DNA of 35,470 nt. Origin: a virus. The position numbers were made by a program, and so were the translations under genes. The stretch's first letter is position 1; each line of letters opens with the position of its first letter. Under the pieces are notes generated by a model. That model worked only from the letters and a program-made list of their open reading frames with translations, was not told where the DNA came from and did no database searches. The stretch lies in IMG/VR virus record IMGVR_UViG_3300036795_000051, positions 1 through 35,470 of that record, one strand, 5' to 3'. Below, piece by piece: positions 1 to 35,470 of the stretch.

Positions 1-191
1 CAGAAGGTGACCGCGCCCGCGTACGCCGAATACGACAAGGTGTCCGCGCCCGCGTACGCCGAATACGAGAAGGTGCGCGCGCCCGCGTACGCCGAATACT
101 GGAAGGTGCGCGCGCCCGCGTACGCCGAATACTGGAAGGTGCGCGCGGCCGCGTACGCCGAATACTGGAAGGTGCGCGCGGCCGCGTGGGC
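1..191 (+). repeat. 33-bp tandem repeats, left-end block
   Basis: About five and a half copies of a 33-base unit with core GCGTACGCCGAATAC. The copies are in phase with the reading frame. Variation is concentrated at the codon after Tyr (CAG, GAC, GAG, TGG) and at the pair after GTG. Copies here use GAA and GTG CGC, while copies at the far end of the window use GAG and GCG AAC, so the array has two sub-families. The assembly probably broke in this array. Confidence 0.9.
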
Positions 192-231
192 GCGAGGCTG
201 GATCTCCGATCACGCACAGATAAGCGCGTGA
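1..231 (+). CDS. Tandem-repeat protein, C-terminal part (gene crosses the window ends)
   Basis: The open frame runs from base 1 (no true start here) to a TGA at 229-231. It is made of 11-residue units of the form A-P/A-A-Y-A-E-Y-x-K-V-R, where x is Q, D, E or W, and ends in a short unique tail (WARGWISDHAQISA). The same repeat in the same sense is cut off at the other end of the window, after a proper ATG start at 35221, so I read the two as one gene. In the minimal reconstruction 11 bases are missing and the protein has about 163 residues. Tyr/Glu/Lys periodicity suggests a helical repeat. I do not recognise a function. The next gene (exonuclease) starts on a GTGA overlap with this stop, so the two are translationally linked. 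Confidence 0.75.
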   Translation, partial: QKVTAPAYAEYDKVSAPAYAEYEKVRAPAYAEYWKVRAPAYAEYWKVRAAAYAEYWKVRAAAWARGWISDHAQISA

Positions 232-1037
232 CCACGCGCCTCGCCCAGTTTCTCGCCAGTGGTGCGACCCCGGATGCTCCCGCGATGTCGGGGAACACGC
301 CCTGGGCGCACGCGCTGGCGGGGGAAGTGCGGGAATTGGTGCGTCGGCAGGCGGACCGGGCGCCGCGCAGTCAACAGGTACACATCGGCCCGTCAGAGTT
401 GGGCGTGGCCTGCGACCGGCAGGTGGTGGGCAAGCTGCTCGGCGAGGCGCGCACCAACCACGTCACCGATCCGTGGCCCTCGGTGGTGGGCACCGCGGTA
501 CACGCCTGGCTGGCGGATGCGTTCACCGCGGATGACCCGCGGCGATGGATGACCGAGCACCGGGTCACCCCGCATCCGGAACACGCCGGCACCGGGGACC
601 TCTACGACCGGTCTACCGCCACGGTGCTGGATCACAAGGTGCTGGGTGAGTCGAGCCTGGCGAAGGTGCGCCGCCCGGAAGGCCCGTCGCGCAAGTACCG
701 GCGTCAGCTCTATCTCTACGGCCTGGGTTTCCTGCGCCAGGGACTGCCGGTGACCCGGGTGGCGATCCTCGCCTACCCGCGCACCCGGTCCACTCTGGAC
801 GAGTTGTACGTGTGGGAGCACGCGTTCGACAACACGGCGGTGGCGGAGCTGGTGGACACGTTCACTGAGACCGCCCGGCGCAAGCTGCAAGCCCAGCAGG
901 TGCGCAGTGGCGAACGTCAGCTCGCCGACGTCCCCCGGGAGCCCTCGCACGACGAATGCTATTTCTGTCCGTTTTACCGGCCCGGTTCCGCGCACGATGG
1001 TTCCGGTATCGGGTGCCCCGGCACCGTCACGAAATAG
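228..1037 (+). CDS. Cas4/RecB-like PD-(D/E)XK exonuclease
   Basis: Probable single-strand or end-processing nuclease of the phage recombination module. Numbered from the GTG at 228 (269 residues), the nuclease signature is in order: His92 (GTAVHAWL), Asp124 (GTGDLYD), the Asp135-x-Lys137 pair (LDHK) and Gln160 with the following Tyr (RQLYLYG). Four cysteines, Cys62 near the N-terminus and Cys244, Cys247 and Cys263 near the C-terminus, are spaced as in the iron-sulfur cluster of Cas4/AddB-type nucleases. An upstream in-frame GTG at 186 exists. I prefer 228 because its GTGA overlaps the preceding TGA. It sits at the head of a run with a possible ssDNA-binding protein, helicase and resolvase. 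Family identification is strong; the in vivo substrate is inferred. Confidence 0.85.
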   Translation: MTTRLAQFLASGATPDAPAMSGNTPWAHALAGEVRELVRRQADRAPRSQQVHIGPSELGVACDRQVVGKLLGEARTNHVTDPWPSVVGTAVHAWLADAFTADDPRRWMTEHRVTPHPEHAGTGDLYDRSTATVLDHKVLGESSLAKVRRPEGPSRKYRRQLYLYGLGFLRQGLPVTRVAILAYPRTRSTLDELYVWEHAFDNTAVAELVDTFTETARRKLQAQQVRSGERQLADVPREPSHDECYFCPFYRPGSAHDGSGIGCPGTVTK

Positions 1038-1043
1038 GAGAAA

Positions 1044-1194
1044 ATGGTCATGTCCAAAAAAGGACCGCAAGGAAGAGAAGCAGCAGCGCCAGCACGACAA
1101 GGACGCGCAGGACGAGCGCGACATCCAGGCGCTGAAGGACCGCAACGCCCGGGCGCTGGAGCGCGAGAAGCGGCGCAGAGAAAACGGCGAATAG
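1044..1194 (+). CDS. Small charged helical protein, needs a frameshift at an A6 run
   Basis: A good ribosome site (GGAG, 1037-1040) precedes ATG at 1044, but the frame starting there soon turns into Ala/Gly/Pro/Arg-rich text typical of a wrong frame. The +1 frame instead reads KKDRKEEKQQRQ and on through a densely charged helix to a TAG at 1192-1194, immediately before the next promoter. The switch point is the run of six A at 1056-1061. With five A the product would be a clean 49-residue protein beginning MVMSKKDRKEE. So this is either a homopolymer error or real indel, or a frameshifting site. Function unknown; Lys/Arg/Glu/Gln composition suggests nucleic-acid or protein contact through a single helix. 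Confidence 0.55.
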
Positions 1195-1197
1195 CGC

Positions 1198-1226
1198 TTG
1201 CCACAACTTGCCGGACGCGCTATCCT
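1198..1226 (+). promoter_or_regulatory. Sigma70-type promoter with shared operator motif (copy 1)
   Basis: TTGCCA (1198-1203), a 17-base spacer and TATCCT (1221-1226). The -35 and spacer begin with TTGCCACAACTTGCC, one base different from the motif at 5340 and 5956. No start codon lies at the expected transcription start, so this copy gives a message with a leader of roughly 80 bases ahead of the gene at 1317. Confidence 0.65.
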
Positions 1227-1239
1227 GAACGGGCATTAC

Positions 1240-1290
1240 CGGTGGAAGTCCTGGCCGTATAGCCGACGCGCTGACCAGGACTATCCACCG
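1240..1290 (+). promoter_or_regulatory. Long stem-loop in the leader of the next gene
   Basis: CGGTGGAAGTCCTGG (1240-1254) pairs with CCAGGACTATCCACCG (1275-1290): 15 base pairs with a single bulged A at 1283 and a 20-base loop. It lies between the promoter at 1198 and the ribosome site of the gene at 1317, so it will be in the 5' leader. There is no T-tract, so an RNA stability or translation-control structure is as likely as an attenuator. Confidence 0.55.
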
Positions 1291-1316
1291 ACCCCTTACT
1301 GACACTGGAGAGCTAC

Positions 1317-2156
1317 ATGACACAGCCCAATGCCGAGCAGCAGCTCACGGCGCTGCTCGCATCGTTGCAGGCGCAGAACTACGGCCAGCAGGCGCCGATC
1401 GCGCCGCCCACCGGCTACCAGCAGATGCCCAGTAATTTCACCCAGCACACCGCGTCCGCCCCGCCCGCCCCGCCGAAGCAGGCCGCGGTGGCCGGTTCGC
1501 TGGCCGCCATGTTCGAGCAGCCCAACGCCGGCGCCGGTCCGTCGATCAACCCCACCTCGAAGTCCCCGGTGGGCACGACGGTGGTCATGACGGTGGCCCG
1601 GGACGTCTCGGACGCCGACGTCCGCCAGAACACGTCGCCGGAAGGCACGCTGTTGTGGCGCAACGACGGCTCGCCGCAGTTCCTGATGGTGGTCCCGGTG
1701 ATCGACGCGGCCACCGGTGAGGAGAAGGGACTGTATGTTTCCGGCCCGCTGTGGACGAAGCTCAACGACGCCATGCACACGGCGGGCTACCCGGCCAATT
1801 CGGCGCCGCGCGGTGGCGACACGATCGCGGTCAAGAAGACCGGCGAGTTCCAGAACCGCAACCGCACCATGTCCAACCGCTGGGAGGTTCTCTACCAGAT
1901 CGCGGAGGGCAACAAGGCGAACCCCTACACCGGTCAGCAGACCGCGGTGGCCGACAGCCTGGCCACCAGCCCCGAGCCGTCGAGCCCACTGCCGCCGGAG
2001 GTGTCGCGGGAGATCGCGGATTTCACCCAGCAGACCGCCGCGCCCACCCAGGCGCCTCCGCTGGCTGACGTGCCAGTCGCGACCGTCACGCCGACCGGCC
2101 CGGCGGACCTGTCCCCGGACATGGCCGCGCTGCTCCAGCAGATGACTGGCGGCTGA
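1317..2156 (+). CDS. Possible phage ssDNA-binding protein (uncertain)
   Basis: 279 residues with a clear ribosome site (GGAG nine bases upstream). Residues 1-75 and 205-279 are Pro/Gln/Ala/Thr-rich and probably disordered. The folded part is about residues 80-200, with short alternating strands (TTVVMTVARDV, QFLMVVPVID, GDTIAVKKTGEF, RWEVLYQI) that fit a small beta-barrel. A beta-barrel core with disordered tails, placed just after a Cas4-like exonuclease and before a helicase and resolvase, is the usual profile of a phage single-strand-binding protein. That is inference from layout, not a recognised family match. It could equally be an uncharacterised recombination accessory protein. It has its own promoter and a structured leader, which suggests high or specially timed expression. 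Confidence 0.35.
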   Translation: MTQPNAEQQLTALLASLQAQNYGQQAPIAPPTGYQQMPSNFTQHTASAPPAPPKQAAVAGSLAAMFEQPNAGAGPSINPTSKSPVGTTVVMTVARDVSDADVRQNTSPEGTLLWRNDGSPQFLMVVPVIDAATGEEKGLYVSGPLWTKLNDAMHTAGYPANSAPRGGDTIAVKKTGEFQNRNRTMSNRWEVLYQIAEGNKANPYTGQQTAVADSLATSPEPSSPLPPEVSREIADFTQQTAAPTQAPPLADVPVATVTPTGPADLSPDMAALLQQMTGG

Positions 2157-2160
2157 TAGG

Positions 2161-2175
2161 CCCCTTCGGGAGGGG
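2161..2175 (+). terminator. Short hairpin terminator candidate
   Basis: CCCCT (2161-2165), loop TCGGG, AGGGG (2171-2175), four bases after the stop of the preceding gene. No T-tract follows, as is common in actinobacterial terminators. It would separate the preceding gene from the non-coding stretch that follows. Confidence 0.45.
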
Positions 2176-2230
2176 ATGGGCTTGCCGACGGCCCCGATGT
2201 TCGGTCCGCGCCGCTACGGTCAAAGCGGGG

Positions 2231-2297
2231 AGTGCTGTCGACCAACGGAGAGGTCACCTCGGCCAGGGAGATCCCGGTTCGAATCCGGGCAGCACAC
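2231..2297 (+). tRNA. Degenerate tRNA-like element
   Basis: Three of the four arms fold well: acceptor GTGCTG/CAGCAC (six pairs, with an A-A mismatch at the end), D arm GACC/GGTC around an eight-base GG-containing loop (240-255), and a perfect T arm CCCGG-TTCGAAT-CCGGG (273-289). The middle is wrong. Only 17 bases separate D stem and T stem, giving a three-pair anticodon stem (CTC/GAG) with loop GGCCAGG and no U at position 33. No CCA end is encoded. It is therefore probably a decayed tRNA, a tRNA mimic, or the tRNA-matching core of an old attachment site. No integrase is visible to support the last idea. Confidence 0.4.
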
Positions 2298-2377
2298 GAC
2301 AACGGTCACGCAACCCGCTTCGGCGAGGCCAAGGTGGCTATGTCCGGCAGGCGCACCGATTGTGCCGTTTCGTATTC

Positions 2378-2442
2378 GGCGGGGCTGGATTTCATCGGCC
2401 GGACAGGCTAGTCCTGGTCCGCGACACGTGGCCAGCCCCGCC
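2378..2442 (+). promoter_or_regulatory. Nested inverted repeat ahead of the low-GC gene
   Basis: GGCGGGGCTGG (2378-2388) is the exact reverse complement of CCAGCCCCGCC (2432-2442). Inside the 43-base loop a second imperfect hairpin forms around 2401-2420 (GGACAGG / CCTGGTCC). The rest of 2157-2473 contains the terminator candidate and tRNA-like element described separately and no convincing gene. The structure ends about 30 bases before the ATG at 2474, so it would lie in that gene's leader or act as a binding site. Confidence 0.5.
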
Positions 2443-2473
2443 ACCCGATACCCGAACCGACTGGAGAACCGGC

Positions 2474-3115
2474 ATGGACCTACAGGAAGCGCGGCTTACG
2501 CTCGCCGAAGTAGCAGGCAACTACAAAAAGATGGAAGCGGGCATCCGCAAGTTGGTAGCCAATCGAGCATGGGAGATAATGGGGTATACCTGTTTCTCCA
2601 AAATGTGGATTGGAGAAATGCCGGATATTCTGCTGGCGCACCGTCGCATACCTGCCGCGCTATCTGCCTTGGTAATAGAAGCACTTGTCCAAGCGGGTGG
2701 CGACAAGGTCAGCGTCACACGTGACCTATACGGTAGCCCCTCCGGCACAACGTATGGGTCGGTAGCGCAGGCAGTCAAGCAAGTGGAGCACGGCGTGCCC
2801 CACTTCGCGATTACCATGGACTACGCCAAAGCAGACAAGACCATTGATAAATACGGAAAAATCCCGCTGGCAAACGAAGACCGGGTCAAGTCGGGCCCCT
2901 CCCGTCAGCGTGAGCGAGCACGTCTCTCTCTGGAGAAACATTCAAAGGGGCCAATGGACCGTATCGAAATGTCTTTTGGGCTTCCCAAATGGCAGTATGA
3001 CGTAATGCACGACATCGGGGTGGACGAGAACATATCGGACGGTGCGATATACCGGAGGGCAGTCAACCAGTACCTTGCCGGGCTCGGCAAGACGCCACCC
3101 CGGGGATTGTCATGA
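2474..3115 (+). CDS. Unknown protein of atypically low GC, probable recent acquisition
   Basis: 213 residues from ATG 2474 (GGAG eight bases upstream). The composition differs sharply from its neighbours: three 60-base rows counted by hand give about 45-48% GC, against roughly two thirds elsewhere, and codons such as ATA, AAA and GTA are frequent. The N-terminal part (AWEIMGYTCFSKMW) recalls helical segments seen in some plasmid and phage DNA-associated proteins. The C-terminal 50 residues (MDRIEMSFGLPKWQYDV onwards) could form a ribbon-helix-helix or other small DNA-binding fold. I cannot name a family. The stop overlaps the ATG of the helicase gene (ATGA), so it is now wired into that operon. 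Confidence 0.75.
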   Translation: MDLQEARLTLAEVAGNYKKMEAGIRKLVANRAWEIMGYTCFSKMWIGEMPDILLAHRRIPAALSALVIEALVQAGGDKVSVTRDLYGSPSGTTYGSVAQAVKQVEHGVPHFAITMDYAKADKTIDKYGKIPLANEDRVKSGPSRQRERARLSLEKHSKGPMDRIEMSFGLPKWQYDVMHDIGVDENISDGAIYRRAVNQYLAGLGKTPPRGLS

Positions 3116-4863
3116 CGGCCACCCGCTCGATTGTCGCGGAGCTGACCGCCGACCCGGCCAGCCTGGTGCTGATCCCGGTGTCCGGGGAGTTCGACCTGGC
3201 GGACGTCGCCGCGATGCAAGACGTGACCGCGACCCCGCACCCGACGAAACCGGCGGGCGGGGTGACCTTCGCCAGCACCTGGCCGACGCAGGTTCAGTTG
3301 GCCGCGTCGCTGCCCTGGGCGCCCCAGGCGAAGCTGCGCGCGGCAATGGCCGCCGAGATCGCGCGGCGCATGGCTACCGCCCCGGTCACCTCCGCGCGGG
3401 AGCTGCGCCCCGGCTGCACTCCCCGGGACTACCAGAGCGCGGGCGCCGGGGTCATCGCGGCCACCGGCAAGGGTTTGATCTTTGACGACCCCGGCACTGG
3501 TAAGACGCTCACCGCCCTGTTGGGGTTGCTCGCCTGCCGGGACCGGGGCCTGCTGCCACCAGCCGCGCCGATCCTGGCGGTGTGCCCGAACAGCGTCATC
3601 GACTCCTGGGTGAACGAGGTGCACCGCTGGAGCACGCTCTCGGCGGTGGCCTGGCGCGGCACGATCAGCAAGCGCCGGCGCCTGGCGGGCACGGCGGACG
3701 TCTACGTGGTCGGCTACGCCACCGCAGCCAATGACCTGGACGCGCACTGCGCCAACGGGCACCCGTTGCTGGATCTGCGCGCGCAGGCGCTGGTGATCGA
3801 CGAGTGCCACTGGATCAAGTCGCCGTCCGCGATCCGGTCCCAGTCGGTGCGCAAGGCCGCGGCGAAGATCCCGATCGTGATCGCGCTGTCCGGCACGCCG
3901 ATCACGCACAACGCCCTGGATCTGTGGCCGACCCTCTACGCCACCGACGCCGCGTCCTGGCCGTCCCGGGAGCGCTTCCTGCGCCGCTACCTGACCACGA
4001 TGGCCGGTGACTACGAAGACGTGGTGGTGGGGTTGAACGACCGGGAGCCGGAGTTGCGGCTGTGCCTGCTGGGCACCTACCGCTCATTGCGCAAGGCTGA
4101 CGTGCTTACCCAGTTGCCGCCGAAGGTCTACACCGTGCGCACCGTGGAGATCCCGCCGAAGTATCGCAAGGCGTACGACGACATGGAATCGGACATGCTG
4201 GCAGAGATGGACAACGGCGAGCAGCTCGGCGTGATGACCGCGCTTGCCCAGCTCACCCGGTTGATCCAGTTAGCGTCCTCCGCGTGTGACGTGACCACCG
4301 AGCAGCTCGAGGAGATCGACGAGGAGACCGGCCAGAACAAGGTGGCTGTGCACGTCGCGCCGAAAATGCCGAGCTGGAAGGTGGACACGTTGCTGGACAT
4401 TCTCGCCGAGCGCCCGGACGCGCAGACGCTGGTGTTCGCCCCGTCCGCCCAGTTGATCCGGGTGGCCGCCGCGCAGGTGGAGAAGGCGGGCTACACCACG
4501 GGCCTGATCATCGGCGGCCAGAGCGCCGCGGAGCGCTCCGCGCACGTGGACGAGTTCCAGGCGGGTAAGCGCCAAGTCATGCTGGCCACCACGCAGGCGG
4601 GCGGGGTGGGCCTCACCCTGACCGCCGCGTCGACGGTGGTGTTTCTGCAACGGCCATGGTCCTATGTGGAGGCCAGCCAGGCAGAAGACCGGGCACACCG
4701 GATCGGCTCGGAGATCCACGAGTCGATCGAGATCATCGACGTGGTGGCCACCGGCACGATCGAAGGCCGGATCCGCAACGTGCTGCGCGACAAGGCCAAG
4801 AGCCTCGCCGAGCTGCTGGAAGACCCCCGCATCTACACCGAGGTTCTGGGAGGCCAGAAGTGA
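3112..4863 (+). CDS. SNF2-family DEAD/H-box helicase
   Basis: 583 residues with the superfamily 2 motifs in order: DYQ near residue 106, Walker A DDPGTGKT (125-132), DECH (230-233), SGTP (260-263) and the C-terminal helicase lobe ending in QAEDRAHRIG (523-532). DECH plus QAxDRAHRIG is the SNF2/RapA-type signature of double-strand DNA translocases, common in phages next to replication genes. Likely role: ATP-driven remodelling or strand transfer during replication or recombination. Start chosen at the ATG that overlaps the preceding TGA. It is followed by a RuvC-like resolvase on a GTGA overlap, forming a helicase-resolvase pair. Confidence 0.92.
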   Translation: MTATRSIVAELTADPASLVLIPVSGEFDLADVAAMQDVTATPHPTKPAGGVTFASTWPTQVQLAASLPWAPQAKLRAAMAAEIARRMATAPVTSARELRPGCTPRDYQSAGAGVIAATGKGLIFDDPGTGKTLTALLGLLACRDRGLLPPAAPILAVCPNSVIDSWVNEVHRWSTLSAVAWRGTISKRRRLAGTADVYVVGYATAANDLDAHCANGHPLLDLRAQALVIDECHWIKSPSAIRSQSVRKAAAKIPIVIALSGTPITHNALDLWPTLYATDAASWPSRERFLRRYLTTMAGDYEDVVVGLNDREPELRLCLLGTYRSLRKADVLTQLPPKVYTVRTVEIPPKYRKAYDDMESDMLAEMDNGEQLGVMTALAQLTRLIQLASSACDVTTEQLEEIDEETGQNKVAVHVAPKMPSWKVDTLLDILAERPDAQTLVFAPSAQLIRVAAAQVEKAGYTTGLIIGGQSAAERSAHVDEFQAGKRQVMLATTQAGGVGLTLTAASTVVFLQRPWSYVEASQAEDRAHRIGSEIHESIEIIDVVATGTIEGRIRNVLRDKAKSLAELLEDPRIYTEVLGGQK

Positions 4864-5333
4864 CCTACATCCTGGGCATCGATCCGGGCGGCATGACGGG
4901 CCTGGCGCTGGTGCAGTGGCACCCGGACTACCCAGACACGCTCGGATTCACCGTGATCCCCTGGGAGGTACGGGGCCTGCGCCCGGGTGACCTGATGGGC
5001 ATCGTCAACCGGGCCGCGTCGGACGCGCGCCGGCAGTTGCTGGTGGCATGCGAGGACTTCGTGTTGCGCGGGTTGAACGGGCGTCGGACGCACACCGGAC
5101 CGAAGGCGACGCTGGACCTGATCGGCGCGGTGCGCACGGTCTCGTTCCCGCACGTGCTGCGCCCCGCCGCCGCGGTGAAACCGTGGGCGAGTGACAAACG
5201 ACTAGCCGCAGCGTTCGGCCCGGGCGCGTTCCGGGGCCTGCCGCACGCCGCGGACGCGGCCCGGCACGCGCTCTATGCCGGAGTACGGGATTTCGGCTGG
5301 CCCGACCCGCTCGTCTTGGTCACAGACGCGTAA
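4860..5333 (+). CDS. RuvC-like Holliday junction resolvase
   Basis: 157 residues from the GTG at 4860 (GTGA overlap with the helicase stop). The RNase H-fold catalytic set is visible: Asp8 in GIDPGGMTG, Glu65 in VACEDF, and the C-terminal His129/Asp132 in HAADAARHAL. Length is normal for a phage RuvC-type enzyme. Expected action: symmetrical cutting of four-way junctions or branched replication intermediates before packaging, with two metal ions. The last residues (PLVLVTDA) and the downstream DNA are nearly repeated at the end of the gene at 5494 (PLALVTDA), part of a segmental duplication. Confidence 0.85.
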   Translation: MTYILGIDPGGMTGLALVQWHPDYPDTLGFTVIPWEVRGLRPGDLMGIVNRAASDARRQLLVACEDFVLRGLNGRRTHTGPKATLDLIGAVRTVSFPHVLRPAAAVKPWASDKRLAAAFGPGAFRGLPHAADAARHALYAGVRDFGWPDPLVLVTDA

Positions 5334-5339
5334 CTATCT

Positions 5340-5368
5340 TTGCCACAAGTTGCCGTTAGACGTAGAAT
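5340..5368 (+). promoter_or_regulatory. Leaderless promoter with shared operator motif (copy 2)
   Basis: TTGCCA (5340-5345), 17-base spacer, TAGAAT (5363-5368), then the GTG start of the zinc-ribbon gene at 5375, only six bases later. Transcription would begin at or on the start codon. The motif TTGCCACAAGTTGCC spans the -35 and the first half of the spacer, as expected for an operator. Confidence 0.7.
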
Positions 5369-5374
5369 TTCAGC

Positions 5375-5491
5375 GTGAACTTCGAGGAAGAATTGCCCAC
5401 CTGCCCGAATTGCGAGACCGAGATGAACTGGAACGAACGCGAAGGTGGCTGGGTTTGCCCCGACCCGTTCTGCGACTGGACGGACGTGTGA
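5375..5491 (+). CDS. Tiny zinc-ribbon protein, copy A
   Basis: 38 residues from GTG. Cysteines form C10-x2-C13-x14-C28-x4-C33, a zinc-ribbon arrangement, with acidic and aromatic residues between and at the C-terminus (CDWTDV). It is about 70% identical by eye to the gene at 6002, with the same length and identical cysteine spacing. It sits directly behind a promoter that would make a leaderless message. Such minimal ribbons usually contact nucleic acid or RNA polymerase; which applies here is unknown. The start is supported by the paralogue's ATG at the same alignment position. Confidence 0.75.
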   Translation: MNFEEELPTCPNCETEMNWNEREGGWVCPDPFCDWTDV

Positions 5492-5493
5492 TC

Positions 5494-5949
5494 ATGGACG
5501 AGCACCAGGTGCAGGGCACCCTGTTTCGCTTCCCGAGCCTGCCGGAGGACACCGACCCCGGCTACCTGGCCCGCACTCGGGCGCAGCGCGAAAAGCTGCT
5601 GGCCAAAGCCGCCAAGGCCAACGGGCGCATCCGCCAAGGCGAGCGGTTCGGCCAGAACTACCCGTTGCGCAAGCTCGGCAACCTGGTTGGGCCGCCCAAC
5701 AACGCGGTCACGACTGTCATGCCGGTACCGGCCGGTTCGGTGCTGACCTGGACCGAGTGCGGTACCGAGCACGAGGGTGTCGTCTGGTCACACGGACACC
5801 TCCCGAATTCGGTGTGGGTGACGGTGACCGGTGAGCCGCGCGCGGTCTGCCTGCAACGGCTGTGGTCTGGCCCGACGCGCTGGCATAGGTGCGGCGAGTA
5901 CCAGTATAAGACCACCCCCCGACCGCTCGCCCTAGTCACAGATGCGTAA
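5494..5949 (+). CDS. Unknown protein between the two zinc-ribbon copies
   Basis: 151 residues from ATG 5494, two bases after the zinc-ribbon stop. Residues 1-70 are polar and charged (a helix around YLARTRAQREKLLAKAAKAN). Residues 75-145 look like a small beta-rich domain (NAVTTVMPVPAGSVLTW, GVVWSHGHLPNSVWVTV, AVCLQRLWSG) with an HRCGEYQYK tail. I do not recognise the family. Its C-terminus (LVTDA) belongs to the duplicated segment shared with the resolvase gene, so its end was probably formed by the duplication. Confidence 0.7.
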   Translation: MDEHQVQGTLFRFPSLPEDTDPGYLARTRAQREKLLAKAAKANGRIRQGERFGQNYPLRKLGNLVGPPNNAVTTVMPVPAGSVLTWTECGTEHEGVVWSHGHLPNSVWVTVTGEPRAVCLQRLWSGPTRWHRCGEYQYKTTPRPLALVTDA

Positions 5950-5955
5950 CTACCT

Positions 5956-5995
5956 TTGCCACAAGTTGCCAAAGTGCTTATCTGGGCCGTACGAT
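5956..5995 (+). promoter_or_regulatory. Promoter with shared operator motif (copy 3)
   Basis: TTGCCACAAGTTGCCAA occupies 5956-5972. Two readings are possible. TTGCCA (5956-5961) with a 17-base spacer to TATCTG (5979-5984) leaves a short leader. The second TTGCCA (5966-5971) with an 18-base spacer to TACGAT (5990-5995) places the start at the ATG at 6002, i.e. leaderless like copy 2. The second agrees better with the absence of a good ribosome site. Confidence 0.6.
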
Positions 5996-6001
5996 CAGGG
6001 C

Positions 6002-6118
6002 ATGACCTTCGAGGAAGCGCCCACCACCTGCCCCGCGTGCGAGACCGAGATGGACTGGGACGCTCGCGAAGGCTGCTGGCACTGCCCCGACCCGAACTGC
6101 GACTGGCTGGACGTGTAG
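6002..6118 (+). CDS. Tiny zinc-ribbon protein, copy B
   Basis: 38 residues from ATG, with C10-x2-C13-x14-C28-x4-C33 exactly as in copy A, plus an extra cysteine at residue 25. The sequence between the knuckles keeps ETEM-x-W-x-x-REG. It is followed three bases after its stop by the DNA methyltransferase. Function unknown; a small nucleic-acid or polymerase-binding adaptor is the natural guess for a stand-alone ribbon. Confidence 0.75.
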   Translation: MTFEEAPTTCPACETEMDWDAREGCWHCPDPNCDWLDV

Positions 6119-6121
6119 CCG

Positions 6122-6802
6122 ATGATGATGATTGATGACCTGCCCCCGCTGGCGGAGGACGCACCCGTACTGGGCGATTTCTTCTGCTCGGCGGGAGGCG
6201 CGGCGATGGGGTACCGCAGGGCTGGATTCCGGGTGATCGGATTCGACATCAACCCGCAACCGCGCTACCCGTTCGAGTTCCACCAGGGCGACGCGTTCGA
6301 GCTGTTTGAGACGTGGCTGCCCCGGCTGGACGCGGTGCACGCCAGCCCGCCGTGCCAGGACTGGTCCCGGATGGCGCTTATCACGGGCGGAAACGGGACG
6401 GCCTGGATGCTGGGCGAAACTCTGCGCGTACTGCGGCGCCAGCCGCTTCCGTGGGTGGTGGAGAACGTGGAGGGTGCGCCGCTGGACGGCATCACACTAT
6501 GCGGAACGTCGTTCGGTCTCAAAGTGAAACGGCATAGGCTGTTTGAGTCGCCGGTCACCATGACCGCCCCTAGGTGCGGAAGCCATGCCGGCGAGATGTA
6601 CTCCCCCGCCGGGCACGGCGATCCGAACTGGCGTAACCGCGACCAGAACCCCCACCTTCGTGGGGCGGGCTACACCCAGCGATGCCGTGAGGCGATGGGC
6701 ATCGATTGGATGAACAGGGACCAACTGGCGCAGGCTATTCCGCCCGCGTACACCCATCACATCGGCGAACAGCTGATCAAAGGAATCCGCAATGGACGGT
6801 GA
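6122..6802 (+). CDS. C5-cytosine DNA methyltransferase
   Basis: 226 residues. Motif I (GDFFCSAGGAAMGY, 18-31) binds S-adenosylmethionine. Motif IV SPPCQDWS contains the catalytic Cys78. Motif VI ENVEGA follows at 114-119, and GTSFGLKVKRHRLFES (128-143) matches motif VIII with its RHR. The protein is short for the family, so the target-recognition region must be small, as in other small phage enzymes. Expected role: methylating cytosines in phage DNA, probably to evade host restriction. No partner endonuclease is visible. Three consecutive ATG codons at 6122-6130 leave the exact start open. Confidence 0.9.
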   Translation: MMMIDDLPPLAEDAPVLGDFFCSAGGAAMGYRRAGFRVIGFDINPQPRYPFEFHQGDAFELFETWLPRLDAVHASPPCQDWSRMALITGGNGTAWMLGETLRVLRRQPLPWVVENVEGAPLDGITLCGTSFGLKVKRHRLFESPVTMTAPRCGSHAGEMYSPAGHGDPNWRNRDQNPHLRGAGYTQRCREAMGIDWMNRDQLAQAIPPAYTHHIGEQLIKGIRNGR

Positions 6803-7010
6803 ATCCGACAGAGCCGTGTTCGTCCTGCGCGCTGCGCTGGAGCACTTCGAGTACGGGCGCAAGCTCATCCACGATCTGATCAACTCCTATGGCGACACGG
6901 CGTCGGTGGGCGCGATCGCAGCAGAGCAGGCGATCGAAATGGACTTGCGGCACGCGGTCACCGACACCGCGGTGTTCGCCCGGAACCTCCCGAAAGGTGC
7001 GGTGACATGA
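6792..7010 (+). CDS. Small helical protein, unknown
   Basis: 72 residues, ATG inside the last codons of the methyltransferase gene (11-base overlap). Mostly alpha-helical by composition (FVLRAALEHFEYGRKLIHDLINSYG), acidic, no cysteines and no membrane segment. No family recognised. Its stop overlaps the WhiB-like gene start by ATGA, so the two are probably co-translated. Confidence 0.7.
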   Translation: MDGESDRAVFVLRAALEHFEYGRKLIHDLINSYGDTASVGAIAAEQAIEMDLRHAVTDTAVFARNLPKGAVT

Positions 7011-7315
7011 CCTGGCGTGACCTGGCGGAGTGTGCCTACGCCGACCCGGAACTGTTCGAGCCGCTCACCCAGCTGGAAGCACTCACCGTCACGCACCGGG
7101 GTGCCCGGTCGGTGGACCGGATCGCGATCGCGCTGTCCTACTGCGCCGTCTGCCCGGTGGTGGTGCAGTGCCGGCGGGACGGACTGGGCTCGGTGGACTA
7201 TCCGCGCGAAGGGGTCTACGGCGGGGAGTGCGTGTCCGCCAAGCAGGCCCAGGTTCGCTACGTCGCGGCCCGCGCGTCCGCCGGGCTCACCGGGCGCAGG
7301 GTGAGCGCGGCATGA
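7007..7315 (+). CDS. WhiB-like iron-sulfur transcription factor
   Basis: 102 residues. The four cluster cysteines are Cys9, Cys46, Cys49 and Cys55 (C-x36-C-x2-C-x5-C), with WRDLAEC-x4-DPELF at the N-terminus and GVYGG (69-73) in place of the usual GVWGG turn, followed by a basic tail (TGRRVS). This is the Wbl family, restricted to actinobacteria and their phages, and fixes the host phylum. Known phage members such as WhiB of mycobacteriophage TM4 interfere with host WhiB2 and affect septation and superinfection. A similar role here is inference. Start by ATGA overlap. Confidence 0.88.
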   Translation: MTWRDLAECAYADPELFEPLTQLEALTVTHRGARSVDRIAIALSYCAVCPVVVQCRRDGLGSVDYPREGVYGGECVSAKQAQVRYVAARASAGLTGRRVSAA

Positions 7316-7542
7316 AATACCAGGAGCACCAGGAGAACCGGGACGGTCGGATCCGGGCGGCGCAGGCGGAGGAAGCCGCGTGGCAGGAGATCCAGCGATT
7401 CAACAACAACCGCCAGGCCGCCGGTGACTACCAGCGCTGCCAGGACGCGGAGGGCTACGACGCGGCCCGGATCGCCCGTGATGGACCGAATGCCATGCCA
7501 GACTGGATGCGGATCTCACTGCCGCGGGAACGGAGGACATGA
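7312..7542 (+). CDS. Small charged helical protein, unknown
   Basis: 76 residues, ATGA overlap with the WhiB-like gene and again with the lysin gene downstream. Rich in Glu, Gln, Arg and Asp (KYQEHQENRDGRIRAAQAEE), probably one long helix followed by a short C-terminal segment (MPDWMRISLP). No family recognised. The unbroken chain of start/stop overlaps from 6792 to 7542 argues that it is a real translated gene. Confidence 0.7.
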   Translation: MKYQEHQENRDGRIRAAQAEEAAWQEIQRFNNNRQAAGDYQRCQDAEGYDAARIARDGPNAMPDWMRISLPRERRT

Positions 7543-8417
7543 TGACAGAAATCTGGGCGGACTACTCGGGTGGACGCCCATCCGGCGCGGCGCTGCGCGC
7601 GGCAGGGTTCACCGGAGTGATCCGGTACATCGGCGGGGGCAGCGCGGGCAAGCGCCTCACGGTGGCGGAGGCGCACGATCTGATCGGCGCCGGCGTCCAG
7701 GTGCGGTGCGTGTTCGAGATCGGCACCACGGACGCCAGCGGTGGTTACCAGGCGGGCGTGAACAACGCCACCGCCGCACGTAGTGACCCTGCCTACGCCG
7801 CGCTGCCCGCCGGGACGATCATCTACGCGGCGAACGACCGCAACGAATCCAGCGCCGCCAGCGTCGCCTACGCGCAAGGGTTCGCGGACACGCTCGGCGC
7901 CACGCGTACCGGCGTCTACGGCTTCGGCGTCTATCTCAACGCCTGCCGCTCACTGAGCTCGGTGGGGCTGGTGAGCTACTGGCAGGCAGGCCCGGCGCCG
8001 TCGCGCACCGGCACCGATGACCTGGTGGAGTTCTGGCAGCGCCAGGGCACCGCGGGATCGGCGAAGGACGGCCCCGCCTCCCCCACCACGACGGTGGTCG
8101 GTGGCGTGGTTGTCGACATCAACAACCGAGTCAACCCAGCGAAAGGGACAGTGATCGAGATGGAACTGACCGACCAGGTACCCGTGCCGAATCTGGACAC
8201 CAACGGCAACTACGCCGGGGATGGCGCGCCCGCCGCAGTGTCCGACCTGCTGCGCTTCTCTGACGCGTCGGTGCGCTGGCTGATTGAAAAGTGGGTGCCA
8301 GCGGTGAACAGTGCGCTGGCCGCGATCGCCGCGTCGGTGACCGCGTTGCAGACCGCACAGGCGGGCACGGTCAAGCCGGGCCCCTACTACCTGACCGACA
8401 CCCCGCCCGCGAACTAA
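7539..8417 (+). CDS. DUF1906 (Rv2525c-type) glycoside-hydrolase-like lysin
   Basis: 292 residues. Residues 3-200 follow the DUF1906 pattern of a TIM-barrel: IWADYSGGRPSGAALRAAGF with the early acidic residue, GVIRYIGGG, QVRCVFEIG, GTIIYAANDRN, GVYGFGVYLN, then YWQAG and VEFWQRQG strands. In actinophages this domain is found in endolysins and cell-wall-active proteins. Residues 205-292 are a separate segment (MELTDQVPVPNLDTNG onward) joined by a short linker. It has an in-frame ATG at 8160 with a purine-rich stretch upstream, so a shorter C-terminal product may also be made. The holin-like genes lie on the other strand, near 12.5-13.3 kb. Coding sense appears to continue in the +1 frame after the stop. 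Confidence 0.75.
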   Translation: MMTEIWADYSGGRPSGAALRAAGFTGVIRYIGGGSAGKRLTVAEAHDLIGAGVQVRCVFEIGTTDASGGYQAGVNNATAARSDPAYAALPAGTIIYAANDRNESSAASVAYAQGFADTLGATRTGVYGFGVYLNACRSLSSVGLVSYWQAGPAPSRTGTDDLVEFWQRQGTAGSAKDGPASPTTTVVGGVVVDINNRVNPAKGTVIEMELTDQVPVPNLDTNGNYAGDGAPAAVSDLLRFSDASVRWLIEKWVPAVNSALAAIAASVTALQTAQAGTVKPGPYYLTDTPPAN

Positions 8418-8490
8418 GAAACAGCTTCGAGCACTGCTGGAGCAGACCGAAGTGCTCCGCCAGATCGCCGAAGGAAGGCGCGAAAACTAA
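8416..8490 (+). other. Coding-like +1 extension after the lysin stop
   Basis: After the lysin TAA (8415-8417), the frame shifted by +1 reads KKQLRALLEQTEVLRQIAEG and a few more residues up to TAA 8488-8490. That is a plausible amphipathic charged helix and it ends three bases before the next promoter. No ATG or GTG with a ribosome site starts it. It may be a former or alternative C-terminus of the lysin, reached by a one-base indel or by frameshifting at the stop codon. Confidence 0.35.
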
Positions 8491-8493
8491 CCC

Positions 8494-8522
8494 TTGGCAA
8501 CTTGTGGCAAGGCGGCTACACT
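8494..8522 (+). promoter_or_regulatory. Leaderless promoter with shared operator motif, inverted (copy 4)
   Basis: TTGGCA (8494-8499), 17-base spacer, TACACT (8517-8522) and an ATG six bases later at 8529. TTGGCAACTTGTGGCAA is the exact reverse complement of the motif at 5956, so the operator is read in the opposite orientation while the promoter still points right. The motif is a partial palindrome (TTGnCA-N5-TGnCAA), which explains how either orientation can serve. Confidence 0.7.
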
Positions 8523-8528
8523 GGTCCT

Positions 8529-8669
8529 ATGACCGAGAGCGCCGCCACCGAAGCCAAGATCGAAGCCGCGCGGGCCCGCTGGGACGCCGAGTGCGCCACC
8601 CAGGCCAGGGCCCGCGCGGCAGAGGTGGCCCGCGACCGCTGGTCGGCCCACTACCCCGAAACGGATTGA
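8529..8669 (+). CDS. Small helical protein from a leaderless message
   Basis: 46 residues, ATG 8529, stop 8667-8669. Alternating Ala/Arg/Glu (EAKIEAARARWDAEC) gives a strongly helical, possibly coiled-coil peptide with two Trp and one Cys. There is no ribosome site, but the ATG sits where transcription from the promoter at 8494 should begin. One base separates its stop from the ATG of the membrane-anchored gene that follows. Function unknown. Confidence 0.65.
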   Translation: MTESAATEAKIEAARARWDAECATQARARAAEVARDRWSAHYPETD

Positions 8670-8670
8670 C

Positions 8671-9099
8671 ATGCCTGTCCGCCTGCGTATCCCGCTGCCC
8701 GGCCCGTTCGTCTACGTGCCCCGGCGCCGTCACCGCCGGGTTCGGCCCCCAGCCTCGATGGGGGCGGCCTTCGTCGGTTTCGCCGTGTTCGTGGTGCTGG
8801 TCATCGTCACCATCGTGTCGCTGGTGACCGGCTCCAATCCCACCGGCGCCCCGGTTGCCCCGGCACCGGCTTCGCCGGTGGCGCTGGCCACCGACCCCGG
8901 GCAGGCGCTCTACGCCTACCTCCACGCACACGGCGCCACCATGCCGCCAAGCTGGGCGCAGGTGGTGGACGACCGGCACGCGTCAGCCTGCGCGGAATAC
9001 GCGGCGAACTACACCGACTACGCGCCCGGCTACGTGGACGAATTCGGTGTGGACGCCGCACTCGCGCACGCCGCCGTCAGCGCCACCGGGTTCTGCTGA
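8671..9099 (+). CDS. Membrane-anchored extracytoplasmic protein, DUF732-like
   Basis: 142 residues: a basic N-terminus (PRRRHRRVRPP), one membrane segment (about 31-53, AAFVGFAVFVVLVIVTIVSL), a Pro/Ala/Thr linker, then a small domain (75-142) with two cysteines (107 and 142) that could form a disulfide outside the cell. The pattern ALYAYLHAHGATMP...A.C..Y recalls the DUF732 domain of mycobacterial secreted proteins. Positive-inside topology places the small domain outside. It could act at the cell envelope (lysis or superinfection control); a tail role is less likely. Confidence 0.65.
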   Translation: MPVRLRIPLPGPFVYVPRRRHRRVRPPASMGAAFVGFAVFVVLVIVTIVSLVTGSNPTGAPVAPAPASPVALATDPGQALYAYLHAHGATMPPSWAQVVDDRHASACAEYAANYTDYAPGYVDEFGVDAALAHAAVSATGFC

Positions 9100-9746
9100 T
9101 GGTTGCCACCCCGCAAGACCCGCACATCCTGGCGCGCATCGCCCGCCTGGAAGCGACGGTCAAGAACATGTCGCAAAAAGGCCTGACGGCCGCGTCGGTG
9201 GGTGAGGTGATCCTGCCGCCCGGCGGCGCGATCAAGGACACCCGGGGGACCGTACTGTTCCAGTCCGACCCGCTGGGCGGCATGGCGTACCCGTGGTATT
9301 CGGTGCCGTTGCTTCAGACGTTCATCGGCCCGACCGGACCAAGCTCTACGGCATCGTGGCCAAGCGGCGACTCCCAGGGCTTCCAGCAAATGGCCACCAA
9401 CGCACCGGGCCTCGGTGGGACAATAGGCGTGCCTTGGTTCGCGGGGTTTCTACCCTACGTCAGCCACCCGCGCATTCAGCTTCAAACATTCTCCTATCCC
9501 GCGACAAGTGGCGGCACCGCGACGTGGGAGATCGGGATCTCAACCAACGGATTTTCCAGTCCCGTCCAGGTGGGGACGTTCGTATCCAGCAATTTCTCAG
9601 GGCAATTCGATACCACCGTGTGTGATCTGACCCCCTGGTTGGGGTTGACCGGCATCGGCCTTTCCCTGATCTTGAAATCCTTTACCGGCGGTAATGGACT
9701 GGTGCTCATGCAGCCATACGGCTGCTTTCTCCGAGGGAGTGTGTAA
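9099..9746 (+). CDS. Putative tail-associated or fibre-like protein
   Basis: 215 residues, start overlapping the previous TGA by one base. A short N-terminal helix (HILARIARLEATVKNMSQKG) of the kind that trimerises minor tail proteins is followed by a Gly/Ser/Thr/Phe-rich all-beta region (TATWEIGISTNGFSSPV, GLSLILKSFTGGNGLVLM). That layout suits a small fibre or surface protein, but it is far from the main tail operon and on the opposite strand. No family match can be asserted. Confidence 0.5.
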   Translation: MVATPQDPHILARIARLEATVKNMSQKGLTAASVGEVILPPGGAIKDTRGTVLFQSDPLGGMAYPWYSVPLLQTFIGPTGPSSTASWPSGDSQGFQQMATNAPGLGGTIGVPWFAGFLPYVSHPRIQLQTFSYPATSGGTATWEIGISTNGFSSPVQVGTFVSSNFSGQFDTTVCDLTPWLGLTGIGLSLILKSFTGGNGLVLMQPYGCFLRGSV

Positions 9747-10066
9747 TGACTGTTTTTTACATGACAAACAGGCCCGACGGAATCCCCGCGTACCAGTGGA
9801 CGGGGGACAACCTCGCCGAGCTGGAAGCGTGGGCAGGCGATTCCGCAACAGTCACAGCCAATGACGACGGGACGTTGACCTTCGCCACCTCAAGCCCTTT
9901 CGGAGGAGATTCCGTCACCGTGCCGGTTAGCGGCTACGTGTCCGGCACCCCCGGATCCCATGGCTGGCTCCCGGACGTCTACGCCACCAATCCAACTTCA
10001 GGGTCGGACGCGCTGTACCAGATCGTGACTCCCGGGCAGACCTACACCCTCACTGACCCGTCATGA
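9746..10066 (+). CDS. Small beta-rich protein, unknown
   Basis: 106 residues, start on a TAATG overlap. Contains DGIPAYQWTGDNLAELEAWAG followed by short strands (TVTANDDGTLTFATS, SVTVPVSGYVSG) and a Gly/Ser/Thr-rich end. Such small beta proteins often accompany phage tail appendage genes. The glycosyltransferase genes follow directly (stop and start overlap), so it and the preceding protein are possible glycosylation targets. That is inference from order only. Confidence 0.6.
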   Translation: MTVFYMTNRPDGIPAYQWTGDNLAELEAWAGDSATVTANDDGTLTFATSSPFGGDSVTVPVSGYVSGTPGSHGWLPDVYATNPTSGSDALYQIVTPGQTYTLTDPS

Positions 10067-11073
10067 CCAGGATCCACTTCTGGACTGCGGACGAAGGCGG
10101 GTGCGCGTACTACCGCGCGAAGCAGCCCGGCGTGGTCCTGGCGGAACAAGGCCATGACGTGACGGTCGGCCAGGCGCTGCCTGCCGAGAACATGCGGGAC
10201 GGGGTGGTGGTGGGCGCGCGCGTGCACCTGCCGGGCCCGCTGTCGTTGTGGCGAGGCATGTCGGAGTCGGACGCGGTGACCACCGTGTTCGAAGTGGATG
10301 ATGACCTGTGGCACATGCCGCCGGACAACCCGGCGCACTGGTGGTACGGGCGACCGGAGATCGCGACGGTGCTCGCCGAGTCGATCGGTGTGGCGAACCG
10401 GGTGGTGGTGTCCACCGCCCCGCTGTCCCGGGTGGTCGCCGAGTTCACCGACGCACCGATCACCGTGGTGCCCAACTTCATCCCCGCCTGGACGCTGCGT
10501 TCGGACAACTACCTACGCCAAGGCGACACCACGAACTTGCACCTGGGCTGGGGCGGATCGCGGCACCACGTCGATGACTGGAGCGACGGCTGGGTGCGGG
10601 CGCTCAACCGGTGGATGACCGCGCCGGTCAACGCCGGTCATGAGGACACGCTCAGCGTGTTCGGCGGGAAAGCCTACGGGCTGGAGAGCGCGATCGTCAC
10701 CGGCTGGATCGACAACACCGAGGACTATCTTCGCTCCCTGAATTTCGACGTGTCGGTGATCCCGCTGGCGCGCACCACGTTCAACGAGTCCAAGAGCTGG
10801 ATCAAGGCACTGGAATGCATGGCGCTGGGCATCGTGCCGATCGCCGCCGATGTCGGCCCATATGCCAGCTTCGTCCGGCACGGCGTGGACGGCATCCTGC
10901 TGGGCGACCCGGTGCACCTGCCGACCGTGCTGCGCAGGTTGCGTGACCCGGAGGTCCGTCTGCAACTGGTGGCGGGCGGGATCCAGACCGCGCGGCGCAA
11001 CACGATCGAAGGCAACATCGGGCTGTGGCAGGCCGCGCTCGGATTGGACGTGCCCTCATGCGCTACCGCCTGA
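10063..11073 (+). CDS. GT-B glycosyltransferase (GT4-like)
   Basis: 336 residues. The N-terminal half opens with MTRIHFWTADEGGCAYYRAK, a nucleotide-fold start with a Gly-rich turn. The C-terminal half carries FNESKSWIKALECMALGIVPIAADVGPY, the conserved Glu-containing donor-sugar site of GT4/group 1 transferases, with HGVDGILLGDP after it. Expected reaction: transfer of a sugar from a nucleotide sugar to a virion protein, cell-wall glycan or lipid. It overlaps the next glycosyltransferase gene, so two sequential sugars are likely. Confidence 0.85.
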   Translation: MTRIHFWTADEGGCAYYRAKQPGVVLAEQGHDVTVGQALPAENMRDGVVVGARVHLPGPLSLWRGMSESDAVTTVFEVDDDLWHMPPDNPAHWWYGRPEIATVLAESIGVANRVVVSTAPLSRVVAEFTDAPITVVPNFIPAWTLRSDNYLRQGDTTNLHLGWGGSRHHVDDWSDGWVRALNRWMTAPVNAGHEDTLSVFGGKAYGLESAIVTGWIDNTEDYLRSLNFDVSVIPLARTTFNESKSWIKALECMALGIVPIAADVGPYASFVRHGVDGILLGDPVHLPTVLRRLRDPEVRLQLVAGGIQTARRNTIEGNIGLWQAALGLDVPSCATA

Positions 11074-11672
11074 ATCCGGCCAGCGACATCACGGTGGTGA
11101 TCGCGCACATTCCCACCCGGGAGAAACAGTTGAAGCGGGCGCTGCGTTCGGTGGACCAGCAGACCTACCAGCCGCGCGAGATCATCGTGGTGACCGACAA
11201 GGAACACGCCGGCGCCGCGGTCACCAAGAACGCCGGTATCGGCCTAGCGGAGGCCGAGTGGGTCGCCATGCTGGACGACGACGACGCGATGCTGCCCTAT
11301 CACCTGCAAGAGCTGCGCGAAGCGGTGCGGGACCACGACGCGGACGTGGCGTACTCGGTGCCGTTGATTCCGCAGAACCCCCGGTTCGTGTCGCTGGAGC
11401 CGATGTACTTCCGGCCGTTCGACGCGGCCACGCTGCGCGCACGCAGCTATATCCAGACCACCAGCCTGGCGCGCACGGCGCTGCTCACCAAGGCGGGCGG
11501 GTTCGGCGCCCCGGCGGGCTGCGACTACGACGACTGGGGCTGCTGGCTGCGGATGCTGGACGCGGGCGCGCGGTTCGTGCACGTGCCCCGCCAGACGTTC
11601 ATCTGGAACCACACCGGGCCGGGCCGTCCCGGCAAGCCCGGCAACACGAGTGGACGAGGAGACCGCTGGTGA
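11058..11672 (+). CDS. Family 2 (GT-A) glycosyltransferase
   Basis: 204 residues from ATG 11058, overlapping the previous gene by 16 bases. The GT-A signature is clear: DITVVIAHIPTREKQLKRAL, SVDQQTYQPREIIVVTD, TKNAGIGLAEAEWVAMLDDDD (the Asp cluster at 73-76 holds the metal and nucleotide sugar), and YDDWGCWLRMLDAG in the acceptor region. No membrane segment, so it acts in the cytoplasm. It probably works with the GT4-like enzyme on the same acceptor. Some actinobacteriophages are known to glycosylate virion proteins, a reasonable but unproven role here. Confidence 0.87.
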   Translation: MRYRLNPASDITVVIAHIPTREKQLKRALRSVDQQTYQPREIIVVTDKEHAGAAVTKNAGIGLAEAEWVAMLDDDDAMLPYHLQELREAVRDHDADVAYSVPLIPQNPRFVSLEPMYFRPFDAATLRARSYIQTTSLARTALLTKAGGFGAPAGCDYDDWGCWLRMLDAGARFVHVPRQTFIWNHTGPGRPGKPGNTSGRGDRW

Positions 11673-12145
11673 AACTTTTCACAAGGCTGGCACTGGCTGG
11701 TGTGGCCACGGCGACGATCGTGGCGGGGTTGAGCGCGTGCGGTGGCCTACCGGTCAACACGAACGTGATTCCGGGATCAGCCCCTACGACAGCGGTGGTC
11801 GCCACGGAAAGCCTGGCCCAGCAAGAACAGGACTGGTTGGGTAGTTGTGGCGATGACATGCTGACTGCCTGGGGCACGGCAGACACGGATTTGGATCTCA
11901 GCGTTTTCGCACCCGGCAGCTCTGATGGGGCGGTGTGGACCAACTGCATCTCTTCCAACCCCGACAGCGAAATGAAGGGGGACCTCCAAAGTGCTCTGGC
12001 TGCCAACGTGGCACTCGCGTCCGATTACCAGGAGGGCGACTACGCAGCAGTGGTCGAAGAAGCCGGATCCGCCAAGGCGTACATCCAGGAGGCCACAAAC
12101 AGGGCCAATCAAATCAAGGCAGGAGGTGACGGCAATGGTGGGTGA
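11669..12145 (+). CDS. Phage-encoded lipoprotein
   Basis: 158 residues from GTG 11669 (GTGA overlap). Classic lipoprotein signal: basic start (VKLFTR), hydrophobic core (LALAGVATATIVAG) and lipobox LSAC with Cys24 as the modified residue. The mature part has further cysteines (in LGSCGDDM and TNCISSN) and a helical C-terminus (KAYIQEATNRANQIKAGG). It would be anchored outside the membrane. As the last gene of the rightward operon, after two glycosyltransferases, it fits the position of late-loaded cargo genes. Superinfection exclusion by blocking DNA entry is a known task of phage lipoproteins, but nothing in the sequence proves it. Confidence 0.75.
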   Translation: MKLFTRLALAGVATATIVAGLSACGGLPVNTNVIPGSAPTTAVVATESLAQQEQDWLGSCGDDMLTAWGTADTDLDLSVFAPGSSDGAVWTNCISSNPDSEMKGDLQSALAANVALASDYQEGDYAAVVEEAGSAKAYIQEATNRANQIKAGGDGNGG

Positions 12146-12194
12146 TACCTCGTGGAGAGGCTCGCGCGAAGGCTGACCGGGCAACCAGCACAGA

Positions 12195-12225
12195 GAAGGC
12201 CCGACCGTATCCCGGCCGGGCCTTC
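12195..12225. terminator. Bidirectional terminator between convergent operons
   Basis: GAAGGCCCG (12195-12203) pairs with CGGGCCTTC (12217-12225): nine perfect pairs, continuing inward after one mismatch, with a 13-base loop. It sits between the last rightward gene (ends 12145) and the last leftward gene (ends 12241), where both transcripts should stop. Confidence 0.75.
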
Positions 12226-12240
12226 GTCCTCCTGTCCGGC

Positions 12241-12513
12241 TTAGCCCGCGACCGGGTTGGCGCCCTGGTCCGGGACACCGATGCCGCCGGTGGCCTGGCT
12301 CGCGTCACCGAGCACCTGGGCCGCACCGGCGGCGGCCTTCGCCGCGTCCGCCTTGGCGTCGTCAGCCGCCTGCTGGGCCAGCTGGGCAACCTGGGCCTTG
12401 CCGTCGTCTAGCACGGCCTTGGCGGCCTTCTCGGCGTCCGGGGCGACGTGTTCCCGAATCGCGGCCCACAGGTCTTCCGCCCACTTCTCGACTTCCTGGA
12501 CAATATTCATCAT
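12241..12513 (-). CDS. Ala-rich helical protein of the holin cluster
   Basis: 90 residues, start overlapping the upstream TGA (ATGATGA). N-terminal amphipathic helix (MMNIVQEVEKWAEDLWAAI) followed by a long Ala/Asp/Lys/Gln helix (VAQLAQQAADDAKADAAKAA) and a Gly-rich tail. No membrane segment. It is the last gene of the leftward operon, behind three small membrane-type genes. Its role is unknown; an accessory to lysis or a late scaffold-like helix are both possible. Confidence 0.65.
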   Translation of the reverse strand: MMNIVQEVEKWAEDLWAAIREHVAPDAEKAAKAVLDDGKAQVAQLAQQAADDAKADAAKAAAGAAQVLGDASQATGGIGVPDQGANPVAG

Positions 12514-12836
12514 TCGGACCTTTCGATTCGGTGATTCTTGGTGGCGGTCTGCAACCGCCGTTGCAACCGGCGTTCCCGCAGGAACGCGATATCCAGCGCG
12601 GCCAGCGCCACGACGACCAGCCCGAGCTGCACGATGCCCGCCCAGGGCCCCCAGGAGAACACGCGGCGCAGGATCGCCACGCCGACGATGACTTCGATCG
12701 ACCCGGCCAGGGTGACCAGCGCGCGGCCCACCCGGGATTCATACCAGGCATTACCCCAGGTGTAGGCCCATTGCAACAGCAGCGCCAGCACCAGGCAGAG
12801 ACCCTCCGCACCGTAGGTGATCGCGGTGCTATTCAT
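12510..12836 (-). CDS. Three-segment membrane protein, probable holin
   Basis: 108 residues with three hydrophobic segments (about 9-26 AEGLCLVLALLLQWAYTW, 38-56, and 64-86 PWAGIVQLGLVVVALAALDIAF) and a highly basic tail (RERRLQRRLQTATKNHR). Three membrane spans plus a charged cytoplasmic end is a class I holin layout. Its neighbours are small membrane or helical proteins at the end of the late operon. The lysin candidate is on the other strand. Start chosen as the ATG overlapping the upstream stop. Confidence 0.6.
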   Translation of the reverse strand: MNSTAITYGAEGLCLVLALLLQWAYTWGNAWYESRVGRALVTLAGSIEVIVGVAILRRVFSWGPWAGIVQLGLVVVALAALDIAFLRERRLQRRLQTATKNHRIERSE

Positions 12837-13033
12837 GCGTGCCTCCGTTGAAACGTGGCCAAGACAGCCTTCTCGAAGCCATTCTTGCGCAGCACCTCTT
12901 GCAGTGGAGCGGACCGTTGCTCGATCTCGGCACGGAACTCTTCCGCGTGCGCGGCGCGTTCTTTGCTGCCCTCGAGGGCTTCCCGCACGTCGGGGGACAC
13001 CACGTGCCGGCGGATCCACTTCGGTAGCACCAT
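12833..13033 (-). CDS. Small helical protein in the lysis cluster
   Basis: 66 residues (MVLPKWIRRHVVSPDVREAL...). Charged helix with many Arg/Glu, no membrane span. The stop overlaps the holin-like start by ATGA. Similar small helical proteins adjoin holins in actinophages, but I cannot assign a function. Confidence 0.6.
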   Translation of the reverse strand: MVLPKWIRRHVVSPDVREALEGSKERAAHAEEFRAEIEQRSAPLQEVLRKNGFEKAVLATFQRRHA

Positions 13034-13036
13034 GCC

Positions 13037-13261
13037 TCACACCCCCGGGGGTGGTGGTAGTTTGCCGACCGCCTTGGCGAATTCCGCACCGATGATGGTG
13101 CCGAGCTTGGTCATATCTTCCGCCTTGGCGTACGCGTCCGATCTGTCCTTCTCGCGCTCGTAGCTGGTCTTCCAGCCCTGGGCGTCCGCTCTCGTCTTGA
13201 AAGCGTAGCCGAGCGCGGCAATCATCACGGAGATTGCCCCGCTCAGCGCTACCTCAATCAT
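13037..13261 (-). CDS. Small single-span membrane protein, holin or spanin-like
   Basis: 74 residues: an N-terminal membrane helix (about 4-20, VALSGAISVMIAALGYA), then a charged segment that should coil (SYEREKDRSDAYAKAEDMTK), then a Pro-rich end (LPPPPGV). Possible second holin or antiholin. No catalytic features. It follows the minor tail gene after 12 bases. Confidence 0.6.
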   Translation of the reverse strand: MIEVALSGAISVMIAALGYAFKTRADAQGWKTSYEREKDRSDAYAKAEDMTKLGTIIGAEFAKAVGKLPPPPGV

Positions 13262-13273
13262 GCCGGTGGCCCC

Positions 13274-14470
13274 TCAGATCAGTCCCGCGGTGGTCTGCAG
13301 GATGTGGATGATTTCCCCGACACCCGGTGTCACCGACGCCGCGCCGCCGGAAGACACCGCACCACTGCCGAACCCGACCAGCCGCTGAGCGTACAGGCCG
13401 TCCCGTTTCAACGGGTGGTTTTGCACATTGTAGTTAGCGACTACGCCCGGTGTGTATGTCCCGAACCGGGGATCGGCGTCCATCCGCACGACCGTCGCCC
13501 AGGTCTCGATCGGACGGTTGTAGGCAGCCAGGTCGCTGCTCGCCCAAGTGTTGATGGTGGCCTGGTCGATGACGTCGGTGTGGGAGGTGTCGTCGGCGAA
13601 CAGTGACGGCCAGCCCAGGCCGGTGAGCGTGGTGTCCAGTGCCGAGCCCCAGAGCGCCTGATCTTGCATTCCGTTACCGATCGCCACCTGGAACGACGTC
13701 TGACGGCTCGCGTCCCGGGAGGTGAGGATGGTGCGCACCGAGCCTGGGTAGTTGAACACCAGTGGCGCGCCCGGCTGTGTCAGCGTCGGGTTGCCGATCA
13801 GCATGGCGTGCCGGATCGTGTTGGGAGCGGAGAAGTAGGGCACGAACAACACGTCCGGTCCGTTTTGGACTTGAGTCAGCTCGGACAATCGCTGCCCGGT
13901 GGACGCGAACTCGTAGCCGAAGTAGGTGCGTGTGCTGGCGCCCGCGATCGGGGCGGGCACATCGAGCGGGAGGGTGCCGCGCCCGATCGCCGCGCAGGGC
14001 GTGATCGCGTCGGTGGCCATGAGCGACGCGATGCCTTGCAGGCTGGAGTTGTACGTGGTGTCCGCGCCGCCGGTGGCGGAGGCGACACTCGACCCGTTCC
14101 AGGTCGGGTTCACCTGGTAGCACGCACTGAGCAATCCCCAGAACCCGACCGCGCCGAACTGGACGATGGGCGGGGATTCCGACATGTCGAGGCTGGCGGT
14201 GATCGGCCCGGCCTGGCAGATGAAGTCGTTCGGGCCACCGGTGCCGTAGCACAGCGCCAGCCCGAATCGCCATTCCCCCTGCCGATAGGTGATGAGCTGC
14301 TCTTTGGTGAGGACCGTGCCGTCCACAATGGTCCGCCACGTGATCATGCCCGGGTTGTTGATCTGCTGGAGCCAGGTGGGTTCGGTCTGGTTCGCGTCCG
14401 GCAGGGGCGCGCTGACCACCTTGCCCGTGATGGTCTGGTAGATCAGCGCGTAGTACCCCGGGTCGGCCAT
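13274..14470 (-). CDS. Minor tail protein (Gp37-like, tail tip)
   Basis: 398 residues from ATG 14470 (TGATG overlap). The N-terminal strands ALIYQTITGKVVSAPLP and the following W-rich region, then WRFGLALCYGTGG and VQFGAVGFWGLLSACY, resemble the tail-tip protein family annotated as ReqiPepy6 Gp37-like in actinophages. Position after the distal tail protein and before the lysis cluster agrees. Likely a baseplate hub component; a receptor role cannot be judged. An upstream in-frame start would extend 28 residues into the neighbour and is not preferred. Confidence 0.6.
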   Translation of the reverse strand: MADPGYYALIYQTITGKVVSAPLPDANQTEPTWLQQINNPGMITWRTIVDGTVLTKEQLITYRQGEWRFGLALCYGTGGPNDFICQAGPITASLDMSESPPIVQFGAVGFWGLLSACYQVNPTWNGSSVASATGGADTTYNSSLQGIASLMATDAITPCAAIGRGTLPLDVPAPIAGASTRTYFGYEFASTGQRLSELTQVQNGPDVLFVPYFSAPNTIRHAMLIGNPTLTQPGAPLVFNYPGSVRTILTSRDASRQTSFQVAIGNGMQDQALWGSALDTTLTGLGWPSLFADDTSHTDVIDQATINTWASSDLAAYNRPIETWATVVRMDADPRFGTYTPGVVANYNVQNHPLKRDGLYAQRLVGFGSGAVSSGGAASVTPGVGEIIHILQTTAGLI

Positions 14471-15597
14471 CAGACCGGCATCACGATCGCGGAACACCAC
14501 ATGCTGTTCATAGCAAGGGTACCGGTGGTAATGCCGGTGTTGTTGCCTACGCAAATACTGGTGGCACCGTTGAACGGTGTGCCCAGAGCGCCATTCCAGA
14601 TCTCACCGTTGATCGCCGCAGTGAGCCCGGCAGAATTGCTGTCAGCGGTGAATTCCCGCATCGTCGTTCCCGTGATCGCGGACGTGAGGTGGCAGAACAA
14701 CTGTGCGTAAACAGAGCCACCGGGGAACTGGCGGAACGCGGAAGCGCTCAAGTTGATGTAGTACGCCCACCCCGGATCAGGAATAGCGAGCGTCCAGGTC
14801 TTGGCCTCCACGTTGAACGACCAGTTGGTGGACGTCACCGAGATCTGCCCGGACGGCAACGGGAGCGGCTTGCAGCCGTGCCAGGCGTTGTCGAAGCCCC
14901 AGTAGTCGGTGACGATCTGGTCGGATCCGCCGATCGCGTACGTGCCTAGGCGCCGCTGCCGTTGCTCCCCGTACCGGAACCCCGGATCGGACAGGGCGTC
15001 CCCGGGCAGCAGGAAACGGGGCGACGGCCCGGCGCTGCGGCGGACGTCGGTGAACGTCAGCCCGGCCGACGTGGTGGCATTGGCGGCCACCCGGATCTGG
15101 GCAAGCGGGATCACCACGCCAATCGACGGGAGCGCGGGCACGGTCGGCGCGGCCGCCGGGGTACCGGTCACCACGCCGATGTAGGAGCCGGTGGTGCCCG
15201 CATCACCGGCACCCGGGGTGCCGTCGATCGTCTGGTAGTAGACGACGTCGATGCGCGGGTTGGTGGCGTTCGCGGGATCCAGGGTCTGGGTGACCACGGA
15301 TGTGCTGGAGGCGACGTACGGGCCGCGCAGGCTGGTCGGGGATCCGCTGCCCGCGATCACCGCATTGCCCGGGTTGGTCTGGATCCCCAGGCCCGATCCG
15401 GTGGCGGACACGAACAGGTCGACCGGGACCGCCTGGCCACCCGTCATCACCGATGGGATCACGCCCGCGCGGGTGAGCGAGTTGGGGGTGGTGGCGAACT
15501 GGGTGAGGAACGCGTTGTCGTGGAAGCGGCCCACCTGCTGGGTGTCCAGGGACTGGAGTGACCAGGCGGGCAGTGTCGCGACCGGGGTGACGGCCAT
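14470..15597 (-). CDS. Minor tail / fibre protein
   Basis: 375 residues. The N-terminal part (to about residue 200) has the layout of tail adaptor proteins: PVDLFVSATGSGLGIQTNPG, RGPYVASSTSVVTQTLDPAN, RIDVVYYQTIDGTPGAG, GVVIPLAQIRVAA. The rest is a beta-rich Ser/Thr/Asn/Gly domain ending in several Cys and Trp residues (MNSMWCSAIVMPV) that could be the exposed, host-contacting part. The start is at the first ATG after the distal tail gene. Confidence 0.65.
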   Translation of the reverse strand: MAVTPVATLPAWSLQSLDTQQVGRFHDNAFLTQFATTPNSLTRAGVIPSVMTGGQAVPVDLFVSATGSGLGIQTNPGNAVIAGSGSPTSLRGPYVASSTSVVTQTLDPANATNPRIDVVYYQTIDGTPGAGDAGTTGSYIGVVTGTPAAAPTVPALPSIGVVIPLAQIRVAANATTSAGLTFTDVRRSAGPSPRFLLPGDALSDPGFRYGEQRQRRLGTYAIGGSDQIVTDYWGFDNAWHGCKPLPLPSGQISVTSTNWSFNVEAKTWTLAIPDPGWAYYINLSASAFRQFPGGSVYAQLFCHLTSAITGTTMREFTADSNSAGLTAAINGEIWNGALGTPFNGATSICVGNNTGITTGTLAMNSMWCSAIVMPV

Positions 15598-15606
15598 CGT
15601 GGTCTC

Positions 15607-16497
15607 CTACCAGTAGGCGGGTGCGAGGGACATGGTCAGCGACGGTGTGCCGCTGAAAGACTGGGCGCCGAAGCTGGCCACGTCGGTGGCGCCGGGAGCG
15701 ACATCCCACCACTGGGCACTGGTGGCCAGGCCCATCCGGTCGGTGCCGTTGAGCTGAGCGTAGCGGGACAACGGGTTCATCGAGATCACCAGTACGTCCG
15801 TACCGGACATGGTGAACGCGAAGCTCATCACGCTGCCGGATACGTCGGTGATCGCCGGGTTGACGATCGTGCCACCGTTGGCCGCGATGGTGAACGTCGG
15901 CCAGGTGTCCGCGGTGCCGGTGTTGGTGGCGGACACCTGCCCGGTGGACACCGTGGAACCCCAGTTCAGTCCCCCGCCGGTGATCCAGTTCAACCCTCCG
16001 CCGGTAATCCAGTCGAGGCCGCCGCTACCAGACGCCATGCCGGTCGTGTTCACCGACGGGGTGCCGTACTTGCGGGGATCGTTGGCGCGCCAGGTGAGCT
16101 GGAACAGGAAATGGTTCGCGACCACGGGCGTGATCTTCGACCGGGCCCCCTTGCCGACCAGTGCGGTGCGCGTGATGCCGTTGTCGGCCACGGTGAGCGT
16201 CTTCTGCCCCCCATCGGCGAACAGCCCGGACAGGGCGTCACGCGCGGCCAGGGCACTGGCGACGCTGCTGCCGTCATAGCTGCCGGGCAGCACGATCGTG
16301 CGCGGCTGGTTGTAGGACTTCGCCCAGTAGGAACCGTGGTTGTGCGGGGCAAGCTGGTCGTTCAGGGTGAGGTCGGGGTCGTCGTACCAGCCTTGGCTTG
16401 ACCCGGCCCGCCAGGTGGCGCCCTGGTCGTCCACCGCGTTGAACGACAGGCCGCCGATAGTCCACATCGGAGCTTCGGCCGCGAATATCGTGGTCAT
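15607..16497 (-). CDS. Distal tail protein (Dit-like)
   Basis: 296 residues directly after the tape measure gene (4-base overlap). Begins with a beta-strand start typical of Dit proteins (MWTIGGLSFNAVDDQGATWR), with RTIVLPGSYDGSS and FLFQLTWRANDPRKYG in the first domain. The second half is a galectin-like beta domain with PTFTIAANGGTIVNPAITD and SMNPLSRYAQLNG. Between the two lies a repeat hinge containing WITGGGLNWITGGGLNWG. Role: ring joining the tail tube to the tip. Confidence 0.75.
   Translation of the reverse strand: MTTIFAAEAPMWTIGGLSFNAVDDQGATWRAGSSQGWYDDPDLTLNDQLAPHNHGSYWAKSYNQPRTIVLPGSYDGSSVASALAARDALSGLFADGGQKTLTVADNGITRTALVGKGARSKITPVVANHFLFQLTWRANDPRKYGTPSVNTTGMASGSGGLDWITGGGLNWITGGGLNWGSTVSTGQVSATNTGTADTWPTFTIAANGGTIVNPAITDVSGSVMSFAFTMSGTDVLVISMNPLSRYAQLNGTDRMGLATSAQWWDVAPGATDVASFGAQSFSGTPSLTMSLAPAYW
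15962..16022 (-). repeat. In-frame tandem repeat in the Dit hinge
   Basis: Near-copies of an eight-codon unit coding GGGLNWIT (reads as GGLDWIT, GGGLNWIT, GGGLNWG from the N-terminal side). A Trp/Gly hinge of this type can change length by slippage and may set flexibility at the tail tip. Confidence 0.7.
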
Positions 16498-18719
16498 GCT
16501 GCCCTCCCGATCATGTTGTACCAGGAGAACTCGGATTGCAGCTCTGCGACAACCCGCGCGGGGTCGGTGCCGCCGATGTTGACGGTGGGGGCGTAGGTGT
16601 TGCTGACCGTGTGCCCGCCACCGTGCCCCGGCATCGCCGCGTTGACCTGATCGAGCAGGGCACCCGAGCGCGCGGAGCCGTCCATCGGGATGTACGCCTC
16701 GTTGACGTCTGGGCGGTCGCCGAAGACGTCCTGGCCGCCGTTGGGGGTGAGGAACGAACTGGGCGGCGCGATCTGGGCGATGGGCGCCACTGGGGTCAGT
16801 CCACCGGTGGCGTGCTTGATCCCACCCGTGGCGTGCAGGATGCTCGACAGCGACCCGCCGCCGGTGACCGCCGTGTGGATCGTGATGGTGGCGTGGTCGT
16901 ACGTGGTGATCAGGTTGTTCAATTCCCCGCGCGCGCCGCCCGTATCGGCGGTCACCGTGACGTTCCCGTTGGGCAGCGTGGTGACGGTGTAACCAAGATC
17001 TTTCAGTTGCTGAATCGCGCTGGCCGTCAGGGCGGTCGTGGTGATGGTGTGATCGGTCGGCACACCGACAACCTGCCCGTGCAGGTTTATCACGTCAGAG
17101 ATCGCCTGCTCCATACCCGGGGTCGAAATGTTGGTCTGCAACTCCGGGGGCACGACGCCGAGCTGGGACAGGTAGCTCTTGGCCGCGCTCTCGGTCATGC
17201 CGAAGCCCTCGACCGTCTTGAGCAGGCTGGTGTACTGCTTGTCCAGGTTGGCGTTGATCTGGTCGGTCGGGACCTTCGCTTGCTCAGCCTGAGCGATGTA
17301 CTGGGTGTAGTTGGTGGCGATGCCCTCGATCGCGGACGCCGCTGCCGCACCCCGCTTACTGGTCAGGTCCAGGTTTCCGGCCTGATCGACCAACGGGCCC
17401 GTGGTGCCTTTCAACTGGTCGGCCAGGCCCAGTTCCGACGTGGTGATCCCCGCCAGCGTGGTGATCGCCGCGCCACCCGGATTGACCAGCGCTTCCAGCA
17501 CCGACTCCAGACCGCTCACTTTGGCGGTGTCGTCCGACGCCTTGTCCCCGATCTTAGCGAGACCTTCGGCGATCGTTTCGGAGGCACCGGTGAACCCGGC
17601 GCTCACCGCCTCCAGCTGGAGACCGTTGGTGTACTTGGTGATCGAGTCGCTGGCGTTGTCCGCGGCAACCCTCTCGGCTTCCAGGGCGGCCTTGACGTTG
17701 AGGAACTTCCCGGATGCCAGATCGTTGGCGTTGGCTGCGACCGACACCACTGAGCTGTTTGACTCGAATCCGGTGGTCACCGACCCGATCGCGGTAGTCA
17801 GGCCCTCCAGTACCGGACCGACGACCACACCGAGCTTGGCCGCGATGTCCACCAGGCCGCCGATCGCGACCGCCGAATTCTTGGCCACCTGACCAAAGCT
17901 GGCGAGATCCTGGCCGATCTGCGGGGAGTCATGGGCGATGGTGGAAGCGATGCTGCCGACGCCCTGGCCGATGTCGCCAAGCACCGTGGAAAAGCCTTGC
18001 ACGATCGGCCGGGACGCGCTGACCATCTGATTGAACCCGGGCAGTGCGCCCTGGATCAGCCGCTCCAGCCCGGACGCGAACACCGGGATGTCCGCCGACA
18101 CGCCCTGGAACATCGAGTCCAGCGCGGGCTCGGCGTTGGTGACGACGGTCTTCAGACTGTCCAGGGCGTCCACGATCGGACCGTCGATCACCCCGGACGC
18201 TTCGGTGGCGCCTGACTGGAACGTCGACACCAGGTCTTGCCAGGCGGCATCGATCGACGGGTTTTTGCGCTGCATGGCCACGCCGACCGCCCCGATCGCG
18301 GCCACGCCGAGAATCGACGCCGCGCCCGCCACCAGCGGCAGGCCCGCGGTGATGCCCGCCGTGATCAAGGTTGGCATCCAACTACCGGCGCCACTACCGG
18401 ACTCCGCTTCCTTCGCGGCTGTACCGGCTGCGGCACCCATTTCTTCGCCCGCGCGGGCCGCAGACGAGACGTCCGCATCGGCTCCGATCTTGACTTTGCC
18501 CGCCGCGTCCCCCGCAACGCTGGAGATCCTCTCGCCAGCCTCCGCCGCCGACGTCTCGTCCGCGTTGGCCTGGATCTTGACCTTGCCCGCTTCGGCGAGG
18601 CCCGCGCGCAGCTTCTCCGCGATCTCCGCTGTGGTGGCGTCGACCGATGCCTGGTCGGCTTCGACATCGACGGAGACATACGCCGCCGCGATCTTGACCT
18701 TGCCGGATTCGTCAGCCAC
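16494..18719 (-). CDS. Tape measure protein
   Basis: 741 residues, the longest structural gene, between tail assembly chaperones and Dit. N-terminal repeats of SSAxAGExxxxAAGxAAxKxKxGAD type (VKIQANADETSAAEAGERI), a hydrophobic stretch (about 107-145, MPTLITAGITAGLPLVAGAA), then long Ala/Gly/Ile helices, and a C-terminal segment ending SEFSWYNMIGRAA. It starts with GTG at 18719, overlapping the T frame by eight bases. Its length should set tail length, predicting a moderate siphovirus tail. Confidence 0.92.
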   Translation of the reverse strand: MADESGKVKIAAAYVSVDVEADQASVDATTAEIAEKLRAGLAEAGKVKIQANADETSAAEAGERISSVAGDAAGKVKIGADADVSSAARAGEEMGAAAGTAAKEAESGSGAGSWMPTLITAGITAGLPLVAGAASILGVAAIGAVGVAMQRKNPSIDAAWQDLVSTFQSGATEASGVIDGPIVDALDSLKTVVTNAEPALDSMFQGVSADIPVFASGLERLIQGALPGFNQMVSASRPIVQGFSTVLGDIGQGVGSIASTIAHDSPQIGQDLASFGQVAKNSAVAIGGLVDIAAKLGVVVGPVLEGLTTAIGSVTTGFESNSSVVSVAANANDLASGKFLNVKAALEAERVAADNASDSITKYTNGLQLEAVSAGFTGASETIAEGLAKIGDKASDDTAKVSGLESVLEALVNPGGAAITTLAGITTSELGLADQLKGTTGPLVDQAGNLDLTSKRGAAAASAIEGIATNYTQYIAQAEQAKVPTDQINANLDKQYTSLLKTVEGFGMTESAAKSYLSQLGVVPPELQTNISTPGMEQAISDVINLHGQVVGVPTDHTITTTALTASAIQQLKDLGYTVTTLPNGNVTVTADTGGARGELNNLITTYDHATITIHTAVTGGGSLSSILHATGGIKHATGGLTPVAPIAQIAPPSSFLTPNGGQDVFGDRPDVNEAYIPMDGSARSGALLDQVNAAMPGHGGGHTVSNTYAPTVNIGGTDPARVVAELQSEFSWYNMIGRAA

Positions 18720-19373
18720 CGTTCACCATCCTCGATCGGGGCGACCCGTTGATCACCAGCGGTTGCGGGGTGACCGGCGTGCCGTCACGCGACACCACGG
18801 TGCCGTAGCCCGCCACGCCCAGTTCGTCGCTGAACACCGCGCCGGCGGGTACCGCAGGCAGGTCTTCGCCGAACTCGGGTTGCCGCTCCTGGGCTTGGCG
18901 CTGCGCGGCCGCGCGGACCGCGCCCGGGTAGAGCGCGAGGCGCTCGGCACGCGCGAACCACCGGGGACCGTGGGGGTAGGCGGGGGAGTCGTCCACCCGG
19001 TGAAACATCGACATGTCCGATTCCACCTCCTCCCAGTTGCGGACGATCCAGGTCAGTTCGCGGAGGCGGTTGTCGGCTCCGTGAGCGATTTTGGGCCGAC
19101 ACACCGCCCGACACAGGCGTTGATGATGGCCACCAGGTCTACCTGCGACATGCTCTTGGCGCCGCGCAGCGCGGCGAACCCGTCCTCGCCCAGGCAGGTG
19201 CGCAGCGCGAACACCTGCGCCGCACCGAGACCCTCGTCCGCGAACCGGGTGGACATTTCCAGCCCTACCCAGGCGGGTGCCGTGGTGGGGATGCACCATT
19301 CCGTGCCGTCCACCGAGAACAGCGGGTCATCGCGCAGGATCTCGGTGGACGGCTTCGACGTGAATTCCAGCAT
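18712..19373 (-). CDS. Tail assembly chaperone, G-T fusion by -1 frameshift
   Basis: Translated 95 codons in the G frame (19373 to 19089), then -1 into the T frame for 125 residues to the stop at 18712, giving about 220 residues. After slippage the protein reads ...CVGPK-IAHGADNRLRELTW. The T part has RELTWIVRNWEEVES and a Gly-ending tail. G-T chaperones coat the tape measure and recruit tube subunits; they lie just upstream of the tape measure gene in nearly all siphoviruses, as here. The T frame has no strong start of its own at this place. Confidence 0.85.
19053..19373 (-). CDS. Tail assembly chaperone G (unshifted product)
   Basis: 106 residues from ATG 19373 (GGGAG five bases upstream). 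Contains LEFTSKPSTEILRDDPLFSV and the helical LGAAQVFALRTCLGEDGFAAL, typical of small alpha-helical chaperones behind the tail tube gene. It ends ten codons after the slippery site (KSLTEPTTASAN), as expected for the major product. Most ribosomes should make this form and a small share the fusion. Confidence 0.85.
   Translation of the reverse strand: MLEFTSKPSTEILRDDPLFSVDGTEWCIPTTAPAWVGLEMSTRFADEGLGAAQVFALRTCLGEDGFAALRGAKSMSQVDLVAIINACVGRCVGPKSLTEPTTASAN
19089..19095 (-). promoter_or_regulatory. -1 programmed frameshift site CCCAAAA
   Basis: On the minus strand the G frame reads GGC CCA AAA TCG. The heptamer C-CCA-AAA allows both tRNAs to slip by -1 to CCC-AAA and the T frame continues with ATC GCT CAC. 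It fits the X-XXY-YYZ rule exactly. Confidence 0.88.
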
Positions 19374-19410
19374 TTCTACTCCCAAGGTGGAATGGTGCGG
19401 CGAACGGTGG

Positions 19411-19998
19411 TTACTGCTGGTCAACCCAGTGGAACGGGGAAACCGTGCTGGACACGTAGTGGAGATTGAACGCGACCGTCCAGAACGACTGGCCGTCTTT
19501 CTTCATTGCGTAGGTGACTTTCGCGGTGGACAGCGCCTTGCGGCCCAGGAACCGGCGGTTGTAGCCGTTCCCGTTCGGGGACCAGCCGTCCACCAGCAGC
19601 GCGATGTAGCCGGGCTGGGTGGCCGACGCCGCGAAATTCGGCTCGTAGGACTGGTAGCCACTGCCGGGCGGGGTACCGCCGGAGGCGATGGTGCCGCCGT
19701 TGAGCGCCAGTGACAGGTTGGCGAGCGTCACGTCCGCCAACTGGGTGGTGATGGTGGCTTCGCGCTTGGTGAGGCGCCGTCCCGCCGAGTCGACGATCTG
19801 GTCGGAGTCCAGCTCGGTGTAGGTCTGGTCAATCTCGATGGTGAGACCGCCGGACGTGTCGCCCGCGTAGGTCCAGGCAGACGCGGCAGGCGCGACGTTG
19901 ACGGCCGTGTCGGCAGGTTCACCGACACCCACCGCTCCGGTGTAGAGCGAGCACGGTCCCATGACCAGCAGCTGGGGGGACCCGATACCGAAAGCCAT
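19411..19998 (-). CDS. Major tail (tube) protein
   Basis: 195 residues between the connector genes and the chaperones. Core pattern: TSGGLTIEIDQTYTELDSDQ, RLTKREATITTQLADVTLAN, then FLGRKALSTAKVTYAMKKDG and FNLHYVSSTVSPF, which matches the beta-sandwich of siphovirus tube proteins (strand after strand with a conserved LD/E-x-DQ turn). It has a strong ribosome site, consistent with a protein needed in many copies. Confidence 0.85.
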   Translation of the reverse strand: MAFGIGSPQLLVMGPCSLYTGAVGVGEPADTAVNVAPAASAWTYAGDTSGGLTIEIDQTYTELDSDQIVDSAGRRLTKREATITTQLADVTLANLSLALNGGTIASGGTPPGSGYQSYEPNFAASATQPGYIALLVDGWSPNGNGYNRRFLGRKALSTAKVTYAMKKDGQSFWTVAFNLHYVSSTVSPFHWVDQQ

Positions 19999-20004
19999 GG
20001 TGGC

Positions 20005-20250
20005 TCACTTCCCTTTTTTGGTGACCTTGATGGTGGGGAACTGCTGCGACACCTTCCGGCGAATCGTCGCCTGCTGGGCCGGTGTCGCGTGCTGGGCCGC
20101 ACGAGCCAGCGCGTTGCGCGCCCGTGCCTTGGTGTTGATCGGGTATGCGTCCGCACCGCCCGGGCCGCCGCCGGGTAGCGCGTAGCTGCCCTTGGGCGCC
20201 TTGGTGTTGGGTGCGGGCTTCTTGCGCTTTTTGGCAGGGGTGGCCATCAT
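20005..20250 (-). CDS. Small basic helical protein of the neck region
   Basis: 81 residues. A Lys/Pro-rich start (PAKKRKKPAPNTKAPKG) is followed by NALARAAQHATPAQQATIRRKV, a helix-turn-helix-like segment with a TPA turn that recurs in many phage structural proteins. It is highly basic and could touch DNA or the capsid. It sits between tail terminator and tube protein. The start is one of two adjacent ATGs; the first overlaps the upstream stop. Confidence 0.6.
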   Translation of the reverse strand: MMATPAKKRKKPAPNTKAPKGSYALPGGGPGGADAYPINTKARARNALARAAQHATPAQQATIRRKVSQQFPTIKVTKKGK

Positions 20251-20705
20251 GCCTCCGTCCAGAACAGTTGCACGTTCACGCGGTAGCGGGCCGCGTCGCC
20301 GGGATCGCCGGTCACCCGCTGCGGTTCCACCACGCACACCGCTTCCTTGATCGCGATCGCGGGATAGGCGCGGTTGCTGGGCGCGGCGAGCAGAGTGTGG
20401 GAGAGCGCCTCCGACCGGGTGGCCGCGTAGATCGACTCGGCGAGGTTGTTGGCCAGTCCCCAGGCAGGCTTGTTCGAGTTGGCGTAGCGGCCCCAGCACA
20501 TGCACATGATCACCGGCATGCGCAGACCGGTGTCGACGTTCGGCGAGCCACCCACCACGGTGTACTGCACGAACCCGGTGTCCTGCCAGGTGGTGACGTC
20601 CTTGGGCATCGTGGTGCCGACGTTGGCCGCCGAGAGGTTCGGCACGGTGGCCAGCCACGCGCCGGCGGCCAGCTCACTGTTCGCGTAGAGAATTGGCGCG
20701 CTCAT
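20247..20705 (-). CDS. Putative tail terminator (neck) protein
   Basis: 152 residues. Order (after HK97 gp10-like protein, before the tube gene) is that of the tail terminator. Sequence has short strands and a helix (GLANNLAESIYAATRSEAL), then AIAIKEAVCVVEPQRVTGD and RYRVNVQLFW, ending in a strand as in gpU-like folds. Assigned mostly from gene order. Confidence 0.6.
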   Translation of the reverse strand: MSAPILYANSELAAGAWLATVPNLSAANVGTTMPKDVTTWQDTGFVQYTVVGGSPNVDTGLRMPVIMCMCWGRYANSNKPAWGLANNLAESIYAATRSEALSHTLLAAPSNRAYPAIAIKEAVCVVEPQRVTGDPGDAARYRVNVQLFWTEA

Positions 20706-21028
20706 CAGTACCTCCGCGCGGTGTAGAGCGCGGGTTGCAGGTATGGCTGCGCTTCCACCCAGGGGTTGCTTTCCACGAAGTGGCCCCAGGCGAAGTTCAG
20801 GTGACCCAGCTCCACGAACGCGGCGTAGGAGGCGGTGGCTTCCACGATGAGCGTGTGGCCGTCCAGGTGGTGGCCGATCGAGCTGGCAAGGCGCCCGGTG
20901 TCGACCGGGGCGAGCATGCGGGCATCGTTGGCGATGTCGGGACCGAGCTGGTTGCTCAGGAACGAGTCCGCGTTCTGGCGGATGCTCTCCAGCGCGCCTG
21001 ACTCCGAGACGACGCGGACCGTCGCCAT
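20705..21028 (-). CDS. HK97 gp10-like head-tail connector
   Basis: 107 residues from ATG 21028 (GGAGG eight bases upstream). The family motif is visible: DARMLAPVDTGRLASSI, then ASYAAFVELG and PYLQPAL near the C-terminus. gp10-family proteins sit in the neck and help join tail to head. A GTG nine bases further upstream falls in the ribosome site and is unlikely. Confidence 0.8.
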   Translation of the reverse strand: MATVRVVSESGALESIRQNADSFLSNQLGPDIANDARMLAPVDTGRLASSIGHHLDGHTLIVEATASYAAFVELGHLNFAWGHFVESNPWVEAQPYLQPALYTARRY

Positions 21029-21106
21029 GCTGCTCACCTCCGTCTACCGGTCGATGTAGTGCGGGCCTGCCCGTTTACGGGGCAACGCGGCCTATTCAGT
21101 TGATGT

Positions 21107-21460
21107 TCAGGTGGTCGGGCCCGGCAGGTTGTTGATCTGCCGGAGATCCATCTCGATGTCCGGCGTGAAACTCCAGCTGCGCTGCTGGGTGACCGCTTGG
21201 ACCACGTAGGTGATGCCGTGCGTCTCGTCCAGCACCCGATCGTCCTCGGTGACGTCGGTGTTGGAGGGGGCGAAGCCGCCCACCGTGCGGACGATGCGCG
21301 GGGTGCCGGTCACCCGGTCGAAAATCCGGTGGGTGTCCTCGATGATCGACATGGGAATGTGCTGCGCGATGGGCGTGTCCGAATCCACCTGGTCGCCGTA
21401 GGCATTCTCGGTGGTGCCGCGCAGGATGCTGGCCAGGCACGTCGCGACGTAGGCGGTCAT
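21107..21460 (-). CDS. Head closure / stopper-like protein
   Basis: 117 residues. Strand-rich (HIPMSIIEDTHRIFDRV, PRIVRTVGGFAP, HGITYVVQAVTQQRSW), consistent with the small beta-barrel stopper proteins between adaptor and gp10. Assigned by position and general fold. The gap to the next gene (21029-21106) contains only a small hairpin around 21068-21084 and no convincing gene. Confidence 0.55.
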   Translation of the reverse strand: MTAYVATCLASILRGTTENAYGDQVDSDTPIAQHIPMSIIEDTHRIFDRVTGTPRIVRTVGGFAPSNTDVTEDDRVLDETHGITYVVQAVTQQRSWSFTPDIEMDLRQINNLPGPTT

Positions 21461-21463
21461 GGC

Positions 21464-21973
21464 TCACTCCCCGAAGCTGATCGCGCCGGTGGACCAGTTG
21501 GTCCAGGCTTCGTACTCATCATTGGCCGCGCTGTCCGGATTCGGGCTGATCGGCGAGAGACCGTCCTGAAACGGGCTCTTGACGTGCAGTGACCGCGACC
21601 GGCGCCAGGACACCCGGTCCAGGGCAAGCTTGGCCAGCGGACCGAGCTTCAGCGCCTCCGGTCCGAGCAGCACCATCCGGCGGCCTTCCATCTCGGCGGT
21701 GATGTCCGAGCGGACGAACATGTCGAACTGCTGCTGGAGCCAGACGTACTCGTAGCACACGGCCTGACACAGGTACTTCGCGTCCCGCCAGCCGACGTTG
21801 GCGAAGTTGCTGTAGTCGTGGTTCTGGTACAGGTCGATGATGAACCCGACGATGCCGAGCTGGGCGTCCGTGGCCCCGGTGGCGCCGGTCACGGCGGTCA
21901 CGTCGGCGGGCGCGGCCCACGTTCCCGACGTGTTCGCCGTGCCTGGCCAGTTGCCGGGGCCCGGAACCGCCAT
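21464..21973 (-). CDS. Head-tail adaptor (gp6-like)
   Basis: 169 residues. After a Gly/Pro/Thr N-terminus, the helical region (DAQLGIVGFIIDLYQNHDYS, WRDAKYLCQAVCYEYVWLQQ) and the TSxxxEG-type loop (RSDITAEMEGRRMVLLG) match adaptor proteins that sit under the portal ring. The C-terminal segment holds the final beta strand. The two upstream neighbours are an unknown gene and the major capsid gene. Confidence 0.6.
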   Translation of the reverse strand: MAVPGPGNWPGTANTSGTWAAPADVTAVTGATGATDAQLGIVGFIIDLYQNHDYSNFANVGWRDAKYLCQAVCYEYVWLQQQFDMFVRSDITAEMEGRRMVLLGPEALKLGPLAKLALDRVSWRRSRSLHVKSPFQDGLSPISPNPDSAANDEYEAWTNWSTGAISFGE

Positions 21974-21974
21974 G

Positions 21975-22433
21975 TCAGCCCTGCTCGCCGACGGAACTGT
22001 CCGCGATCAGGCCCTCAAGGTGGTCGTGCGCGGTGGCGTCGTAGGTCGGCGTCTCGCTCTCGCCGATCTCGGCGTCGTAGCCGCGCGCGGTCCCGTCCTG
22101 CTCACCGGTCTCGCCGTTGAGCGCCGCGGTGTGTGCTTCCGCCGCGGCGTCGTAGTCGTACTCACCGGCCCTGACGCAATCCACACCGAAGGTGGCGCTT
22201 CGATAGCCGGTCGGGGGGCGCCGGTCGGCGTGGCGGCCATCGGCGTGCCGCTGCGCGGTGTGGTGTCCCACGGGATCGGACAGTTCGTCCAGGGCCGGTG
22301 AGCCCACCGGGCGCAGGCCACGCTGAACCGCGTCTTGGACCAGGTTCTCGATGCGCGTATCGGTGACCAGGTTCTCGGCGGTGGCGTTGAGGCCAACCCG
22401 GTAGGTCTGCTGGTGGCGGATGATTTCTGGCAT
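21975..22433 (-). CDS. Unknown protein after the major capsid gene
   Basis: 152 residues. Begins MPEIIRHQQTYRVGLNATAE, a likely structured part, followed by His/Arg and Asp/Glu/Ala/Thr-rich low-complexity sequence (YDAEIGESETPTYDATAHDH) likely to be disordered. A good ribosome site (GAAGGA) precedes the ATG. It may be a head-associated decoration or an internal linker protein; the family is not recognised. Confidence 0.6.
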   Translation of the reverse strand: MPEIIRHQQTYRVGLNATAENLVTDTRIENLVQDAVQRGLRPVGSPALDELSDPVGHHTAQRHADGRHADRRPPTGYRSATFGVDCVRAGEYDYDAAAEAHTAALNGETGEQDGTARGYDAEIGESETPTYDATAHDHLEGLIADSSVGEQG

Positions 22434-22454
22434 GTCTCAAGTCCTTCCCGGGGT

Positions 22455-22488
22455 GTGGCCGCCCGACCCTTGGGCATCGGGCGGCCAC
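22455..22488 (-). terminator. Strong hairpin after the major capsid gene
   Basis: GTGGCCGCCCGA (22455-22466) pairs perfectly with TCGGGCGGCCAC (22477-22488): 12 GC-rich pairs, 10-base loop, five bases after the capsid stop in the direction of transcription. Partial termination or 3'-end protection here would raise capsid mRNA over downstream genes. Confidence 0.7.
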
Positions 22489-22492
22489 TGGC

Positions 22493-23623
22493 TCAGCCGA
22501 CGTGGACGCTCTGCCATTCGACCATGGAGAACGCCTGAACGGTGCCCGGGGCTGCCGCGCGGCGCATCCTGGCCTTCAGGATCGACTGATCTTGCAGGGC
22601 CGCCAGGCCGTTGCGCCCGTCGATGTAGACCGACTCGGGGCCCGACCGGATGCCGTTGAGCATGTACTTGCTTGATGCGAACATCATCAGCGGGTTGCCG
22701 GTCGGCGCGCCGGTCGCGCCCGCCGACAGGCGCATGCCGTGGCTGAGCTTGAGCGGGTGGCCGAACAGCAGGTAGTTGGTGCCGCCCTGACCGCCGCCCG
22801 GGAACCCCGAGCTGGACTCCTGGAAGATCGGGTGGCCCTGACCGTCGACGGTCTCGCGCAGCGCTTCCTTGAAGAACGGGTGGCAGACGCAGATCAGGGT
22901 CTCTTCGTCGTAGAAATCGCTCTGCTCGATCTGACCGAGGGCCTTGGACATCAGGTTGTAGAAGTAGCTCAGCGTGCCGCTGGCGCTGGCCGGAAGCACC
23001 TTGTTGATGTTGGTGCCGCCGACGTAGGCGGAGTCGGTGCCGGTGCCGTTCTGGGTGAGCTGGTAGTACACCGAGTCGAACGCCAGGTGGCCACCGTCCG
23101 GGACGGTGTAGCTCGACTTGGCCGCCGAGACCGCCATGGATGAGTTGTCGTAGAGCTTCGCGACGCTGGTGCCCCAGGCGTTCATCTTGGAGGACAGCGT
23201 GTCGGCCAGGGTGTCGGCGATGTCTTCCTCGTCGATGCGGAACGCGTCACCGAACTTCTGCACGGTGAGCAGCACGTCATCGTTGGCGCCGCTGTCCTCG
23301 GGGTAGGTGCCACCCTTGGAGATCGCCTGCGCGCTCGCTCCGCCGTCACGCGGGGTGCTGCGTAGGTAGGTGGTCATCGGCACCCGCTGGCCATAGGCTT
23401 CCCAGGCGCTGTTCTGGGTAACCTTCTGGATCACCGAGGAACCGAATTCCTCCGGCAGCCAGTCGGTGAAATCCTGAGGCGCGCCACCGGCCTGGGCATA
23501 GATCGGCTTGCCGCTGGGCAAGTAATCGAGGATGTCGCCCGCGTCGTGGGTGGGAACGTGCATGAGCGCTTCGCGCTGCATGTGCTCCGGCAGCTCGTTG
23601 AACGCGTCGTAATTGGTGGGCAC
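22493..23623 (-). CDS. Major capsid protein (HK97 fold)
   Basis: 376 residues from GTG 23623 with AGGAG in place. The pattern follows the HK97 family: N-terminal helix (MQREALMHVP), E-loop-like region (QRVPMTTYLRST), the spine helix DVLLTVQKFGDAFRIDEEDI with DTLADTLSSKMNAW, and C-terminal A-domain strands (NYLLFGHPLKLSHG, NPLMMFASSKYML). No N-terminal delta domain is obvious; a separate scaffold is encoded upstream. A long untranslated leader with a hairpin and a strong downstream hairpin suggest this message is processed or specially stabilised. Confidence 0.88.
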   Translation of the reverse strand: MPTNYDAFNELPEHMQREALMHVPTHDAGDILDYLPSGKPIYAQAGGAPQDFTDWLPEEFGSSVIQKVTQNSAWEAYGQRVPMTTYLRSTPRDGGASAQAISKGGTYPEDSGANDDVLLTVQKFGDAFRIDEEDIADTLADTLSSKMNAWGTSVAKLYDNSSMAVSAAKSSYTVPDGGHLAFDSVYYQLTQNGTGTDSAYVGGTNINKVLPASASGTLSYFYNLMSKALGQIEQSDFYDEETLICVCHPFFKEALRETVDGQGHPIFQESSSGFPGGGQGGTNYLLFGHPLKLSHGMRLSAGATGAPTGNPLMMFASSKYMLNGIRSGPESVYIDGRNGLAALQDQSILKARMRRAAAPGTVQAFSMVEWQSVHVG

Positions 23624-23753
23624 AGCGCACTCCTGTGTGGTTGAGGGTTGGTATCGCTACCGACCGGTAACCATCACGGTGTGCCGCGTCGTGATCGCCC
23701 ATCACGGGCCTTGACCATTGCACCACCCGGGCGCGGTGATCATTCGCAGGGTA

Positions 23754-23787
23754 GCACGCGTGTACCAAGCCACTGGTACACGCGTGC
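23754..23787 (-). promoter_or_regulatory. Perfect 14-bp hairpin in the capsid leader
   Basis: GCACGCGTGTACCA (23754-23767) pairs exactly with TGGTACACGCGTGC (23774-23787) around a 6-base loop. A second small hairpin (CGTGAT/ATCACG, 23690-23706) lies further along the capsid leader. The 176-base gap 23624-23799 contains no gene. Candidates: RNase processing site, attenuator, or a protein-binding palindrome. Confidence 0.6.
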
Positions 23788-23799
23788 CAAGTGCTGCCG

Positions 23800-23889
23800 C
23801 TACGGCCTGCGCCAGGTGGGAACCATCCCGATGAACAGCAGCACCGCGATGATCAGCAGCAGGATGTTCGTCACCAGTAGGGTGTCCAT
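23800..23889 (-). CDS. 29-residue single-span membrane peptide
   Basis: ATG 23889, stop TAG 23802-23800, GGAG nine bases upstream, and only four bases after the scaffold gene stop. The peptide is one membrane helix (about residues 4-22, LLVTNILLLIIAVLLFIGM) followed by PTW and a basic RRP end. The hydrophobic run ending in G-x-x-PTW resembles the start of DUF3309-type bacterial micropeptides. A membrane peptide between scaffold and capsid genes is unexpected; it could be a regulator of lysis or host membrane stress. Confidence 0.6.
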   Translation of the reverse strand: MDTLLVTNILLLIIAVLLFIGMVPTWRRP

Positions 23890-23893
23890 ACGG

Positions 23894-24553
23894 TCACGCT
23901 CCGTTCACGATCTGCGCCCAGCGGCTGGCACTGGACTTCGTCCGGGCGAAGTCATCATCCCCCGGCGCGCCCGTGTTCGGACCACCCGCCCGGCCTGCCG
24001 TGGTGACGCGGCCCGCGCGCGGCTTGCCGCCGCTGCCCCCGTCACCGTCTGCCGGGGTAAAGAATTCCGGGAAGTCCGCCTTGAGCGTCTCGATCTGTTC
24101 AGTCAGGCCGTCGATCTCCCCGTCGTCGTCCAGCTCGATCGCCGAGCGGTCGATCATGCGCAGCGCCCGCGCGATCCGGTCTTTCGACGGGTTCTGGAAC
24201 CCGGCCGAAGCCAGCTCCGCGCGCACCTGAGCGTTGACCGCCGTGGTCTTGAGGTGTTCCAGCGCCTTCGCGGTCTTGCTGTCGGTGGCGCTGCCGCTCG
24301 CCGCCGGGGCCGCGCTCGGGGTGGGCGTGCCGTTGCCGGTGCCATCGCCCTCGCCTGCCGCGGCCTTCGCGCGCAGGCGCCACTTCGCGGCTTCGCCGTT
24401 CACCTTGGTCAGTCGCGCCAGCAGCGCATCGTGTTCCTCGCGCGTCGGTGCGGTCCAGCCGTTGCCGTCGTTGGTGCCCCCGTCACCGCCAGCAGGCGGG
24501 GTGGTGTTCGGCGGAGTGGGCACGGGCGGGGTGGTGGGTGTGGGGCTGCTCAT
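23894..24553 (-). CDS. Capsid scaffolding protein
   Basis: 219 residues from ATG 24553. Pro/Thr/Gly-rich N-terminus, a charged helix (REEHDALLARLTKVNGEAAK and following Arg/Lys/Ala), a disordered Gly/Thr/Ala stretch, a second helical part (KALEHLKTTAVNAQVRAELA, DRIARALRMIDRSAIEL, LTEQIETLKADFPEFF) and a Gly/Arg-rich end. This composition and the place between MuF and capsid genes are typical of scaffold proteins. A GTG three codons upstream lies on the ribosome site and is less likely. Confidence 0.75.
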   Translation of the reverse strand: MSSPTPTTPPVPTPPNTTPPAGGDGGTNDGNGWTAPTREEHDALLARLTKVNGEAAKWRLRAKAAAGEGDGTGNGTPTPSAAPAASGSATDSKTAKALEHLKTTAVNAQVRAELASAGFQNPSKDRIARALRMIDRSAIELDDDGEIDGLTEQIETLKADFPEFFTPADGDGGSGGKPRAGRVTTAGRAGGPNTGAPGDDDFARTKSSASRWAQIVNGA

Positions 24554-24577
24554 CACGAGCACCTTTCGTTGGGCCGG

Positions 24578-25555
24578 TCACCTGGACCGGGTGGTGAACA
24601 CCCCGGACAGCAGTTGCTTCCGGGTTCGAGCCAGAACGGTCTTCGGTGCGCCAGTACCTGCCTCTACCAGGCGCCGGGCCGCGCGCGTGCGCTGCGACAC
24701 CGACTCACTGGGCAACGCCAGGCCGATCACCACCGAGCGTTGCGCCTCCCGGCGCAGCGCCTCCGGCAGGGACAGGCCCGGGCCTTCGTGACCGAGGTAG
24801 ACGACCAGGTGGCATCGGCAGTTCGGATGCCGGGGCGGCGCTTCCAGCGGAGGCGAGGGCCACACCGGGAGCTGCTTCGTCTCGCCGAACGCGCGCCGGG
24901 CGTCGAACTCGCCATTCTCATCGGCGAGCTGGCCGGACTGGGCGAGGCAGTACAGGCAGGCGTTGCGCTCCGCCACCCACATCACCCGGGCACCGGCTGC
25001 CCTGGCCTGCGCGTGTACCGCCATGTTGGCCGCACGCATCACGCTGCCCGTGCCGACCCGCTCGGCGTAGTGTGCCGCCGAGTTGGCGGCCGCGATCGCG
25101 TTCGTGAGCTTCGGCAGGGTGCCCGCCGTGGTGGCCAGCTTCTGGCCGACCTCCAGACGCGCGATAATCACCCCGTCCAGCTCGGTGATCGCGTCGTAGA
25201 CGTCGCGCGGCACGGTCACCGGCACCGGGGTGATGCCTGCCTGGTTCGCGCCCAGGTGCGCACCGAGCGTGGCCGCGCGCTCGACATCCTGGCGGAGCTG
25301 CGCTACCGCGGCCGTGGTGCTGATGTTGGCCAGGCCGGTGACCACCTGCTCCTGGATCCGGACCAGCGCGGCATGCTCGGCGTCGGTGACCGGCACGGCG
25401 GACGCGGGGCCGATCAGCGCGTGCCACGCGTCGATGATCGCTTTCAGCAGGCCGGTGACGGTACGCCGGATCGCCGCCCCAACATCGTGCACCACCTGAT
25501 GCTCTAGCGCGATGATCGCGTCCCCGTCCCGGCGGGTGGACGCCAGGTCAGCCAT
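24578..25555 (-). CDS. MuF-like capsid morphogenesis protein
   Basis: 325 residues from ATG 25555, overlapping the portal gene by eight bases. The MuF signature lies near residues 200-255: ERNACLYCLAQSGQ and then PPRHPNCRCHLVVY, with the C-x2-C and HPxCxC arrangement. The first 200 residues are helical (VRIQEQVVTGLANISTTAA). MuF-type proteins contact the portal and can be injected; in some phages the C-terminus carries a toxin. Here the C-terminal part after the motif is short and basic (RTRKQLLSGVFTTRSR), with no toxin domain seen. Confidence 0.8.
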   Translation of the reverse strand: MADLASTRRDGDAIIALEHQVVHDVGAAIRRTVTGLLKAIIDAWHALIGPASAVPVTDAEHAALVRIQEQVVTGLANISTTAAVAQLRQDVERAATLGAHLGANQAGITPVPVTVPRDVYDAITELDGVIIARLEVGQKLATTAGTLPKLTNAIAAANSAAHYAERVGTGSVMRAANMAVHAQARAAGARVMWVAERNACLYCLAQSGQLADENGEFDARRAFGETKQLPVWPSPPLEAPPRHPNCRCHLVVYLGHEGPGLSLPEALRREAQRSVVIGLALPSESVSQRTRAARRLVEAGTGAPKTVLARTRKQLLSGVFTTRSR

Positions 25556-27323
25556 TGTTGCCGCCTTCGATGGCCGCGGTGTCGTCCGCGTCGTCGTCCG
25601 GCACGCCACCCCGGTCGTCTTCGTCCGGCTCGGCGTGGCCCTGGTCTTCCGGCGGCATGCCCGGGATGCCTTCGTCTTGGGTGGGGTCGACCGACAGCAC
25701 GCCTGACACCAGCGCCTGGACCTGTTCGTCTGACAGCGAACCGCTGACGACGGCCGTCCCGAACTGCGCCATAGCGAGCGAGAGCGTGGAGAGCATGTTG
25801 ATCCGCTGCTCCAGATCGGCGTCACCGAAGCGCAGCCAGGCGTTGACCTGTGTCGCGGTGTAGCCCGCCTCCTGCAACAGTTGGTGGCGCGGCACGCCGA
25901 GCGTTTCCTTCGCGGCCAGCACGGCCAGCCCGGCCGTGTCGTTGATGACCTCCGCCGGCGCCCACAGCGCGGTGATATCCGGGTCGGTGTGGCCCATCGC
26001 GGACAAGCAGAAGGTCAGCATCTTGGCCAGCTCGGCGCCGTAGGCGCGCTGCCGGTCCCGCACCTTCTTGACGAACGGGCCCTCCAGCATCCGTTGCGTG
26101 CCTTCGGCCGGAGTGATGCCGGAGACCGTGAACATGCGGCTGGGCGTGGTGGAGATCTGCGCGCCGAACTCCAGGTAGGTCATCATCGGCGCGGTGAACA
26201 CGCTCGGGTCAGCCTGGTCGAACTGGCCGACCTCGGTGATGCCCTTCAGGAACCACACGTTGCCCGCGTCCGCGTTGAGCTGGGAGCGCGGATCGGCACC
26301 CGAGACGCCAGTCTTGCCGGTCTGCATGGAGAAAGAGAACTCGTCCTCGTCCGACTCGGCGGGCTCGGACGTGGCATCGGCCGCGGCTTCCAGGGCGTAG
26401 CGCTGGGGGAATGCCTGGTAGTCGACGCTGGCCATGTGCGACATGATCAGCTTGTTGATCGCGTCCTGTGGGCCGAAGAACCCGTGGTGTTCCGGCATGC
26501 CGTAGGGGCGCTGGTTGCGGAAGTGGAAGACCGGGATCTCGCCGAACGGGTTCGGGATCGGCCACTCCTGGTCATCCTCCGGCGCGTTCGGGTCGATGTA
26601 GCGCTGCCAGTTGTCCCGGGTGGCCTTCTGCGGTGCGCTGGTACCGGTGATGGTGCTCTGCGACGCACGCGAGACGTAGCACTCGATCCGGTCGGTGTAG
26701 TAGAGATCCAGCCGGAACCGCTCGCCGATCTTCCACATCTTCGCGGCGAAGCGCTTGACGCGCGGGTTCTCCTCATCGTAGAAGACGCGGGTGGTCAGCG
26801 GTGAGTTGTAGTGCACGTCCATCATCGAGTACGGGCCATCGCCCGTTCCGTCCGCGTCTGTCGACGGCCAGCAGATCAGGTAGGCGTCCCCGAACTCGCC
26901 GGCGCGCAGCAGCAGGTTGGGCAGCTCGAACTCCAGTTCGTTGTGCTGCCACAGATCATCCAGCGTCTCCTGCTCGTCCGGGTCGATGGACGAGACACCC
27001 GACAGTTCCAGGCGGTTGGCGACCGCATCGACGGGGATCTTGGCGAAGTTGAAGCGGAAGCCGATGCCGGTACGCGCGATCGCCCGGCGCATGCGGATCG
27101 AGGAGAACGCTTCCATGGTGCGCGCGTCGTAGTAGTTGCCCGCCTGCTTGTAGGCGACGTTGCCCTTGCGGATCGCGTCCACCGCGATCCCGACGTCGGT
27201 GCCGTCCTGGTCGTTGCCGGGACCGCGCGGGAAGTTCGCGACGCTCGCCGCGCCCACGGCGAGGTTCTCCCGGCTGATCGCGTTCGGGTCGGTGCTGCCA
27301 CCGGCTGCGCCCGGAATGGTCAT
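25548..27323 (-). CDS. Portal protein (SPP1 gp6-like)
   Basis: 591 residues, start ATG 27323 with GGAG upstream. Family features: RMRRAIARTGIGFRFNFAKIP and AVANRLELSGV in the N-terminal wing, the clip/stem region with EIPVFHFRNQRPYGMPEHHG and DAINKLIMSHMASVDYQAFP, then FLKGITEVGQFDQADPSVF, and an acidic C-terminus (PDEDDRGGVPDDDADD). Order terminase-portal-MuF is standard. Makes the dodecameric DNA channel of the head. Confidence 0.9.
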   Translation of the reverse strand: MTIPGAAGGSTDPNAISRENLAVGAASVANFPRGPGNDQDGTDVGIAVDAIRKGNVAYKQAGNYYDARTMEAFSSIRMRRAIARTGIGFRFNFAKIPVDAVANRLELSGVSSIDPDEQETLDDLWQHNELEFELPNLLLRAGEFGDAYLICWPSTDADGTGDGPYSMMDVHYNSPLTTRVFYDEENPRVKRFAAKMWKIGERFRLDLYYTDRIECYVSRASQSTITGTSAPQKATRDNWQRYIDPNAPEDDQEWPIPNPFGEIPVFHFRNQRPYGMPEHHGFFGPQDAINKLIMSHMASVDYQAFPQRYALEAAADATSEPAESDEDEFSFSMQTGKTGVSGADPRSQLNADAGNVWFLKGITEVGQFDQADPSVFTAPMMTYLEFGAQISTTPSRMFTVSGITPAEGTQRMLEGPFVKKVRDRQRAYGAELAKMLTFCLSAMGHTDPDITALWAPAEVINDTAGLAVLAAKETLGVPRHQLLQEAGYTATQVNAWLRFGDADLEQRINMLSTLSLAMAQFGTAVVSGSLSDEQVQALVSGVLSVDPTQDEGIPGMPPEDQGHAEPDEDDRGGVPDDDADDTAAIEGGNNG

Positions 27324-27332
27324 CGTGGTCTC

Positions 27333-28898
27333 CTAGACATAGCTGGCCGACCGGGCGGACGCCGCGGGCCGTCGCTTCGCGGTCAAGAATAGATCGAGAC
27401 CGGCGCCGATCGCGTCGACGATGTCGTCGTGCGGCGCTTTCGGGAAGCCCACCATCTGCGCTTCGGCGTGGCGGAACCGCTGGGCGTGCGTCACCTTGCC
27501 GCGCTGGTAGTGCGCCAGCGCGCGTGCGGCCCGCACTTCCTTCGGCTCGGACTGGTGGATGGCTTTGATCTTGACCGGCAGATCGTGCAGGATCGACTTC
27601 CAGGTGTCGCCACCCTGGTTCGACTCGATGATCACACCCCGGATGAGCGGGAACTGCTCGAGGATCTGCAACACCAGCGCGCGCAACTGGGCGCCCGGCG
27701 GAACGCGCCGGTTCCACACGCCGAGTACCACCGCCTGCCCGTGCACGCGCGAGTAGCCGATCACCGCCAGCGCGGTGTAGTCCGACCTGGACGTGGTGGT
27801 GACCGCGGGGTCGATGGTGAGCACCATCGCGGTCAGGTCCGGCACGTCACCGTAGCGGAAGTCTTCCGGCGCCCAGTACGCGCCGTCCGCGCCCATCGGG
27901 TCGTTCTGGTAGTTCTTCAAGAACGACCGGGTGTGCGCGATCGAGAGCAGCCACGCCAGCGACCACTTGGCTGGCCAGATCGAGCGCTCGGTGCCGGCCT
28001 CCTCGTCCACCAGAATCGCTGGGTAGTAGTGCACGCGGAAGTTCTCATCGCGCACCCAGGCCGCGGGGTCCTCGTCGTTCGGCTGGGTGATCACCTTGAC
28101 CGCGTCGTGGATCACCGATCCCGCCATGGTGACCGTGCCCACGATCACCACCCGGGCGTAGACGGACAGGGGCAGCACCGAGTCGACGATCGCGCCCAGG
28201 CGCTTGTCTTTCAGCGTCGGCGAGTAGTTCTCCTCCGGCGGCTCGATGTCATCCATGATGATCATGTCCGGACGCCGGTCGTCCACCTTGAGGCCCAGCG
28301 ACTTGGTGTCGATGCCGCGCGCGGCGAACACGAACCGGCTCGCCGAGATGAACATGGCCTGGTTGTCTGCCTCCGGCGCGCCGGACTGCCGACGTGCGGG
28401 CTTGCACAGGTCAGGGAAATCCACGCGCAGCGCGGCGTTGGTCTCCAGCTCATGCTTGAACGTGGCGAGATGTGTCTCCGCCTGGGTAGCCGCGTCGGAG
28501 AAAGCGACGATGAACCGAAGGTGCCGGTGCGCGGCGGCCCACATCGGTAAGATCAAAAAGAACCACGTCGTCTTACCGCACCCGCGCGGCGCGACGTAGA
28601 CGTCACGATGCTGCGCGGGCTCAGTGCCGGGCACCGTCCACTGGAGAGCCTTGTCGATGATGTCCTCATGGAACTCCGACAGCGTGATGTGGTGGTCGGT
28701 GTCGGGTGAGCGCAGGTGGTGCGGCAGGTAGATCAACGCGAAGATCAGCGGATCCATTTCGGACAGTGCCCGGCGGCCGCGCGGATCGTCGAGCAGCGGT
28801 TCAAACTCCAGCATGTGATCCAGCGCGCGAGCGAGCCGGTCACCGACGGTCCCGACGTCAGCGACCGGCTCGGCGTCGAGGGTATCAGCCGCTGGCAT
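27333..28898 (-). CDS. Terminase large subunit
   Basis: 521 residues from ATG 28898. ATPase: Walker A APRGCGKTT (103-111), Walker B MIIMDDIE (212-219), followed by the GTVTMAGS coupling motif. Nuclease: Asp363 in LTIDPAVTTT, Glu425 in VIIESNQGG, and Asp491/Asp492 with Asp495 in PHDDIVDAIGAG, the RNase H-like metal site. Packages DNA into the prohead and cuts it. Whether packaging is cos- or pac-type cannot be read here, since there is little non-coding DNA near the terminase genes. Preceded by a small overlapping gene. Confidence 0.93.
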   Translation of the reverse strand: MPAADTLDAEPVADVGTVGDRLARALDHMLEFEPLLDDPRGRRALSEMDPLIFALIYLPHHLRSPDTDHHITLSEFHEDIIDKALQWTVPGTEPAQHRDVYVAPRGCGKTTWFFLILPMWAAAHRHLRFIVAFSDAATQAETHLATFKHELETNAALRVDFPDLCKPARRQSGAPEADNQAMFISASRFVFAARGIDTKSLGLKVDDRRPDMIIMDDIEPPEENYSPTLKDKRLGAIVDSVLPLSVYARVVIVGTVTMAGSVIHDAVKVITQPNDEDPAAWVRDENFRVHYYPAILVDEEAGTERSIWPAKWSLAWLLSIAHTRSFLKNYQNDPMGADGAYWAPEDFRYGDVPDLTAMVLTIDPAVTTTSRSDYTALAVIGYSRVHGQAVVLGVWNRRVPPGAQLRALVLQILEQFPLIRGVIIESNQGGDTWKSILHDLPVKIKAIHQSEPKEVRAARALAHYQRGKVTHAQRFRHAEAQMVGFPKAPHDDIVDAIGAGLDLFLTAKRRPAASARSASYV

Positions 28899-29103
28899 TG
28901 GCAGTGATCCCTGCTGTGACACTGCCGTTGGCGTGCTCGGTGAACGTGACCCGGCGGGTGGCGACCAGTTCCGTTTCGGTGAACGTGGCCACGCTGTCCG
29001 GGTAGTGACGCTCCAGCAGCGCGGCGATGACAGCCGCGATCGTCTCGGACGCGTGCGGCACCTGCGTCGCGGGCAGCGGCTTGATGGCCCGGTCACTGGT
29101 CAC
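28885..29103 (-). CDS. Small protein between terminase subunits
   Basis: 72 residues from GTG 29103, overlapping both neighbours (11 bases with the small terminase gene, 14 with the large). Contains a helix (ETIAAVIAALLERHYPDS) followed by strands (TFTETELVATRRVTFTEHAN). No family recognised. Double overlap and coding-like composition support it. Confidence 0.6.
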   Translation of the reverse strand: MTSDRAIKPLPATQVPHASETIAAVIAALLERHYPDSVATFTETELVATRRVTFTEHANGSVTAGITANASG

Positions 29104-29635
29104 TGCGGACGTCCTCTCGCGACTGCTTGTTGATCGCCTTCTGTTGCTGGAGTAGCTCCCGGATCGCCAGGTCCTGCTGCGTGACCGTGGAGACCTCTAC
29201 CGTCTGCTGCACCTTGTCCGGCGCGTTGAGACCGAGCAGCTTCGACTTCTGCGCCCACACGTCGCGCAGGGACTTGAACGCCTGCAAGGCGAACGCGTCG
29301 TCTTCCAGCGGCGGTTCACCTTCGCGCAGGTATACCAGGTGGCCTTCGCTGATCGCGTAGTGCTTCTTGGTGAGCAGCTCGCGGATCATCGTTTCCTGCT
29401 CGTCGAACTGGCGCACCATCGTGACCCGGTGCTCGTCCACCGCCTTGGCGGGCTGCGCCTTGATGTTGGTCCAATAGATCTCATGACACTTCTGCGAGCT
29501 GATCGAGTATCGCTTGCCGATGGCCGAAAACGTCTCGCCGTGCTCGTGCCGAACGATGATATCCGCAGCTCGGGCGGCACGTTCACTGATCGTCAATGGT
29601 CCTTGTCTCAACGCCCGTGACCGCTGCGAAGGCAT
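29093..29635 (-). CDS. Terminase small subunit
   Basis: 180 residues from ATG 29635 (GGAGG nine bases upstream). N-terminal helix-turn-helix (AADIIVRHEHGETFSAIGKRY, SISSQKCHEIYW), a central helical region, and a C-terminal coiled part (QQDLAIRELLQQQKAINKQS) suited to ring assembly. It lies two genes before the large subunit. The DNA-binding N-terminus plus oligomerising C-terminus is the usual small terminase plan. An in-frame TTG at 29641 is not needed. Confidence 0.7.
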   Translation of the reverse strand: MPSQRSRALRQGPLTISERAARAADIIVRHEHGETFSAIGKRYSISSQKCHEIYWTNIKAQPAKAVDEHRVTMVRQFDEQETMIRELLTKKHYAISEGHLVYLREGEPPLEDDAFALQAFKSLRDVWAQKSKLLGLNAPDKVQQTVEVSTVTQQDLAIRELLQQQKAINKQSREDVRSDQ

Positions 29636-29637
29636 GA

Positions 29638-29940
29638 TCAACTACCTCCCAGGTGGGTGCGGATCACAGCCGCCGTGCGGGCCGCGCCACCACTGTGCGC
29701 CGAGCCGCCCGCTTTGCCTTTGAGCAGCTTGGCGTGCTCGGCGGTAGACATGCCGGTGGCCGCCTGGTGCAGCTCGGCGGCCAGGCCGTGCGCGCCGGTC
29801 GGCGTGTACTTGCTCAGCAGCGCCACCGCGCGGTTGTAGTCGCCGGGCGTGCCCCAGCCGATCTTCGCCGCGCCAGCGCCGTGAAGCCAGTAATCCCAGA
29901 GCTTGCGGCCCTTGCCCGCTTGCAACCTGCTCACTGCCAT
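29638..29940 (-). CDS. Small structural-region protein, unknown
   Basis: 100 residues. Pattern LWDYWLHGAGAAKIGWGTPGDYNRAV, then LLSKYTPTGAHGLAAELHQAATG, is a widespread actinophage segment that also occurs as a domain attached to larger head proteins; the exact job is not known to me. It precedes the small terminase gene, with start and stop overlaps on both sides. Confidence 0.65.
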   Translation of the reverse strand: MAVSRLQAGKGRKLWDYWLHGAGAAKIGWGTPGDYNRAVALLSKYTPTGAHGLAAELHQAATGMSTAEHAKLLKGKAGGSAHSGGAARTAAVIRTHLGGS

Positions 29941-30281
29941 ATCGGCCTCCCGCTCACTGGGTGCCGCGTCATGACGGGCACCTGCTCATCATCCTCCATA
30001 CCGGCGCGCTGGCGCCGCTCCCGGCGGGCCGCGGCCTCGATGGTGCGGATCGCCCGCACGTCGCCGAGCCGGTCCAGCACCGCCGGGTCGAAGAAGATCC
30101 GCTGCCGGTCAGCGGGTAGGTGCCGCTCCGCCTCGTCCGGGATGTGCCCGGTGGCGCGCAGGTTGAACAGGGTGCGCACCGACACGCCCAGCCGCTCGGC
30201 AGCCTGCTCGCGAGTCAGCAGGCCGTCCGGCACGGGCTTGTGTCCTTGGTTCACGGGCTCGATCTTACCAGGTGATGCCAC
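29931..30281 (-). CDS. MerR/excisionase-type helix-turn-helix protein
   Basis: 116 residues from GTG 30281. The winged helix-turn-helix is clear: LLTREQAAERLGVSVRTLFN (recognition helix around residues 30-45), then a wing with RQRIFFDPAVLDRL. The rest is charged (AAARRERRQRAG). Folds like this serve as Xis proteins, small regulators or DNA architecture factors. It separates the replication gene from the packaging genes, so switching from early to late transcription is a plausible task. It is a candidate reader of the shared operator, but no direct evidence shows this. The start lacks a good ribosome site; a GTG nine codons in is an alternative. Confidence 0.7.
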   Translation of the reverse strand: MASPGKIEPVNQGHKPVPDGLLTREQAAERLGVSVRTLFNLRATGHIPDEAERHLPADRQRIFFDPAVLDRLGDVRAIRTIEAAARRERRQRAGMEDDEQVPVMTRHPVSGRPIWQ

Positions 30282-30296
30282 ATGTTCGCGCTCCGA

Positions 30297-33200
30297 TCAA
30301 TCGGTGTAGCAGTCCATCCAGTTCACACCGGGCTTGTTGACTTCCGCGGTGACCTGGATCGGCCGCATGCCGGGCAGCGGCGCCCACTCGAAGTTCATCG
30401 CGGCGTGCACGATCGCGGTCACCTCGTCCACCTGCCCGGTCGGCACTTCGTAGACGGCTTCGTCGTGCACCTGAATGCGCAGCATCCGGGCCACCCAGTC
30501 CGGCAGGCGCAACATGGTCTCCGCCATCAAGTCCCGGGCGGTCCCCTGGCCCATCAGCGCGGGCGCCTGGGTGTAGGTGCGGTCCGGGTCGACGTAGAGC
30601 TTGCGGCCGAACCCGTTGTCCAGCGGCTCTCCGCTCTTGGCCTGCTCCCGGATCCAGTCTTTCCAGGTGACCAGAACCGGGAAGCTGGCCTTCATGGTGG
30701 CGTCGAACTGCTGGACGATCTCCAGAGGCACCTTGGCGTTCTTGGCAAGGGTGTCGAGTCCGACCCCGTAGTTGTACGAGTGGGCACACTTCTTGGCGGG
30801 CTCCCGCATGGGGTGGTGGCCACTGGCGCGGTCCCATTCACCCCAGATCAGCGCGGCCACCTCGTCGTGCGAGTCGGTGCCGGGCTCGAACAGGGCCATG
30901 TAGGCGGGGTCCTGGCTGTGCACGGCGATGGCCCGGGCGTCGATCTGGGACAGGTCGGCGGTGAGCAGCACGTGCCCGGGACGCGGGACGAAGATCTCGC
31001 GTTCCACCACGCGCCCGTTGCGCTTGCCGTAGACGGTCATGCCGGGCTTGGTGAGGCTCCAGCGTCCGGATGCCTGGAAGAACGCCACACCGGGGTGGCA
31101 GGCGCCGTCCCCGCGCAGCGTGTCCAGCGCGGTGCCGTAGACGGTGCGCAGGCCGGACATGTCCGCCACCACCTGGCACAGGTCGGTGACCCGCTCGGTG
31201 CCCGCGTACGCGGCGGAGAGTTCCTCCATGCCCTCGCGTCCGGTGGCGAAGGCTCCCGTGGGCGTACGGGGCAGCTGGGCGGGCGCAACGCCGGCGTCGC
31301 GGAAGGCGGCTTCGATCGCAGCCTTGCCGTCCCGGGTGGCCGCCGGGTTGCTGGACTCGGTGCCGTCCGCCTTCGTGGTGGGGATGCCGTACTGGGTGAC
31401 CAGGTGCTCGGTGAGCGCCACCCGCCGGGCCGCGATCTCGGCGTGGCGCTGTGTGGCCAGCGCCTTGTTGACCATGATCCCGGTGTCGGTGATGACGGAC
31501 GCGATCGCGGCCACCCGCTGTTCCCGCCAGGCGTAGTCCGTCATGCCCGGCAGCAGGGCCTGGGCGAGCCGGGCGGTGGCGTCCAGGTCACCGGCCAGGT
31601 AAGCCCGGTAGGCGGGGTCCTGGACGGGGATCCGGTCGAACCCGCCGTGATAGGCCGCCAGCGCGGGCAGGTGGTCAGTCTTGCCGGGCATGCCGTGCCG
31701 CTCGCAGGACGCGTTGAGCGAATACGCCTGGGCTGCGCGTTCCACGAACCCGGGCCGTCCGTCGTGCACCGGGGGGTTGAGGGTGGCGTCGATGACCATG
31801 GTGTCCAGGACGCGCCGGTCCCGGGTCATGGCGAGCACGTCGATACCGGCGTCCGGGAACTGGCGGGCGAGCACCGGAAGGTCGAAGGAGATCAGGTTGT
31901 GCCCGATCACCATCGGTGACGCTCCGACGATCGCCGCGGCCGCGGCGTTCCCGGCCCGTACCCCGCCCGGTGACCCGGCGGTGTCGGTGGCCCCGGTGGC
32001 GGTGCGCAGACCGACCAGGTGGGTGTAGCCCTCCGCCCGGTCATCCCACCGGGCGGTGACGTCCGGGCCCTCGATGTCGATCACTACCGCCTGACGAGCT
32101 GACGAGGCTGACGAGGATTCGCATTGGGCTGCTCCTACGGATATAGAACACTCTTGTTGATCTTGCTTTTGGGTCTTTGTATCTACTGCCTTAACTGCTA
32201 GCTCTTTATTCTCGTCAGCCTCGTCATCCTCGTCAGGATTAGTAGTGTTTTCGCAGGTCACCAAGGGTATTGGTGACCGACCAGTCCTCGTCATTTCCTC
32301 GTCAGGAACCGGGGCATCCTCGTCAGGCACCTCGTCAGCCGGACCGGCCTCCCGCAGGCCCACCACCGTCGCACCCGCCTCCCTCTTGGGTCCGCTGACG
32401 AGGCGGCGGTCATGGCTGACGAGGGCACGCTTGAGTTGCTGGATCTGATTCGGGGGGCATTGGGCTGCGTCCCGGTCCGTCATCCGGTACGCGGACCACT
32501 TCGCCCAGACCGATTTCGTCGGCATAATGTCCGATTCCAGACCGGTCACGATGTAGTGCGTCGTGAGGAACATCGAGAACGCGTTGGCCTCCGCCTTGGC
32601 CGCCACATCGGCGAGCTGGACGGCCAGCGGCGCATCGAGACCGCGATGCGTGTACTCGGTGTAACCGGCGGCCAGCCACCGCAGCACGCCGGGCAACTCG
32701 CCCGTGACGATCCGGTCGGCCAGGCCGGTATCTTCCCGCCCCTCGAACGACACGGTGAACGGGATCTCCCGGTACCGGGACCAGAACGCGGACTCGTTGG
32801 GGGCGACGGACGGCCGGTGGTTGGTGGCCAGCACCAGCGTGTGGCTGGGCTCGAAGGTCTGTTCGTCCTCGTGCATCCCCCGCGCCGTGATCGCGTCCCC
32901 ACCGGTCAGCGTGTTGATCCGGGTGACGTCCCAGACCGAGCGCTGGTTGGTCTCCTGGGTGACCGCCAGCCGCTTGCCTTTCAAGGTCATCAACTCCGTC
33001 AGGTGTCCGGGGTTGCGCTGCTCGATCAGTAGGTTGCGGTTCACCCCGGTCCCGTAGCTGCCGAACGCGGCGAGCATGACGCGCAGCAGCGTGCCCTTGC
33101 CGTTGCGGCCCTCACCGATCAGCACGGGCAAGACGTGGTCGGTGACCTTGCCCAGCAGCGCCATGCCGAGCACGCGTTGTAGGTAGCCCCGCACGTCCGC

Positions 33201-34358
33201 GTCCGGCAGGGCTTCGGACAGGAACCGCTCGAACTCGGGGCAGGTGGCGTCATCGTCCCAGCCGGTGCCCGCCAGGCGGGTGATGTGATCGTCGGGTCGG
33301 CTGTCCCGGATGGTGCCGGTACGCAGGTCCAGCGTGCCGTTGTGGCAGGCGAACAGGTAGGGGTCGGTGTCCCAGTCCCCGAAGTGGGTCACCGGGTCTT
33401 CGGCACCGGCCATCGAGAGCACGGCGTCCCGCACCGACCGCGATCGCGACCAGCGCCGTTCCTCCCGCTTGATCGTGATCCCTCCCGGTGCGGTCACGGT
33501 GCCCATCGGCCGCACGATCCCGTCCACCAGCAGGTGGTACATGCGTTTGACCGCGGCGCCCGCCCCGTCGGTATGCCACGCACTGGCGTAGACCAGCCAC
33601 CGTTCCGTGGTGGCGTCGAAACGCACCTGGTCGCCGAACTGCTTGGCGAACGCCTTCGCCACCGTCAACTCGTCCGCGTCGATGTCCCGCTCGGTGGGCT
33701 CGGGTTCTTTCTCCCGGCGCGCCGGCGCCCGCCCCAGCGTCCCTTTGCCGCTGGCCAGGTAGCCGGTGAGCACGCCGGCACGGGCGGGTTCGGCCACGGT
33801 GGCGAGATAGTCATCGAGGGATGCGGTGCCGCGCAGGATCCCGTACACCCACCGGACCGAGAGCGCGCCCATCGACGCGAGGGTGTCGCCGAGACCGTGC
33901 GCGGCGTGCCAGACGTCGGCGTTACGGGTCAGGTCCCCGTCGAAACAGATCACCACGTCCCGTCCGGCCACCGCGGCCAGCTCGGGTAGTGGCACCCCGG
34001 CCCGGCCCCAGTTCTGGCATCCAGCCAGACCCCAGACCTCGGTGTCCTCCGGCGCGTAGGCGGCGGCGGCCAGGTGGCCTTTCGTGCCTTCCACGATCGC
34101 GATCCGAGTGGCGTCCGGGCGGGGCACCGGGCGGAACACGGCGACGCGCCCGGCGGGCGACTGGTACTTCGGGAGGGTGCCGCCGGCGGTCTCCCGCAGT
34201 TCTTCCCGCACGAGCGTCTGAACGAACGGTTCACCGTCCAGGGTGGGCAGGGTGAACTGGAGACCGATGTCCACGATCTGGGGGTCGGCCAGTTCGGCAA
34301 TCCCTCGCGGGATTCCGCGTTCCGCCAGCCAGAGGTACGGGTCAACGGGGTTGGTCAT
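30297..34358 (-). CDS. Toprim-like / D5 primase-helicase / family A DNA polymerase fusion
   Basis: 1353 residues from ATG 34358 (ATGA overlap with the upstream gene); the frame is unbroken to TGA at 30297. Domains in order: (1) DUF3854/Toprim-like, about 85-190, with AIVEGTKGHLAAAAYA and VVICFDGDLTRNADVW; (2) D5_N and SF3 helicase, about 240-590: Walker A GEGRNGKGT (415-423), KRLAVTQET, TRINTLTGGDAITAR, sensor LATNHRPS; (3) acidic linker, about 660-757; (4) 3'-5' exonuclease with Asp761/Glu763 (VVIDIEG), Asn821/Asp826 (GHNLISFD) and Tyr920/Asp924; (5) polymerase A: motif A Asp1135 (ADLSQIDARAIA), motif B Arg1185, Lys1189, Tyr1197-Gly, motif C His-Asp-Glu 1298-1300. The His at the Phe762-equivalent place (1193) is unusual. 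An in-frame GTG at 32084 could start a free polymerase. Confidence 0.92.
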   Translation of the reverse strand: MTNPVDPYLWLAERGIPRGIAELADPQIVDIGLQFTLPTLDGEPFVQTLVREELRETAGGTLPKYQSPAGRVAVFRPVPRPDATRIAIVEGTKGHLAAAAYAPEDTEVWGLAGCQNWGRAGVPLPELAAVAGRDVVICFDGDLTRNADVWHAAHGLGDTLASMGALSVRWVYGILRGTASLDDYLATVAEPARAGVLTGYLASGKGTLGRAPARREKEPEPTERDIDADELTVAKAFAKQFGDQVRFDATTERWLVYASAWHTDGAGAAVKRMYHLLVDGIVRPMGTVTAPGGITIKREERRWSRSRSVRDAVLSMAGAEDPVTHFGDWDTDPYLFACHNGTLDLRTGTIRDSRPDDHITRLAGTGWDDDATCPEFERFLSEALPDADVRGYLQRVLGMALLGKVTDHVLPVLIGEGRNGKGTLLRVMLAAFGSYGTGVNRNLLIEQRNPGHLTELMTLKGKRLAVTQETNQRSVWDVTRINTLTGGDAITARGMHEDEQTFEPSHTLVLATNHRPSVAPNESAFWSRYREIPFTVSFEGREDTGLADRIVTGELPGVLRWLAAGYTEYTHRGLDAPLAVQLADVAAKAEANAFSMFLTTHYIVTGLESDIMPTKSVWAKWSAYRMTDRDAAQCPPNQIQQLKRALVSHDRRLVSGPKREAGATVVGLREAGPADEVPDEDAPVPDEEMTRTGRSPIPLVTCENTTNPDEDDEADENKELAVKAVDTKTQKQDQQECSISVGAAQCESSSASSARQAVVIDIEGPDVTARWDDRAEGYTHLVGLRTATGATDTAGSPGGVRAGNAAAAAIVGASPMVIGHNLISFDLPVLARQFPDAGIDVLAMTRDRRVLDTMVIDATLNPPVHDGRPGFVERAAQAYSLNASCERHGMPGKTDHLPALAAYHGGFDRIPVQDPAYRAYLAGDLDATARLAQALLPGMTDYAWREQRVAAIASVITDTGIMVNKALATQRHAEIAARRVALTEHLVTQYGIPTTKADGTESSNPAATRDGKAAIEAAFRDAGVAPAQLPRTPTGAFATGREGMEELSAAYAGTERVTDLCQVVADMSGLRTVYGTALDTLRGDGACHPGVAFFQASGRWSLTKPGMTVYGKRNGRVVEREIFVPRPGHVLLTADLSQIDARAIAVHSQDPAYMALFEPGTDSHDEVAALIWGEWDRASGHHPMREPAKKCAHSYNYGVGLDTLAKNAKVPLEIVQQFDATMKASFPVLVTWKDWIREQAKSGEPLDNGFGRKLYVDPDRTYTQAPALMGQGTARDLMAETMLRLPDWVARMLRIQVHDEAVYEVPTGQVDEVTAIVHAAMNFEWAPLPGMRPIQVTAEVNKPGVNWMDCYTD
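32092..32424. repeat. Iteron cluster and AT-rich core, candidate replication origin
   Basis: CTGACGAGG-type units occur on the plus strand at 32092 (7/8), 32100, 32109, 32396 and 32417, and inverted (CCTCGTCA) at 32211 (7/8), 32219, 32228, 32286, 32297, 32318 and 32330. The first three and the next three face each other around an AT-rich core, 32117-32210, 41% GC by hand count. The units fall in different reading frames (coding DE, SS, TR and LVS), so the DNA rather than the protein is conserved. Iterons plus an AT-rich core plus a P4-type helicase encoded around it is the layout of a replication origin. Confidence 0.65.
32256..32278. repeat. Perfect 9-bp inverted repeat inside the origin candidate
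   Basis: GGTCACCAA (32256-32264), loop GGGTA, TTGGTGACC (32270-32278), lying between two iteron groups. It could be a hairpin for priming or a second binding site, and it codes for part of the linker (around PIPLVTCE). Confidence 0.65.
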
Positions 34359-34699
34359 TTGATCATCGCCCGACGACGCAGGATTGTCAGCACCGCACCC
34401 ACCGGCCATTGCCGGATACCGTCCGGGAACTTTCCGCCCGGGTAGTAGCCGAACCGGGGGAGGAACTCCTCTTTGATCGGCTCGGCACCGATCCGCGTAC
34501 GCAACCAGAACTGGTGCTGTTCGCGCAGAAAGTCCCGCACGTCCAGCGCGATCCGGGCGTCCCGGGCGTCCCGGGTGTCATCGACGCCCAGGCCGTACGC
34601 GGCGGTCACCTCCCAGACGGTGACCAGCTGCTCGGCGCTGGTCGGCCAGATCCGGTCCCGCGCGTAGACCAGCGCGTCGAACTTGGTGGGACGTGGCAT
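34355..34699 (-). CDS. First gene of the leftward operon, unknown
   Basis: 114 residues from ATG 34699 (GGAGGAG eight bases upstream). Mixed alpha/beta, with VYARDRIWPTSAEQLVTVWE, RIALDVRDFLREQHQFWLRT and a compact end (GYYPGGKFPDGIRQWPVG). No known family. Its stop overlaps the start of the replication fusion gene, so it is likely co-expressed with replication and may assist it. The GTG at 34708 lies within the ribosome site. Confidence 0.7.
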   Translation of the reverse strand: MPRPTKFDALVYARDRIWPTSAEQLVTVWEVTAAYGLGVDDTRDARDARIALDVRDFLREQHQFWLRTRIGAEPIKEEFLPRFGYYPGGKFPDGIRQWPVGAVLTILRRRAMIK

Positions 34700-34735
34700 G
34701 CGATACACTCCTCCGGTAGCTCACAGGCTGCGCGC

Positions 34736-34766
34736 CGCCCCTCAGTCTCTCGGAGTCTGAGGGGCG
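34736..34766 (-). promoter_or_regulatory. Stem-loop in the leader of the leftward operon
   Basis: CGCCCCTCAG (34736-34745) pairs with CTGAGGGGCG (34757-34766): ten perfect pairs, then a T-T mismatch and three more pairs (CTC/GAG) with a TCG loop. It lies 37 bases before the first leftward ATG. As an attenuator or antitermination site it could gate the whole replication and late operon. The gap 34700-34860 has no gene. Confidence 0.6.
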
Positions 34767-34780
34767 TTCGCATCGACGTC

Positions 34781-34786
34781 ACCCTA
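34781..34786 (-). promoter_or_regulatory. Possible -10 element of the leftward operon
   Basis: TAGGGT on the minus strand, identical to the -10 used by the divergent promoter. The -35 position shows no good TTGACA-like hexamer, so this is only a candidate. The shared operator at 34825 could affect it from upstream. Confidence 0.3.
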
Positions 34787-34824
34787 CACCCGGGGAACCC
34801 GAAAAGATCGGCACCGCCTCACCA

Positions 34825-34853
34825 TTGGCAACTCGTGGCAAGGCGCGTAGGGT
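34825..34853 (+). promoter_or_regulatory. Leaderless promoter with shared operator motif (copy 5)
   Basis: TTGGCA (34825-34830), 17-base spacer, TAGGGT (34848-34853), then ATG at 34861 after seven bases. The motif is TTGGCAACTCGTGGCAA, one base from the copy at 8494. It heads the rightward operon and lies in the divergent control region. Confidence 0.7.
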
Positions 34854-34860
34854 GGTGCCC

Positions 34861-35217
34861 ATGACGACGAACTCACTGGATCGCCCCACTCCGATCGGAC
34901 CGCTGGAACGCCTCGCGCAGCTCGCCGCGGTCTACGACACGGCGGAGGCGGACGCGAAGGCCGCGGCCGAACGCCTGGACGCGCTCAAGGCCGCGGTCAA
35001 GGCGGAGCTCTACCAGCTCGGCATCGCCGAGAACACCGACACGGGCGTCGTGCACGCCGAGTACGCCAGCCCGGCGCTGCGCGCGCCCTGGGTGCTGGAC
35101 TACCGCACCACCGACAAGATCGACACGAAGGCGCTGCGCGTGGCGCACCCCGTCCTCGCTGAGCAGTACACCAGGACCAGCGACGCGTGGTACCTGACGC
35201 GCGGAAAGAAGAACTGA
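34861..35217 (+). CDS. First gene of the rightward operon, unknown coiled-coil protein
   Basis: 118 residues from ATG 34861, translated from a probably leaderless message. The first half is a long helix (ERLAQLAAVYDTAEADAKAA, then RLDALKAAVKAELYQL); the second half has VVHAEYASPALRAPWVLDYR, then TKALRVAHPVLAEQYTR and WYLTRGKK. The layout (coiled helix, then a small strand domain with a Lys-rich end) is common in early phage genes and somewhat like nuclease inhibitors, but I do not assign it. Three bases separate it from the repeat gene. Confidence 0.7.
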   Translation: MTTNSLDRPTPIGPLERLAQLAAVYDTAEADAKAAAERLDALKAAVKAELYQLGIAENTDTGVVHAEYASPALRAPWVLDYRTTDKIDTKALRVAHPVLAEQYTRTSDAWYLTRGKKN

Positions 35218-35220
35218 ACC

Positions 35221-35470
35221 ATGGCCAGGATCACGATCGCGGACCTAGACGGAACGCGCGGGGAGCGAGCCTGCTCCGACTACCGGAACGTCTTCCGGGA
35301 CTTGTTCCCGGATGGTGTTGAGGTGTCGGTGCCGATGGCGGTGCGTTTCGCTGACCAGTTCGACTGGGACTGGGCAGCGGAAAACCTGCTGAGCGCGACC
35401 GCGTACGCCGAGTACGAGAAGGCGAACGCGGCCGCGTACGCCGAGTACGAGAAGGCGAACGCGGCCGCGT
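35221..35470 (+). CDS. Tandem-repeat protein, N-terminal part (continues at base 1)
   Basis: ATG 35221, running off the end after 83 codons. The unique N-terminal region (MARITIADLDGTRGERACSD, then NVFRDLFPDGVEVSVPMAVR and FDWDWAAENLL) is followed by AYAEYEKANAA repeats. The joined gene would contain about eight 11-residue units in the minimal reconstruction. Joining the two window ends directly breaks the frame; adding ACGCCGARTAC (11 bases, plus any multiple of 33) restores it. No family recognised. Confidence 0.75.
   Translation, partial: MARITIADLDGTRGERACSDYRNVFRDLFPDGVEVSVPMAVRFADQFDWDWAAENLLSATAYAEYEKANAAAYAEYEKANAAA
35396..35470 (+). repeat. 33-bp tandem repeats, right-end block
   Basis: Two full copies and the start of a third (core GCGTACGCCGAGTAC, followed by GAGAAGGCGAAC). 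Same phase and sense as the block at 1-191, which makes this the natural place for a circular assembly to be cut. Confidence 0.9.

Follow-up and report, generated by a model that had tools for sequence, protein, structure and literature searches.

An array of short repeats lies in the linker of a helicase-polymerase fusion gene in an uncultured phage, and we consider it very probable (roughly 0.86) that this array serves the phage as an origin of replication, or as its main cis-acting site for replication, of the P4/SaPI kind and embedded in the helicase-PolA gene. The window, by which we mean the whole stretch of DNA that was analysed, is 35,470 nt long (IMG/VR virus record IMGVR_UViG_3300036795_000051, positions 1-35,470). 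A first-pass annotation, made from the sequence alone, had placed an iteron-type origin within the linker of this replication gene, and our comparisons support that placement. We favor it because the same units flank an AT-rich core past the helicase stop codon of a distant homologue (L028/L115), because related fusions have inverted iterons in the linker or in a coded tail, because the iteron-core-iteron module occurs a second time, between genes, in several related genomes, and because known cis-acting replication sites (P4 crr, the Sfi21 origin, and those of SaPI and SCCmec) share this place. The P4/SaPI kind of origin is already known; what is new is the origin as a recurrent linker between helicase and polymerase.

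The repeats lie within a single ORF on the minus strand, whose relevant parts are as follows.

30297-34409, minus strand: single ORF of 1370 aa, helicase-PolA fusion (Pfam and ORF translation)
30348-31268, minus strand: PolA polymerase domain, aa 1048-1354 (Pfam)
32295-33692, minus strand: helicase segment used for fold prediction, aa 240-705 (AlphaFold2)
32334-32540, minus strand: winged-helix-like C-terminal tail of the helicase, putative iteron-binding domain, aa ~624-692 (predicted secondary structure and alignment with the SaPI5 tail)

From its N terminus, the ORF runs from a weak TOPRIM/DUF3854-like region through a D5_N + DUF5906 SF3 helicase, the winged-helix tail, the linker, and exonuclease-like motifs, identified by eye in the translation, to PolA. 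Pfam matches D5_N at 2.5e-21, DUF5906 at 7.8e-11, and DNA_pol_A at 2e-32; the DUF3854 match at the N-terminal region, at 0.12, is below the cut-off. The AlphaFold2 model of residues 240-705 (mean pLDDT 82) matches African swine fever PrimPol with a Z of 31.6, the SaPI5 primase-helicase (7om0) with a Z of 29.3 (rmsd 4.5 over 388 aligned residues), and poxvirus D5 with a Z of 27.3, and a profile search concurs with the fold match (7ola, 5.9e-21). The 7om0 alignment spans model residues 1-451 and so takes in the C-terminal tail, which is predicted at moderate confidence. The tail of PrimPol has been described as like the winged-helix origin-binding domain of P4 alpha (PMC10516667). SaPI Rep uses its C-terminal domain to recognise iterons that lie immediately downstream of the gene encoding it, and the C-terminal domain of Cch2, from SCCmec, binds a downstream putative origin (PMC7581432). 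By analogy with Cch2, SaPI Rep, and P4 alpha, the winged-helix tail encoded in the window would be the part that binds the iterons.

The units (those of TGACGAGG placed by exact-match count), the core, and one further inverted repeat are positioned as follows.

32092-32099, plus strand: unit TGACGAGC, one mismatch
32100-32107, plus strand: unit TGACGAGG
32109-32116, plus strand: unit TGACGAGG, 9 bp after the preceding unit
32117-32210, no strand: AT-rich core, putative melting region (window GC scan)
32210-32217, minus strand: unit TGACGAGA, one mismatch
32219-32226, minus strand: unit TGACGAGG
32228-32235, minus strand: unit TGACGAGG, 9-bp period
32256-32278, no strand: perfect 9-bp inverted repeat GGTCACCAA-GGGTA-TTGGTGACC, between unit groups
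32286-32293, minus strand: outer unit TGACGAGG, read as M-TR
32297-32304, minus strand: outer unit TGACGAGG
32318-32325, minus strand: outer unit TGACGAGG
32330-32337, minus strand: outer unit TGACGAGG
32396-32403, plus strand: outer unit TGACGAGG in winged-helix codons (RLVS)
32417-32424, plus strand: outer unit TGACGAGG in winged-helix codons (ALVS)

Counted over the whole window, TGACGAGG has 10 exact copies, all inside 32100-32424; shuffled windows hold a mean of 1.7 and at most 5, and 0 of 100 shuffles reach 10. With the two one-mismatch forms, TGACGAGC and TGACGAGA, the total is 12, which is the number that the first-pass annotation had given for 32092-32424. It had noticed no exact copy elsewhere, and equal frequency elsewhere is not what a count finds: of the 12 copies of TGACGAG in the 35,470 bases of the window, 12 lie inside 32092-32424 and 0 outside. 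The order of the units is three plus, the core, three minus, four minus, and two plus, in agreement with the earlier description of three forward and three inverted units around a 94-base low-GC core with further units outside. Also borne out is the use of several reading frames and both strands, as the units are translated as A-RQ-A, SS-A, DE, M-TR, and LV-S, occupying all three coding-strand frames in both orientations. The core has a GC content of 41.5%, where the window as a whole has 67.3%, and no other 94-bp stretch of the window is as low; 35% of its codons are rare, compared with 7% in the whole gene. To this description we add that the units begin in winged-helix codons, with the two outermost plus units (32396-32403 and 32417-32424) inside the tail, and that the perfect 9-bp hairpin at 32256-32278 is possibly a single-strand signal.

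A pattern scan of IMG/VR led to L028, whose helicase is ~27% identical to that of the window over 270-286 residues. In this unrelated phage (L028/L115), inverted TGACGAGG pairs again surround an AT-rich core past the helicase stop: TGACGAGGATGACGAGG is followed by a 76-bp core of 32% GC and then by the exact inverse, directly 3′ of the stop codon. Units of GGTGACGCT are present in L116 and of GGTGACGAT in L117, with helicases that are 51 and 72% identical to that of L028, respectively. The AcaML1 phage has TCTGACGGG units, and L122, a locus reached by pattern, has GGGTGACGAGGGTGACG arms. The cores of L116, L133, L175, and L182 are rich in alternating CGCGCG or TATATA rather than in plain AT.

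A plasmid search found a 1446-aa helicase-PolA fusion in pS1D4-14.2 of Streptomyces sp. S1D4-14, with a linker that holds CCGGTACCGCCGGTACC, 55 bp, and then the inverse. With this protein as the query, a scan of viral sequences yielded 26 loci that are 27-85% identical to it, along with a copy of the plasmid. L213-L228, L230, and L238 are single ORFs without stops, nearly all of which have inverted arms of 9-bp period in the linker, and in the unfused L229, L231, and L233 the arms lie within the coded tail of the helicase gene. In relatives, the site either separates the helicase gene from the one that follows or is part of the coded helicase tail; in the window, the frame stays open across the site into polA. 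The long protein Pas55 of phiAsp2, which matches the N-terminal part of the query and PolA, was considered as a further case and rejected, as neither an 8-mer count nor the detector described below finds an iteron array in its linker.

We built a blind detector for inverted arms of 17 bp with an internal period of 9, at least 15/17 positions matching, and a gap of 40-130, and ran it on 24 loci (310 kb), namely 19 fusion-family loci chosen by protein alone together with the window, L115, L116, L122, and L133. Matches fall at the helicase 3′ end, in the linker, or in the coded tail in 23 of the 24 loci, among which the window is the original finding and L122 was reached by pattern, not protein; within the fusion family, 18 of 19 loci have a match in the linker or coded tail. 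One match lies elsewhere in the 310 kb (L217:2040), a locally shuffled set gives zero, and L228 falls below threshold at 13/17. As a positive control, the detector finds a match inside the annotated Sfi21 origin. The repeat sequence varies between genomes, yet the two arms match within each, with a mean agreement between left and right arms of 16.2/17 within a genome and 10.1 between genomes (permutation p < 5e-5). Because the arms were picked for agreement within a locus, the fairer figure is that of the blind detector test. Run on three whole related genomes (93-99 kb), the detector matches the linker and, in two of them, also a single intergenic site roughly half a genome away, and nowhere else; a motif search found related second copies in further genomes of ~90-95 kb. 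Apparently intergenic second modules of iteron, core, and iteron, separated from the linker copy by about half a genome, were observed at L246:2690-2774, L247:2758-2842, L248:2597-2681, and L249:2833-2917.

Our survey of related helicases covered 36 loci, 35 of them obtained via protein search, and compared the 400 bp 3′ of the stop codon with other windows of the same locus. Inverted 7-mer iterons in the 400 bp after the stop outnumber those of every control window in 13 of 36 loci, and their sequences differ among loci (ATGGTCC, TGGAGAA, CAGGACC, ACTACTG, and others). Inspection by eye of the few hundred bases that follow the helicase shows no iterons in the isolated phages Dubu, GMA4, BabyYoda, and Asis; GMA4 has a detector match farther downstream, and the detector finds no such iterons after the related helicases of Dubu, BabyYoda, Asis, Samy, and Xkcd426. 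Post-helicase iterons are therefore common, not universal. Mycobacterium phage ZoeJ (L243:4787-4914) has inverted TGGACGGAT-type arms within gp72, the gene after the primase-helicase, and two VapE-like helicase genes have GGTGACG arms 36 and 174 bp downstream (L197:3162-3249 and L205:4153-4238). Inverted GGTGACG pairs around an AT-rich core also occur with no helicase match nearby (L157:10099-10193, L163:7669-7763, L195, L202, L203, and L209), in actinophage-like contigs and often two per contig, and the pattern alone is therefore no proof of an origin. A 32-base iteron query run by BLAST against phages gave chance single matches only (the Camerico helicase and Jinkies), an inverted-pattern scan of genome contigs gave three chance-like matches, and few loci came out of an initial profile scan against viral contigs; a literature search on the motif itself found no relevant paper.

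Among the systems compared, the closest protein relative with a described origin is SaPI5 PriRep1. Like the helicase of the window, SaPI5 PriRep1 and Cch2 of SCCmec are of the D5_N-type SF3 class with a C-terminal DNA-binding tail, and iterons lie directly 3′ of the helicase part (PMC7581432; PDB 7ola/7om0). The iteron sequence differs, and the SaPI and SCCmec origins are downstream of the helicase gene, whereas the candidate origin of the window is inside an ORF running on into PolA. P4 alpha, the analogue chosen in the first-pass annotation, is a fair one: in the P4 record, the crr type-1 repeats (++--+, twice) at 4314-4585 are short repeats directly 3′ of the alpha stop codon at 4636. The P4 motif is different, however, and its repeats are not inside the helicase gene. 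The P4 replicon is also bipartite, with two separate iteron sites, as additional repeats lie at ori1, whereas no second unit cluster is present in the window by TGACGAG count or by the detector, which gives one match only. Shared with the P4/SaPI type are an adjacent SF3/D5 helicase, a predicted C-terminal winged-helix tail, multiple iterons 3′ of the helicase domain, and an AT-rich region between opposed sets.

The origin of Streptococcus phage Sfi21, annotated as 302 bp over the 3′ end of a putative primase gene, likewise has inverted tandem repeats around an AT-rich core, but with a period of 8, in an AT-rich genome, and in DNA annotated as non-coding. The lambda ori is similar in that iterons and an AT-rich tract lie in the middle of initiator gene O and are translated; O, however, is an unrelated protein and not a helicase, and its iterons and AT tract sit side by side rather than as opposed arms around a core (PMC7466680). 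The window encodes no O-type non-helicase initiator but an SF3 helicase fused to PolA. This fusion and the inverted linker iterons are shared by pS1D4-14.2 and the ~90-95 kb actinobacterial phage genomes (L213-L228 and L230), which differ from the window in having other iterons (e.g. GGTACC/TGTACC) and a shorter core of ~48-60 bp; several of these genomes also have a second copy, which is intergenic.

If the unit region is an origin, the SF3 (D5/DUF5906) helicase of the same gene would, judging from its homologues, bind the TGACGAGG units via its C-terminal winged helix. On either side of the 94-bp AT-rich core, the opposed unit groups could load helicase hexamers that face each other; the loaded helicase would melt that core, again as homology suggests, and PolA, tethered to the helicase by the origin-encoded peptide, could then copy the opened strands. 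The linker had been proposed to be the price of housing an origin in the gene. This idea fits the unfused L229, L231, and L233, with iterons in the coded tail; the order of events, from intergenic origin to coded tail to fusion, is what we infer from the distribution of forms. We give even odds to a broader account for an actinobacterial phage clade, in which an intergenic post-helicase origin was read through, becoming first a coded tail and then the helicase-PolA linker, such that initiator, origin, and polymerase travel as one gene. The linker would be under DNA-level rules, with repeats drifting in step with the binding domain, and the second intergenic module in ~90-95 kb members would suggest a two-site replicon.

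An unlikely alternative is that the units are an operator or partition site, bound by a regulator (perhaps the helicase) or a ParB-like protein, with replication starting elsewhere. Operators and centromeres also typically have inverted direct repeats, and both the GGTGACG pairs of actinophage-like contigs without a nearby helicase match and the second, intergenic copy in several ~90-95 kb relatives would suit such a function. It would leave unexplained why the site is fixed at the 3′ end of many kinds of SF3 helicase genes, why an AT-rich core lies between the arms, and why the place coincides with the replication sites of P4, Sfi21, SaPI, and SCCmec. We think it very improbable that the long inverted repeats act as an mRNA hairpin, for attenuation or for pausing between the helicase and polymerase domains. 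The arms pair well as single strands (z = -4.4 with DNA parameters) and the core has a rare-codon cluster, but a hairpin needs neither the 9-bp direct period within the arms nor unpaired outer units, and the second copies between genes, like the arrangement of the P4 repeats, point to a DNA site. A packaging (cos/pac) or recombination site would also be a single-copy structured site in a phage genome; as the site keeps to the helicase 3′ end in unrelated elements, the plasmid record included, this reading is slightly less probable still.

That low-complexity protein repeats (DE and SSA) in a disordered linker caused the DNA repeats has almost no chance of being correct and is effectively refuted by the frame spread: many minus-strand units do encode D-E, and the bare hexamer GACGAG is frequent in this GC-rich genome (the window has 27 copies beyond the unit region), but units in three frames and both orientations that read as different dipeptides (RQ, SS, DE, TR, and LV) cannot be explained by protein repeats, 0 of the 27 outside copies have the flanking T, and matched codon choices in the fusion family shift the motif with most residues kept.

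These codon choices were followed in ten fused orthologues. The left-arm Val codons are GTA in 10/10, though GTA accounts for 5.8% of Val codons, and the core Ile is ATA in 10/10, though ATA accounts for 2.7% of Ile codons. The base before GTA co-varies with the third base of the Thr codons in 10/10, with G and ACC in L213 and L218 and T and ACA in the other eight; the state in L213 and L218 may be one shared ancestral event. The co-varying choices alter the motif, and most motif residues stay unchanged. In a synonymous-conservation window scan of the same ten orthologues, the linker did not stand out, because codons of the units change in concert rather than stay identical, and codon identity and rare-codon use were read in its place. 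A check for relatives with the same protein but lacking the units found the opposite in L003, the only close relative, which is near-identical and keeps the units, with 3 differences in 401 bases around the linker and 0 in the units, too few for a selection test.

With this reading, an unannotated coding stretch becomes a testable candidate origin in an uncultured phage. The rule of searching for inverted arms of 8-9-bp period 3′ of SF3 helicases, including inside ORFs, recovered the annotated Sfi21 origin and gives candidate origins in many unstudied phages. Paired sets of helicase tails and iterons across homologues would allow the recognition code of the initiator to be worked out. The raw cumulative GC skew of the window peaks broadly near the unit site, but the peak shifts once the skew is mean-centred, and skew is weak in the complete replicons of pS1D4-14.2 and two related genomes. 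Tandem repeats of 33 bp are present at both window ends (3-187 and 35394-35470). In L003 the two window ends are joined, and the genome is therefore circular or circularly permuted.
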